This document shows positions 1 through 64,000 of a stretch of 64,000 nucleotides of DNA, in pieces. Numbering within the stretch: position 1 is the stretch's first letter; each line of letters begins with the position of its first letter. The DNA lies in NCBI RefSeq assembly GCF_008831285.2, contig NC_045140.1:27174131-27238130 (forward strand). Reading direction: 5' to 3'. Source of the stretch: Nymphaea colorata. Taxonomy: Eukaryota; Streptophyta; Magnoliopsida; Nymphaeales; Nymphaeaceae. Position numbers and translations under genes: made by a program. The notes under the pieces are model-generated. The model did no database searches. It worked only from the letters and a program-made list of their open reading frames with translations, and had not been told where the DNA came from.

Positions 1-2061
1 CCGCACATATCTTAAAAGGCTATATGCTGAGGGTTGATGCCCCCCATGGCTGAAAATTAAAATCTACAGCAGGTGGAAGCAGAAATGGGTGTTTGTTTGT
101 ACGATTCTAAGCAAGAAATTTTAACCTCTCGAGTTATGACGTTGGGTCCAACCATAGATCAAGTGGAGCATGACAGACCTGTGGTTATAGTCAGACATCG
201 GCGAAAGATATGGCTAAGAACACATCAATGACATGCACAAGAAAGAGGTTGGCTTCTTAAGTTAGTTGTTCAGTGGCTTCGTCATGATGATAAGCCTACT
301 TTGATCATGTTCGACGCAAGCATATGCTTACTCGAAAAAGCAAATCGGCTGTGAACTTCTGTAGTCGGGGTTTCATTGTCGAGCGGATATGGAAGGACAA
401 CCCCAGAGTGGGATCCATCCTCATCAGATTTGAAATCTTTGCATGGAACAAAACTGGGTCTGCAGCCTAACCCAATCTTATATACCAACCAAGAAAAGGG
501 GGAGGGAGAGAACGAGAGGTTTTTCTTTGTCTAGGAAAAAGCTGGAAAGTTTTTGCTCCTTTGATCTACTTGCTGCGCACCTCAAATTGAAAACACCTTT
601 TTTATGGGTTTCCTCTCCCTTGCCATCCGCGAGGTTTCAGACCAACCAAAAGTCCAGAAAACATATTCAAGTTTTTGATGCGCCTGGTGAAGTTTGAAAA
701 ACAAATTAAAGCATCGACAGTTTAAACTAGAAACTTTTCCAGCTGAAAAGAGTGCATATTTAATCTGCTTGGTACTGGAAAGGACACCGATAACTGCTGT
801 GGTACTATAAAATAAAAGTTAAGTTTTCCTCACCGTAGCTTTATAAGATTTTTCTGTTCTGGCAAAGCTTTATCTAAGTGGTTTCATACTGCTTCTACTG
901 TTCAAGATTTTCATGCCTAGAAAAATCTAGTTCGCTAACACATATACTTTCGTTCTTCTAATGAATGTTTTGACAACTTACTGAAAAATATGCATCATCA
1001 ATCGGTCTCTTTCTAAGGTTAGACTGAGATGACCATGATGCCACTTAAATTAGACAAGCAGAGAACTTGAGCAGCTAGCTAGAGTCTACCGATAGCTAGT
1101 TACACCCAAGAGCAGACACAAAGGAAACAGCCACACCCGACTATACAACGCGGGCTGGAAAAGCATCAGATCAGACTGAAACGATGTCATGGACGGGACT
1201 TTTGAAATAATAGTTAGGTAGTAACATGATGTTTGAAGGAGGTGGATGCAAGGTATCCGTAGGTCTCCATCCTGTGAATGCTACCAATTTTTCCAGTGAA
1301 ATATCGATGAAATTTAATACCGGAATCATGTCACTTCCAAAGCTCTTTTATTTATTGTTTGCTTTCAATCCTCCAAATCGAGAGAGAGAGAGAGAGAAAG
1401 ATATGATAAAGTTTTTCATTTACAAAAGAAACGTGATACCTATTGCCCGCTAGACTTGTGTTCAGTGCGCTACAGAGAGAGAGAGAGATAGAGAGATATG
1501 ATGAAAGTTTACATATTTACAAAGGAAACGTGATACCCTACTTGGGAATTAAAGTTTATGCTGCAAGTAGGTTGGATTTTGGTATGGGGCTGTGTAGAGG
1601 GAGAGGGTTAAGTTCCAAGCCTTCAAGATGGCAGTGCGGTACAGGTGCTCAACAGATGAAAGCACTCCAAGTTTTGGCTCACAACAGAAAAAAACACAAA
1701 AGTCGGACTATGATTACTAGTGTGACAGCCACAGCTAGCCTTATTATAAGAGACTGTCCCGCATGCTTTTGGACCGGATCTCCGAAGTTTAGCGGCGTTG
1801 CTGCCCACTCATCTGTACCCTTTCTAAGATTAACTAATTAAATTTAGTAAGGTCCACGATTTGCACCATCTATGCAAAGTCTGAGACGAAGGTGGATCGT
1901 CACTTTTTCGGTGAAATTTGACTGCATCTCATCATTTTTTCCCTTTCTTTTGTCCCTTTATAAAGTTACCAACTCTGCTGCTTTTTTGATTTGATTGCTG
2001 CACCATTATACACAACAGAACTTATCTCTGCCATCCTTTCAGCCAAGAAGGCGCTGATTCA

Positions 2062-2069
2062 TGACAGCT
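2062..2069 (+). promoter_or_regulatory. TGACAGCT motif, possible KNOX/BELL binding site
   Basis: The exact octamer TGACAGCT lies about 2.5 kb upstream of the KNOX start codon. TALE homeodomain proteins of the KNOX and BELL families recognise a TGAC core, and KN1-type proteins prefer TGACAG(G/C)T. Binding is inferred from the motif alone. Confidence 0.3.
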
Positions 2070-4182
2070 GTTTTGGGCTCCCACTGGTTTTCTTTGGCGT
2101 AGAACTTGACTAGAAATTATTGATGCATCGATTTATCATATTCAGAGAGCATAGTGAAGTATAGTTATGAAAGGAACCCCCCATGGAAGGGGCCTGGTGA
2201 TAGAGAAATATCATCCGCACAAAAGGAAGGAGCAGGACATAAAAGAGACAACAAACAATGGAGTGTCTGCTTCGTCTCAGGTTTTGTTCACCTCTCAGCA
2301 ACGATTTTTATAGTACAAATACAGAGAAGCCGGGTTCTAACTCTCTTAACAGTGGAACCACAGGCGTAACTCATGGGATGGTCGACCATGCAGTCGACAT
2401 CCATGTGATCCGCAGCACAGCTAGTTCTTGTCCCACCAATGGTAATGATCGTCCGAATCTCCATCTGAAATCACTCCCCCAAGGTTATTCAATATAATAT
2501 GCTAAACTGAAGGAAGCACTAAAATATTGCACCAATAAACAGAAAATAATCGATTAAAAGAGAGATGTAGAAAACAAAAGAATGTTTCATTAATATAACA
2601 TTGCAGTAGCGCCACAACATGATCAATGTATAATACTTGGTGAGATAATTAGTGATGGGGCCCTCTAGCAGGAAATGGGCGTCTAGCTTTTAGAGTTTTG
2701 TGTCTCAATAAAGAAGATTCGGGGAGTCTAATATATAAAACATTCGATCTTCCACAACCGATGGTGACAGCAGTGTTAGGAACACGATTAAGTCGACGAT
2801 TCTCCTCCATTTTTTCCTACATCTGTCGACTATATAACTATCAGTTAATACCAAACACTAGCACCTGATCAAAAACTTAATTATTGTGGAGAGGAAAAGA
2901 AGCCAGATACTGAGAGCCAAATAGAAAGAGAGAGGGATCGAACTGAACCCCAAAATCCTGGATTGATGTCTTGAGGACAACTTAGAACACGTGTCGCAGA
3001 TGGGTCCATTCTTTCCATAAAGCAGATTAGTTAATGGGGAGGGGAAAAGGCGTATTGGGGAAAAGGAGGGAAGAAGACGGGGGAGAATTGGGGCAGAATA
3101 ACAAGTGGTTGATCTTCGCAGAGACTGCAGTCAGAAGGAGACATGCTGTGGGTCCCGAAGAGAGCGCGGGAGACGCGGGGGTTCTCTGTAATGCAGCGGG
3201 GCAGCGGGCCTTCCATGTCAGGAGAAAAAGAAAAAACCCCTCCTGTGAACCCAGCCTGTTGGTCTCTCTCTCTCTCTCTCTCTCTCTACACGTGAGCAAC
3301 ATGCCCATCTAAACAAAATTATTAGTGAGCAACTCATCCCCAGTAATCTCTGTTAGCAGAATTGTTTCTGGCTTTTTCTGTTGCACAATTACCTTGCCCA
3401 AAAAGTAAACCCCATCACTCCTTTCTCTCTCTCTCCCTCTCTCTCCCTCTCGTGTGCTTTTTTTTCTAAAGGTGGGAGTATCCTTTCATCGTTTTCTCTA
3501 TTGGAAATTTCGAATAATATTTTAGTTTTCATGACTGTTTTCTCCTTCATCTTGTTTGAAATGGAAAGCACAAGGGAATTTTTCAGTTTCTACTCTTCTC
3601 CTTGTCTTATCTATTATTGGTTGTCATTCGGGGCTAATGAACAGGTAGTTGCTAGAGGCAGGCGAATAATAAATGCCATTAAGCATAGAAGGGAAGGATG
3701 CTCGGCTTTTGGGCCTATCGCCTTTGCGAGTGATCTAATCGGCGGCTGCTTCGTAGATCATGTGGAGTTGCTACAAAGGTGGGTAGGTTTTCCTTTGGTA
3801 TCAGTGTCTTGCATACTGTAGTCATTACCATCGCTTTCTGGTTGTCTATCTGAGAGAAACTTGGCAGATTTTTATGAAGATTAGGTACCTCACTGCCACT
3901 GACTGCCATGATTCATAAGCAAGTTGTTGAAGATGGTAAAGGTTAAAATTAACGAAGGGGGGATGATTTTAATGGCCAAGAAGGAAGAAACAAGCTGGAC
4001 AAAGAGATAAAAGAAGGAGAAATACAATGAATAAACAAAGAGGGGAGAGACTAGTGTGCGCGTGGAAGCAGACCATGGTGTCTCCACCAGACCAGAGGCT
4101 CCACCGCCACTGCAAGCACCACTGCTTAGGGTTCTTCACATCTTCATTGCAGATACAGTCGCACACAGATCCCAGTCATCGA

Positions 4183-4190
4183 TGACAGCT
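4183..4190 (+). promoter_or_regulatory. TGACAGCT motif just upstream of the KNOX TATA box
   Basis: This second perfect TGACAGCT octamer sits about 55 bp before the probable TATA box at 4241 and 350 bp before the KNOX start codon. A KNOX-type site this close to the core promoter of a KNOX gene fits auto- or cross-regulation within the family. That is an inference; an AT-rich window of this size would hold about two such octamers by chance. Confidence 0.35.
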
Positions 4191-4240
4191 GAATGAAATT
4201 TATTGGATTTGACATGCAACAAAGGGAGTCTATGCCACGC

Positions 4241-4247
4241 TATATAC
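4241..4247 (+). promoter_or_regulatory. Probable TATA box of the KNOX gene
   Basis: TATATAC, 295 bp before the start codon, is the best TATA-like element in the proximal 5' flank. It would place transcription start near 4270 with a leader of roughly 270 nt. No transcript data support this. Confidence 0.35.
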
Positions 4248-4541
4248 AGACTAGAGTACCACTGCAACCCAACTTTCAATCCTAGGCTTCAACCTGCTTC
4301 CTACCCAAGTCCCATCCACAGAAATAATTGAAGAGAAAAAGCGAGGGTGGGAGCTAGAGAAGCAGCGTGAGCGTTAGCAGACACCACAAACGCCACCACC
4401 TTCACCAATCATCATCATCATTTATTAGGAAGAACAACAGCCCCTGGTGAAGAACAGTAGTACCCTCGGTGGGAGAAAGGAATAGTCTTTGAGAAAATAA
4501 AGGTCCATACTCCATAGTTTTAGGTTTCGATTTACTGTAAA

Positions 4542-10920
<6,379 letters not shown>

Positions 10921-11476
10921 ACTACGAGCTCGCTGCATTGACAAAGTCTCCGGCGAAGAATAACACTCAAGAAGCGAAGTAGCTAGAATCATTATCTTGA
11001 TAGCTTGGCAGATGTAACTTATTATGAACACACCTACCGTGATTCACTTCTGTCTAGCTCTATATATGTTATCCTTCGCGCTCTCTGGCCTTGCATCTGC
11101 TGATGAATCGAGTAAGTGAATTTTGATCTGCTTGAGTTACATGCTGTCATTCCTAGGTCTTTTGTATACACCCAGCAGAGATCTCTTGCCCCGCAGAACT
11201 CCATGCCCTGGGTCTGGCAATGTTTGCCTTGAAGTGCTTCTCCGTGCTTTGTGCTCTTTGCTGAGACAGATGCATCATCGATCAATCGTCTGCATTTAAT
11301 TTCGTAGGGGCTTGCTAAAGCCGTAGTTCAGTACTGTATCTATTTGGGTGCCTACACTGAGTTAGATATATCATTGTAGAATCTTTCAATTTGGACTGAG
11401 TTCTGGAAATGTCAATGGTCTGAAGCACTTTGTTATGTCCTAAGATTGAATTTTGCGTTGAACACAACTGTGCCAT

Positions 11477-11662
11477 AAGGCTACTGTATGTCGAAAAGAA
11501 TCCTAGTGAAACTGAATAAACGTATGGGTTTGTTTCCTCTCTTCCTGGTGAAAAAACTGAGGCCTCTTCAAGGCTCCTGTATGTCGAAGAGAATCCTAGT
11601 GAAACTGGACAAATGCATGGGTTTGTTTCTCCTCGTCCTGGTGAAAAATTTGGGGCCTGTTT
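11477..11662 (+). repeat. Two-copy 93-bp tandem duplication
   Basis: Copy 1 is 11477-11569 and copy 2 is 11570-11662, at an exact 93-bp offset. Both contain the core TGTATGTCGAA and a shared GGTTTGTTTC block, with scattered substitutions. It lies 3' of the KNOX gene and has no coding potential. Confidence 0.85.
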
Positions 11663-12560
11663 AGTTACTGCCTAAAGGGTTTTCTTGATGTCATGCTAAG
11701 GTTTATGAGTTAAAAAACTATAGATATTTCTTTTTGGTTTTCTACTTTTAGAATTAATATATGCCTAAGAACTTGACTTGTGTTCCGCTCGTGGAGCTTT
11801 GGCCTAATTCTTTCTTTTGCTAACAAGCTGCAGTTAAAATCTCTGGTTTCTCTCATTAGTGTTTCAAGAGACGCATCTTGAAGTTCATCCGAAGGCGGTT
11901 TCGAAGGAGCAGGTTTCTCTTTCCTTCTAGTATTTAAGTGATTTATGGACTCCAGCCTCGCAAAATTAATAAAGAAAGCCAGCCATGCATGCGTTCTCCT
12001 TTTAGAACAAGTCCAGGATAAGGCTTTGCACAAGGTTGCAAAGCGATGGGATTCGACTTGCATATTTCTTAATCTTAATTCTTTAGTTCTAGCGAGTCCC
12101 ATTCCAATAACCTAACTCGACTTGATTTAGTTAATAAGAAACTGATAAATTTGGACTCGTAGGTACATCTGACTACAGATTCAGTGGGTATAGAAAAAAG
12201 AAGACGTCCTTGCGTTAGTATTATGGAGAGGCTGGATACAGTTGGACCTATTCTCGCTGGTAATGGCTTCTCTGAAGAACATATCCAACTTACAGGGGTT
12301 CTGTCATGGTGGTTCCCTATACAAATGAAAAATTAATATGGTTGTCCTATTGGGGAGCACAAGGCTGCTATGTTGTCTTGTCAATGTTTTTCGTGGTAGC
12401 AACGTAGGTTCATAGGCCCTAGATACGCATAGGCCCCGGGATTTCTTTGGCTTCTTATGAAGCTTCTATCTCTTCTTTCAAACCTTGACGACGTTGATTA
12501 CTTCTCTCAATAAAATTAATTTGTACCATGTGCGCTTACCCGTGTTTCTAGATGGTGGGC

Positions 12561-12562
<2 letters not shown>

Positions 12563-12646
<84 letters not shown>
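12563..12646 (+). repeat. Compound (TA)n(GA)n microsatellite
   Basis: About 52 bp of (TA)n passes directly into about 33 bp of (GA)n. The same composite design recurs elsewhere in the window. Confidence 0.97.
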
Positions 12647-12649
<3 letters not shown>

Positions 12650-13585
12650 CTACTTAGTAAATAGGTTTAACTGTGATTGGATAAAAAGATAAGCTAATAT
12701 ATTTGAATCTTTCGGCAGAGTTCGTGAAATAAATTAATTATCACATGGACGCACGACTGGGATGGATCTTCCATGTGATCATAGTTAAGGGTGTGAGCTA
12801 GCAGTACCTGAATAGAATCTAAGACACGATTTGACTAGGCATAGAAACTACTAACATTTTTTCATGGATTGATTTTGGTTTTTTATGAAACGCCCTTGCG
12901 TCCGGTCTTGGTGCAATTAGACGCTGCTCTTGTTTTTAGTAGTGGGGCGATGATGAGGGGTTAAGTGTTTTTCCTAGATATAGACTCTTCTTTTTGGGGA
13001 TGGATCCCGAGGAAACGGCGGCCGGGTTGGACCAATATTCTATCTCGACCAGCCGCTGAATAGACTTTAATATTTTAGGTGGTGCAATCGGCCATAATTA
13101 ATATTAAACCTACATAGATATATATGCCGCACTAGTTCATGTCCAAGCTGATCTGTGGATCTAGATCCAGATACATTAGGATCACATGAAATCAGGACCT
13201 ACCACTACACTTGGAACACATTGGGTGGATCCATTCCATTCTTGCCATGCGTGAAGTTACGCGATATTAGTAGATCCAAGAGGTGACTGGAATTATATCT
13301 GGAGCTAAACTAAATACATGCTGTAAGTCGACTGATCTAGATATGGTCTGGCCCCGACGTATGAACGAACAGTAGTTGGTTGGTGTAATACCTGAAGTAA
13401 TATATCAGATTTGTATCAAGTATCCAATCATATCCGAACCCATTTATAGCTTCTCTAAAGTGTATATAGAGACCGCAACAACTCCAAACCTACATGAATG
13501 TGCTTTACAACGCCTAGACCTAGAAGACAGCGCGTGTAGATGGACTAGAAATTGGGAGAATGTACCGTCGTGTTAAATTTAGTTC

Positions 13586-13588
<3 letters not shown>

Positions 13589-13653
<65 letters not shown>
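13589..13653 (+). repeat. (TA)n microsatellite
   Basis: About 65 bp of nearly pure TA dinucleotides follow GTTCGTG. No GA partner is present here. Confidence 0.97.
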
Positions 13654-13656
<3 letters not shown>

Positions 13657-13761
13657 GACGAGGCCAATACTAGCTAGGATAGGATAGAGATCCAGCAGTA
13701 TACATTCCCTTTATCATGCCTAGCGCTAAGTTTGAGGCAGAGGTTGCTCAAGTCTATTGTC

Positions 13762-13908
13762 ACCTGAGAGACCTTTTGACTGTAGTAACACACTGTTATT
13801 ATCTCATGAATTATGAAATAGGGAGTGCTTTATGAATCTGCCTAGTTTTTTTTAGAGAGGTTGATAGGATAATAACAATGTGTTACTGTTGAAGGTAACC
13901 TAAGAGGG
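13762..13908. mobile_element. MITE, same family as the copy at 35.4 kb
   Basis: The inner arms GTAGTAACACACTGTTATT and, inverted, AGTAACACATTGTTATT pair over about 20 bp. The outer arms pair imperfectly. The loop contains an A-run next to CTAGGCAGATTCAT on the minus strand, which matches TTAGGAGAGATTCAT in the element at 35369-35511 on the plus strand. No transposase is encoded. Target-site repeats are not clear, so the superfamily is unassigned. Confidence 0.55.
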
Positions 13909-14247
13909 TTTTTCGATTTATCTCCTTCCTTCAAAAGCCTCGGCCCATCAGGAAGTTACAAAATGTTCCAAGACAGGCCAGAATACCTTGAGCTACCCTG
14001 CCACATTATGTATTTTTGCATCAGGTGGGTAGTGTGGAGCACCTGTTATTCATTGTTCAGTGTCATGTGAAGACAGTCCATCCGTTCCATCATTTGTGTT
14101 TGCATGTGAGTGCTCGCCCAACCTTTCCGTGGAACGCTGCCTTCGATGGATCAAACGCTTTCTAAGAGAGTGTCTGATGGCCCGAGTAGATCCACTAGGG
14201 TGAGCTTGGTGGGCTCGTCCACCACGTATATATCAAGAAGACAGAAA

Positions 14248-14341
14248 AAGTCCTCCATTACTTCTTTAAATTTGAATTTCTCTGCCTTCTGTTTTAACTT
14301 TAAAAAGTTTACCCAGGGGTAACTCCACCAATGTTAATCTC
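14248..14341 (+). repeat. 98-bp tandem duplication, copy 1 (split by the copia element)
   Basis: These 94 bp are identical to the start of 19065-19162 just beyond the copia element. The last four bases of this copy (ATGG) lie at 19061-19064, on the far side of the insertion. Before insertion the locus carried two identical 98-bp units in tandem. Confidence 0.9.
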
Positions 14342-14650
14342 TGTTAGTTAATGTGAACGTGTGAGAAATATGTGGAAGTGGAGATCGTGTAAACATGTGG
14401 TGGTTTTTTTTAGTTTCTTTTCTTTAGCCATAAAAATAGGAATTAGTGGTTATGTGTCCACAAAATGGGGCTGCTTTTTGGCAAGTGGCATTAGTGGGTA
14501 GTTTTTTCTTTTGTTCTATAAATACTAGTTCCATGCATGTAATCCAAAGTGTGAGAAAAAGAATGAAAGTGTTGAGGTCTTTTCAAGTTTTATTTTAACG
14601 TGCCCTTTTGTAGTGTTGTTTGGTGTGGGAGTTAGAAAGACTTCCTTCAA
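14342..14650 (+). repeat. 5' LTR of the copia element (309 bp)
   Basis: Starts TGTTAG and ends CTTCCTTCA, giving the usual TG..CA ends. A TATA-like TCTATAAATA lies at about 14515, suitable as the promoter of the element. It is nearly identical to 18749-19055. Confidence 0.95.
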
Positions 14651-14654
14651 TCTT

Positions 14655-14666
14655 GGTATCAGAGCG
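14655..14666 (+). other. Primer binding site for initiator tRNA-Met
   Basis: TGGTATCAGAGC, four bases after the 5' LTR, is complementary to the 3' end of plant initiator tRNA-Met. This is the standard primer site of plant copia elements. Confidence 0.92.
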
Positions 14667-14763
14667 CCAGGTTGCGTGGGCATCTCAAGTATCTTGGAGC
14701 ATTGCAGAAGCAAGGAACTCCAAATCGCGTGCTATTGGTAAGAGTTATTTTTTTATAGCTGGT

Positions 14764-17700
14764 ATGACTAATTCAAATACTCTCAATTTATCCCAATCCT
14801 TAGTGCCTATTTTTAATGGTGAGAACTATGAGTTTTGGAGTATCAAAATGAAGACTTACTTCATTTCACAAGATCTTTGGGAGTTAGTTGAAAATGGTTA
14901 TGCAGAAACTAAAGTATCAAAGGCAGCAGGAAAGTCAATAGAGAAAATTGATGTTAAGGAATTTCGGAAGAAAGATGCAAAGGCACTCTCAGTATTGCAG
15001 CAGGTTGTATCAGAGACTGTCTTCCCAACTATTGCTGGTGCAGAGAAGTCAAGTGAAGCGTGGCTATTCCTCAAACAAAAATTTCATGGAGATAAGAAGA
15101 TTACTACAGTTAAGCTCCAAATCTTAAGGAGAGAGTTTGAAACATTTTGCATGAAAACTGGTGAGTCCGTTCAAAATTATTTTTCTAGACTCTCTACTAT
15201 TGTAAATCAAATGAAGAGCTTCGGTGAAGCCATAACCGAGCAAAAGGTGGTTGAAAAGGTGTTAAGAAGTCTTCCTTCTAAATTTGATCATGTTGTCACT
15301 GCAATAGAAGAATCCAAAGATTTGTCTATTTATTCTATTGATGAACTAATGGGGTCTCTTTTAGCACATGAGCAACGTATGAACAGGTCAACAGAAAAAG
15401 GAATAGAGCAAGTTTTCCAAACAAAGATAGAGTTTTCAAAAGAGAAGAATGGAAGCTATGATCAAAGAAATGAAGGAAGGAGTCAAGGACGAGGAGGCTA
15501 TAGAGGAGTCACTCGTGGTTATGGTAGAGGACGTGGAAGATTCCATGAAAATTTCCATAAAACCCATGACACAACAGGGAAAGGTAATCAAAATCAGTAC
15601 TTTAGAGGAAAACAATGTAACTTTTGCAAGAAGTTTGGTCATATAGAAGCTAAATGTTTTGAAAAGGCAAAACAACAAGCTAGTTTTGTAGAAGAAAATG
15701 AGAATTTATTTCTTACAACTATGGATGCTAACAGTTGCAAGAGTGAAGTTTGGTTTGTAGATAGCGGCTGCAGTAATCATATGACAGGTAACAAGAGTTT
15801 TTTCAAAGACATTGATGAGACTATACAGTTGGATGTGTGGCTTGGAGACAATAATAGAATAAGTGTGAAGGGCAAAGGAACTGCTATCATCAAATCAGAA
15901 ACAGGTATGAAAAAATTTATTAATGATGTGTATTACGTTCCCGGGTTGGCTCAAAATTTGCTTAGTGTTGGGCAATTGGTTCAAAAAGGGTACACACTTT
16001 TATTTGAAAATGATGCTTGTGAAATTAAAAATAAAAGTGGTGTAGTTCTTGCGAAAGTAAATATGGTTCGAAATAAAATGTTTCCTCTTGAGACAAATGC
16101 TTTTATGACAAAAATTGATGATTCCAAGCTATGGCACGTGAGATATGGACATCTTCATTTTAATGGATTGAAGCTCTTACATCAAAAAGGTATGGTATAT
16201 GGACTACCATCTATTGATTGTCATGATGATGTATGTGAAGGGTGTATTTATGGTAAACAACATAAATTACCATTTCAAGTTGGAAAATCATGGAGAGCTA
16301 AAATACCGCTTCAATTAGTTCATGCTGACATATGCAGTCCAATGAAAACTTCTTCATTAAATGGTAGCAAGTATTTTTTGCTATTTACTGATGATTACAC
16401 TAGAATGAGTTGGGTATATTTTCTCAGTCACAAATCTGATGCAATGGATAAATTTAAAGAGTTTAAAGTGTTTGCAGAAAAAGAAAGTGGAAATGTAATA
16501 AATATACTACGTACGGATAGAGGGGGAGAATTTTTGTCTGACGAATTTGGTTTATTTTGTAAAAATCATGACATTCGTAGACAGTTTACAGTAAGGAAGA
16601 CCCCACAACAAAATGGTGTGGCCGAAAGGAAAAATCGGACAGTGGTGGAAATGGCACGCAGCATGTTAAATGAAAAACAATTACCAAGTGAATTTTGGGC
16701 TGAAGCAATCCATACGGCAGTATATCTTCTCAACATTTCTCCAACAAAGGCAGTCAGAAACAAAACTCCATTCGAAGCATGGTGGAATCGCAAACCAAAT
16801 GTAAGTATGTTAAAAGTCTTTGGATGTGTTGCATATGCATTAATTGATCCTAGTGAAAGAAGCAAGTTGGATAAGAAGAGTGAAAAATGCATTTTCATTG
16901 GTTATAGTAGTGAAACTAAGGGTTATCGTCTTTATAATCCTATCACTAAGAAGATGATTATAAGAAGAGACATTATATTTGATGAAAAAGCTTGCTGAGA
17001 TTGGGTTAAGAATGAAACCATGAAACTCCAAGTTGACGGGGAAGAAGTGAATCCAAGTCATATTGACGAAGAACCAAAGGAGAAAGATGAAGCCTTGAAG
17101 GAGACGATCAATGAAGGTATTGAATCCATTTCTGAAGAAACTCCTCCAAGAAAGGTACGATCCTTAAATGACATTTATAAGTGTGCATTCGCTTTTGCTG
17201 TTATAGAACCTTCAACTTTTGATGAAGCATGTGTAGACAAAAATTGGATGAATGCTATGGAAGAGGAAATACAAACCATAGAAAAGAATGACACATGGGA
17301 GCTCTCTAAGTTGCCGTCGGGAAAGGAACCAATTGGAGTAAAATGAGTCTATAAGGTGAAGTATGATGCTAAAGGTAACGTGAAAAAATATAAAGCAAGG
17401 CTGGTTGCTAGAGGTTTTGTGCAAGTATATGGAATTGATTTTACTGAGACGTTTTCACCTGTTGCAAGATTTGAGACAGTAAGAATGGTTCTTTCTATTG
17501 CTGCTCAATTTAAATGGAAAGTTTTTCAGTTTGATGTCAAGTCTGCTTTCCTAAATGGCTATTTGAATGAAGAAGTGTATGTTGATCAACCACCTGGATT
17601 TAAAATTAAAGGAAAAGAAGACAAGGTTTATAAACTTAAAAAGGCATTATACGGACTTAAACAAGCTCCTCGTGCTTGGTATAGTCGTCTTGATAAATTT

Positions 17701-18738
17701 CTTCATCAAAATGGCTTTCAAAGAAGTGATAGTGAGCCAACTCTTTATGTCAAAGTGAGTGAAAATCATTTACTTATTGTAAGTGTTTATGTGGATGACA
17801 TTATCTATACTGGTACTTCTTCTAGCCTTATTGCAGAATTTAAAAATTGTATGATGAGGGAGTTTGAAATGTCTGATTTGGGATTGTTGCATTACTTTCT
17901 TGGTCTTCAAGTAGTACAAAGTGATGAATGAATCTTTATATCGCAAGGAAAATATGCATTAGATACTCTGAAAAAGTTTAAAATGATGAAAAGTAATGAT
18001 TGTGCAACTCCCATGAACACCAACGAAAAGCTGAATGCAGATGATGGAATGGCAAAAGTAAATGAAAAATATTTCAGAAGCATGGTCGGTGCATTGATGT
18101 ACTTGACACATACCCGACCTGACATTGTGTTTTCAGTGAGTTTGATATCAAGGTTCATGCAAGATCCTTCAGTGCAACATCTTGGTGCAGCAAAAAGAAT
18201 TCTTCGTTACATTCAATCTACACTCAACTATGGAATTTTTTATAAACCTGTGACTAACTTTGGTTTACTTGGATATATTGATAGTGATTGGGCAGGTTCT
18301 GTTGATGATCGAAAAAGTACAAGTGGTTTTGTATTTGGATTTGGTTCAAGTGCTGTGTCGTGGTGCTCAAAGAAACAAAGTTCAATAGCCTTATCATCTT
18401 CGGAAGCTGAGTATATTGCTGCTACTGCTGCTGCATGTCAAGCGATATGGATGAGACGTATTTTAGAAGATCTTCAATTGAAGCAAGAGAATCCAACTCA
18501 GTTATACCGTGATAACAAATCTACTATTTCCATGGCAAAAAATTCATCATTTCACGGAAGGACTAAACATATAGAGTTACGTTATCACTTTATTAGAGAC
18601 GTGATTGAGAAAGAAGAAATTGAGTTGAAGCAATGTTTCACAAAAGAGCAAGTTGCGGATGGTTTTACAAAAGCACTACCACCATCAAAGTTTTTCAATT
18701 TTCGAGAAGCGATTGGAGTACAAGATTTTTCACATTAA
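14764..18738 (+). pseudogene. copia gag-pol polyprotein with three in-frame TGA stops
   Basis: One reading frame of 1,325 codons covers the whole polyprotein without any frameshift. TGA codons at 16996-16998, 17344-17346 and 17929-17931 cut it into four pieces. In order it shows a gag domain, a CCHC zinc knuckle near residue 285, the aspartic protease DSG motif at about 333, the integrase His/Cys and catalytic core (DRGGEF and the PQQNGVAERKN block), reverse transcriptase with YVDD at about 1009, and RNase H (DSDWAGS, SSSEAEY). The first stop separates integrase from reverse transcriptase and the other two fall within or next to RT. The start is the ATG at 14764, just before the gag motif FNGENYEFW; in-frame codons upstream of it belong to the LTR/PBS. 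It cannot make full-length pol unless the stops are read through. Confidence 0.93.
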
Positions 18739-18748
18739 GGGGGAGAAA
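18737..18748 (+). other. Polypurine tract
   Basis: AAGGGGGAGAAA lies directly before the 3' LTR and overlaps the gag-pol stop codon. It is the plus-strand primer site of the element. Confidence 0.9.
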
Positions 18749-19055
18749 TGTTAGTTAATGTGAACGTGTGAGAAATATGTGGAAGTGGAGATCGTGTAAA
18801 CATGTGGTGGTTTTTTTAGTTTCTTTTCTTTAGCCATAAAAATAGGAATTAGTGGTTATGTGTCCACAAAATGGGACTGCTTTTTGGCAAGTGGCATTAG
18901 TGGGTAGTTTTTTCTTTTGTTCTATAAATACTAGTTCCATGCATGTAATCCAAAGTGTGAGAAAAAGAATGAAAGTGTTGAGGTCTTTTCAAGTTTTATT
19001 TTAACGTGCCCTTTTGTAGTGTTGTTTGGTGTGGGAGTTAGAAAGACTTCCTTCA
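18749..19055 (+). repeat. 3' LTR of the copia element (307 bp)
   Basis: Same sequence as 14342-14650 apart from one G-to-A difference (18876) and one T missing from each of two T-runs. It is followed by target repeat ATCTC. Confidence 0.95.
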
Positions 19056-19064
19056 ATCTCATGG

Positions 19065-19162
19065 AAGTCCTCCATTACTTCTTTAAATTTGAATTTCTCT
19101 GCCTTCTGTTTTAACTTTAAAAAGTTTACCCAGGGGTAACTCCACCAATGTTAATCTCATGG
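19065..19162 (+). repeat. 98-bp tandem duplication, copy 2
   Basis: The intact unit, from AAGTCCTCC to ATCTCATGG. Its first 94 bp are identical to 14248-14341. It includes a second occurrence of the ATCTC target pentamer at 19154-19158. Confidence 0.9.
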
Positions 19163-20514
19163 TTTTTCTGCTACTTAATGTACGAATATATCGTAAGTAT
19201 AACATCACAAAAGTTTAGTCATGTATTGAAGATTGTGAGAGATATTTAAGGGCTTATAATGAAGATAGTTAAGTTTGGTCATAACTTTTTCTAGGTTGAA
19301 ACTAAAACTGTTAGGAGGTGGGTTTGTGTTTGCTACTAACTTACTTGTATGTCCAATTGCCTGATTAATTTAGCCCAGATAGTGGCAAAATCCAATACAG
19401 ATCTGATTCATTAACATCCCCACCTAAATGGAGATCATTATAGGATTGGATATGAGTTGAAGAGGGGTCACTATGGCACCCTCAAAGCCCAATCCGTTTT
19501 GATTTCCCTAGGCAAGCAGATCCTTGATCCTCAGACCCGAACACTGACGGATTTCAATGGTGCATCTCTATGTCTCTGTGGGTGATCATTTCTAGTGTTA
19601 AGTGGAACTATTTGGGTTTGTATTGAGAAATCCCCTTGGGACTTAGGGTTACATTCACAATGAATTACATGTGATATATATGCTTTATACATGAAAAAAT
19701 GGGTTATAGATGGCCGATCTACACGTTCAAGTACCTAAAATAACTTAGTTGAAGCAGTTTACTGGAGCTCAATGGACAACATGAGATTCAAGTAAATATT
19801 CTCATGTACGTCGTCTGCATCCATGGAGTTCAGTTTCTAAAACAAAAAAAAAAAAATGCAAAACCCATTAGATTTCAAACTCCGGACAATCTCTCGGCTT
19901 ATTGAAGCAAGGTAGACTAGTTTCAATATTCAAACTACCTTTCAGCTAGTCTTGGAAACTGAGTAGTTAACCTTGGCCCTTGACAACGATGCCAAGTTTG
20001 AATGAATTTTAATCTAAAAATGGTTATTTGATTCATTCGTTCTCTGACAATGACCCCATAAACATTGTAAATCAGTCGGTCGATCGACTTCTGATTAACT
20101 ATTTATTGATCATGATGCATGATTTCCAATTATTTGTTGTAATTAAACCGGTATTTGGCCTTCCAAAAAAGCAGCAAAACTTATAAATTACTCAAAGACA
20201 AGGAATATATATAGAAGTGAAACGTCAGTGTATGTCAATCATGATATACTGCTCCCTAGTTCTTTGTTTCTTCTGTGCAATTGGACTACAAATTTGGATC
20301 AGAACTGAGATCTGTTAGTTCGTCCCCGAACACGACCACGGGTGAATCCAGATGAGTCGAACACAAATGTTCTACAAAAAAAAAAAAAAAAAAAAAAGTC
20401 GGGCCAAAGAAGGTAGGACCTTTTCTTTTTTCTTAAAAAAAAATCTGAAAAGTTCTCTCCGTACGCATGAAGGACCCCGTACACCGTGGTGGTTGTTTGG
20501 ATTATAAATTATGG

Positions 20515-20776
20515 AGCGTTTGGATGTCACTATAAAAAAATCTTGGTTTTGCAAAAACTGAATTTTGTGAGAAAGTTTTGTAAACTTGGTTTGGATGACA
20601 AGTGAAAAACTTTGTTTAGAGGTAAAAATTAGTTTTCAATGAAAAACATGGGGGACCCTACGAAATTTTTGGAAAACCCAGTTTTAATGTCATCAAACAT
20701 TTTTGAAATGGAGATTTGAGGCAAAACCAAGTTTTGTCTTCCAGAACCCAGTTTTAGGTTGTCATCCAAACACCCC
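20515..20776. mobile_element. Probable MITE with GTTTGGATG ends
   Basis: The left end GCGTTTGGATGTCA and the inverted right end GTGTTTGGATGACA pair with few mismatches. Internal A- and T-rich arms with AACTTGG and CCAAGTT blocks also mirror each other. The element is about 262 bp and has no coding potential. Target-site repeats are not obvious. GTTTGGAT-type ends are common in plant hAT-related MITEs. Confidence 0.5.
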
Positions 20777-21619
20777 TTTAAGGTTGTAACCAAGCAAGTC
20801 GAGCTCCAGCTTATTCAGATCCCTATTTGACTTGATCTCTTTCCTTATTTTAAGTTTGCGAATTATATAAAAAAAGATAACCTAGATTAAACGAGCAAGT
20901 TTAATCGAGTCGAGTTCATTCGACTATCCAACTAGAACTCAACTTGTTTATAAGCTTGAGCTTAAGCGAGCAACGTTGGCTCTACTGGTTGTATACCCTA
21001 ACGGCCATAATGGGCAAGCAGAATCAGAAACTATTTTTATGCCTCCTATCAAGCCATGTCAGTATATTATTGACAATATTTAAAACTAAGAACTTTTGAA
21101 AAATATTTTTAAAAATATACCAAAATGATAATTTTGCAGGTATTTAATAGTCGAATGTTATAAGTGCGTGCCTTTAACCTTTTACCAAAAATTTGGAGGA
21201 ATAGGATTTTGGAAAGAAATAAGGTGTGAAATTATGAAACTAATGCGTGTTGAGAAGGTCAAAATAGAATGGTTGTACGAGAATGCACGATAAAGGACGA
21301 AGACTTCCGGTTGGTGAGGCGACTAGACATTTCTTGAAGATTAGGATATCTTGTTTATTATTTTTTTCTTTTTTTTTAACAAATGTAAGTTCATCCAAAT
21401 GACGAAGCACCTAAGTTACCAAACAATCCTGGACCCTAGAAATAAAAAGAAGGGAGGAAGGGCTTCGAACTCTTTAGAGTGTTCCCCCAAGGGCGTCAAT
21501 CGATGGATAAATAGTTGTGCCTTCGATTCAGTATTCTTGGGTTTTCATCTGTCTGGAGTACGCCAAGCTTGACGGTGTTATCGTTGATACCTTTTTCATG
21601 TACTACTTACACTTAGTGG

Positions 21620-21813
21620 CAGTAGTTGAGCCAGAAATTTTTAGCTGAGAGGCAATGATCCATTTTATTATTGCAATACGTTGGGTGCATATTGGACTAC
21701 AGGGTAGCAGCTGAAGTTTGATGTCAATGTGTTATCATAGTAAAACTTTTCTAAGGTTTACTCAGGCCGGGTGGGCAGTTGCCCACGCTACACACAAGGT
21801 GGCTCCACTACTG
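21620..21813. mobile_element. hAT-type MITE with 8-bp target repeats
   Basis: The left end CAGTAGTTGAGCCA and inverted right end CAGTAGTGGAGCCA match at 13 of 14 positions. The flanks CTTAGTGG (21612-21619) and CTTAATGG (21814-21821) form an 8-bp target-site duplication with one change. An 8-bp duplication and CAG-starting ends fit the hAT superfamily. At 194 bp it is non-autonomous. Confidence 0.75.
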
Positions 21814-23478
21814 CTTAATGGTCTTCGATAGATTTTCTAGGCATGTGCTAAAAAAAAAAAACTTCTATGAACAACTTAGGTGCGTATTTTTCTTTTTTTC
21901 AGACCGAACTAAATGAGGTGATCTCCACTCCGTTTAGTTTTTTGTTGCTCTTCAATGTTTTTTTTCCTTGTTCTTCAATGTTGACGTGAGGTTTATGAGA
22001 TAGTATAATATGATATCTGCCATTAAACACATTGAATTTATCAACGTTAACTATTTGGTGTTAGCTGAACTCAGGGTCACAAATATGAGGCTATATGGGC
22101 TTGGTACCGGTAGGGATGTCGATAAATATGATTTGGATACAATATCCAACCAAACTTCTTTAAATTAAAAAATTGGACATGAAAAAAAAAAAGATTGAAC
22201 ACCCAATAGAGAAAACAGATCCGATCAGATTTAGATTTGTGTTTAAATCAATATCCAATTGGATTCTGGTTAGAATTAACTTTTATAAATAAGTATCTTA
22301 TACCCAATTTCCAATGTCCATACTTTCACAAGTCTATCACGGTACAGTTCCAATTTGATATAAAAGCTGGGTTAAGATTCAAATTCAGATATGAATTAAA
22401 GAATTGGTTTCAAATTGTGAATTTGGATTTGGATATGGTATTAGACTTTTCTTCATTCATGTTATAATCATAATTTGAATAGGTAACATATATGCAGATA
22501 TGGTGATCACATCCTTAGTTGCAAATTGTTCATCCATTGTCACTCATAGCGTGCAACTAAGTCGTTGCAAGATATAACTGAGCAAGAGAGATAAAGTCCA
22601 ATTTAATCCAAAAATGGCGGCGTGAAGTGATGAAAGTAATTGAATGAGAATTATTGTCATATAAGATCAAATTAACCCTATAACTGTTCATATATGCTTG
22701 CTTTCAGCGTCCCATAAAATATTGAAAATTGTTTCTCAAGATCGAATCCACCAAACTTCACCGAACACACCAAAGAAGAATGAAATAACACGGAACCTAG
22801 AGAAGAACGTAAGGAAACATAAAAATATTGCGAATAGTTAGATGAGGACCATCGGAGAAATTTACCTCCAAAATTTTGTGATAGCAATCTAATTATATGT
22901 AGTAACATATTCCGATCGATATCAGCAACATTTTCTAAGGCAAAATTCTTGCGTTCGCATGAACAATATACTTATGTCGAAGAATCTTTAAGAGAGAGGG
23001 GCCGGTGAGGACGTCTGGAGTGGTCGGAGGTCAAGTCAAGGGAAACTCTAGAAGGCCAAAGCCGCGTCAACGAACCATCTTCCATTCAACTATCACAGAA
23101 AAAAAACCCAGAATTTAGTGCCAAAGCAAAAGAAGATCCCCAGTTTCCGTAGTCTTTTCATTTGGCTACTAATTTTCTTTGTGTTCCACGCATGCAATTC
23201 AAGAGGCAACTGTTCTTTCTATCCCCTCGTCCAACCTTTTGAACTTGTCACACCGCGTCTGCGATGGCGAGCCGCTGTTGTTCCCTGAACGGGTCAAGCT
23301 GCCGAGATCGTTTGTTCGACTTCACCTTGATACATATGCCCGCCACAATTTATAAGCTCCGCGTCGGAGCACAGAAGCCACATACATATACACCAATCTC
23401 ATTACGGGGGAGCGGCCGGAAAGAGAAGGGAGCAGGAGAGAAGCAGCGGTACTGGGGGATTATGCTCTCTTCCTACGC

Positions 23479-23488
23479 ATATATATAG
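23479..23488 (+). promoter_or_regulatory. Probable TATA box of the cysteine-rich gene
   Basis: ATATATATAG lies about 40 bp before the start codon at 23526. This implies a very short leader; an alternative TATA-like element sits near 23349. Confidence 0.35.
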
Positions 23489-23525
23489 CTAGTGATCAAG
23501 GAAAGGATCCTAAGGATCAACCGTC

Positions 23526-23744
23526 ATGTGTTTCGCGACGAAATGCTTGTCCTGCGGGAAGACGACGTGGGGAGGATGTGGCAGGCACGTTACTTCCGTG
23601 CACAGCCAGATCAAAGCTGGCCAGCATTGCATGTGCCGCCCTTGGCCGGGAGTGACGCCGGAAAGCTGCGGCGGTGCTTCCCCGCACATCGCCGCCGCGG
23701 TGGAGGAACAGGCGACCAAGATTAGCCGTTGCGTCATCCAATGA
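23526..23744 (+). CDS. Short cysteine-rich plant protein, CxxCG..GCGRH type
   Basis: A 72-residue protein resembling a small plant-specific family that I recognise from its N-terminal pattern: MCF..KC..CGKTTW.GCGRHV..V...I..GQHC.C..WPGV. Six cysteines and two histidines fall in the first 45 residues (C2, C7, C10, C18, H21, C34, C36), which suggests a metal-binding fold. The C-terminal third is variable, as is usual for the family. No signal peptide or membrane segment is visible. The start is fixed by the family, whose members begin MCF. The local sequence is GC-rich compared with its flanks, as expected for a real exon. The biochemical role of this family is not known to me. Neighbours are far away and give no clue. 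Confidence 0.8.
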   Translation: MCFATKCLSCGKTTWGGCGRHVTSVHSQIKAGQHCMCRPWPGVTPESCGGASPHIAAAVEEQATKISRCVIQ

Positions 23745-25302
23745 ACGTTCGTGGGGGTCGATTTCGTTGTTTGATTGTTTCTCTGGTGCTTTCGGATCCA
23801 TCGTTATGCTATTTCAGTTTACTTTTTATTTTTCCCCCTTTTGGGGCAATCAGAGACTTGCGTCGGCTCTGTAGCAATGTCGTGGTCGTGTAAGTTATTG
23901 GAATAGAGGCCATTGGTAGTGAGAGATTATGATGTTTTTTTTCATTATGCGTCCGTTCCTTGTTATATTTTACTCGTGAGTGCGTATCCATCTGTCGAGA
24001 GAGAAAGTGAGAAGAGGGGTCAGTTGCAGCGTTGCGGCTACAAATTCTTATCTGCAAATCATGTAGCTTGACATCATCTGGAAGTGATCCATTCAGACGG
24101 TATTAATGGGTCTGAAAATAAAAAATTCGAACAGACTGCGTGGGGGAGTCTGCCTTGGTGGTTGTCGAGCGGCCGACCAATTCAGACTCCGCCGAGCCTG
24201 AAATCAAGATTTGGGCAGATCGATCGTGTCTTAACTTCCAGGAGCACGCTCTTCTTAAGGCCTTAATACTAAACTAGCAGCGATCCTTGGCCCCCCGATG
24301 GTACTTATGACGCATGGTTGGAGAGAACATGATAGCGAAATGAATATCTAGCTCAAATACAGTGTTTTGACAGACCCTTGGCCCCCCCCGATGAAGATCA
24401 GATTTTCCCAGAAATGATTATTCTCTCTCGTTGCATGCAAAGTCTCGCAAATCAACTTGCTAGAATCGGAGCTTATTTAAGCAACAGAAGCTCCGAAATT
24501 GTTCCTCAGCAAATATCCTGATCTATCTAAGGTGTCTTGTCATATCAGTGTTGCTGATGACAATCTTCCTACTTAGATTGCCCATAGAATTTTGCTCCAA
24601 TGAACAGAGCGTCGTTGGCGGTATTCACTTCGGCTGGGTGGTTTTCTGTTTGTCGTCATCTTGACGTATACGCTTATTGATTTTGAGCACTACCATTCTG
24701 TTTTTATCTGGTAGTGCTTTAGTCTAATCTGAGTTTTTATGTATTCTGTCAGCCATTTTGCTTCACTAATAGGATTGGGATACCTCATCTCCCGGCAGGC
24801 TTGCATCGGAAATCAGTAGCGATCATATCCCTTTCCATCTCGGCTATATATTCTATTGCATACTGGGATGGCAAGTTGATTTAGTCGAGTTGGCATGTAC
24901 TGGGAATCCGAATCCAACTACGGAGCTTTTGTTTTTATTTTTTCCAAAAATATTCAATTTCAAGCTGAGAGAAATCAGCTATGAGATAGAGAGAGAGCAG
25001 AACAAGAAGATCAGATTGGGTTTATTTCAAGCTCGTTTAGCCCATCAACACATTATATTCAGATTCAGATATATATGAATTGGCCATATATATACTTAGT
25101 CATACATCAGATCCATCTATTCGATCTCCTTGGTTGATATGACGTATAGGCTCCTGTATTGTGGATGGCTAGTTAATGTCATGTTCCGAAACAAAGGATG
25201 GCCTCGCCGGTGTAACCCGCTGACTATCAATCTTCTACTAAAGGTGAGGGACCTTATTCCCAGCAAATTCGTTTGGGATGAATAATCTTCTTGAAGAACA
25301 CG

Positions 25303-25308
<6 letters not shown>

Positions 25309-25333
<25 letters not shown>
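25309..25333 (+). repeat. (TA)n microsatellite
   Basis: About 25 bp of pure AT dinucleotides. Confidence 0.9.
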
Positions 25334-26444
25334 GATTAGGCCCTCTCTGAAGCTTAATGAGGTCTTCCCTACAAAACAAACAAGAGAGCAACCGCACTAA
25401 CAAGGGTAAGCTACAAACAAAGTTGTAAAGCTAATCGAAGGTGTAGTCGATGATCAGAACAGATGGACAATTGCCTTGTCTTCCACGGACGCTGCAACTT
25501 GTGATGCATTTGTTAATTTAGTAGGCTTATGGAACTTGTGCTGATCGATAAAAAAAAGTACCCCTCATTCGTTCTATTGAAAGGATCATCAATCGCTTTG
25601 GGAATTCTGTGATGCCAAAATTGTGTCGGCAGTTCGAGAGGGCACTTACTGCATGTGGATAGGCATTATTCAGTTTTACTTTTTACGTGTCTGGCTATTA
25701 ACTGATATATCCTTCTCCAACACCGTATTAATAAAGGGAAATTTTCGTTCGGTGGCCTGCCTCTTGGCCCTAATCTCAAAAGGGTTATCACATGGAGCAC
25801 GTCTTCAAAGGAACTGTCAATTGGAAAAGAGTCACAAGGCTGAAGTCACTTTGAAGAATCTGACTAATGTTTTATATATCTCAGCATTGATTTCCAAAAG
25901 ATGCATGAAGCTTGATAATAGCTTTTAGATCTTGCTTTAAAGTTGAAAAGTACTTGTTCAATCTCATGGTAAATGAATTACTTAAGGGTATAGTGCAGTC
26001 ACGGCTTCGCTGAATTTGACTTAGGTTTGAAACTTGGTTACACGGATAATGGTAAAATATTAGTCACTACATATACAAGTATATGCCACTGATATTGGAG
26101 AATTCAGAAAATGCGACCCAGTTTTGAGATGATAACCAAAGGTTAAGTAATTGCAGCAATAAATATCGGAAATTGAAAGTTGATGGCACCACCCATCGCT
26201 TTAAACTTTAGTAAAGTTCATACATATCATCTCCAAAGATAGTTATCTTTAGAAAAGACCCGAGCAACACGAGCCTTAGCAGCAAATTATTGGATGCAAA
26301 TGATTCAGACCGCACGTTATGTCAAAAAGAAAGGAAAGAAGTGCAATATTATGTCATAAGAGAGAGAGAGAGAGAGTCCGAATATGAACTGCCCACGAAC
26401 GGAGGAAAGCAATATGATGAGGATCTGAGAATATAATTGACGCC

Positions 26445-26636
26445 ATGATTGTGTCGAGGGCCGTCCAAGTACGCGTGTGGATGTGGGCATCACTATTATT
26501 ATTGAGTGTTGCCTCATGCATGATGGCTGGTTTGACGAGTGCCAATTACTTGAAGGGTGACCACATGGTATCTTACGTCCACGCACGCATATATTCCCGG
26601 CCAGCGAAAGCCGGAAATCGCGTGAAGCTGCACTGA
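26445..26636 (+). other. Candidate small secreted peptide ORF (speculative)
   Basis: This 63-codon frame begins with basic residues and is followed by a hydrophobic core (WASLLLLSVASCMMAG) and a small-residue stretch that would suit signal peptidase. The mature part would be about 30 residues, basic, ending SRPAKAGNRVKLH. It does not match the CLE, CEP, PSK, RGF, IDA or PIP motifs I know. No promoter or transcript evidence is visible. It could easily be a chance frame. Confidence 0.15.
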
Positions 26637-29600
26637 ATCGAAGCTGTCACCGAACCAGTGGCTGCTCTGTTCATATACATATACATATTGAGGAATATAA
26701 ACATCATGGTGGCAGTCTGTTCATCTCTTAGCCGGTCTGCCATCTATGAGCCAGAACGGGTGGTCGATCATGGCTGAACTGTTTCAGAGAATTCACTGGC
26801 TTAGCTGAAGGAAGCAGCTTGGCTCATTTCATGGCAATGGAGATGGAGAGAAAGAGAGAGTAGGCCACCTTTTTGTACGCAAGCGTGATGCTCTTAGGAG
26901 AGAAAGAGGAAAAGGAGGTGGTCCAATTCGAAGGCCCATAATTTGAGAAAGTCGGTGGGCTGATGATGCGACAAAGCACAACATATTCTTAAATTGCGCA
27001 CCCTACGCAGGAACGAGATATATATCCGTGATTTCGTTCTTCACTTGCTTTCCCAAACTTTTTCCCTCTAAAAAGCAGGGGGATGGAGCTACACTATGCA
27101 GCTTAACTTTATATGTGCGATTACTCTTGATTCTACGAATCGAACAAATACGAATTTGGCAGCCTATAATAAAGCCCTTTTGACTTCTGGCTCTCCTTTT
27201 TATATATATATACATATATATAACAAGGAAAGTTGGTGAAATCCAGCGTTTGGATAAGAGACAAAAACCAAACTCATTACAAGTAATTATTGTTTGTTTT
27301 CAGCTATCTAACCTTGTAGGTGTAATTTTAAGAATAAATTTGGTGAGAAACATATATTAAGTTAGAGATGTTTGCTTTAATAAATTTTTTAATAATAAAA
27401 AATAGACAGCTCTTATAACATTAAAATTTTGATAAAGGAAAAGATCAATTTCTTTTACAAAAAATAACTTGAACTAAAACATGACTTTGACAGAAGTAGT
27501 GCTTATAAACATATTGGAGGGCTCATATTAAAACACTTTTTAACACAAACTTGAGAGGTCTGGTTTTAATCTTTACTCAAATGGTCTGATGTTTACCAAT
27601 TACTCTGGAAAACAATCCTACTTCGTTCTCTTTGCAAGTGAAAGGTCACAGCAATCTCATCCGACGAAAAGTCGCGTCTGGGTTGTCAATGGAAACTTCT
27701 GCAGACAAAAGAAAGTTCTGGTTCTATAACACGCGCGCGCGAGAGAGAGAGAGAGGATCACTCTCTCAGTTTCTTTCCCCACCAAGTCCACAGTATACTG
27801 CATGTTTGCGTCTGTCTTTTTGGTAAGCTCTGTGTCTTCAAGAGGCGGGTCAAACCAGAACAGCAAAAGAAGAAGAGTCCTCCTCTTGACACCAACATCC
27901 TGCAATGATATTTGGGACGTCAGCAATGATTTACAAGCTCTTGCTTTCCGTAATTTACTCAAGAATATTGCTCCATTTTAAAAGTCGAAAAAAGAAGAAT
28001 CATGGCGAGGAAGCTAAATTATTTTAATATCATATTCTTGGAACTTTGGTTGATTACTTTTCGCTTCATCTAGATGGCATATATCAACGCCAAAAGCAAG
28101 CAAACAAACAACCAACCTTGTGGAGAGATAATATATATATAGAGAGAGAGAGAAAGAGGAGATTGTGAAATAAAATAGTATTAAACAAAGAAGATGGGTA
28201 TAATAACACTAGATCTTGATTGTCTCCTTCTGTTCCATTCAGAGTTATTTGCTTTTTGTATGTTTGCCGAGACCAGCGGCTCTTGTGGGTCCACCATGTT
28301 AGGCTCCAAGGGTGAAAAAAAAAAAAACCAAAAAAAAAAAAAAGATGAGAGCTTATCCATACTTTTCTTCTCTCTTTATTTTCTCCCTAAGCGGACCCAT
28401 TAGCTAACATGGACCCGTTGAAAGTTTCTCTCACGGAATCCGATAGCAAAAGTGGTGGGGGCCACCTTGCCAACCGTGCCGCCAACGTCTCCTTCCTCCG
28501 AGTCGGCTGCTGAGACCGAGACGTTAAACCGAGACGAACGAAACGCCGAGGTCTCCAATAATGGAACTTGGAATTTATATTGAAAGTTGGTAAGAAGACC
28601 ATAATACGGAAGATAATTTTGATTGCTAGTCGGATACAGATCTTCTTATCGAATCCTGATGCTCACCGGCATTAGTTGATAGTCTGATAGATCCGATTCG
28701 GTTCACGCAGAGCGTCTCGGAGAGGACCAAAGATATTCACGGTTTTGAACATGCCAAGCGTACAAATCTGGATTTAAGAATCCGCAGAACCTGGATCCTT
28801 GTATTTGGATCTTGGATGAGCCTCATATCTGATCCGAACGCAAGAAGATCCGGCTCAATCTTCAGGTAATCCCTGTTTGGGTTGATGCAAGAATCGAGAT
28901 CCTCTGGTCTGGGATTTTGGATCCTGTCTTGAGTCGAATCGAACCAAATCGATTCAAGCAGCTTTAGACTTTAGCCGAAAGAACAAACACCACCAATAAT
29001 AACAATAGTTATAACACTGTTTCTTTCTTTTAAGTGATGGCAGCAGCCATAGGTCAGAATCGGATCATTCTGGGCAAGTTTGGATCCTCCGAATCTGCCT
29101 TCTGTGCGTTTCGAAGTCAACATTCTAATGCTTTTGGGATGTGGATGTTGAGGAATCGTGCAGGCTGCAGCTTTAACGAAGGAAGTGGCCAATTTTTTTT
29201 TTTTCTTGGGCATTAAATTATTAATAAGAAATGATAAGTTTTTTGATAAAATTGAAAAAAAAAAAAGTCGCCAACAGGAGTTTCAGCCATTTGGGTAGCG
29301 ACTTGGATTTATCAAGTAAATCTCAAATTTGAATAAGAAACTGAAATCTTTTGTTTAGAAGACACATCGATTGATTAGTTACGTATATCATGAACTTGTA
29401 TACATTTCATTTTCAAATTAATGGATGCTGGATCAAATATAAGGGTGATTAATCAAATTCATAATTCTCAATTCCAGAATCAAATTATAGAAAGGTACAT
29501 CATGGTTAAGTTCAAATGCTTAAATCAAACATCCTCTTAAGTAATAAAAGTTTCCTCCGCACGGCCTTTTGCTTTACGAACCAACTTTTGTGGGAGGTAA

Positions 29601-30002
29601 AAACAAAGAGTGAATGGAGAGAAGGCCCCATAATGGCACGACACATAACTTTTCTTGCGTGTGATTTGCTATTTCCAATTCCTGCACAAAAGAAGAATAG
29701 TGAGCCAACATTGCATTAATGCGGTGGTGACGATATGAATTTATGTTCATGGGGATCGTGCTTAATCTCTAATGCTTTATATCTCTTTGGTTTCCTGCGA
29801 ATTGACCCACGCCGTAATGACATTTACCAAAAATCCACTTGCCATGTTTCACTATTATACAAAAGGACGTTAAAGTATTTCTATTTCCTGTTCCCTTTCG
29901 CGACGGGGAATCTGAATCAGGCGACAGTGAAGAGACGTCTTCCCTTGATCTTCTGTCACAGTAATCTTTGTTCTTTTATATTTAGTTTTTTATCTCATCA
30001 AC

Positions 30003-30074
30003 GCCCCTATAGCTCAGTGGTAGAGCGTCAGTCTTGTAAACTGAAGGTCCGTAGTTCGATCCTGCGTGGGGGCA
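30003..30074 (+). tRNA. tRNA-Thr (anticodon UGU), nuclear
   Basis: 72 bp without an intron fold into a complete cloverleaf. The acceptor stem GCCCCTA pairs with TGGGGGC, with discriminator A. The anticodon loop CTTGTAA carries TGT and so reads ACA (Thr). Box A (TAGCTCAGTGG) and box B (GTTCGATCC) are intact. The acceptor stem differs from the plastid tRNA-Thr(UGU) that I recall (which starts GCCCGC), so it is not a plastid insertion. A T-run follows immediately. Confidence 0.95.
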
Positions 30075-30095
30075 TTTTCTTTTTTTTTTTTTTTT
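30075..30095 (+). terminator. RNA polymerase III terminator of the tRNA gene
   Basis: TTTT directly after the discriminator base, then C and a 16-base T-run. This is far stronger than the four Ts that pol III needs. Confidence 0.85.
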
Positions 30096-30474
30096 AACGT
30101 GAGCCGGCTTTTAAGTTTTCTTTTATTCGTGTGGTGGTTGGAAGCTAAAACTTTCCAAAAATTTAGAGAATGGCAGTGGTTAATAATATTCCAGTTCGGT
30201 GTACTTTTGAAAATCATAGTTACATCTGAACTCATGCCTGATTCTTCCGTAAAAGAGGGAAAAGGGAAAAAAGAAAAAAGGCTTTTTACTTTTTATTCTT
30301 TTAGTAGGCATTCTTGGTGACCTAAAACTGCCGTCTCTTTACTCATATACATTTGCAGAAAGGTGGTTGGAACAGAAGTTGCTCCATACATGTTGTTGAT
30401 TTGGAAGTCTATAATGAGATGTGTGCTGGAAGATCAGTCCGAAAAGTATGATACGGAGCAGAAATGCATTGACC

Positions 30475-30502
30475 GACCCAGACCCAGACCCAGACCCGAC
30501 CC
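30475..30502 (+). repeat. GACCCA hexamer repeat
   Basis: About four and a half copies of GACCCA with slight decay at the right end (GACCCGACCC). Confidence 0.85.
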
Positions 30503-30812
30503 GCTGAAAAGTCTGTTCTTGACGTAGACCTCTACTCCTCGGTTTGCATCTTCGCAGTCCACTTTCCATTGAACAAAGACGCGAGGGGAGAAAGAACGGA
30601 CCAATTTATCTTCCCATTCTTTTCCACACTCATTTTTGGAATTTGATCACACGGACTTGATTAAATTCATCCGTTTACTAGACATCGACCATCAAAACTT
30701 TCATTTACAATGTCTACCCACTTGAGCAACTTCAGAAATCAATGACTCAGAATTCCACATTTTTCAAAACTTGAATGGCATCTTCTTGGTCAAAGAACAA
30801 GATTCAAGACCT

Positions 30813-30924
<112 letters not shown>

Positions 30925-31121
30925 TGTTTGAGGAAAACTAGTGCCGGTCATAATGGAGTGCAGCAACTTTGCGTGTGTTTTAGGGTAAAGTGGGCACACC
31001 TCTTGAATAGAGGGCACCCAATCATCATGCCACCCATTTCTTCTCCCTACAATTGGTATACCACAAGTTGGCTTGCAACATCCCCATCCCCATGACCAAA
31101 CTTATCCGTCTCAATCTGTGT

Positions 31122-31163
31122 TATATATATATATATATATAAAAGAAAAGAGAGAGAGAGAGA
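31122..31163 (+). repeat. (TA)n with adjacent (GA)n
   Basis: Twenty bases of (TA)n, a short AAAAGAAA spacer, then (GA)7. Confidence 0.9.
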
Positions 31164-31294
31164 AAGAGATTTAACCTTTCACTTTCATTGAAGGTAATAT
31201 TCATAAGAACAAATCTTAACTGATGGCTGTAGAAAACACGGTACAGGAATTCAATAATCATAAAAGTCATCTGCATTAGTGCTAGTCAAAATAC

Positions 31295-31303
31295 CAATAA
31301 TTG
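31295..31303 (+). promoter_or_regulatory. CAATAATTG, HD-Zip type palindrome
   Basis: CAAT(A/T)ATTG is the preferred site of class I HD-Zip proteins, and class II prefers CAAT(C/G)ATTG. It lies about 490 bp before the HD-Zip II start codon. Binding is inferred from the motif only, and chance occurrence in AT-rich DNA is likely. Confidence 0.25.
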
Positions 31304-31473
31304 CGTCATGATGGTAACTTAGGAGAACTCATATCTATTAACTGTGGTAAAAACACTAAACAGGCCGGTGATGCTCAAGTTAATAATGGCATTGTCTTTA
31401 ATCATATTGAATTCATTGCTACCAATATTGGTACATCCGTTACACCGGAGCTGGCAATGTAACCAAGCTCCTC

Positions 31474-31493
31474 ATATATATATATATATATAT
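31474..31493 (+). repeat. (TA)n microsatellite
   Basis: Twenty bases of (TA)n, about 300 bp upstream of the HD-Zip start codon. Confidence 0.9.
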
Positions 31494-31656
31494 GAACACG
31501 CATTTTGTTGTTAAGTTATATTCTATAGTTATTCTTCCATACATTCATGAGGTCGGTTTCTCGTGGTGGTCAACCTTGTCAAGCGATATCTGGGAGGTTT
31601 TATTGTGTCCAAGAAAAACGCATAGGTTGACTCCTTTCTTCCTCTCCCCGCATTGG

Positions 31657-31666
31657 ATATATATAC
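31657..31666 (+). promoter_or_regulatory. Probable TATA box of the HD-Zip II gene
   Basis: ATATATATAC lies 126 bp before the start codon, followed by a CT-rich leader (31706-31730). The spacing gives a leader of about 100 nt. Confidence 0.5.
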
Positions 31667-31791
31667 AGAAAACGAAGAGCAATATCGTCCCCTGCAGTCG
31701 CGCGCACTCTCTCTCTCTCGCTCTTTCTCGAGCATTTCTTTCCAGGAGAAGCCTCTCCCTCTCCTCTTCCAGTTCCACTTTTGTGGTAGAG

Positions 31792-32978
31792 ATGACATTC
31801 GAAGATGGGTGCAACACAGTTCTCGTGCTTTCCTTAGGGAACGGCAGTCAAGTGAAGGCCGACAGGTCCTTGAAGATGGAGCAGAGCAGAGCCTCCGGTG
31901 TGAGATTCGATCGTCTTTTCCCTTGCACCGATCTCGAATCGGATCTGTCCTTGTGTCTACCAAACTCGACTTCAAGAGGTAGCCTTCACCCTCGACGTGT
32001 TTTTTCTTTGCTTCCCTTATGCAGAGACGTCTTTTGTCATCTTCGTTGGTTTACTTTCTGGTTAGTGCTAACAAAGGATCTTTAATATTCTTCTAGAGGA
32101 AGGACTAATCAAACGGCAGAAGAAGATCGATGTGAATAAGTTCTGCGAAGAGAAGGAGTGCAGCCTTGCCTCGTCTTGCTCTCCCCACATTTCACAGCCA
32201 CGTGTTAAGAGAGAAATTAGGGAAGCCTTTAGTGAAGATTTGGAAACAGAGAGGCTGTCGTCCAGAGCTAGTGATGAAGATGAAGAGAGTAACAGTAGAA
32301 AGAAGCTTAGGCTGAGCAAGGAACAATCGTCCCTTTTGGAAGATAGCTACAGAAAACAGAGCACTCCCAATCCGGTAACGAGATGCCCGCTATGAAAATT
32401 TTCGCTTGATCAAGATTTTGACAATAATTTCTTCTTGGACTCTGTCTTCATGTCCTGAGTTTTGCCGATTTCCTTCCATTGCAGAAGCGGAAGCAAGAAT
32501 TAGCCGAGCAATTGAATCTACGGCCTAGGCAGGTCGAAGTATGGTTCCAGAACAGGAGGGCAAGGTACCAAAAAATCACAGAGACCTTTTACTTTAAGCA
32601 CCATCATGAAGTATTTGTGTTCATGTGGGTTGGATTATATTGCTAAGCAGCTCGAAGATATTGTCATGGCATTTAACTTTGTTCCTTTCCTGAATTTACA
32701 GGACCAAGCTGAAGCAGACGGAAGTAGACTGCGAGTTCTTGAAGAGATGCTGTGAGACTCTGACAGATGAGAATCGAAGGTTGCAGAAGGAGCTCCAAGA
32801 ACTGAAGGCCTTGAAATTCTCCTCCCCACTGTACATGCAACTGCCAGCGGCCACTCTGACCATGTGTCCTTCGTGCGAGCGAATCGCCACGAAGGAGACC
32901 ACCACCAAGGGCCATTTCACCATGACTCCCAAGACCTCCTTCTGCAACCCCTTCTCCCATCCCTCTGCTGCATGTTAG
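31792..32978 (+). CDS. Class II HD-Zip homeodomain-leucine zipper transcription factor
   Basis: A nuclear DNA-binding dimer of the class known for shade and auxin responses and leaf patterning. Four exons join in frame with GT..AG introns: 31792-31978, 32097-32374, 32485-32564 and 32702-32978, giving 273 aa. The N terminus carries an LVLSL motif (residues 11-15), an EAR-type LxLxL repressor signature. A Ser/Glu-rich region precedes the homeodomain at 130-189, with recognition helix [12 protein letters not shown] leucine zipper follows directly, with leucines at 195, 202, 209 and 216. The class II hallmark CPSCE is at 237-241. In-frame codons upstream of 31792 run through the TATA box and leader, so this ATG is the likely start. 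I cannot assign the ortholog (HAT or ATHB number) with confidence. Confidence 0.93.
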
Positions 32979-33446
32979 GGAGCCCAACCTTCATATCTTC
33001 TGGCAGAGAACTAAAAGGTGGGGGAGGACCTTCATGTTTCTGATGGTCGCGTTCGGGTAGTGCAGCGACAGATTTTAGAGTTTTCCCCTTCGACTGTAAA
33101 TTCTCACTTTTCTTTTTCTTGGGTTTGTTAATGTTATTGAGACACAACGAAAGGTGCAATTAGGAGTCGATTCTAGATTTTACTGATTGAAGTATTGTAC
33201 ATATACGACAGCAACCCTGTTCTTGGTAGGTCAACTTTTGATGAATATAATATTCTTCCATGCTAATTGTCAAGCCATGAAATCGTCTTCTTGCCTCACG
33301 CTTTCATTATATCTGCAACCGTCGATCGGTGGACGTATTTGAGTGGCTAGAGAGAGATAAGATGGGACCAAACATCCTATTCTTCAAACAAATGGGGAGA
33401 AAATTAAGAAAGGAGGAAGGTGCCTCCGGCATTGGTGGATGATGAT

Positions 33447-33490
33447 GAGCCGGCCGGGGAATGATGAAGAGCCGGCCGGGGAATGATGAA
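33447..33490 (+). repeat. Perfect 22-bp tandem duplication with GGCCGGCC core
   Basis: Two identical copies (33447-33468 and 33469-33490), each containing the palindrome GGCCGGCC. They lie about 470 bp after the HD-Zip II stop codon. Confidence 0.95.
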
Positions 33491-35368
33491 GATGATTGCT
33501 TGATTTTTGGATGGGAAGTCTCGTGATCCCGCTTACGTGATGGATGGACCTCTCACGTGTTTGTTTCTGACTAAACGCTTCGTCCTTAAGTCAAGACGAC
33601 TTGTCCAGAAACGTGTGCGACAAGGAAATAATAAGAAATCATTGCCTTTTCTTTTCTCTTTTCCAATCTGTTGTTCCAAGGGCGACCAGATGGACCAGCG
33701 ACAAGTATTAATCCAATCGGTACGTTGGTCGTCATGGTCTGCGAGCGATCGTCATGGACAGACCACACCCACCCACTGCCGGTCAAGATCACACACCACC
33801 ACCTTCTGCTTCTTCTGCGGTCGATCCGAACTCATTATTCTACGAAGAAGCTGGACCAGGAATTGTTGGTTCAGGGAAGAGAAGCAGAGAAGAGGAAAAA
33901 GAGGTGGGAAGTCCACGCAGGAAAAGTGATGGAAGGGATGGGAGAGGAAGAGTATAATGTGGTGCCCGCTTTTTCCGTAACGAGTGGGGTCGTCTCCACG
34001 TGATGATGGCTCTGCACTCTGCTCCTTGATTCCACAAGAATATCGCAGAGAGGAGATAGAGTTTCAACTTTTCAATCTCTCTCTTTCTAACAGTGGACGT
34101 AATGGGAGCAGCTCAACCGATTTAAGTTTCTTGCCTGCTATAATGGGGAGAAGGAAAACTGATGGAGAAAATGATGCGCTCGCTACAAAAAGTAGCAGCT
34201 GCCGTGGATGTGCAACTCATCTCTGTCACGCTTTGAAGTTGCATATTTCTAGATATAAAGGCCTACCCACGTATGCGTATATAAAGCAAAAGCTAGAAAC
34301 ATAATCGCTTAGGTGATCTGTCCACCTTTAAAATCTTCTTTATGTTTTCTATCACTTTGTCTGTGTTGATGATGGATGAGCTCACTAGCGCCTTTTTGGA
34401 AAAGTTTTATAGCGGGGTAAAAGAATTTGGTGCATGTCGTTTCCATACGTGAGAGTTGGTTATATGCACCAGTGCACAGCCTTCGGTGCATACCTTTATC
34501 TTCATGTACATATGCACATAGTCCTGTGTACAGTACAGGAGTGCATAGAGATTAGGTATGCACATATTACCATTTTTGGTCTGTCATCATCTTCATGTTT
34601 GGACAAAAAATGAATGTAGATTCTGTCATCGACTCTTGATGTATTAAATTTTAACTTTATTTTGTCTTCTTCTATACAATGGTGTTGCTATACACAAGGG
34701 TATTATTGAATTAGTGCCCCTTAGAGCTTGAATCAATGATATTATTTGAAATATTCAAACTCGAGTGTCGACACGTGGTGAAGCTCTTCACCATGGCATT
34801 ATGCATTAAAATATATTTTCTTTTAGTGCTTGAAAGGTGAAAAGAATCGGCTCCTGAAACATATCCCAAGTGATCATGAACATCACGAGTCCCCGTCTCC
34901 AGTTATCATACGGGGAGAATCGACTCACGCTTTTGCCCGTTGGAGCTCTCCGGGTAAGTCACAAGCTTGGGACCTGCACCATTAAACGTTGCGGCAATTA
35001 GGAGGGGAAGAAGGAAGCCATGAATGGTGAGAATGAGCGTGATCCACCGACGTTTGCCTGTTCAATTCTTGTGAACATATTCCATCCATTCATCGGATAG
35101 TCATAGTCCCTCTCCATCTCTCTTGAATCTGACTGAGAGAGACACAAGGACGTCTACTGCATGCGTGAGTGGGACGGACACAAAGAACCTGTCGCACCCA
35201 TGCATCATCTGTCTGCGTCCAATAATGCACCCCTGCCCATAACGTTTGCTACCAATTCCGGGAAAAAAAAGCATCCAATCCAATAGTGGTGCTTGGGACC
35301 AGATATCATCACACTAGAGTATGCCCACAGCCGCCGCACCTACCAATCGTGGGTTTGGTAACTCATGA

Positions 35369-35511
35369 GGTCGTTTGACACTAGTAACAAAATTGTTACT
35401 GTATAGTGAAACTACCCAAAAAAAATTAGGAGAGATTCATTGAACCTAGTGTTCTAAAATTTTGAAACAGAAACATTGAAAGTAACAATCCGTTATAGGT
35501 ACCAAACGACC
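35369..35511. mobile_element. MITE with GGTCGTTTG ends
   Basis: The left end GGTCGTTTG and right end CAAACGACC are perfect 9-bp inverted repeats, and pairing extends inward with gaps to GTAACAA and TTGTTAC-like blocks. It is 143 bp with no coding capacity. It shares its central A-run and AGATTCAT block with the element at 13762-13908, in inverse orientation. Target-site repeats are unclear. Confidence 0.65.
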
Positions 35512-36127
35512 CTTAAATACACGGTGCACGGTTCACTACATCAAAGAGGAACAACCGGAAAACCACCGGAAAACTATCTATCTGTCGATTTCTAGAATCT
35601 TATAGTACTTTGTCTACTAAAGGTTAGAATTTAACTAACGCTTGAAGAAGGTCAAGAATTTGATGCCCTATTGTAGAGAATTACGGACAAAATTTTAATT
35701 AATTAATTACAAGAAATTTGCTTGGCTTCATTTTTCCCATTTTTTTTCAAAAGCCTGCACTTTTCTAGAATTTAAACTGCCTTAAATGACAGAAGAAAAT
35801 GAATCATTTTTGCATCAACATGGTTCGATTGATAAAGTACGGGAAGGGTATGCCACCTGACTGCTTGATTAATTGCCTGTTCGACATTTATGTGTACAAA
35901 TTTGCTTCAAAGCACAATATAAAAAGCAGAAGAAGTCATTGTATCAAATCAATCGAATGAACGGTATAATTTCAACCGACCTTGTTTCAAGTGCAGATAG
36001 GAGTGGCAGGTTGTATATAAGGAAAGTATGCATCTTTCTCATATAATTAAAAGCCTATGCCATGTGGGAAAGCAAATCCCTCATAACAACCAGAGTTATG
36101 TGATTTATTTTTATTGTTTCCTACAGC

Positions 36128-37369
36128 CTACAGCCTTGAGGAAGTTGATGCATTTAATTTCTATTACTTTTCCGATGCAAACTCCTGGGAGCAACGCCTC
36201 CCCACCTTTAAAATGTATTTGGTAGCCTCCGGTCTCGGATCTGAGGCAGATTTATGGTCCCTTTTATGTGAGACTTACAGTGTAAACAAATACCAGACTT
36301 CACCACTATCTGATAAAAAGGAATTGAGAAATCCTCAGTTTATAGCCTAGGAGGGGGTCTGACCTTTGAATCCATAGATATGAGATTTCAATGACATTAA
36401 ATCACCGAGGATCTTAAATCCAGGATATTCAATGCCTCAATCAAATTTATATTGTTTTTTCTCTCAAGTAAATGAAAAGTAAACTAGATGATTATCTAAG
36501 GTCTCTAAAGATAATTCTTTTCACAAAAGGCCATCTACTAGTAATCATTCTAATGGATCTGAAACTATATTGAGGTGCGATACGATGCATTTGGCCTTTA
36601 AATCCCCAGTCCACTTGGGACAGTGGTTACGTGAACACCGATATATGCATTTTTAGATCATTTGCTAGTGAATGATTCCTAATTCCCCCTCTGCTAGTGT
36701 TGCACAAATAGATTCCCAATTCCCCCTTTGCTAGTGTTGCGCAAATATTTTTAGATCACCAATAGACGGTATGGCTTACTTAGAAAAACGACATATGACG
36801 ATATTTGCAACAATACCCAAATATTTTCACCCTAAGTCGTCCTTCTCTCATTCCCATTCTCATTTGAGTACCTGGAATTAGGAGTGACGAGTTAACCGGG
36901 CATGTTCCTTCCCTTCCAATTTTGCAGTGGGGTTCGAGTTGTTCTTTCTCAGGCAGAGGAAAGGAAAGAAACTGACACCATCTTAACTTCGAGAGACTTC
37001 CAGCTATACTCTACATTAATTCTATCCCTTCTGAAGGGCGATAAGAACTTCAAAATCAAGGCTTTACCTGCTCCAGTCTATAAAAAGCAAACACAGTAAG
37101 TGCAACCAGAAGCAGGGTACTGTGCACCTCTTATTGGTTCCAAAATTAAGTTCGATCCTTTCCATGCCCGTCTGGAGATGCATGTGAAACCCACAGTGTT
37201 TCACCCTAATTATGATTCCATCTTTCCTGTTTGGCAAACCATCTCCATCATTCTCTGCCTGCTTCCCAAGGGACCAGCCACCCCCACATTCTCCATAGTA
37301 AACACTTACCATTTTGGAGATACAAAAGGCAATAGTGCTTTCCTTGATTGCCTTCACCAGATCGATTGA
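36128..37369 (+). other. Coding-like stretches, possible decayed gene (unidentified)
   Basis: Two open stretches on the plus strand have protein-like composition. One (36128-36350) follows a good acceptor (TTTCCTACAG) and reads YSLEEVDAFNFYYF and onward to a stop. The other (36928-37094) lies between an acceptor (AATTTTGCAG) and a perfect GTAAGT donor, and a third frame runs to 37369. I cannot name a family for any of them, and they lack a start and a consistent exon chain. They may be exons of a broken gene or chance frames. Confidence 0.2.
36674..36747 (+). repeat. 37-bp tandem duplication
   Basis: Copies 36674-36710 and 36711-36747 differ at three positions. Each contains TTCCCCCT.TGCTAGTGTTG. 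Confidence 0.92.
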
Positions 37370-38214
37370 GGGCTCGGCTGGAAACCACCTCTATATATAA
37401 ATCGAGGAACTGCTGGAAAATCACACACACTCTGTCTAGGAATTTTTTTCCATACGGCATTAATATATATAACAAACAAATTTTTCATTGGCCTTAAAAA
37501 ACAAAATAAACAATTATAGCTACCAAGAAAATTACAATTGACCCTCAAAACGTGATTCGTTTAGTTATAACTACACATATGCACATATGCCTAGCATACA
37601 ATCGACAAGCAAATGAGAATCAACAAATGGGCACCAATCATTATGCATGTAAGACTTGGTAACTCTGAAAGATAAAGCCATTACCTACTTCCACGAACAC
37701 TTGATGCTATAACATGGATGAACCCCTTCAAAAAATGGGTTTTGCTTAAGCCTAGTTTTGTGAAACCACTTTTTTTTAATGAGTTTTCAAAGCCTGGTTT
37801 TTGTTTGGATGATTGAAAATGAGTTTTGGAGATAACTTTGAAAAAGGTTAGTTGAATGGAAATTAAAAAATAGTTAGTTAAACTAAACTACAAGGTTAAT
37901 AGAGATTGTGAACATATTGCAGAAACCGACTTTTACCAAAGCAACAACCATGTTTGAAGCCTTTAAGAGGCTTTGGTGAGTATTAGCTCTTTGGCAGCAG
38001 GAAACTGCTTCAACCATGCGCTAAAGGCAGTAGTATCCTGCTTCAAGTGTGCACTAAAGACAGCAAGCCGGAAAGATGCTCGAGCAAAGAATCCACAGCT
38101 GGTCTTATCCATAAGTGGCTTTCACTTAAGCATTTCATCAAACAAGTAATAAACAACATAGATATATACATAGCTTACATCCATAGAAAAAATCCTCAGC
38201 TTTAAATGCAATAC

Positions 38215-38245
<31 letters not shown>

Positions 38246-39372
38246 CGCGAACCTCTAATAGCTTGCCTCATCTCCCTTTGATGGCATCCTACAGTCGTTT
38301 CCTTCATGCATGTTCGTGACATTTGATAGCTTTAATTTCTTTATGAGGTAAACTTGGATGCAAAATGGAAGATAAACATAACCACCTTCCATTTGCTCTT
38401 AAAGAAATTTCCCCTGTTCAATTGTTGATGAGGGAGAAAATCATTGCATTTCCACCCAAATAACAAAATGGTGAAAGTGATGAACTGTGCCTCCTTCTTC
38501 AGACAGCACTGCAGATGCACTTTGCTAAAACAGTTTCAGATCACCACAAGCCATTGCAGTCAAGAGCATGCGCACGTCACGAAAAGACCCCCTTCTCAGC
38601 TTTTGCAAAACTTGACCCAAAACCAGGGCTTCCATGAAACCGGGTTTCTCAAAGACATACTTTTATGCACAGTCAAAACACACTAAAACGACTTTTTAAA
38701 GCCAAAAGGTCGTTTTGCCTTCAAAACTTTGTTTTGAGCATGCGTCCAAACATGACCTACGAAAAAAGTTGCTTTCCCATTTTGCAGTTACAAGCGAAGG
38801 AGAGGCTAAACAAATAAAATAAAAAAGACACAAAAAAAACTTCGAGTACCCAACATTTAAAAGGAAAGAACGCGTCCTTACAGTGCTCACCTCTTAGGAA
38901 CAACTGGAAGAGCGAAATCGCAGGAGTAATCTTTTGTGAGAAGTTCGTCGATGAACTGATCAAAGTGACTCAAAGAAAAGCCTGCAACTGGATAAAAAAC
39001 TTGGAATAGATGAAATCATTTTCAACTTAGCAAACAGCAAGAATAACTCAAAACCGCCGTCCAAACTCCAAACAAAGCAAGCTAATAAAGCTAAATAATT
39101 ATATGGGCAAAAAATTTACCAAGCTCAGACTTACTTTCATATGATAATTTGCGTTTCAATTTGACAATTTCCGACAACGACTCTAGATATTGGCAAACAT
39201 CTGTTGCGTTTCCCATTAAGCGCAAATTAAATGCTCCTAAAATTCGAAAGTATCTATTCAATAAATATAGGCAAAATGTTAATTTGACAATTCCTTCTCA
39301 GAGGCACTTCATAAACAGATCTGTAGTCAAGAAAAAGGACGTGCTTCAAACAAACGAGTTCCTACACTCTTT

Positions 39373-39490
39373 CATTGTAGAGAGGGACTGAAAACAAGAG
39401 GCAATAAGACATCATTGTAAAGAGGCTACATAAAACAAGAGGGCATGAGGCATCATTGTAAGGAGGAACTGAAAATAGTGTCACAAGGCG
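39373..39490 (+). repeat. Degenerate 40-bp minisatellite, about three copies
   Basis: CATTGTA-starting units begin at 39373, 39413 and 39454, each followed by AAAACAAGAGG-like blocks. The copies are clearly diverged. Confidence 0.75.
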
Positions 39491-41199
39491 ACTTTTCTCG
39501 CCCACCCATGTGGTGCAACAGCCCTACAAACTGTAGCAAACTTGAAAACAAAGAACGTGTAAATAGACACAAGGAGGAAAAGAACTTGCAGTGAGCTCAC
39601 TGTTTCATTAATTAGAAAAGTAACCATCACAAAAGAATGTAAGCACTGACTCGACTTTACTTACAAGGTGCCCCCGAATGCTCATTCAAGGATCTTTATG
39701 CCGAACACCCAAAACAAAACACGAGATCTCAAACATGACATTTACATTAATGAAAGGGTACTCATTTACAAATGAACAAACATATATAAATGGTGGTTGT
39801 AAACAAAAGAAACAGATACAGGAACAGTCTCCCCCCTTCAAATCATGTGCCCTCCTTATGACTGCTGCATTTGAAACACATGCTCCCAAGTAGGCTGCTC
39901 TTCATCCGCCCACTTGACAAAATACTTTTTTTTTTGGGTCTCCTAAATAGTTGATCTTATGTCAAACTAAGTGAAAAACTTAGAAATAGAAACTATAAAG
40001 GGTCACTGACTCACCCACCTAAAGAGTGCGCTGATGCTACACACACACACCAATGTCTAAATCACAACTTACAAAGTATCTAAATGCTAGACCCTAAATG
40101 TTGTACACCAAGTGGTTTAGTCATCAAACACATGCTACACCCTAAATACCTAATTCGTAAATCAAAAGCAGAAAAAAAAAGACGATCAAATAAGACAAAC
40201 TCAGTGACTCACCGAGTGGTTCAGTCATAGTGGAGGCTAGAGCAGCAGGCGCAGGACGGCAGGGGCTTTGACCCACCAGCAGCATCATGTGTTAGAGGCT
40301 GAGAGAAGGAGAAACCAAGAAAGCAGAGAGAGATAGACAGAGAGATAGGCATCAGGTAAGAAACTGAACATGAAAACCGGAGAGGGGCTGAAAAATTTAG
40401 GGAAAAACTTACAAATAGAAAGGGCCACCCGCCTAAGCAGTGCGTAGATGCTGTTTTCGACCTAAGGCGGTGGTCGCCCGATGCCCAGGTGAACGACCAG
40501 AACTAGCGAGCTAGCGAGGACACTGAAGAGGCGAGGCCGAGGGTCTCTACTCTCTAATTTACCTCTGGTTTTCAAAAATTGCTATGTAACCGTTTCTGTT
40601 TTTGTTTTGACCCAAATTCTTATCCATGGACATTTAACATTAGAAACAAATTGTGGGGTTTCATTTGGCATTAAAATTAAAAATAAGATGTGAGTGTTCT
40701 ACGAATCTGCTTTCTAAAATAATAGATTTATAAAACACTTGAACAAATATCCCTTCAATCCATTGAATAAATATCACTTGAATTCATCTAAAATTTAAAG
40801 TAGATTCATGTAAATGTTGTTTATAATGCAAATTACCCGGGTTTCAAGGTATGAAGCCAAATTTTGGTGCCTTAGGGTGTTACCTTCTCATCACTTCAAC
40901 TTGCGTAAGGGTGGCTACTCTTTGTGGTATGTGAGATTGACACCTTACTCACTCAAAATAAAGATTAACTGCCCACAGTCCCCACCCCCAAACCATTGGG
41001 CCAACCCCCTCATAAACAATCTAAATGAAACCCTTAGTTTCTGTGTTAATCATGTTCTCGCACACTACTTAAACCCTTCTTGACTCACCACATACATATA
41101 TATGCATGTATATCATGCATAGGACTTGGAGAGGATAGACATGGAGTGAGAGAGAGGAGATGGGGAAAGAGGAAAAGATAAGAACCGATTCACTTAGCC

Positions 41200-41336
41200 T
41201 CTATAATGGCACCTCGAATCTCAATCTCAACATTTCTCACTACCATCAAGATAACAACCTCCAAGATTTGAATTGAGGACTTAACCATAACATGCCACCC
41301 AACTCAATCAGTTGGGCTACCCATCACTGGGTTGAG
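41200..41336 (-). mobile_element. tRNA-derived SINE (5' region)
   Basis: Read on the minus strand from about 41323, the sequence GGTAGCCCAACTGATTGAG resembles a pol III box A region. A box B-like block (TCCTCAATTCAAATC) follows about 40 bp later. This is the layout of plant tRNA-derived SINE heads. The 3' end and target repeats are not clear, so the left limit is approximate. Confidence 0.5.
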
Positions 41337-42258
41337 AGAGTAAGAGAGAGAATGAGAGAGAGCGACCACTTAAAGTGGGCATACCCTTCGCATTCTGATC
41401 AGATCCAGCGTTTACAAATCAACTTATTTGAATCCGGTGCAATCTAATTTATGCTTTTACAGCTCGGAATCTTTTTTTTTTTTTTAAACTGAATTAAATT
41501 AATGATCTAACTATCATTAATCCGGTCAGCTTTTTACCCGATTGCAATCAGGTATTTACTCACATTTGAATTTGTTATGAAGCTGCAAACCAAATCCGAA
41601 AGTGGTTAGTAATTCAACTAAGCCGATTGAAAATCTCCGTGATTGATCATATCCCGTCATTTATTTACCTCCCTATGTCGTGGGATCCGTTTGAATGAGG
41701 ACCCTCTGTTTATTTGGGGACTGAAACCATATTGTGTGCATCCGATAAAAAATTATAAAAGATGTAAATCATACTTACATGTAAAAATGATATCTGGATA
41801 TAATTTCATTTTGACGCAAACTGGATCTAGCTTACAAGAATGATGCGAATTGGACCTGTCTTCCCATTAGATCCAATTCATCAAACATGCATCTTATTTT
41901 GAATGGAAGCCATATTAATAAATACCATGCATGCGTCAGAAGAATTTGTCCCTTCAAAATATTTCAGGACAGATTTGTGAATTTGTCCCTTCAAATGGAA
42001 TTCAGCAACCAGCAAGTCTCTCTCACCACAATTTTTATGAGGACGCATTCAAGTGGATCACTATATACGTATATAATACTATGAATTTGACGGGTAAAAC
42101 AGCAAAATGCAGTTGGCCGGTTACACAAGTATACGGATCGATGTGCGGGACTTTTTCATCGTCCACCCTTACAACTTAGTCTTCATAGAGGAGACGCTGC
42201 TCTAAATATTACGACTCGAATCAAATGCCAACCAATATGCAATATTAGCAGGTTCTCT

Positions 42259-42753
42259 CTAGTAGGGACGCTGCCCTATAATGTTACCGTAAGGGTCGTA
42301 GTTGCAGATGATGAAGATGGCGCCGCTGTTGCACTTGACCCTGGCGCAGCCCAGCCTCACCGAGTTACGCCACACCACTTGGGTGTAGTGCCCGCAGACC
42401 TTCCCACTGGCGCAGCTGTTGGTATTGTAGTCGTAGTAGGCCTTTTCGGACACCCAGGCGTTCACGGCATCTGCTGCAGTGAACTCACGCCCACTGCCCC
42501 AGAAGAGGTTCTCTCCATACGGTCCGCCGGAGTGGACTAGGCTGCAGTCGCTGATTCTCTGGTTGGCATAGTTTTGGGCGTAGGCTGCAACAGTGTCGTT
42601 CCACACCATAGGACCAACACCAACCTGAGCACGAGAGGCGTTGTGAGGAGCAATGAAGTCTTGGGGAGAGTTTTGGGCGTGAGTGCTATGGATTAGCACT
42701 CCAACGCCCAGCAGTAGGCAGATCCAAACAAAGGCGCCAGGGGAACGCTTCAT
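42259..42753 (-). CDS. PR-1 family secreted CAP-domain protein (copy a)
   Basis: An intronless 164-aa pathogenesis-related protein 1, secreted to the apoplast. Family members bind sterols and are induced in defence. A signal peptide covers about residues 1-26 (hydrophobic core, cleavage after STHA), and the CAP domain fills the rest. The four conserved metal-site residues are present (H74, E81, E103, H122), as are all six disulfide cysteines (70, 114, 120, 136, 141, 150). The C terminus [15 protein letters not shown] fits the pattern from which CAPE-type peptides are released in tomato. The start is the ATG 126 bp after the TATA box and matches the start of copies b and c. It is the leftmost member of the array; its coding frame shows no damage. 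Confidence 0.93.
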
Positions 42754-42878
42754 TTTTGGCTGATCACAAGAAAGAAAGAAAGAGATCTAGAGGTCTTAAA
42801 AAAGCAGCTCTAGGAAGCAAGTTCCGTTGAGTGGAGCTAGCACTTGGGCTTGAGATGAATAAGGGGGAGAGGTTGCAA

Positions 42879-43130
42879 ATTTATAGAGCACGATGCTCAG
42901 CATGATCAATTGGCTAGCTGACTATCTTCTTTGTCATCTTTGAAATGTATAGCGTCCAAAGTGGAAAATTTGCCTGAAGTTTTAGCTAGTACGTCCCGAA
43001 TGATATGGCCCGCCTTTTAACGTAAACAAGCTGAAATAACAAGAAACTAACGGTGATGAGGAAGGACCAGGTGCAATGAAACTGCACAAATTAACAAAGT
43101 GCAGTTGCATACACAAAATTAACAATTGTT
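42879..43130 (-). promoter_or_regulatory. PR-1a promoter: TATA box and conserved array module
   Basis: TCTATAAAT (42879-42887 on the minus strand) is 126 bp before the start codon. Upstream, at about 42936-43130, is the module shared by all array members: CATCTTTGAAA, then GCGTCCAAAGTGGAAAATT, then a TAGCTAGTACG block. Copy a has a single proximal module. I found no clear W-box or as-1 pair within it. Confidence 0.6.
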
Positions 43131-45194
43131 TTCCAAGTTTTTCTTTTCAAAATGACTATTCTGTAGATGCCATCTGCCTGTTTCAGTTGATTTTGTTTTG
43201 ATGTCAAAAGAGGATAACGTTTTCGGAGTTTGATGTATAGTTGCTGTTGTAGCTTACAATATATATATGTAATGAAAAGAAAAAGGCACGCATGAATGAT
43301 ATTTAAGTTGTTAATACGTCTGAACGATTAGAATTCCGAAAAGCAATTGAGAAATCGATTCGTGAAACGTAATTGGACAGAAGTGCGAACTTGTAAGACG
43401 ATTGCATTTGTGTCTCAGGTGAAAAATTTATTGATGGAAAATGATGCCCAGTGAACTCTGAAACGTGATCCTGATTATTTTAATTTCTTCATGATAGGTG
43501 ACAAGTTCTGGAGCATTTCCGCAGGACCACAACTGTATTAATGTGAATAGATCGTAATATTTAGGCTGTCATTTTGTTTTTCATTGGCATTTCCGATGGA
43601 TGGTGTTGGATATTCTGAAGCCAGCTAACGTATATATACTTCGTGTGATGACTGATGAATAAATCAAGTTGAAGAACAAGACTACTGCACACGCTATTTT
43701 AGGGAAATCTAATATCCACGTTACTCTAGGAGTTGATAGAAGAAGCGTTTCGAGTGTTCGAAGCACTTTCTTTTTTAAGATCAAGCAACTTTCTTGCTTT
43801 ATGGATCAGCGAAGGAAAGTGCATGAACATATTAGATTTCAGTAGATCTGGTTTGACTTACATGGCGTGTCATACGATGCAAAAGGTCGTCGGAAATTGG
43901 CGGACGGGTTTACCATGATCAGAATGTAGAAATGGACAAATCAAGTATCAATATCGCCAATTTCTTCCGGAATTTTTTAGGATCATATTTTTCTAACAAG
44001 AGAGAGCTTTTGTGTATTAACCATATAAATCAAATTTTGTTGTTTAATTTGATTAAAGTAATATACAACAAGTCATTAGGGTAACGCAAAAGAGAGGTGT
44101 CTCGTAGACGGCCGGTTACTAGTTGGAGTTGCATGAGTGCTCACTCCTCATGCCAAAAATGGGGGATAGCGATGGGGCAGCCAATGGCTCCCACTCACAT
44201 GAAACATGCAAATAGGGAAGTTGGGTAGGGACTAAAGGTAGGACGAGATAACAATATTTAGATGTGTTAGTTTAGATCTCTTATAATGTTTAGGTAGTGA
44301 ACCGGTGCCTTCCAGTCAGGCGCGGCTGTCTCAATCTTCTTGGGAAAATCTATAGATCGATCATTGATCCATGTCATATTGGTGCGGTCTCTAGTTACTT
44401 GCGTCTGACCAAGTCCAGGGCATAAGCTTGGTGCCGAGATCGAGGAGGTTTAGAAGAGGAAGAGTCCAAGTGTTGGTGTATGAAACTTGATCCATACTGT
44501 ACACTCATTTGTGATATATGTCATTTTGTACAAATGAGAGTTTGCCCTAATCCTTATGTTTTGAAGATGGCCGCCGCTTGTTTGTGTCTCCGTGTGTGTT
44601 CTTTTGAGAGAGAGAATACAAGAGATCTGTGCGATCGTGGACATAGGAGATTATTGCTCCGAACCACGTAAATCGTTGTCTTCTTCCTTGTTGGTTCTAA
44701 CCCCCTCTTGAGAGTGTGAGAGGAGAGTTTATTGTTGTTGAGGTTTAGAAGAGGAAGAGTCCAAGAAGAGAGTAGAATCGGTCGTACCTCTGGCGCTCAA
44801 AGGTTGTATGCTCGTCTAATGAAAACAAGCGATCGGTTGATGAACATGGAAGTTCATGACGACCACGATGCAGTATGCGATCGGTAGCAATTTATATGTC
44901 TATGTGTGGACGGTTCAGCTTTTGGCTGACTACGTCAATGGATCAATTGAATAGGATTATATTTTATTATATATGTCTTAATTCTTTTGATCTTTTGGCT
45001 GCTTGATTTGATTTTAAAAATGATTTTTAAAATGTTTCCTTAGCTTCATGAATTGTTTTTGCACTTAAACTCACATGGTTAATGGGAACTAACGCATCGA
45101 AATAAAAGAACAAAAGCTAAAGGAAAATTTAAATAAGAAGGGATTTAATGACTGCGTCCCCTGTCCTCATGTCGTGACTTCTCCGTCCGTCACA

Positions 45195-45271
45195 CCCCAG
45201 TCCCGAATGTGCGGAAAAGAAGTCTCGGACCACACCGTGCCAAAATGTGCGGTCCATGTCCGGGACTGGGG
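45195..45271. repeat. GC-rich inverted repeat in the PR-1a/b spacer
   Basis: CCCCAGTCCCG (45195-45205) is the exact inverse complement of CGGGACTGGGG (45261-45271), with a 55-bp loop. It lies in a patch much richer in GC than the spacer around it, which suggests inserted DNA of other origin. Confidence 0.7.
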
Positions 45272-45903
45272 ACAGCCACCTCAAAGTTCCAGGAGAACAC
45301 GTCGCCTGCGATCGAGTGTAGGACCTCACCCGAACGATGGCTGTCGGCCTGGGGCCAGAACTTCAGGCTTCAACCCGCCTACTCCACTCCAAAACAATCC
45401 AATCAAAGATATCATGAAATTGTTTGATCTTTGACTGAAGTTGCCTGAAATTAGAGTCTTAATTAAACAGCTTCAGGGCAGCATGAAGTAAAGCCACGTT
45501 ATCAAGCCTGTCTTAATTAAACTGCCCAAAACATCGATCAAATGCTTCAAAAAAGTATCAATCAGAATAAAATGTGAAACGGCAAGTGTAGTTGCAGATA
45601 AAGAACCATAATTTAGATATCTTAATGCATTTTCTAAGTTAGCATATCTCAAGGCATAGAGAAAAGCTGTCTGCAGAAAATAGGCCAAATAGTTAATACT
45701 TATCATCAGCATTATGAAAAAACATGAGGCCCGTCTTAATCGAATTTGGCATATATTGACAAACTTTGAAATGACATGCTTGTCATATGAATCCTCACCC
45801 CACTTTCACATTCGCTAAAGAATTTTCAAGTTATTCTTAAATTTACTTACATAGCTAATTTGTAAATAATAATGATAATAATAATAATAGCAACTCAAGC
45901 ATG

Positions 45904-45952
<49 letters not shown>
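45904..45952 (+). repeat. Compound (TA)n(GA)n microsatellite
   Basis: About 25 bp of (TA)n followed directly by about 25 bp of (GA)n. Confidence 0.95.
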
Positions 45953-46847
45953 AAAGCCAGACACTTAGGTCAGAGAAAAAAATCACACCTTTTAATTTTT
46001 TCCAAAAAGTTATTTTAAAATATAAACATTCTAATATGTTTACAAAAACTATTTTGATGTAAAAAATGTTTGAATCAAGTTGTTTTCATGAAAAATATTG
46101 GTTTTTCCATTATCAAAATGTTGATGCTATGAGAGCCATTCATTTTTGTTTATTATAAAGATAATATTAAAACCCAAAAAAGGATCAATTTAATGTATAT
46201 TTTGCATCAACCTATGTTTAAGATCGTATTGGGTAAGGTTAAATTAAAAAAAAAAAAACTTTTTGAAATATCACAATTAAAAAGGATTGATTTTTTTCCC
46301 TAACCTATTGGTCAGAAAAATCCGCAAATGATACATAGAGTCTAGGACTGGTTTTCTCATATTAGTTCTCCTCCCCAGGATCAATTGATGTCATGGTGGA
46401 GAAAGATGATTGTGAAAAGAAAAAATGAAATCAGATACTAAAATGAGATTTATTTTGGTTAAATATTGGTGTCCTGATCACCAGCTTCCTCAAACCAGAT
46501 TATGATCCATCTGCTACAATAGGAAGACTAAGACCTTTGCAGTCCGTCAACGAAGCAAGTGTATTAATTTGATATAATTTTGGAATATTCCTTCAAACTT
46601 AACATCCTCTGGGTCATGCTTAGGATCATTCACTCAGCACGCTAGATCTCTTTCTCCATATTGACAAAAAACACATATTATTGCTTAATAAGATGTGAAA
46701 GAGTGGTCTGCATGCTGGGGAACGCCCAACAACATATACCCTTACATTTTATTTCACATAGACGATTGATCTGCTGCTCTGATATTTATTACAACTCACA
46801 GTAATAAAGGACCAGCCAAATGTTAATTTGGCACGTCCTATATATAT

Positions 46848-47339
46848 CTAGTAGGGACGCTGCCCCACAAAGTTACCAGGAGGGTCGTAGTTGCAGGTGA
46901 TGAAGATGGCACCACTGTTGCACTTGACCCTTGCGCAACCCAGACGGACCGAGTTGCGCCACACCACCTGTGTGTAGTGGCCGCACACCTTTCCACTCGC
47001 ACAGGTGTTGGTGGCATAGTTGTAGTTGGCCTTTTCGGCCACCCACAAGTTCACGGCATCTGCTGCAGTGTACTCACGCCCGCTGCCCCAGAAGAGGTTC
47101 TCTCCATACTTCCCACCGGAGTGGACCAACTTGCAGTCACCGATCCTCTGGTTGGCGTAGTTCTGGGCGTAGGCTGCAACGGTGTTGTCCCATACCATAG
47201 GACCAACACCAACCTGTGCGCGAGCTGCGTTGTGAGCAGCAACGAAGTCCTGGGGAGAGTTCTGGGCGTGAGTGCCATGGATTAGCATTCCAAGGCCCAC
47301 CAGTAGGCAGAGCCAAACTAAGGCAGAGGAATGCCCCAT
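46848..47339 (-). CDS. PR-1 family secreted CAP-domain protein (copy b)
   Basis: An intronless 163-aa PR-1 protein. The signal peptide covers about residues 1-25 with cleavage after GTHA. The CAP residues H73, E80, E102 and H121 and six cysteines (69, 113, 119, 135, 140, 149) are intact. The C terminus [15 protein letters not shown] is closest of the array to the classic CAPE pattern. The start codon lies 126 bp after a TATA box at 47465-47473 (minus strand), the same spacing as in copy a. A polyadenylation signal AATAAA is present at 46785-46790 (minus). No lesion is visible, so this copy looks fully functional. Confidence 0.94.
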
Positions 47340-47464
47340 TCGGCTGATGACAAGAACAAAAGGAAAGAAAAAGAATAGAGCTAGCAGAACAGTTCAAGGA
47401 AGCAAGTTCCTTGAGTGCAGCTTGCTCTTGTACATCTGATGGAACAATAGGTGGAGGTTGTTTA

Positions 47465-47700
47465 ATTTATAGAGCAACATGCACAGCTTGAACCGACTCG
47501 CCGGCTAGCATCGTGATCATCTTTGAAAAGTATGCCGTCCAAAGTGGAAAATTCATCGCAGGTTTCACCAGTACGTCCCAGTCACATGGCCCACCGGAAA
47601 TTGCAGGAAATTAATGGTGATGAGAAATGGAGTCGTGTAATGGAACTGCACAAGAAACAGTGCAATACCCCATTCACTTTGAAACTCTTCATTTTCAAAT
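47465..47700 (-). promoter_or_regulatory. PR-1b promoter: TATA box and conserved array module
   Basis: CTCTATAAAT at 47465-47473 (minus). The shared module follows at about 47510-47700: GCACAGCTTGAAC, CATCTTTGAAAAGTATGCC and TCCAAAGTGGAAAATT. Like copy a, it has a single proximal module. Confidence 0.6.
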
Positions 47701-50135
47701 GGTGATTCTGTAGACGTTATCGGCATGGTTCGAGACAGCAAGATCGATTCTTTCGCACGATTTTGTTATGATGTCGAAATATGTTGGAATATTTCATTTA
47801 TATAAAAGTTTAATGACCTAATGTTCCTGAGATTCGATGTTTAGAAGACATTAGCAAGTTACGGCAAGAAAGATGCAACTCCATGAACTATTATTTTGTT
47901 AAAACATCAGCAAGGTTATAATAAATTCTAAAGACAATTAACAAGTTGACTGATTTGCCATGGAATGTAATTACATTATTTACCGCCAAATTCTTGGAAA
48001 GGGTTCATATTATACCATTATATATCTTTTGTTCTGTTATCTTCCTTTGAGAACGCAGCATACAAGACAGCAACAATGAGGCTGTTAGTTTCTGGTCACA
48101 GTTGCTGACTGGAACTGCTCTTTTGTTAATTCCTTTTTCCCCACTTCTATCAATTTTCTCTATGGACGTGATCCTTCTCAGAAGATACATATGATGCATG
48201 TCCTACAAGAGCCGTTGTGGTCGTAAATCGATAGAAAGCTTGAGCTTGACTGAGGAATAAGGATTGGAGAAAACCGGGCGATGGAAAAGTTCTTCCGTGT
48301 TCCCACGACGATAACCATTGTTACAAATTGTTTTAGAAGCATTTGCCTATATATATAATTAATTAATTAATTAATTTCATTTGATATTTTACAACTAGAA
48401 TTCCCGTCCCCTTTTGTGATCCGGTTCCTCCACTACCATGAACCTCAATTAGGTTCAAGCAGTTATTGAGAGGACTCGATTACTTTCGTTGGAATCCATG
48501 AAACAACTCTAAGAATTTTTTTTTTCCCTTTTGAAAGATAGAGAACAAAGCAATCAACGTATTGATACTGGGAGACTAAAAAAATTCTTACAATGTTTCA
48601 TTTCTAGGTATATATACACACACACACACCTAAGTTAATTTAGATTTCTAACCAGTAGTTTCTGATGCTTTCCAATCAGTTTGCTGTCCCAATCTAGCTT
48701 CTCGGAAAAAGTTAAATCGTCCAAGGTCACGCACAGTCCCACCTGTCGATGGAGTAGTAGTCTCCGGTGGCTTGTGTCTGACCACAAGTCCGAAAAAGCA
48801 AAATGGTGATGATGAAGATGAGGTTAGGCGCGCAGAGAAGAAAGAGAGAAGATGATCACCACCACACAGCTGTGATATTGGCATAATATCGCCAGGCATG
48901 CATGGCGATCAGGGCTTTGGACTCAAGTTTTTCTCTGAAGGAATTTTTACCCATCAGATGAAAAAGAAGAGCTCAAGTAACGAACCCGAAGGTCATGGCG
49001 GCCACGGCATGAAGGAACAGCCGTGTCTATTATTCAAGCGGGTTGGGCCTCGACCTGGAAAAGGACGAGAGACTGGGCGGCCAAGGTGAAGACCCAGAAG
49101 AACCAAAGAGCATATGTTTCTTCATAGTTAAGAAAGTGGCCAAAGTAGCGGCGGCGAAGTTTGAGATGAGTTGTGTTTACTGGGTCACGCTGATGGAGAC
49201 CCATTTGTTGTGACGCACAGATGGTACGTATCATGAGCTTTTACATTTATATAAACGGACAGCAGAAACTACGTACTCATCTTGTTTTCATCACCAACTT
49301 TATTAATTATAATTATTTATTTAACCATGGAGTGAGAATGAAGCTATACCGGTGACCCACGTCACTGCTGTATATAGTAATAGCGGCCTCCATGAAGCAA
49401 ACGAAGAAAAATTGCCGCTTTAGAGTTATGGCTGAAAATTCCACAAGAATAATTTGTTAAAATCATGTAAGATAAAAGGAGGCATAATTAAGATGAGAAG
49501 CAAGATTCAGTCCAAAGTCCATGTCAAGGCGGCTTTTCCTGCATGAAATTAATGTGTGTTTCCTGCATCTGTAACAGCGCTGTATACAGTTGCGTATATA
49601 CTCGTTTTTCCCTGCGCCCTTAATGTTTTCAACGTATGCAGATAGGATCTATCTTCTATATATATTGGTGACAAACTTAATAGTTACAAACTCTTTATCT
49701 ACACCAGTAGTCGTCATTTCGTAAAAAAGATCGTATATATGTTGAAAGTACCTCGCCTCCGTGTACAAAGTTGGTCACTTGTTAATCTCGTGTAAATTTT
49801 TTGTACTCGTTTTCTTGTATATTATTGTACTTACAAGGGGATAATTAGCACTTGCGGAAACTGGATCACTTTCGTTAATTGGTGCAGTTTCTTATTTAAA
49901 TTTCCATACGCAGAAACGACTATGTATTTTGGGCCCAAGACGAGAAAAGAGTTGAATCTACTTTTGTGGACCGGCCATTTCTGGATGGCTAATTTATAAA
50001 AAAAGTGGACCCTCAAGTTCGGTTTGAAACGAACATCATCATCGGTCAAGTGCGTTCTGCCGCTTATAGTTTTCTATACATTTACGATTTGCGTGACTTT
50101 ATGTTAGAAAAGGTGATTAATTTGGCAACTTGTCG

Positions 50136-50172
<37 letters not shown>

Positions 50173-52732
50173 CAGTGGTTAGGACCTCGGGTTTTCTTCC
50201 TTCTTTGCGTCACACATAATATTTTTTCTAAACTTAAGCAGTACGCTGTTGAAGAAGCATGTTTTAGAAGAATCGTTATGGTAATATGTCATTCAATATT
50301 AAGAAGCTAACAATTTTAGAAGAATGCGACGTATTGACGAATTTTATCATCGGTTTCATTTTAGAAGAATCGTTCTAAACTTAGTCAGAACGTAGCATTT
50401 GTCATTGATAAAAATGCAACATGACATGGCCATGACCATAGAAAAAGGAAGAACACGTAGGTGAGGAAGAAAAAAACCTCGCTCGTTTAATTGTTGGGAA
50501 GAATCGGCAGACTCCTACTTGCTTACCTCCAGAAATGCACAGCTAGCCTTCGGATATTGAGCAAATGGTCTCTTCATGTTTTCGTATCCTTCCCGAGACT
50601 TTGTTGGCATACGTTAAATTTTACTTTTTAATATTTCATTTCATTTTATTTTTATTTGTCAGTTTTTTAGTTTTTCCTTAAACTAACGATATAAGTTCTA
50701 ATTTGGTTCGCTTCTCGATTTTTTTAATATTTTCATGTAGTTAACAGCTTTTTAGGGGTTGTTTGTGGACAGCCCAAAAGTAGGTTTCTGAAGTGTTTGT
50801 TTATGGAAAACATGAACATTCTATGTTCAATTTCCATACATTTAAAAATTGGTTTCTAACATAACATAATGTGGTTTAGATTCAGTTGTGTATTTAAAAG
50901 TTGTATTCGGCTGTGAAAATAAAAGTTAGATTCAAATTGAATTGAAAAATTGGATATGGATATGCTAGATAACTTTTTTCTTTCCTATTCGAATTAAAAT
51001 TTAAATTTGAATATCTTAAGATCGATCAATCTGATCAAGGGTACACCCGATTCAATTTCAATCCGTCATCCTTATTTATAACCCTCTTACACGACCAGAA
51101 ACGGATTGGATCTACTTTTACAAATCTGCCAATTAGAGTCCAACAAACAAACCTTCCTACTTGATCTTGTAGACCGCAACCCAACACGATCCGTCTCGCC
51201 GGCGGACCTAAAAGCAGCATCGGCCGCCGTTCTCCGGATGAATTTATTTAATAAACAAATCTGCAAATAAAAATAAGAAACAATTATGTTAAAATATTGT
51301 CTAATACAGGTTGATCCGCTGTCTCTTTTAGGCATCCAACATGCGACGTACTTTCATCTATCTTTTTACAAAATCCATGCCGACGTAATCAAGAAAATAA
51401 ATGTGAAATGATAAGAATGTTCGATGAAGAGGCCTCAGCAAAAATAGATAACTACCTACCATAAATATTATAAAAACAAAAGTGGTCACCATCTTGATCA
51501 AAATTTGTATTCCGATGGAAAACTTAAAATGTCAAATACTTCTAGAATAGAAATCAATACCACATTTTTGCATTAAGTTATTCCTGAATACTGAAATTGT
51601 CCTTCATTTTATTTGCATTACTTGTATGCAAATTGGCCGATGTATTTGAACCGCAGATCTCGGTAGCTTATAATGGATGCTATATCAAGGTCGAACAAAA
51701 AGCTGATGCACATTATAGCCCATCTCTTGTACAACGGAGAAGCCACAAAGAGCCCTTTCCGTTCCTTCTTCCGTGATGCAATTCTCCGATCACATCATGA
51801 TTTGATATAATTTGAAATTGTTTCAAATTTAAGATTCTTAGGGACGGGATCAAAAGCTACCCCATCTTCAATCCGTGTGTTGTTAATGGGAGATTCATGG
51901 GAAGCTATGGCTTTTTACAGGTTGCATGTGGACACTTGAATAAGATCTGGATTGAAGTTTAAAGTTTGATAGGCCATGAATCTTGTTACACGTACATGTG
52001 ATCACACGAGGGTACCTCATTTGGACTACTGGCTGTATCGACTGCACCAAAAACACAGACCTACTCAAATATGACCATGGACGAGCTCAAATCGAGTTTA
52101 GTAATGTATGAGATAACAAAAGGTTTATGAGATGTTGAGATAACAGATAGACTAGAATGTGAGATAATATTTATGAGATAATAAAATAACGCAAACCAAA
52201 AACATTTTTTTACATGTTAAAGAGGTCATAATGATATGGATGTACGCATGAACAGTTGACCTCATGAGCCTACAACTTCCAAGGTGCTTGGCTAGACTAT
52301 GTTATTCTTGTTACCATGCAATTAACCTTCGCATCGAAAAGCACTCTTGAAGTGCTGTAAATAGTAACCATATTAGTTTTCCCGTATATTATTTGTCCTT
52401 TTAAGGTGAAAAATGGTACTTCTCTTCACTTTTAAAGCTAAAATGAATCAAGCTCCTTCGTTGGAGCATCGACGCCTGGGGATCAAGCTCATTCATTCGG
52501 TATGAATAGACGACGACCCAATTCACGATTACACACACACTCTGTCTCTTTTACTCACAAACAGCGACAGAAAAGCGTGCAATTTTTATTACAATGAGTA
52601 GATACTATTTGACAGACAGATAAATTAAGCAACAGAGGACGTTGGAGAACATTCGTAGGATATATCTTCAGGGCTAGCCAACGTCCACCCTTACAAGTTA
52701 TTCTATACTCCGTTTATTACATACCCAGAAGG
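47701..52732. other. Spacer between PR-1b and PR-1c
   Basis: No gene seen. Several blocks recur in the spacer left of PR-1e in the same order: 49300-49560 resembles 60080-60330, 50571-50720 resembles 60896-61045, and 51420-51910 resembles 55675-56100 and 61430-61800. It includes (TTAA)n-like sequence at 48357-48376, (CA)n near 48613, (TA)n at 50139-50171 and a degenerate TGAGATAAC repeat at 52107-52190. A 63-codon frame at 48898 has no recognisable motif. Confidence 0.65.
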
Positions 52733-52763
52733 ACAAGCCAAACGCGGGGTACATCCTTTACAA

Positions 52764-53258
52764 CTAGTAGGGACGCTCCCCTCTAAAGTTTCCACGAGGG
52801 TCGTAGTTGCAGGTAATGAAGATGGCACCATTGTTACATGTGACCTTAGCGCAGCCCAGCCGCACCGAGTTGCGCCACACCACCTGAGTGTAGTGCCGGC
52901 ACTCCTTTCCAGTGGCACAGGTGTTGGTGGCGTAGTCATAGTCACTTGCTTCGGCAATCCACAAGTTCACGGCATCTGCTGCAGAGTAGTCTTTTCCAAA
53001 GCCCCCGAAGAGGTTCTCTCCATACGGGCCACGAGAGTGAATCATGTTGCAGTCGCCAATCCTCTGGTTGGCATAGTTCTGGGCGTAGGCTGCAACGGTG
53101 TCATCCCAAGAGATTGGACCGACGCCAACTTGGGCACGAGCAGCGTTGTGAGCATCAACGAAGTCTTGGGGAGAGCTTTGAGCATGAATTCCATGGATTA
53201 ACATTCCAAGGCCCAGCAGTAGGAAAGCCAAAAGAAAGGCATGAGGGGAACGCTCCAT
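52764..53258 (-). CDS. PR-1 family secreted CAP-domain protein (copy c)
   Basis: An intronless 164-aa PR-1 protein. I start it at the ATG at 53258 (MERSPHAF), which aligns with copies a and b; the four in-frame codons before it begin with GTG. The signal peptide covers about residues 1-26. All six cysteines and the H74/E81/E103/H122 set are present. Two positions are unusual: CRHYTQ replaces the near-invariant CGHYTQ next to a metal-site histidine, and HSRGPYGEN replaces HSGGPYGEN. The C terminus is [21 protein letters not shown] lies at 52733-52738 (minus). It is probably functional, but the Gly-to-Arg change could alter the cleft. Confidence 0.9.
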
Positions 53259-53372
53259 GGGGACGATCACACGAAAGAGAACAGAGATGTAGAGGTCCTA
53301 AAGAAAGCTGGTACTTCCTTATGTGGCTCTAGCTCTTGGGCTTGTGATCGAAGAACGGGGAGAGGTCGCCAA

Positions 53373-53670
53373 ATTTATAGATCACCATGAACTTAAGTCC
53401 ATGCTGGTTAGCTTCGTCATCATCTTTGAAAAGTATGCCATCCCCCCTTGCACAGCTTGAACGGGCTCGCTGGTTAGCTTGGTCTTTGTCTTTGAAAAGT
53501 ACGCCATCCAATATAGAAAGTTCTCGTGAAGTTTAGGTAGCTGCTACGCCCTGTTGGTAGATTTCCCACATTTTAGTATGAAAAGGATGAAACTTCACAG
53601 AAAACTATTGGCGATGAGGAGGATCAGGAGCAATGAAAAAAACACCTTCTGCATTTTTCTATTGACAACG
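53373..53670 (-). promoter_or_regulatory. PR-1c promoter with duplicated proximal module
   Basis: TATA box CTATAAATTT at about 53373-53380 (minus). The GCTGGTTAGCTT..CTTTGAAAAGTA..GCCATCC module occurs twice, at 53403-53443 and 53469-53509 (66-bp offset), whereas copies a and b have it once. The distal part runs to about 53670. Confidence 0.65.
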
Positions 53671-56600
53671 GTGGGTGATGTAAAAATTATCAAACTCAAC
53701 AAGTTCAGCAAATATGGCGAACCACAAATTTACAATTCGTCGCCACCTTCCAACATCTAGTTTATCTTACTAAACCTCCACGTCGCGTCCAAATATGAAA
53801 GTTCTTTCGATTGTGACCGACATGGTTCGACACAGTAAAAAATATTCTTTGAGACGATTTTGCTCTGATGCCCGTGTAGGATTTCTAGTATATTATATAA
53901 AACTTTGTCTTAATGTTTTGCAGTTACATTGATATCCACGATTTGCATTACAAAAAGAAAATGCAAGCACGAACCATTTAGTCCCACCAAAGTGATCACG
54001 CAAAGTCCCACCACAACTGATGCACTAGTCTCTAGTTACTACTGTCTCACCAAGTCCAGGGCAGTGAAGCATGGTGAAGATGAGGTTTAGAAGAGGAAAA
54101 GAAGAACAGATTATCACCACCACACAGCTGCGATGGTGCGAAGATATTGCACAAGCATTAAGTGGGCACTAATAATATTCCGCTTCCTATAGTTTTAAAA
54201 TTCATCCCCAAAAGACGAGGAACCAAGGACCCACTTTATGTGTCTCTTAAAATTGCTGACAATATTAAATATGAAACTCAGCTTTTCAAGCTGAAGCGAT
54301 ACAATTAAACGTACCCCGTGACTCGTGAGTTTTTGATTTATCATAGTGCAATGGCATTTAATTTGTTCTAAGGGTAGCAGCTCAACATATGCTCAACCAC
54401 CCAATAGGGAGTCATTTTGGTGTAGAGGTATTTGGTCTCATCAGCTTTTACAATTATGGTTAAAAAAAAAAAGAAACTGCTACCTAGCTAATGGGAGGAA
54501 TTAACGTAAAGTTTGCACCTAAAATTGGCCCTCATATGAGCAAGAGAAAATATATGCGATATAGGAAAATACGGTTAAAATATCTCAAACCATATTCTAC
54601 GTCAGCATATATAAAAGCCATCAGCAAAATGACTAAAAGACTTAACCTAATCCATAAAATATTATAAAAGCAAAATCGGTCGCCATCTTGATCAAATTTG
54701 GTGTTCTTATGAACAAAGCTAAAATGACATATGTTTCTAGAACACAAATCCTTACCATATTTTTGCATTAAATTATTATTGAATACAGAAATACAACGTT
54801 ATCGTCAGCTTTTGGTGGCTACTACGCGCAAGCCCACATTTTAATAGAGAAATGAACAAACTTTACATGAAATTAATAGTGATGCGGAACGATTAGGATC
54901 AATGGAACTCCACACAAGACCATCTTTTACATTTTCCCATTCCAAATAGTTGGTGAAATTAACTCACAGAATCAACAGGAGGCTCTGATGCTTGAGAATC
55001 GAAACATGGCACAACGTTTGATAACTAAGCAGCCATGACTTGAACTGTCATTAAGGACTTGGGGCCGACCTTGGACATTGTTGACTCGTCTACCCGTCCA
55101 CCGGGCCTGATGTCCGGCCTTTTAAGTTTCCATCCAAATCAAACGATGGGTAATTGTTTAAATCAGGTTGGTCATGTTTAAATTCAGATCTGGATAGGGT
55201 TTCAAATAAGTATTCTATGCTGAACCTCGAATTGTATGACCAATTTCCATGCATTCAAAAGTTGGTAGTTAACATAATACGATAATGGGTTTAGATTCAG
55301 TTGTGTACTTAAAAATTAGATTCAGTTATAACAAGTAATTTCGTTTCATTACTTTCATCCGGACTCGGATGATCTGTTTAATATTTATGGGTTTTACTGA
55401 ATGGTAAAAAGTATTTTTAGACCATATACAGATTGAATATGCTTGATGGCGTGCCTAAAAGCAGCATCGGCCCATGTCGGGCATAACAACCCAAAAATTT
55501 TAAACTTTTTATAAATTTATTTAATAAACAAATCTGGAAATGAAAATAAAAGAGAAGTATGTCAAAAATATTGGCCAATAAAGGCTGATAGGCTATATCT
55601 TTTATTCATCCGACATGCGACGTATTTTCATCTATTTTTAGAAATCCATCCTGACGTAATCAAGAGAAGAAATGAAAAATGATGTGAAGGAACGGCTAAG
55701 ATATCTCGAAAGCCATCCCTCAAAAATAGATAATTGCCTATAATAAATTTCATAAAAACAAAAGCTCTCACCATCTTTGCCAAATTTGGTATTCTTAAGC
55801 GCAAACTTAAGATGCCGTATAATTCTAGAATACAGATCCTAATTACCATATTTTTGCATACTGAAATAGTCCTCTTTGCTGTACTTACATGCAAATTGGT
55901 CCATGTATTCGAACTGCAGATGTCGGTAGCAGCTTATAATGGATGCTATATCAGGATCACGGGGACGCCAGAAAGGGCCCTTTTTTCCTTTCCCTTCTTC
56001 CATGATGCCAGTCTCCGATAACATCATGATTTGATATAATTTGAAATTCTTCAAATTTAAGATCCTTAGGGATAAGATCAAAAGTGGACACGTGAACAAG
56101 ATTGGGATTGAAGTTTGATAAACCTAAAATTTTGGTATGGGCTTATGTGATCACATCAGTGTGGACAAGCTGGCAGTATCCACTGCACCAGAAACACGGC
56201 CTACTCAAATATGACCATGCACAAGATAGGCAGCCATGAACAGCTGACCCGATGAGCCTAGGCTTGACCCGAACTGCGGCAACTCCTGGGGCGACTAGGC
56301 TCTGTTATTCTTGTTACGAAGAAATTGACGTTATATGCTGCCTAATATTCGATCAAAATTTATTAGTTGAAGTGAATCAAGCTGCTTCGTTTGAGCAATT
56401 TTAGTTTAAATGGCGGCAATGACGTTTTTAGGCTTTGGTTTGAAAATTTATACACGTTTAAGCGTAGTCCCTAGGAGGACCCATGAAAACTTTCTGAGAT
56501 TCCCCGGTATAAATGGAATTTGATGGAGATCAAGCTCATCCAAATCATGATCAGACCACCTCTCTCTCTCTCTCTCACACACACACACTTATAGAGCAAA

Positions 56601-56767
56601 ATATGTATAGATACTTTTAACAGGGAAAGAAAAATCATACAATCGTAAATGCAAAATATGTATAGATACTTTTAACAGGATAAATCAAGCAACGGAGGCC
56701 GGTAGGTGGCGTTGCATACGTCCACCCTTACAATTTATTTTATATAGAGGAGAGAGCCTACGCTCTG
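53671..56767. other. Spacer between PR-1c and PR-1d
   Basis: No gene. It contains a gene-less PR-1 unit at 54540-55010, listed separately, a copy of the 54390-54470 block that recurs at 58710-58820 and 59865-59995, and the 55675-56100 block shared with the other units. A (TC)n(AC)n tract lies at about 56561-56590. Confidence 0.65.
54540..55010 (-). other. Gene-less PR-1 unit 1 (distal promoter without gene)
   Basis: The right part (about 54796-55010) aligns with the distal promoter of copies c and d: GTCAGCTTTTGGTGGCTACTAC, GAAATTAATAGTGATG, GGTGAAATTAACTCAC and GGAGGCTCTGATG. The left part (54540-54790) aligns with the block that in intact units lies about 1.6-1.9 kb to the left of that promoter, beyond the gene. 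The gene, its TATA box and proximal module are missing between them. The junction is near 54790. Confidence 0.75.
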
Positions 56768-56818
56768 TTTATTATATAACCAAAAGGACAAGCCAAACGC
56801 GGGGCATGTCCTGCATAT

Positions 56819-57388
56819 CTAATAGGGACGCTCCCCATCAACGTTACCAGCTGGGTCGTAGTTGCAGGTAATGAAGGTGTCACCGTTGTTACATTCGACC
56901 CTGGCGCAGCCCAGCCGCACGGAGTTGCGCCACACCACCTGAGTGTAGTGCCCGCAATCTTTACCAGTAGCACAGGTATTGGTGGCGTAGTCGTAGTTGC
57001 TCTTCTCAGCCACCCACAAGTTCACGGCATCTACGGCGGTCCACCGAGAACCAGGGCCCCAATAGAGGTTCTCCCCATACTGGCCACCAGAGTGGGTCAG
57101 GCTACAGTCACTGATCGTCTTGTTCAGATAGTTTTGGGCGTAAGCTGCAACGGTGTCGTCCCAGGAGATTGGACCGACGCCATCTTGGGCACGAGCAGCG
57201 TTGTGAGCATCAACGAAGTCTTGAGGTGAGTTTTGAGCGTAAGTACCATGGACGAGCATTCCAAGGCCCAGCAGTAGGGAGACCCAAACAAGGGCTCCAT
57301 CGGGATGATCACTACTCCCTAAGTGAAGCTGGCTCTTGGGCTTGTGGTAGAATAACGGCGAGAGGTCGCCAAATTTATAGAGCACCAT
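56819..57388 (-). CDS. PR-1 family CAP-domain protein (copy d), normal start codon out of frame
   Basis: The CAP domain is complete, with six cysteines, the H/E/E/H set and C terminus [15 protein letters not shown]. The start is damaged. The ATG equivalent to the start of copy c (in GATGGAGCC, around 57298-57304) is shifted out of the CAP frame by an apparent 13-bp deletion between GGAG repeats. The open frame continues upstream to an ATG at 57388, but that stretch contains the TATA box itself (57372-57381), so it is unlikely to be transcribed from the usual site. The next in-frame Met (57259) would leave only about eight residues of the signal peptide. The product may be non-secreted or absent. 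I list the full open frame and regard it as a probable recent pseudogene. AATAAA is at 56768-56773 (minus). Confidence 0.7.
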
Positions 57389-57720
57389 GAACGTAAGGGC
57401 TTGCTGGTTAGCTTGATGATCATCTTTGAAAAGTATGATATCTCACCATGCACAGTATGAACGAGGTCGCTGGTAAGCTTCGTCATCAGCTTTGGAAACT
57501 ACGCCATCCAATATTGAAAGTTCTTGTGAAGTTTCGGTAGCTAGTACGCCCTGTGAGTACATCAAAATGGACCACATCTTATCATAAACAAGATGAAACT
57601 TCGCAGGAAATTAACTTAACTAATGGCGATGCAAAAGGATGAGGAGCAATGGAGCTCCTCAGGCAAAAAAAATCACCTTCTATACTTTCCTAGTCAAACT
57701 GGTGGGTGAAATTAACTCAC
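57372..57720 (-). promoter_or_regulatory. PR-1d promoter with duplicated proximal module
   Basis: TATA box CTATAAATTT at about 57372-57381 (minus). As in copy c, the GCTGGTTAGCTT..CTTTGAAAAGTA module is present twice, at 57402-57442 and 57469-57509. The first is slightly decayed (GATATC instead of GCCATCC). Confidence 0.6.
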
Positions 57721-58974
57721 CGAAGCAACTGGAGGCTCTGATGATTGAAAATTGAAATATGTAATATATGAATACTTTACCAAACTCACTAAGTTGAGCA
57801 GACTTATAGGAATAGGACCCACCCCAGCCAATGACTATTTTTTATATTGAAAAAAAAATTATTTTTTAGTTGTGTAATGTATTTTTTGTATTAAAATTCA
57901 GTTTGGCCCTTCCCGGATCCAGAGGTCGGACCGCTGGCCCGCCTCTAAAGAAAATCTGGGTCCGCCCCTTATTGTGGCCAACATGGTTCAACACAGTAAA
58001 ATATACTATGAGACAATCTTGTTTTGATTCCTAAGTAGGATTACCAAGTATATTATATAAAATCTCTACGATTCAATGTTTTGCAATTACCTTGACATTC
58101 ACGATTTGCAAGTTATGAAAAGAAAGATGCAAGCATGAACCCTTAAATTGTTAATGCATCTATATAATCAGACTTTCGTAGAACAATGAAGAAATTGATT
58201 TGTGAAACGTTACAGGACAGAGTTTGTGCAAAACGAAGTAATTAGATTGCATGGGATGTTTCAGATGAAAAAGAGTAATTATGGAACATGTTGACCAGTG
58301 AACTGTGATTTGGGAAGCAAATATTTTCATCCGTTCTTCTTTTCTTTCATATGAGCCAAGAAGAACATCCCATAGGTCACTTTATATTCTCTTCAACCCA
58401 CCTCCTCCGAGCCTTTGGAGGACCTTCCAAACCTTGCCCCTGGCCATAGTAGCGGAGGTGGATTGTTGTCACGATTCAATTGGCAGATTTCAACATGCCT
58501 CTTAGCAACCTTGGTTTCAGTACCAATTCCAAAAAGGTTATGGAACTAAACTTATCAAAGTGAGGCATTATTAATTCCCTGCATGTGAGACTCTCGGTTA
58601 GTTTCGGTTTCAAACTAAAAAAAGGCAACAAACCAAATAATTAATCATTTAACAACTCTTTTTACAAGTTTCTCAAGATTCCGTACAATCTTAAATACCA
58701 TACTAAAATTTTCAATGTAGGGTTACATAATTAAGACATGTGTTACTACTCACCATACTAGGAATCATTTTAGCGTAGATTTATTTGGTCTGATCAGCTT
58801 TTACAATTGTGTAAGAGGCTAACAATGTTATCCATCCAAGTGTAGCAAAACTCTTTCAATGGAATTCATCGCCAGAGAGGAGATATGCTATGATTATTAA
58901 AAATTGCTATCTAGCTAATGGTTGGAATCTAAAGTTTGAACCTAAAATTGGTCCTAAATTAAACAAGAAAAAAA

Positions 58975-59400
58975 AGTGAAGGGTGTAAGAAAATACGGCT
59001 AAAATATTTCAAACACTATTCTAAGTCAGCATATATAAAAGCCACCAGCAAAAATAGGAAAAGACTTATCATAATCCATAAAATATTATAAAAGCAAAAT
59101 TGGTCCGCGTCTTGATAAAATTGGGTATTATTGTGAACAAACTTTAAATGACATATATTTTATAAACCCAAACCCTTACCATATTTTTGCAATAAATTAT
59201 TCTTGAATACTGAAATAGAAAGTTCTCGTCAACTTTCTGTAGCTAGCACGCGCAATGACAATATGAGATCAAGCACATTTTAATAGAGAAAAAGGCCAAA
59301 ATCTACGAGAAATTAGTGGTGATCAGAAGCGATCAGGAGCAAGGAACTCAAAAAAGAAACCATCTTTTATATTTTCCCTTTCGAAGGTTATAGTATTTGG
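58975..59400 (-). other. Gene-less PR-1 unit 2 (distal promoter without gene)
   Basis: Same structure as the unit at 54540. The left block ends TTGAATACTGAAAT and passes directly into AGAAAGTTCTCGTCAAC, then TAGCTAGCACG and GAAATTAGTGGTGATC, the distal PR-1 promoter. The junction is at about 59216-59220. No CAP codons remain. Its flanks match those of unit 1, so the two derive from one deletion that was later duplicated. Confidence 0.75.
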
Positions 59401-60651
59401 TATCCTTACCTACATAGAAGAGGTGTCCATTCTCGACATATCCGGTAGTTGGTAGTGGATATTCTTAATATAACGTCTTCATATCGTGAGTCAAATTGGA
59501 AAAACAGTGGTACTCCTTATGTATACTATTTTATTGGAATCTAATCTTCACGTTACTATCGAACGTGAAATATCAAAGAAGGTTCTAAGCATTCGAATCA
59601 CTGCCTGAAGTAAAATGATTATACATAGATAATACCGACAAAGGAAACTACTGATTATCAACCACTACCTCGAAAATGGCTTTACAAGCGGAGATTCTGT
59701 TGTCCTTACCAGAAATTTCTATCTGATAGGAGCATGTGAGACTCTCTTTTCAAATTGTCTGCCCGAATTTTATGTACATTTTCCCATTTCGTTAATGTGT
59801 TTCGATTTTCCGATCACTTTTAAGTTACTTTTCATTCATTTTCATGTTTTATTAGTTCCTTTAATTTTCAATGTTGAGTTACATATTAAGACAAGTTTTA
59901 CTACTCACAATCAGTACCCGTGATTTTTTTCAGCCACATGATATCATTTTAGCGTAGATTTATTTGGTCTCATCAGCTATTACAATTATGTAAGAGGAGA
60001 ACTGACAATTTTATCCACTTACCCTATCCCATTCTAAATGTTTACAATTCCTAATTTGAATTAGATTGGCCTCTTGTTCACATCATCGGCTTTATTAACT
60101 ATTTATTTTAAAGGTGAATTACCAGTGATAATTAACCTTTACCGGTGGGTGAGGCCACTGGTAGATATTTTCTAGCGGCCTTCGTAAAGTAAACAAAGAA
60201 AAATTCTTGCTTTATACATGTGGCTGAAAATTCCACAAGAATAATTTGGCAAAATCACGTATCATAAAAAGAGATTCAGGCCAAGGCGGCTTTCCAGGAA
60301 ACTAAAATGTGTTTCCTGAACTTTATACATGACGTTTGTCATCAATAAGATGCAACTAATGACACAAAATGTGATCTTGATTATGAAAAAATAAAGAAAT
60401 ATGCAAATAGTGCGTACCGAAATGTCTATTCGAGCCACCAAAGCAGCCTTAAACCTTAGGGAGATGAGGAGAAGGGGGGCTTCTGTCTTCATTCAGGCAG
60501 TCGATACTCTCGCTCACCAGAAAAATAGGTGGGGAAGAAAAGCCACTTTCTGGTAATTGTTAGACAGAATAGGCTGTTTACTGCCTATTTAGCTCAAGAA
60601 ATTAACAGCTTTTTCTCAGACATTAAACTCATAGTATGTTCATCTTCATTT

Positions 60652-60896
60652 GTCCTTCCGGGTGAGCAAGGGGTATTAATCCTACCGCCCGAAAAAGGCC
60701 CGAAGGCCCCCCCATTCCCCCTGCCTCCGGGGTCCTGAGCTGCGTCGGTGTCAGCGATAGCAACGGTGCACCCTTCAGCTTAGATGCCGCGCCTTACCGC
60801 CTTAAGACACAGGAACATAACGCCCACGGGAATCGAACTAGAGACCTGCCTTAGTACAGGCCCCTAGCTCAACCAGCTACGCTATGCCCCTTGAGG
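60652..60896 (-). mobile_element. tRNA-derived SINE with target-site repeats
   Basis: Read on the minus strand it starts GGGGCATAGCGTAGCTGG (box A TAGCGTAGCTGG) with box B AGTTCGATTCC about 45 bp later, followed by a GC-rich body of about 170 bp. The flanks CATCTTCATTT (60641-60651 and 60897-60907) are a perfect 11-bp target-site duplication; a shifted alternative (TCATTTGTCCTTC) is also possible. The paralogous spacer block near 50571-50610 lacks the insert. The head does not form a full cloverleaf, so it is not a tRNA gene. Confidence 0.85.
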
Positions 60897-62638
60897 CATC
60901 TTCATTTCATTTGTCCTTCGAGCGACTCTGTTGGCAAACAAAATTTCACCTTTTGTATACGCATTAAGCACTTTTTACTTTTTCCTTAAATTACGCATAT
61001 AAATTCTTATTTAGCCCGCTTCTCGATTTTTTAAATGTTTTCTGTCCAGCTCCGCTGCAAAGCATGTCACGGGAAAATCCCTATCATTTATTAACAATAT
61101 ATCTTTTTGTCTACTTAAGAGTTTTTTTTTTTAAAGTGTTTGAATGACACTTTAAAACTAGGTTTTTAAAGTGTTTGGATACCATCAAAGTACAATTTGA
61201 GAAAAACTTGGCCAAGACAAAAACTGGTTTTGTAAAAAAAAAAAAAAATTGAAAACTTGTTCCCTCATATTATTTATAAAAGCCCAAGTTTTGAGTGTGT
61301 CACCCCAACAAACAAATAAACCTAAGTTTGCAAAATTCATTAAAAATGATAAAATGATCATTAAACGAGCTAGATAAAGTTGTTGTCCAAGCCACCGCTT
61401 TGATTTTGCCTATTGATTTGATCAGAAAATCATTAAAAAAAAAACAGGGTTTTCTCATATTTGTGCATTAAGTTGTTCTTGAATACTGAAATTTCCCTTA
61501 ATTATATTTGCTTTACATACTTGCAAATTGGTCGATGTATTCGAACTGCAGATCTTGGTAGCTTATAATCGACGCCATCTCACGATCGAACAAAAAGTAG
61601 ATGCACACTATAGTCCATCTCTTTTACAAAGGAGAAGCCAGAAAGAGCCCTTTTGCCACGAAGCAAATCTCCGATCCCATCATGATTTGACATAATTTGA
61701 AATTTCTTCAAATTTAAGATCCTTAGGTATCGGTTCTAAAGCCACCCCATCTTCAATCCACCCGTTGTTAAAGGGAGATTCTAGGGGAGCTACGAGTTTC
61801 CCAGGTTGTGGATACTTGAAAAAGATCTGCGTCCTTAAATTTTGGTATGGGGCTTGTGTCCAATCAGTGTGACTCATTTGGAGAAGCTGGCTGTATGAAA
61901 CACGCACTCCTCAATTATGACCATGGACAAGCTAGGCAGCCATGAGCCTAGCCTGACCAGAACTGCTGCAACTTAAGGGGCGCCTAGGCGCTGTTATTAT
62001 TGTTACGAGGAAATTAACATTATTTGATGCGTAATATTGCATCAAAATATAGTAACAAAGTTCACATCTAAAAGTACACCTAATTGGTCCTATAGCTTTT
62101 GCTTATGACAAAGCAAACGAGGGCTTCACTCATGCAGTGCTTTTAAGGTGAAAAATGGTACTTGTCTTCACTTTTAAAGTTAAAATGAATCGAGCTCCTT
62201 CGTTGGAGCAATTTAATTTTAAATGGGCAATGACGCCTCTTGTCCTTGGTTTGAAAGTTGTACCCATAATCCTAGTTCCTGGGAGGAGCCATGGAAATTA
62301 CTTTCAGAGATTCTGATCAAAAGATCCATGCCGCAGTTATAAATGGGAATCAAGCTCATTCGGTCAGTAGACGGCCCAAATCATGTTCAGACTGTCTCTC
62401 TCTCTCTATCTATCTTAAACGGCGAGAGAAATGCATACAATGTTTATTACAAAGTATGTATAGATGTTATTTGTGGTGATAAATTATGCAACGGAGGACG
62501 ATGGATAACATGCGTAAGGTATATGGTCGGGCTAGCCAATGTCCACCCTTACAATTTATTTAAATGGACGAGCGAGCCTGCACTCTGTTTATTACATACC
62601 CAAAAAGACAAGCCAAACACTAGGCATGCCCTGTATGT

Positions 62639-63017
62639 CTAATAGGGAATCTCTCCTATAATGTTATCAGCGGGGTCGTAGTTGCAGGTAATGAAAGCGC
62701 CACCATTGTTACACTCGACCCTAGCGCGAGCCAGCCGCACCGAGTTGTGCCACACCACCTGAGTGTAGTGCCCGCACACTTTATCAGTAGCACATGTATT
62801 GGTGCCGTAGTCGTAGTTGCTCTTCTTGGACACCCACAAGTTCACGGCATCTACGGCGGTCCACCCAGAACCACCGCCTCCGAAGATGTTCTCCCCATAC
62901 TCGCCAGTGGCCACGAGAGTGGATCAGGCTGCACTCGCTGATCCTCTGGCTGGCATAGTTCTGGGCGTAAGCTGCAACGGTGTCGCCCCCAAGAGATTGG
63001 ACCAATGCCATTTTTGA
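62639..63017 (-). pseudogene. PR-1 pseudogene (copy e), truncated and frameshifted
   Basis: This remnant begins near the GVGPISW motif of the CAP domain (about residue 44 of the intact copies) and lacks the signal peptide, start codon and promoter. A one-base gain at ISWGG and a seven-base gain before YGEN put the domain in different frames. One disulfide cysteine is lost (LGCAR has become LARAR) and VVWRNS has become VVWHNS. The C-terminal pattern is also degraded ([11 protein letters not shown]). The 3' flank including AATAAA (62588-62593) still matches copies c and d. Sequence upstream of about 63017 is unrelated, so the 5' part was removed by deletion or recombination. Confidence 0.9.
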
Positions 63018-63999
63018 CCAATGGAACTAGTTTACACTCTGCGCCTTTTTGTCGATAACAAATAAACTGAAAATCACAGACATTTGTTTGCATCCAGCCA
63101 CCGTGGAGTATCTTTCACCTGAAGAGTTAACTCAAACCCGGATCCGTTTTTTCTCATCGCTCCGAACCCGTTACATTTTTCTGCCTCAAGTCTTAGAATG
63201 CTGGATCTTAACTAGTTGGACTTGGTTCTGGTTTGAGAAAACCAGACCCGAGCTGGAAGTTGGACCTGAATTTGATTGGGTCAGATCTCATCGTTGCAGA
63301 TTTGGTTGTGCATGAGTTCAAATTGGATATATCATTGACGACGTTATTTAGACGAGTCGATGAAAAATGCCATCACATGAGACCCATTAGTTGCTTATAG
63401 CTTAATAATATTCACTTCAAATTGATATTATTAACTAAAATGGAAGTTTTATTGCGTTAAAACACTTGTTCTAGTTTTTTGTTCATTTATATGTTCCTAA
63501 CTTGCTCGAGCTAAAACTATTTTAATCTTTGGATACATAGTGGTAATTGTTTCAAACCTTTTAGCGGCGCTAGCTATAATCTTTGCCTCATGACAGCCTT
63601 TTAACGGGTCAATTAGTGGATACATATGCCGTCCTACTTTTTCTCCACACATTTTAAATATCATTAAATTTAAATTATCATAAACTACACTTTTTAAGTA
63701 TAATTAAACAGATATGTTAAATAAAACTCTCAAAAAAATGTGAGACCAAGTTCTATACGTCATTCCTGCATATATATCGAGCACACACTAGATATTGACC
63801 CTACTATAAAAATGCATATTTACTTTCATGTTCAAACATTGCAGCATAAGATAACAAGTGTATGAGATAACAAATAGATATGAAAAAATAAATAGGTATG
63901 ATATAACAAATAATTATGAAATAATGTGTATGAAATAACAAATAATTGTGAGATAATGAAAATGTATGAGATAACACTAAACATAAATATGAGATAATG
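63018..63999. other. Region right of the array, with a degenerate ATGAGATAAC repeat
   Basis: No gene. From about 63845 to the window end, units close to TATGAGATAACAAATA recur about eight times with substitutions. A similar but shorter cluster lies at 52107-52190. Confidence 0.65.
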
Positions 64000-64000
64000 C

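Follow-up and report, generated by a model that had tools for sequence, protein, structure and literature searches.

Gene-less PR-1 units in a defence-gene array of Nymphaea colorata, probable relics of a deleted gene copy

The window, as we call the 64,000 nucleotides of Nymphaea colorata contig NC_045140.1 analyzed here (genome size 408 Mb, 783 contigs), holds at 42-63 kb an array of intronless PR-1 genes of the CAP family (PF00188) on the minus strand. The genes are named a, b, c, d, e and f from left to right, gene k belongs to a second PR-1 cluster, and units 1 to 4 are stretches with PR-1 flanks and no gene. For the recurring blocks we use L for the left flank, D for the block 3' of a gene, P for the distal promoter block and R1 for the block past P (Table 1). 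The region covered comprised the window, a further 80 kb rightward and the second PR-1 cluster at C3:27.66-27.73 Mb; extended coordinates carry the window numbering on beyond 64000, and all distances are K2P values. Sequence profiles of D and P were seeded with c, d and units 1 to 4, the P profile also with f, and the order of L, D, P and R1 was compared through matches of at least 50 bp.

In gene d the counterpart of the start codon of c (57290-57390) does not share the reading frame of the CAP domain; that frame opens upstream, ahead of the TATA box, with a putative start codon. A candidate GC-rich, transposon-like fragment was seen by eye at 57850-57970, between the promoter of d and R1, with no counterpart beside c, and gene e (62639-63018) is truncated at its 5' end. 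Fragments of PR-1 promoter or 3' flank lacking a full gene are found at extended 73828-74180, 68666-68760, 84394-84581, 88312-88808 and 120984-122188. The two PR-1 clusters (C3:27.17-27.32 Mb and C3:27.66-27.73 Mb), compared through matches longer than 300 bp, have long stretches in common with ∼74-98% identity, largely inverted, and their likeness reflects either a real duplication or a retained haplotype.

Table 1. Blocks, genes and gene-less units of the PR-1 array (window coordinates unless marked otherwise)
Feature	Position	Strand	Evidence
D block of intact PR-1 gene c	51427..51600	-	Profile match 51428-51602, E 2.7e-43; c itself is in the seed alignment
PR-1 gene c, intronless, CAP domain	52764..53270	-	ORF; Pfam CAP 1.1e-21
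P block of gene c	53513..53705	-	Profile / alignment
L flank of unit 1	54225..54612	-	Matches units 2 and 3 throughout, unit 4 partly
D block of unit 1	54613..54792	-	77.8% vs D of c, E 5e-23; z 9-25
P block of unit 1, abutting D	54793..55008	-	From 54832: 78% vs P of f, E 7.5e-25; z 10-38
D block of gene d	55701..55885	-	Profile / alignment
PR-1 gene d, CAP domain open	56819..57295	-	ORF; Pfam; counterpart of the start codon of c out of frame
P block of gene d	57513..57747	-	Profile / alignment
L flank of unit 2	58651..59036	-	Alignment to other units
D block of unit 2	59037..59216	-	72.0% vs D of c, E 7e-19; z 12-19
P block of unit 2, abutting D	59217..59402	-	z 11-16; junction pattern
Recent PR-1 gene loss pair	extended 113442-116141 (C3:27287572-27290271) vs C3:27711585-27715202		Inverted copies

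Beside gene c, the D block ends near 51600 and P starts near 53513, ∼1.9 kb apart with the gene in between; beside gene d the two points lie near 55870 and 57513, 1.64 kb apart and again with the gene in between. These values confirm the gap of 1.6-1.9 kb holding a PR-1 gene that a first-pass annotation of this DNA had described for both intact genes. Its claim that the two blocks are joined directly in two gene-less units was also borne out, D abutting P at 54792/54793 in unit 1 and at 59216/59217 in unit 2, in identical register. In these units, which it had placed within 54540..59400, the homologous stretch is longer than it had stated, at about 54225-55010 and 58651-59419. When a degenerate junction pattern was built from both scars and allowed up to two mismatches, it occurred in the window only at 54781-54800 and at the unit 2 joint (0.01 occurrences expected).

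Both sides of the units are homologous to PR-1 flanks. In local alignments of the right halves of units 1 to 4 with P of c, d, f and a, tested from 8 to 9 bp beyond the junction, scores were 170-527 and the maxima of 300 dinucleotide shuffles per comparison 90-142, so that all 16 comparisons beat every shuffle (z 10-38). The left halves, aligned with D of c, d and b under the same shuffle control, gave scores of 178-466 against shuffle maxima of 111-168, and 12 of 12 lay above every shuffle (z 8-25), making 28 of 28 flank comparisons overall. The first-pass annotation had named differing junctions, or right parts no more like PR-1 promoters than random AT-rich DNA, as evidence that would speak against it; what we found was one register in both scars and right halves that exceed their shuffles throughout. 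Inside units 1 to 4, four PR-1 proteins used as tblastn queries (E up to 0.01) and five proximal promoters used as blastn queries (E up to 0.001) gave no match to coding sequence or proximal promoter, and Rfam gave 0 matches at gathering score in 54000-60000, the region of units 1 and 2.

Gene-less units of this kind are not confined to the pair first recognized. A genome-wide search with unit 2 returned at least six matches, namely the four units and a pair of D blocks that adjoin genes; such counts are lower bounds, and the number of units derives from this query and from the regions fetched. Unit 3 (C3:27246085-27246528) falls beyond the window, ∼12.3 kb past unit 2; unit 4 (C3:27679242-27679698, opposite strand) belongs to the second PR-1 cluster, ∼430-450 kb away. 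Unit 1 is located ∼1.0-1.8 kb upstream of c, unit 2 ∼1.4-2.1 kb upstream of d and unit 4 ∼0.5-1.1 kb upstream of k, while unit 3 is ∼8-9 kb from its truncated neighbor e, with other sequence in between. All six of the listed unit 2 matches are on the same contig and within PR-1 clusters, not dispersed over unrelated places in the manner of transposable element copies, which argues against a dispersed transposon. A possible fifth unit at 45537-46003 (58% identity to unit 2 across the junction) was rejected on its right part, whose score of 101 is near the shuffle mean (95) and below the shuffle maximum (146); the left part is genuine (304, shuffle mean 148, maximum 219), and the 3' block of gene b is the best reading of this stretch.

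Maximum likelihood trees were computed from 10 of the 13 profile matches for D and 13 of the 18 for P, the remainder being short, weak or near-duplicate. Units 1 to 4 form one clade in both (64% support in D, 90% in P), which falls between the c/d/k(/f) genes and more distant copies, the splits that set it apart from the c/d/k genes in D and the c/d/f/k genes in P being supported at 81% and 60%. A split origin was rejected by the AU test for D (unit 1 with c, units 2 to 4 with d and k; p = 0.026) and for P (unit 1 with f; p = 0.0005). A sister relation of the units to c was compatible with the data for both blocks (D, p = 0.24; P, p = 0.21), as were relations to d+k in D (p = 0.24) and to d or to d+f+k in P (p = 0.11 and 0.18). 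The test did reject d as their sole sister in D (0.011), and f (0.046) or k (0.047) as sole sister in P. Since all four units carry the same junction and group together in the D tree as well as the P tree, their scar likely has a single origin, as far as these comparisons indicate, and the earlier proposal that the deleted unit arose once held up against the split origins tested.

Units 1 and 2 differ by 0.30, and genes c and d by 0.30 in D, 0.32 in P and 0.25 in the coding region; since these distances are alike, the event that joined D to P would date from about the time when c and d split. The distance of 0.48 between the 3' flanks of c and d is at odds with equal ages and is probably inflated by gaps. 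BLAST gives 71.5% identity over 642 bp for this 3' flank with the D block included (window self-comparison, matches of at least 80 bp).

We consider the units to be, probably, relics of a PR-1 gene copy whose gene was deleted. A gene 3' flank runs directly into a far promoter at extended 115710, where ∼0.9 kb is missing relative to an inverted copy in the second cluster. The two copies are 97.9% identical across 2285 bp on the left side of this point and 92.7% across 439 bp on its right side, and the additional ∼0.9 kb of the inverted copy contains a promoter and a PR-1 gene, the latter with one frame break. The survival of this undeleted copy demonstrates that gene-removing deletions of ∼0.9 kb do occur in the array. 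An independent gene-less unit on the minus strand at extended 83790-83238 has yet another joint, with a 3' flank fused near the stop codon position to the distal promoter (3' flank score 325, shuffle maximum 150; P score 370, shuffle maximum 135), its comparison with coding sequence being at chance level (95, shuffle maximum 112). No undeleted sister of units 1 to 4 is known and the direction of their event is not directly visible; it is the local precedent, together with the congruent but weakly supported D and P trees, that hints at a former gene in them and favors deletion.

The same junction could also have formed with no gene lost, by tandem duplication of the intergenic stretch that runs from P of one PR-1 gene to D of the next. 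The new joint between copies would be D followed by P, a structure identical to that left by a deletion, and a repeat does flank unit 2 (58648-58834 and 59807-60017, 69%), but its spacing of ∼1.16 kb disagrees with that of the P blocks (1.7 kb, 57513 to 59217) and of the D blocks (2.4 kb, 59037 to 61445), so that insertions would be needed as well. Under duplication, moreover, D should group with the right-hand gene and P with the left-hand one, whereas both halves of the units share one place in the trees, albeit with weak support, and clear local precedent was seen for deletion. We regard a duplication as unlikely. The first-pass annotation, which had read a deletion of gene and proximal promoter from the joint, was correct that both are missing from the units, but the joint itself would look the same after a tandem duplication.

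Either origin would allow the units to have been kept as an additional distal promoter, a dying copy having become an upstream element of the left-hand PR-1 gene that spread with the array. The positions of units 1, 2 and 4, at 0.5-2.1 kb upstream of c, d and k and in the same orientation, would suit such a role, but unit 3 is about 9 kb from truncated e, and P is no better conserved between units than D or the adjacent L, conservation being lower only at the far-left L of units 1 and 2 (0.44-0.62). W-box and TGACG motifs number 0-2 per unit (shuffle means below 1), and neither enrichment nor a conserved island was detected in units 1 to 4. A gain of TGACG or a W-box in the P block was considered and dropped, units 1, 2 and 4 reading CGTCA and unit 3 AGTCA, with unremarkable counts. 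Thus the option that the units act as extra regulatory DNA, raised in the first-pass annotation, found nothing in its favor in motif counts near those of shuffles or in patterns of conservation, and we think retention for such a role improbable; judged from their sequence, relics devoid of proximal promoter and coding sequence would most likely be inert.

We give hardly any credence to the idea that the gene-less state is ancestral and that gene and proximal promoter were inserted later, for, although the PR-1 genes here are open without introns, blocks resembling D or P are also found beside the more distant a and b (b has a D block at 45664-45811, and both genes have P blocks), and the intact order thus seems to predate the units.

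In the deletion that we prefer, a single event at about the time when the c, d, f and k genes began to diverge would have removed ∼1.6-1.9 kb by end-joining, namely the coding sequence, the inner part of the 3' flank and the proximal promoter with its TATA box, and would have left the outer 3' block attached to the distal promoter block. The microhomology TGAAA had been suggested earlier as the crossover, but this would yield ACTGAAAGTTC, whereas the scars in the units read AC[T/A]GAAATA and then G, C or A. A 4-bp overlap, AT(A/T)G, present as GAAATAG in D of d and ATATAG in P of c, fits the crossover better; by a rough hand estimate, an overlap of 4 bp has a chance of a few per cent at a random AT-rich joint. 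By eye, the joint of the recent deletion (extended 115710) shows only 1 bp of homology.

The relic would then have been copied by duplication within the array and into the second cluster, partly with neighboring genes, to give four copies. P, R1 and L occur in identical order beside c and d, with a matching layout of gene, P, R1 and unit, and this common order fits joint copying of gene and unit. Units 2 and 3 differ by only 0.08, against 0.26 for the 3' flanks of d and e, and between d and k the distance rises from 0.07 in the 3' flank through 0.13 in D, 0.15 in the coding region and 0.22 in P to 0.29 in the unit (units 2 and 4). We infer from this gradient a later exchange centered on the 3' side, which may have blurred the pairing of genes with units. 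The distances of d to k and to e lead us to reject the notion that gene and unit were always copied together. The pairing proposed earlier, c with unit 1 and d with unit 2, agrees with the matching order beside these two genes but is too simple for four copies in which the d/k and d/e histories disagree.

The array thus offers a readable record of gene death among defence genes: an old scar present four times, and no fewer than two independent scars, of which one is recent and has its undeleted copy still in place. The joints and the later exchange can be traced directly in the sequence, and a tally of genes by itself would underestimate how often members were lost from the array. In kind this is ordinary birth-and-death decay, or gene-family turnover, in a well preserved case. 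Birth-and-death evolution is the label applied to tandem plant defence genes. Devos et al. in 2002 reportedly described deletions by illegitimate recombination in plant genomes that are of kilobase scale and have little homology at the joint. Such deletions are usually described for LTR retrotransposons, whereas here a gene of a tandem array would have been hit. In the titles and abstract openings listed for PR-1, tandem arrays and deletions, among which subscription journals are thinly represented, gene-less PR-1 units are not described. According to the excerpted text of a cacao study, PR tandem arrays are very common in the plants surveyed, and uninduced members of PR-1 arrays were suggested to be possibly turning into pseudogenes (PMC4869279). 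The present array resembles those cacao arrays, as that excerpt portrays them, in having tandem PR copies that vary in number, some of them perhaps decaying. It differs from them, to the same extent, in that the relic keeps only the outer flanks, with no coding sequence, and exists as four copies with one scar; what is unusual here is the preservation of that scar four times over, next to independent scars that include a recent one.
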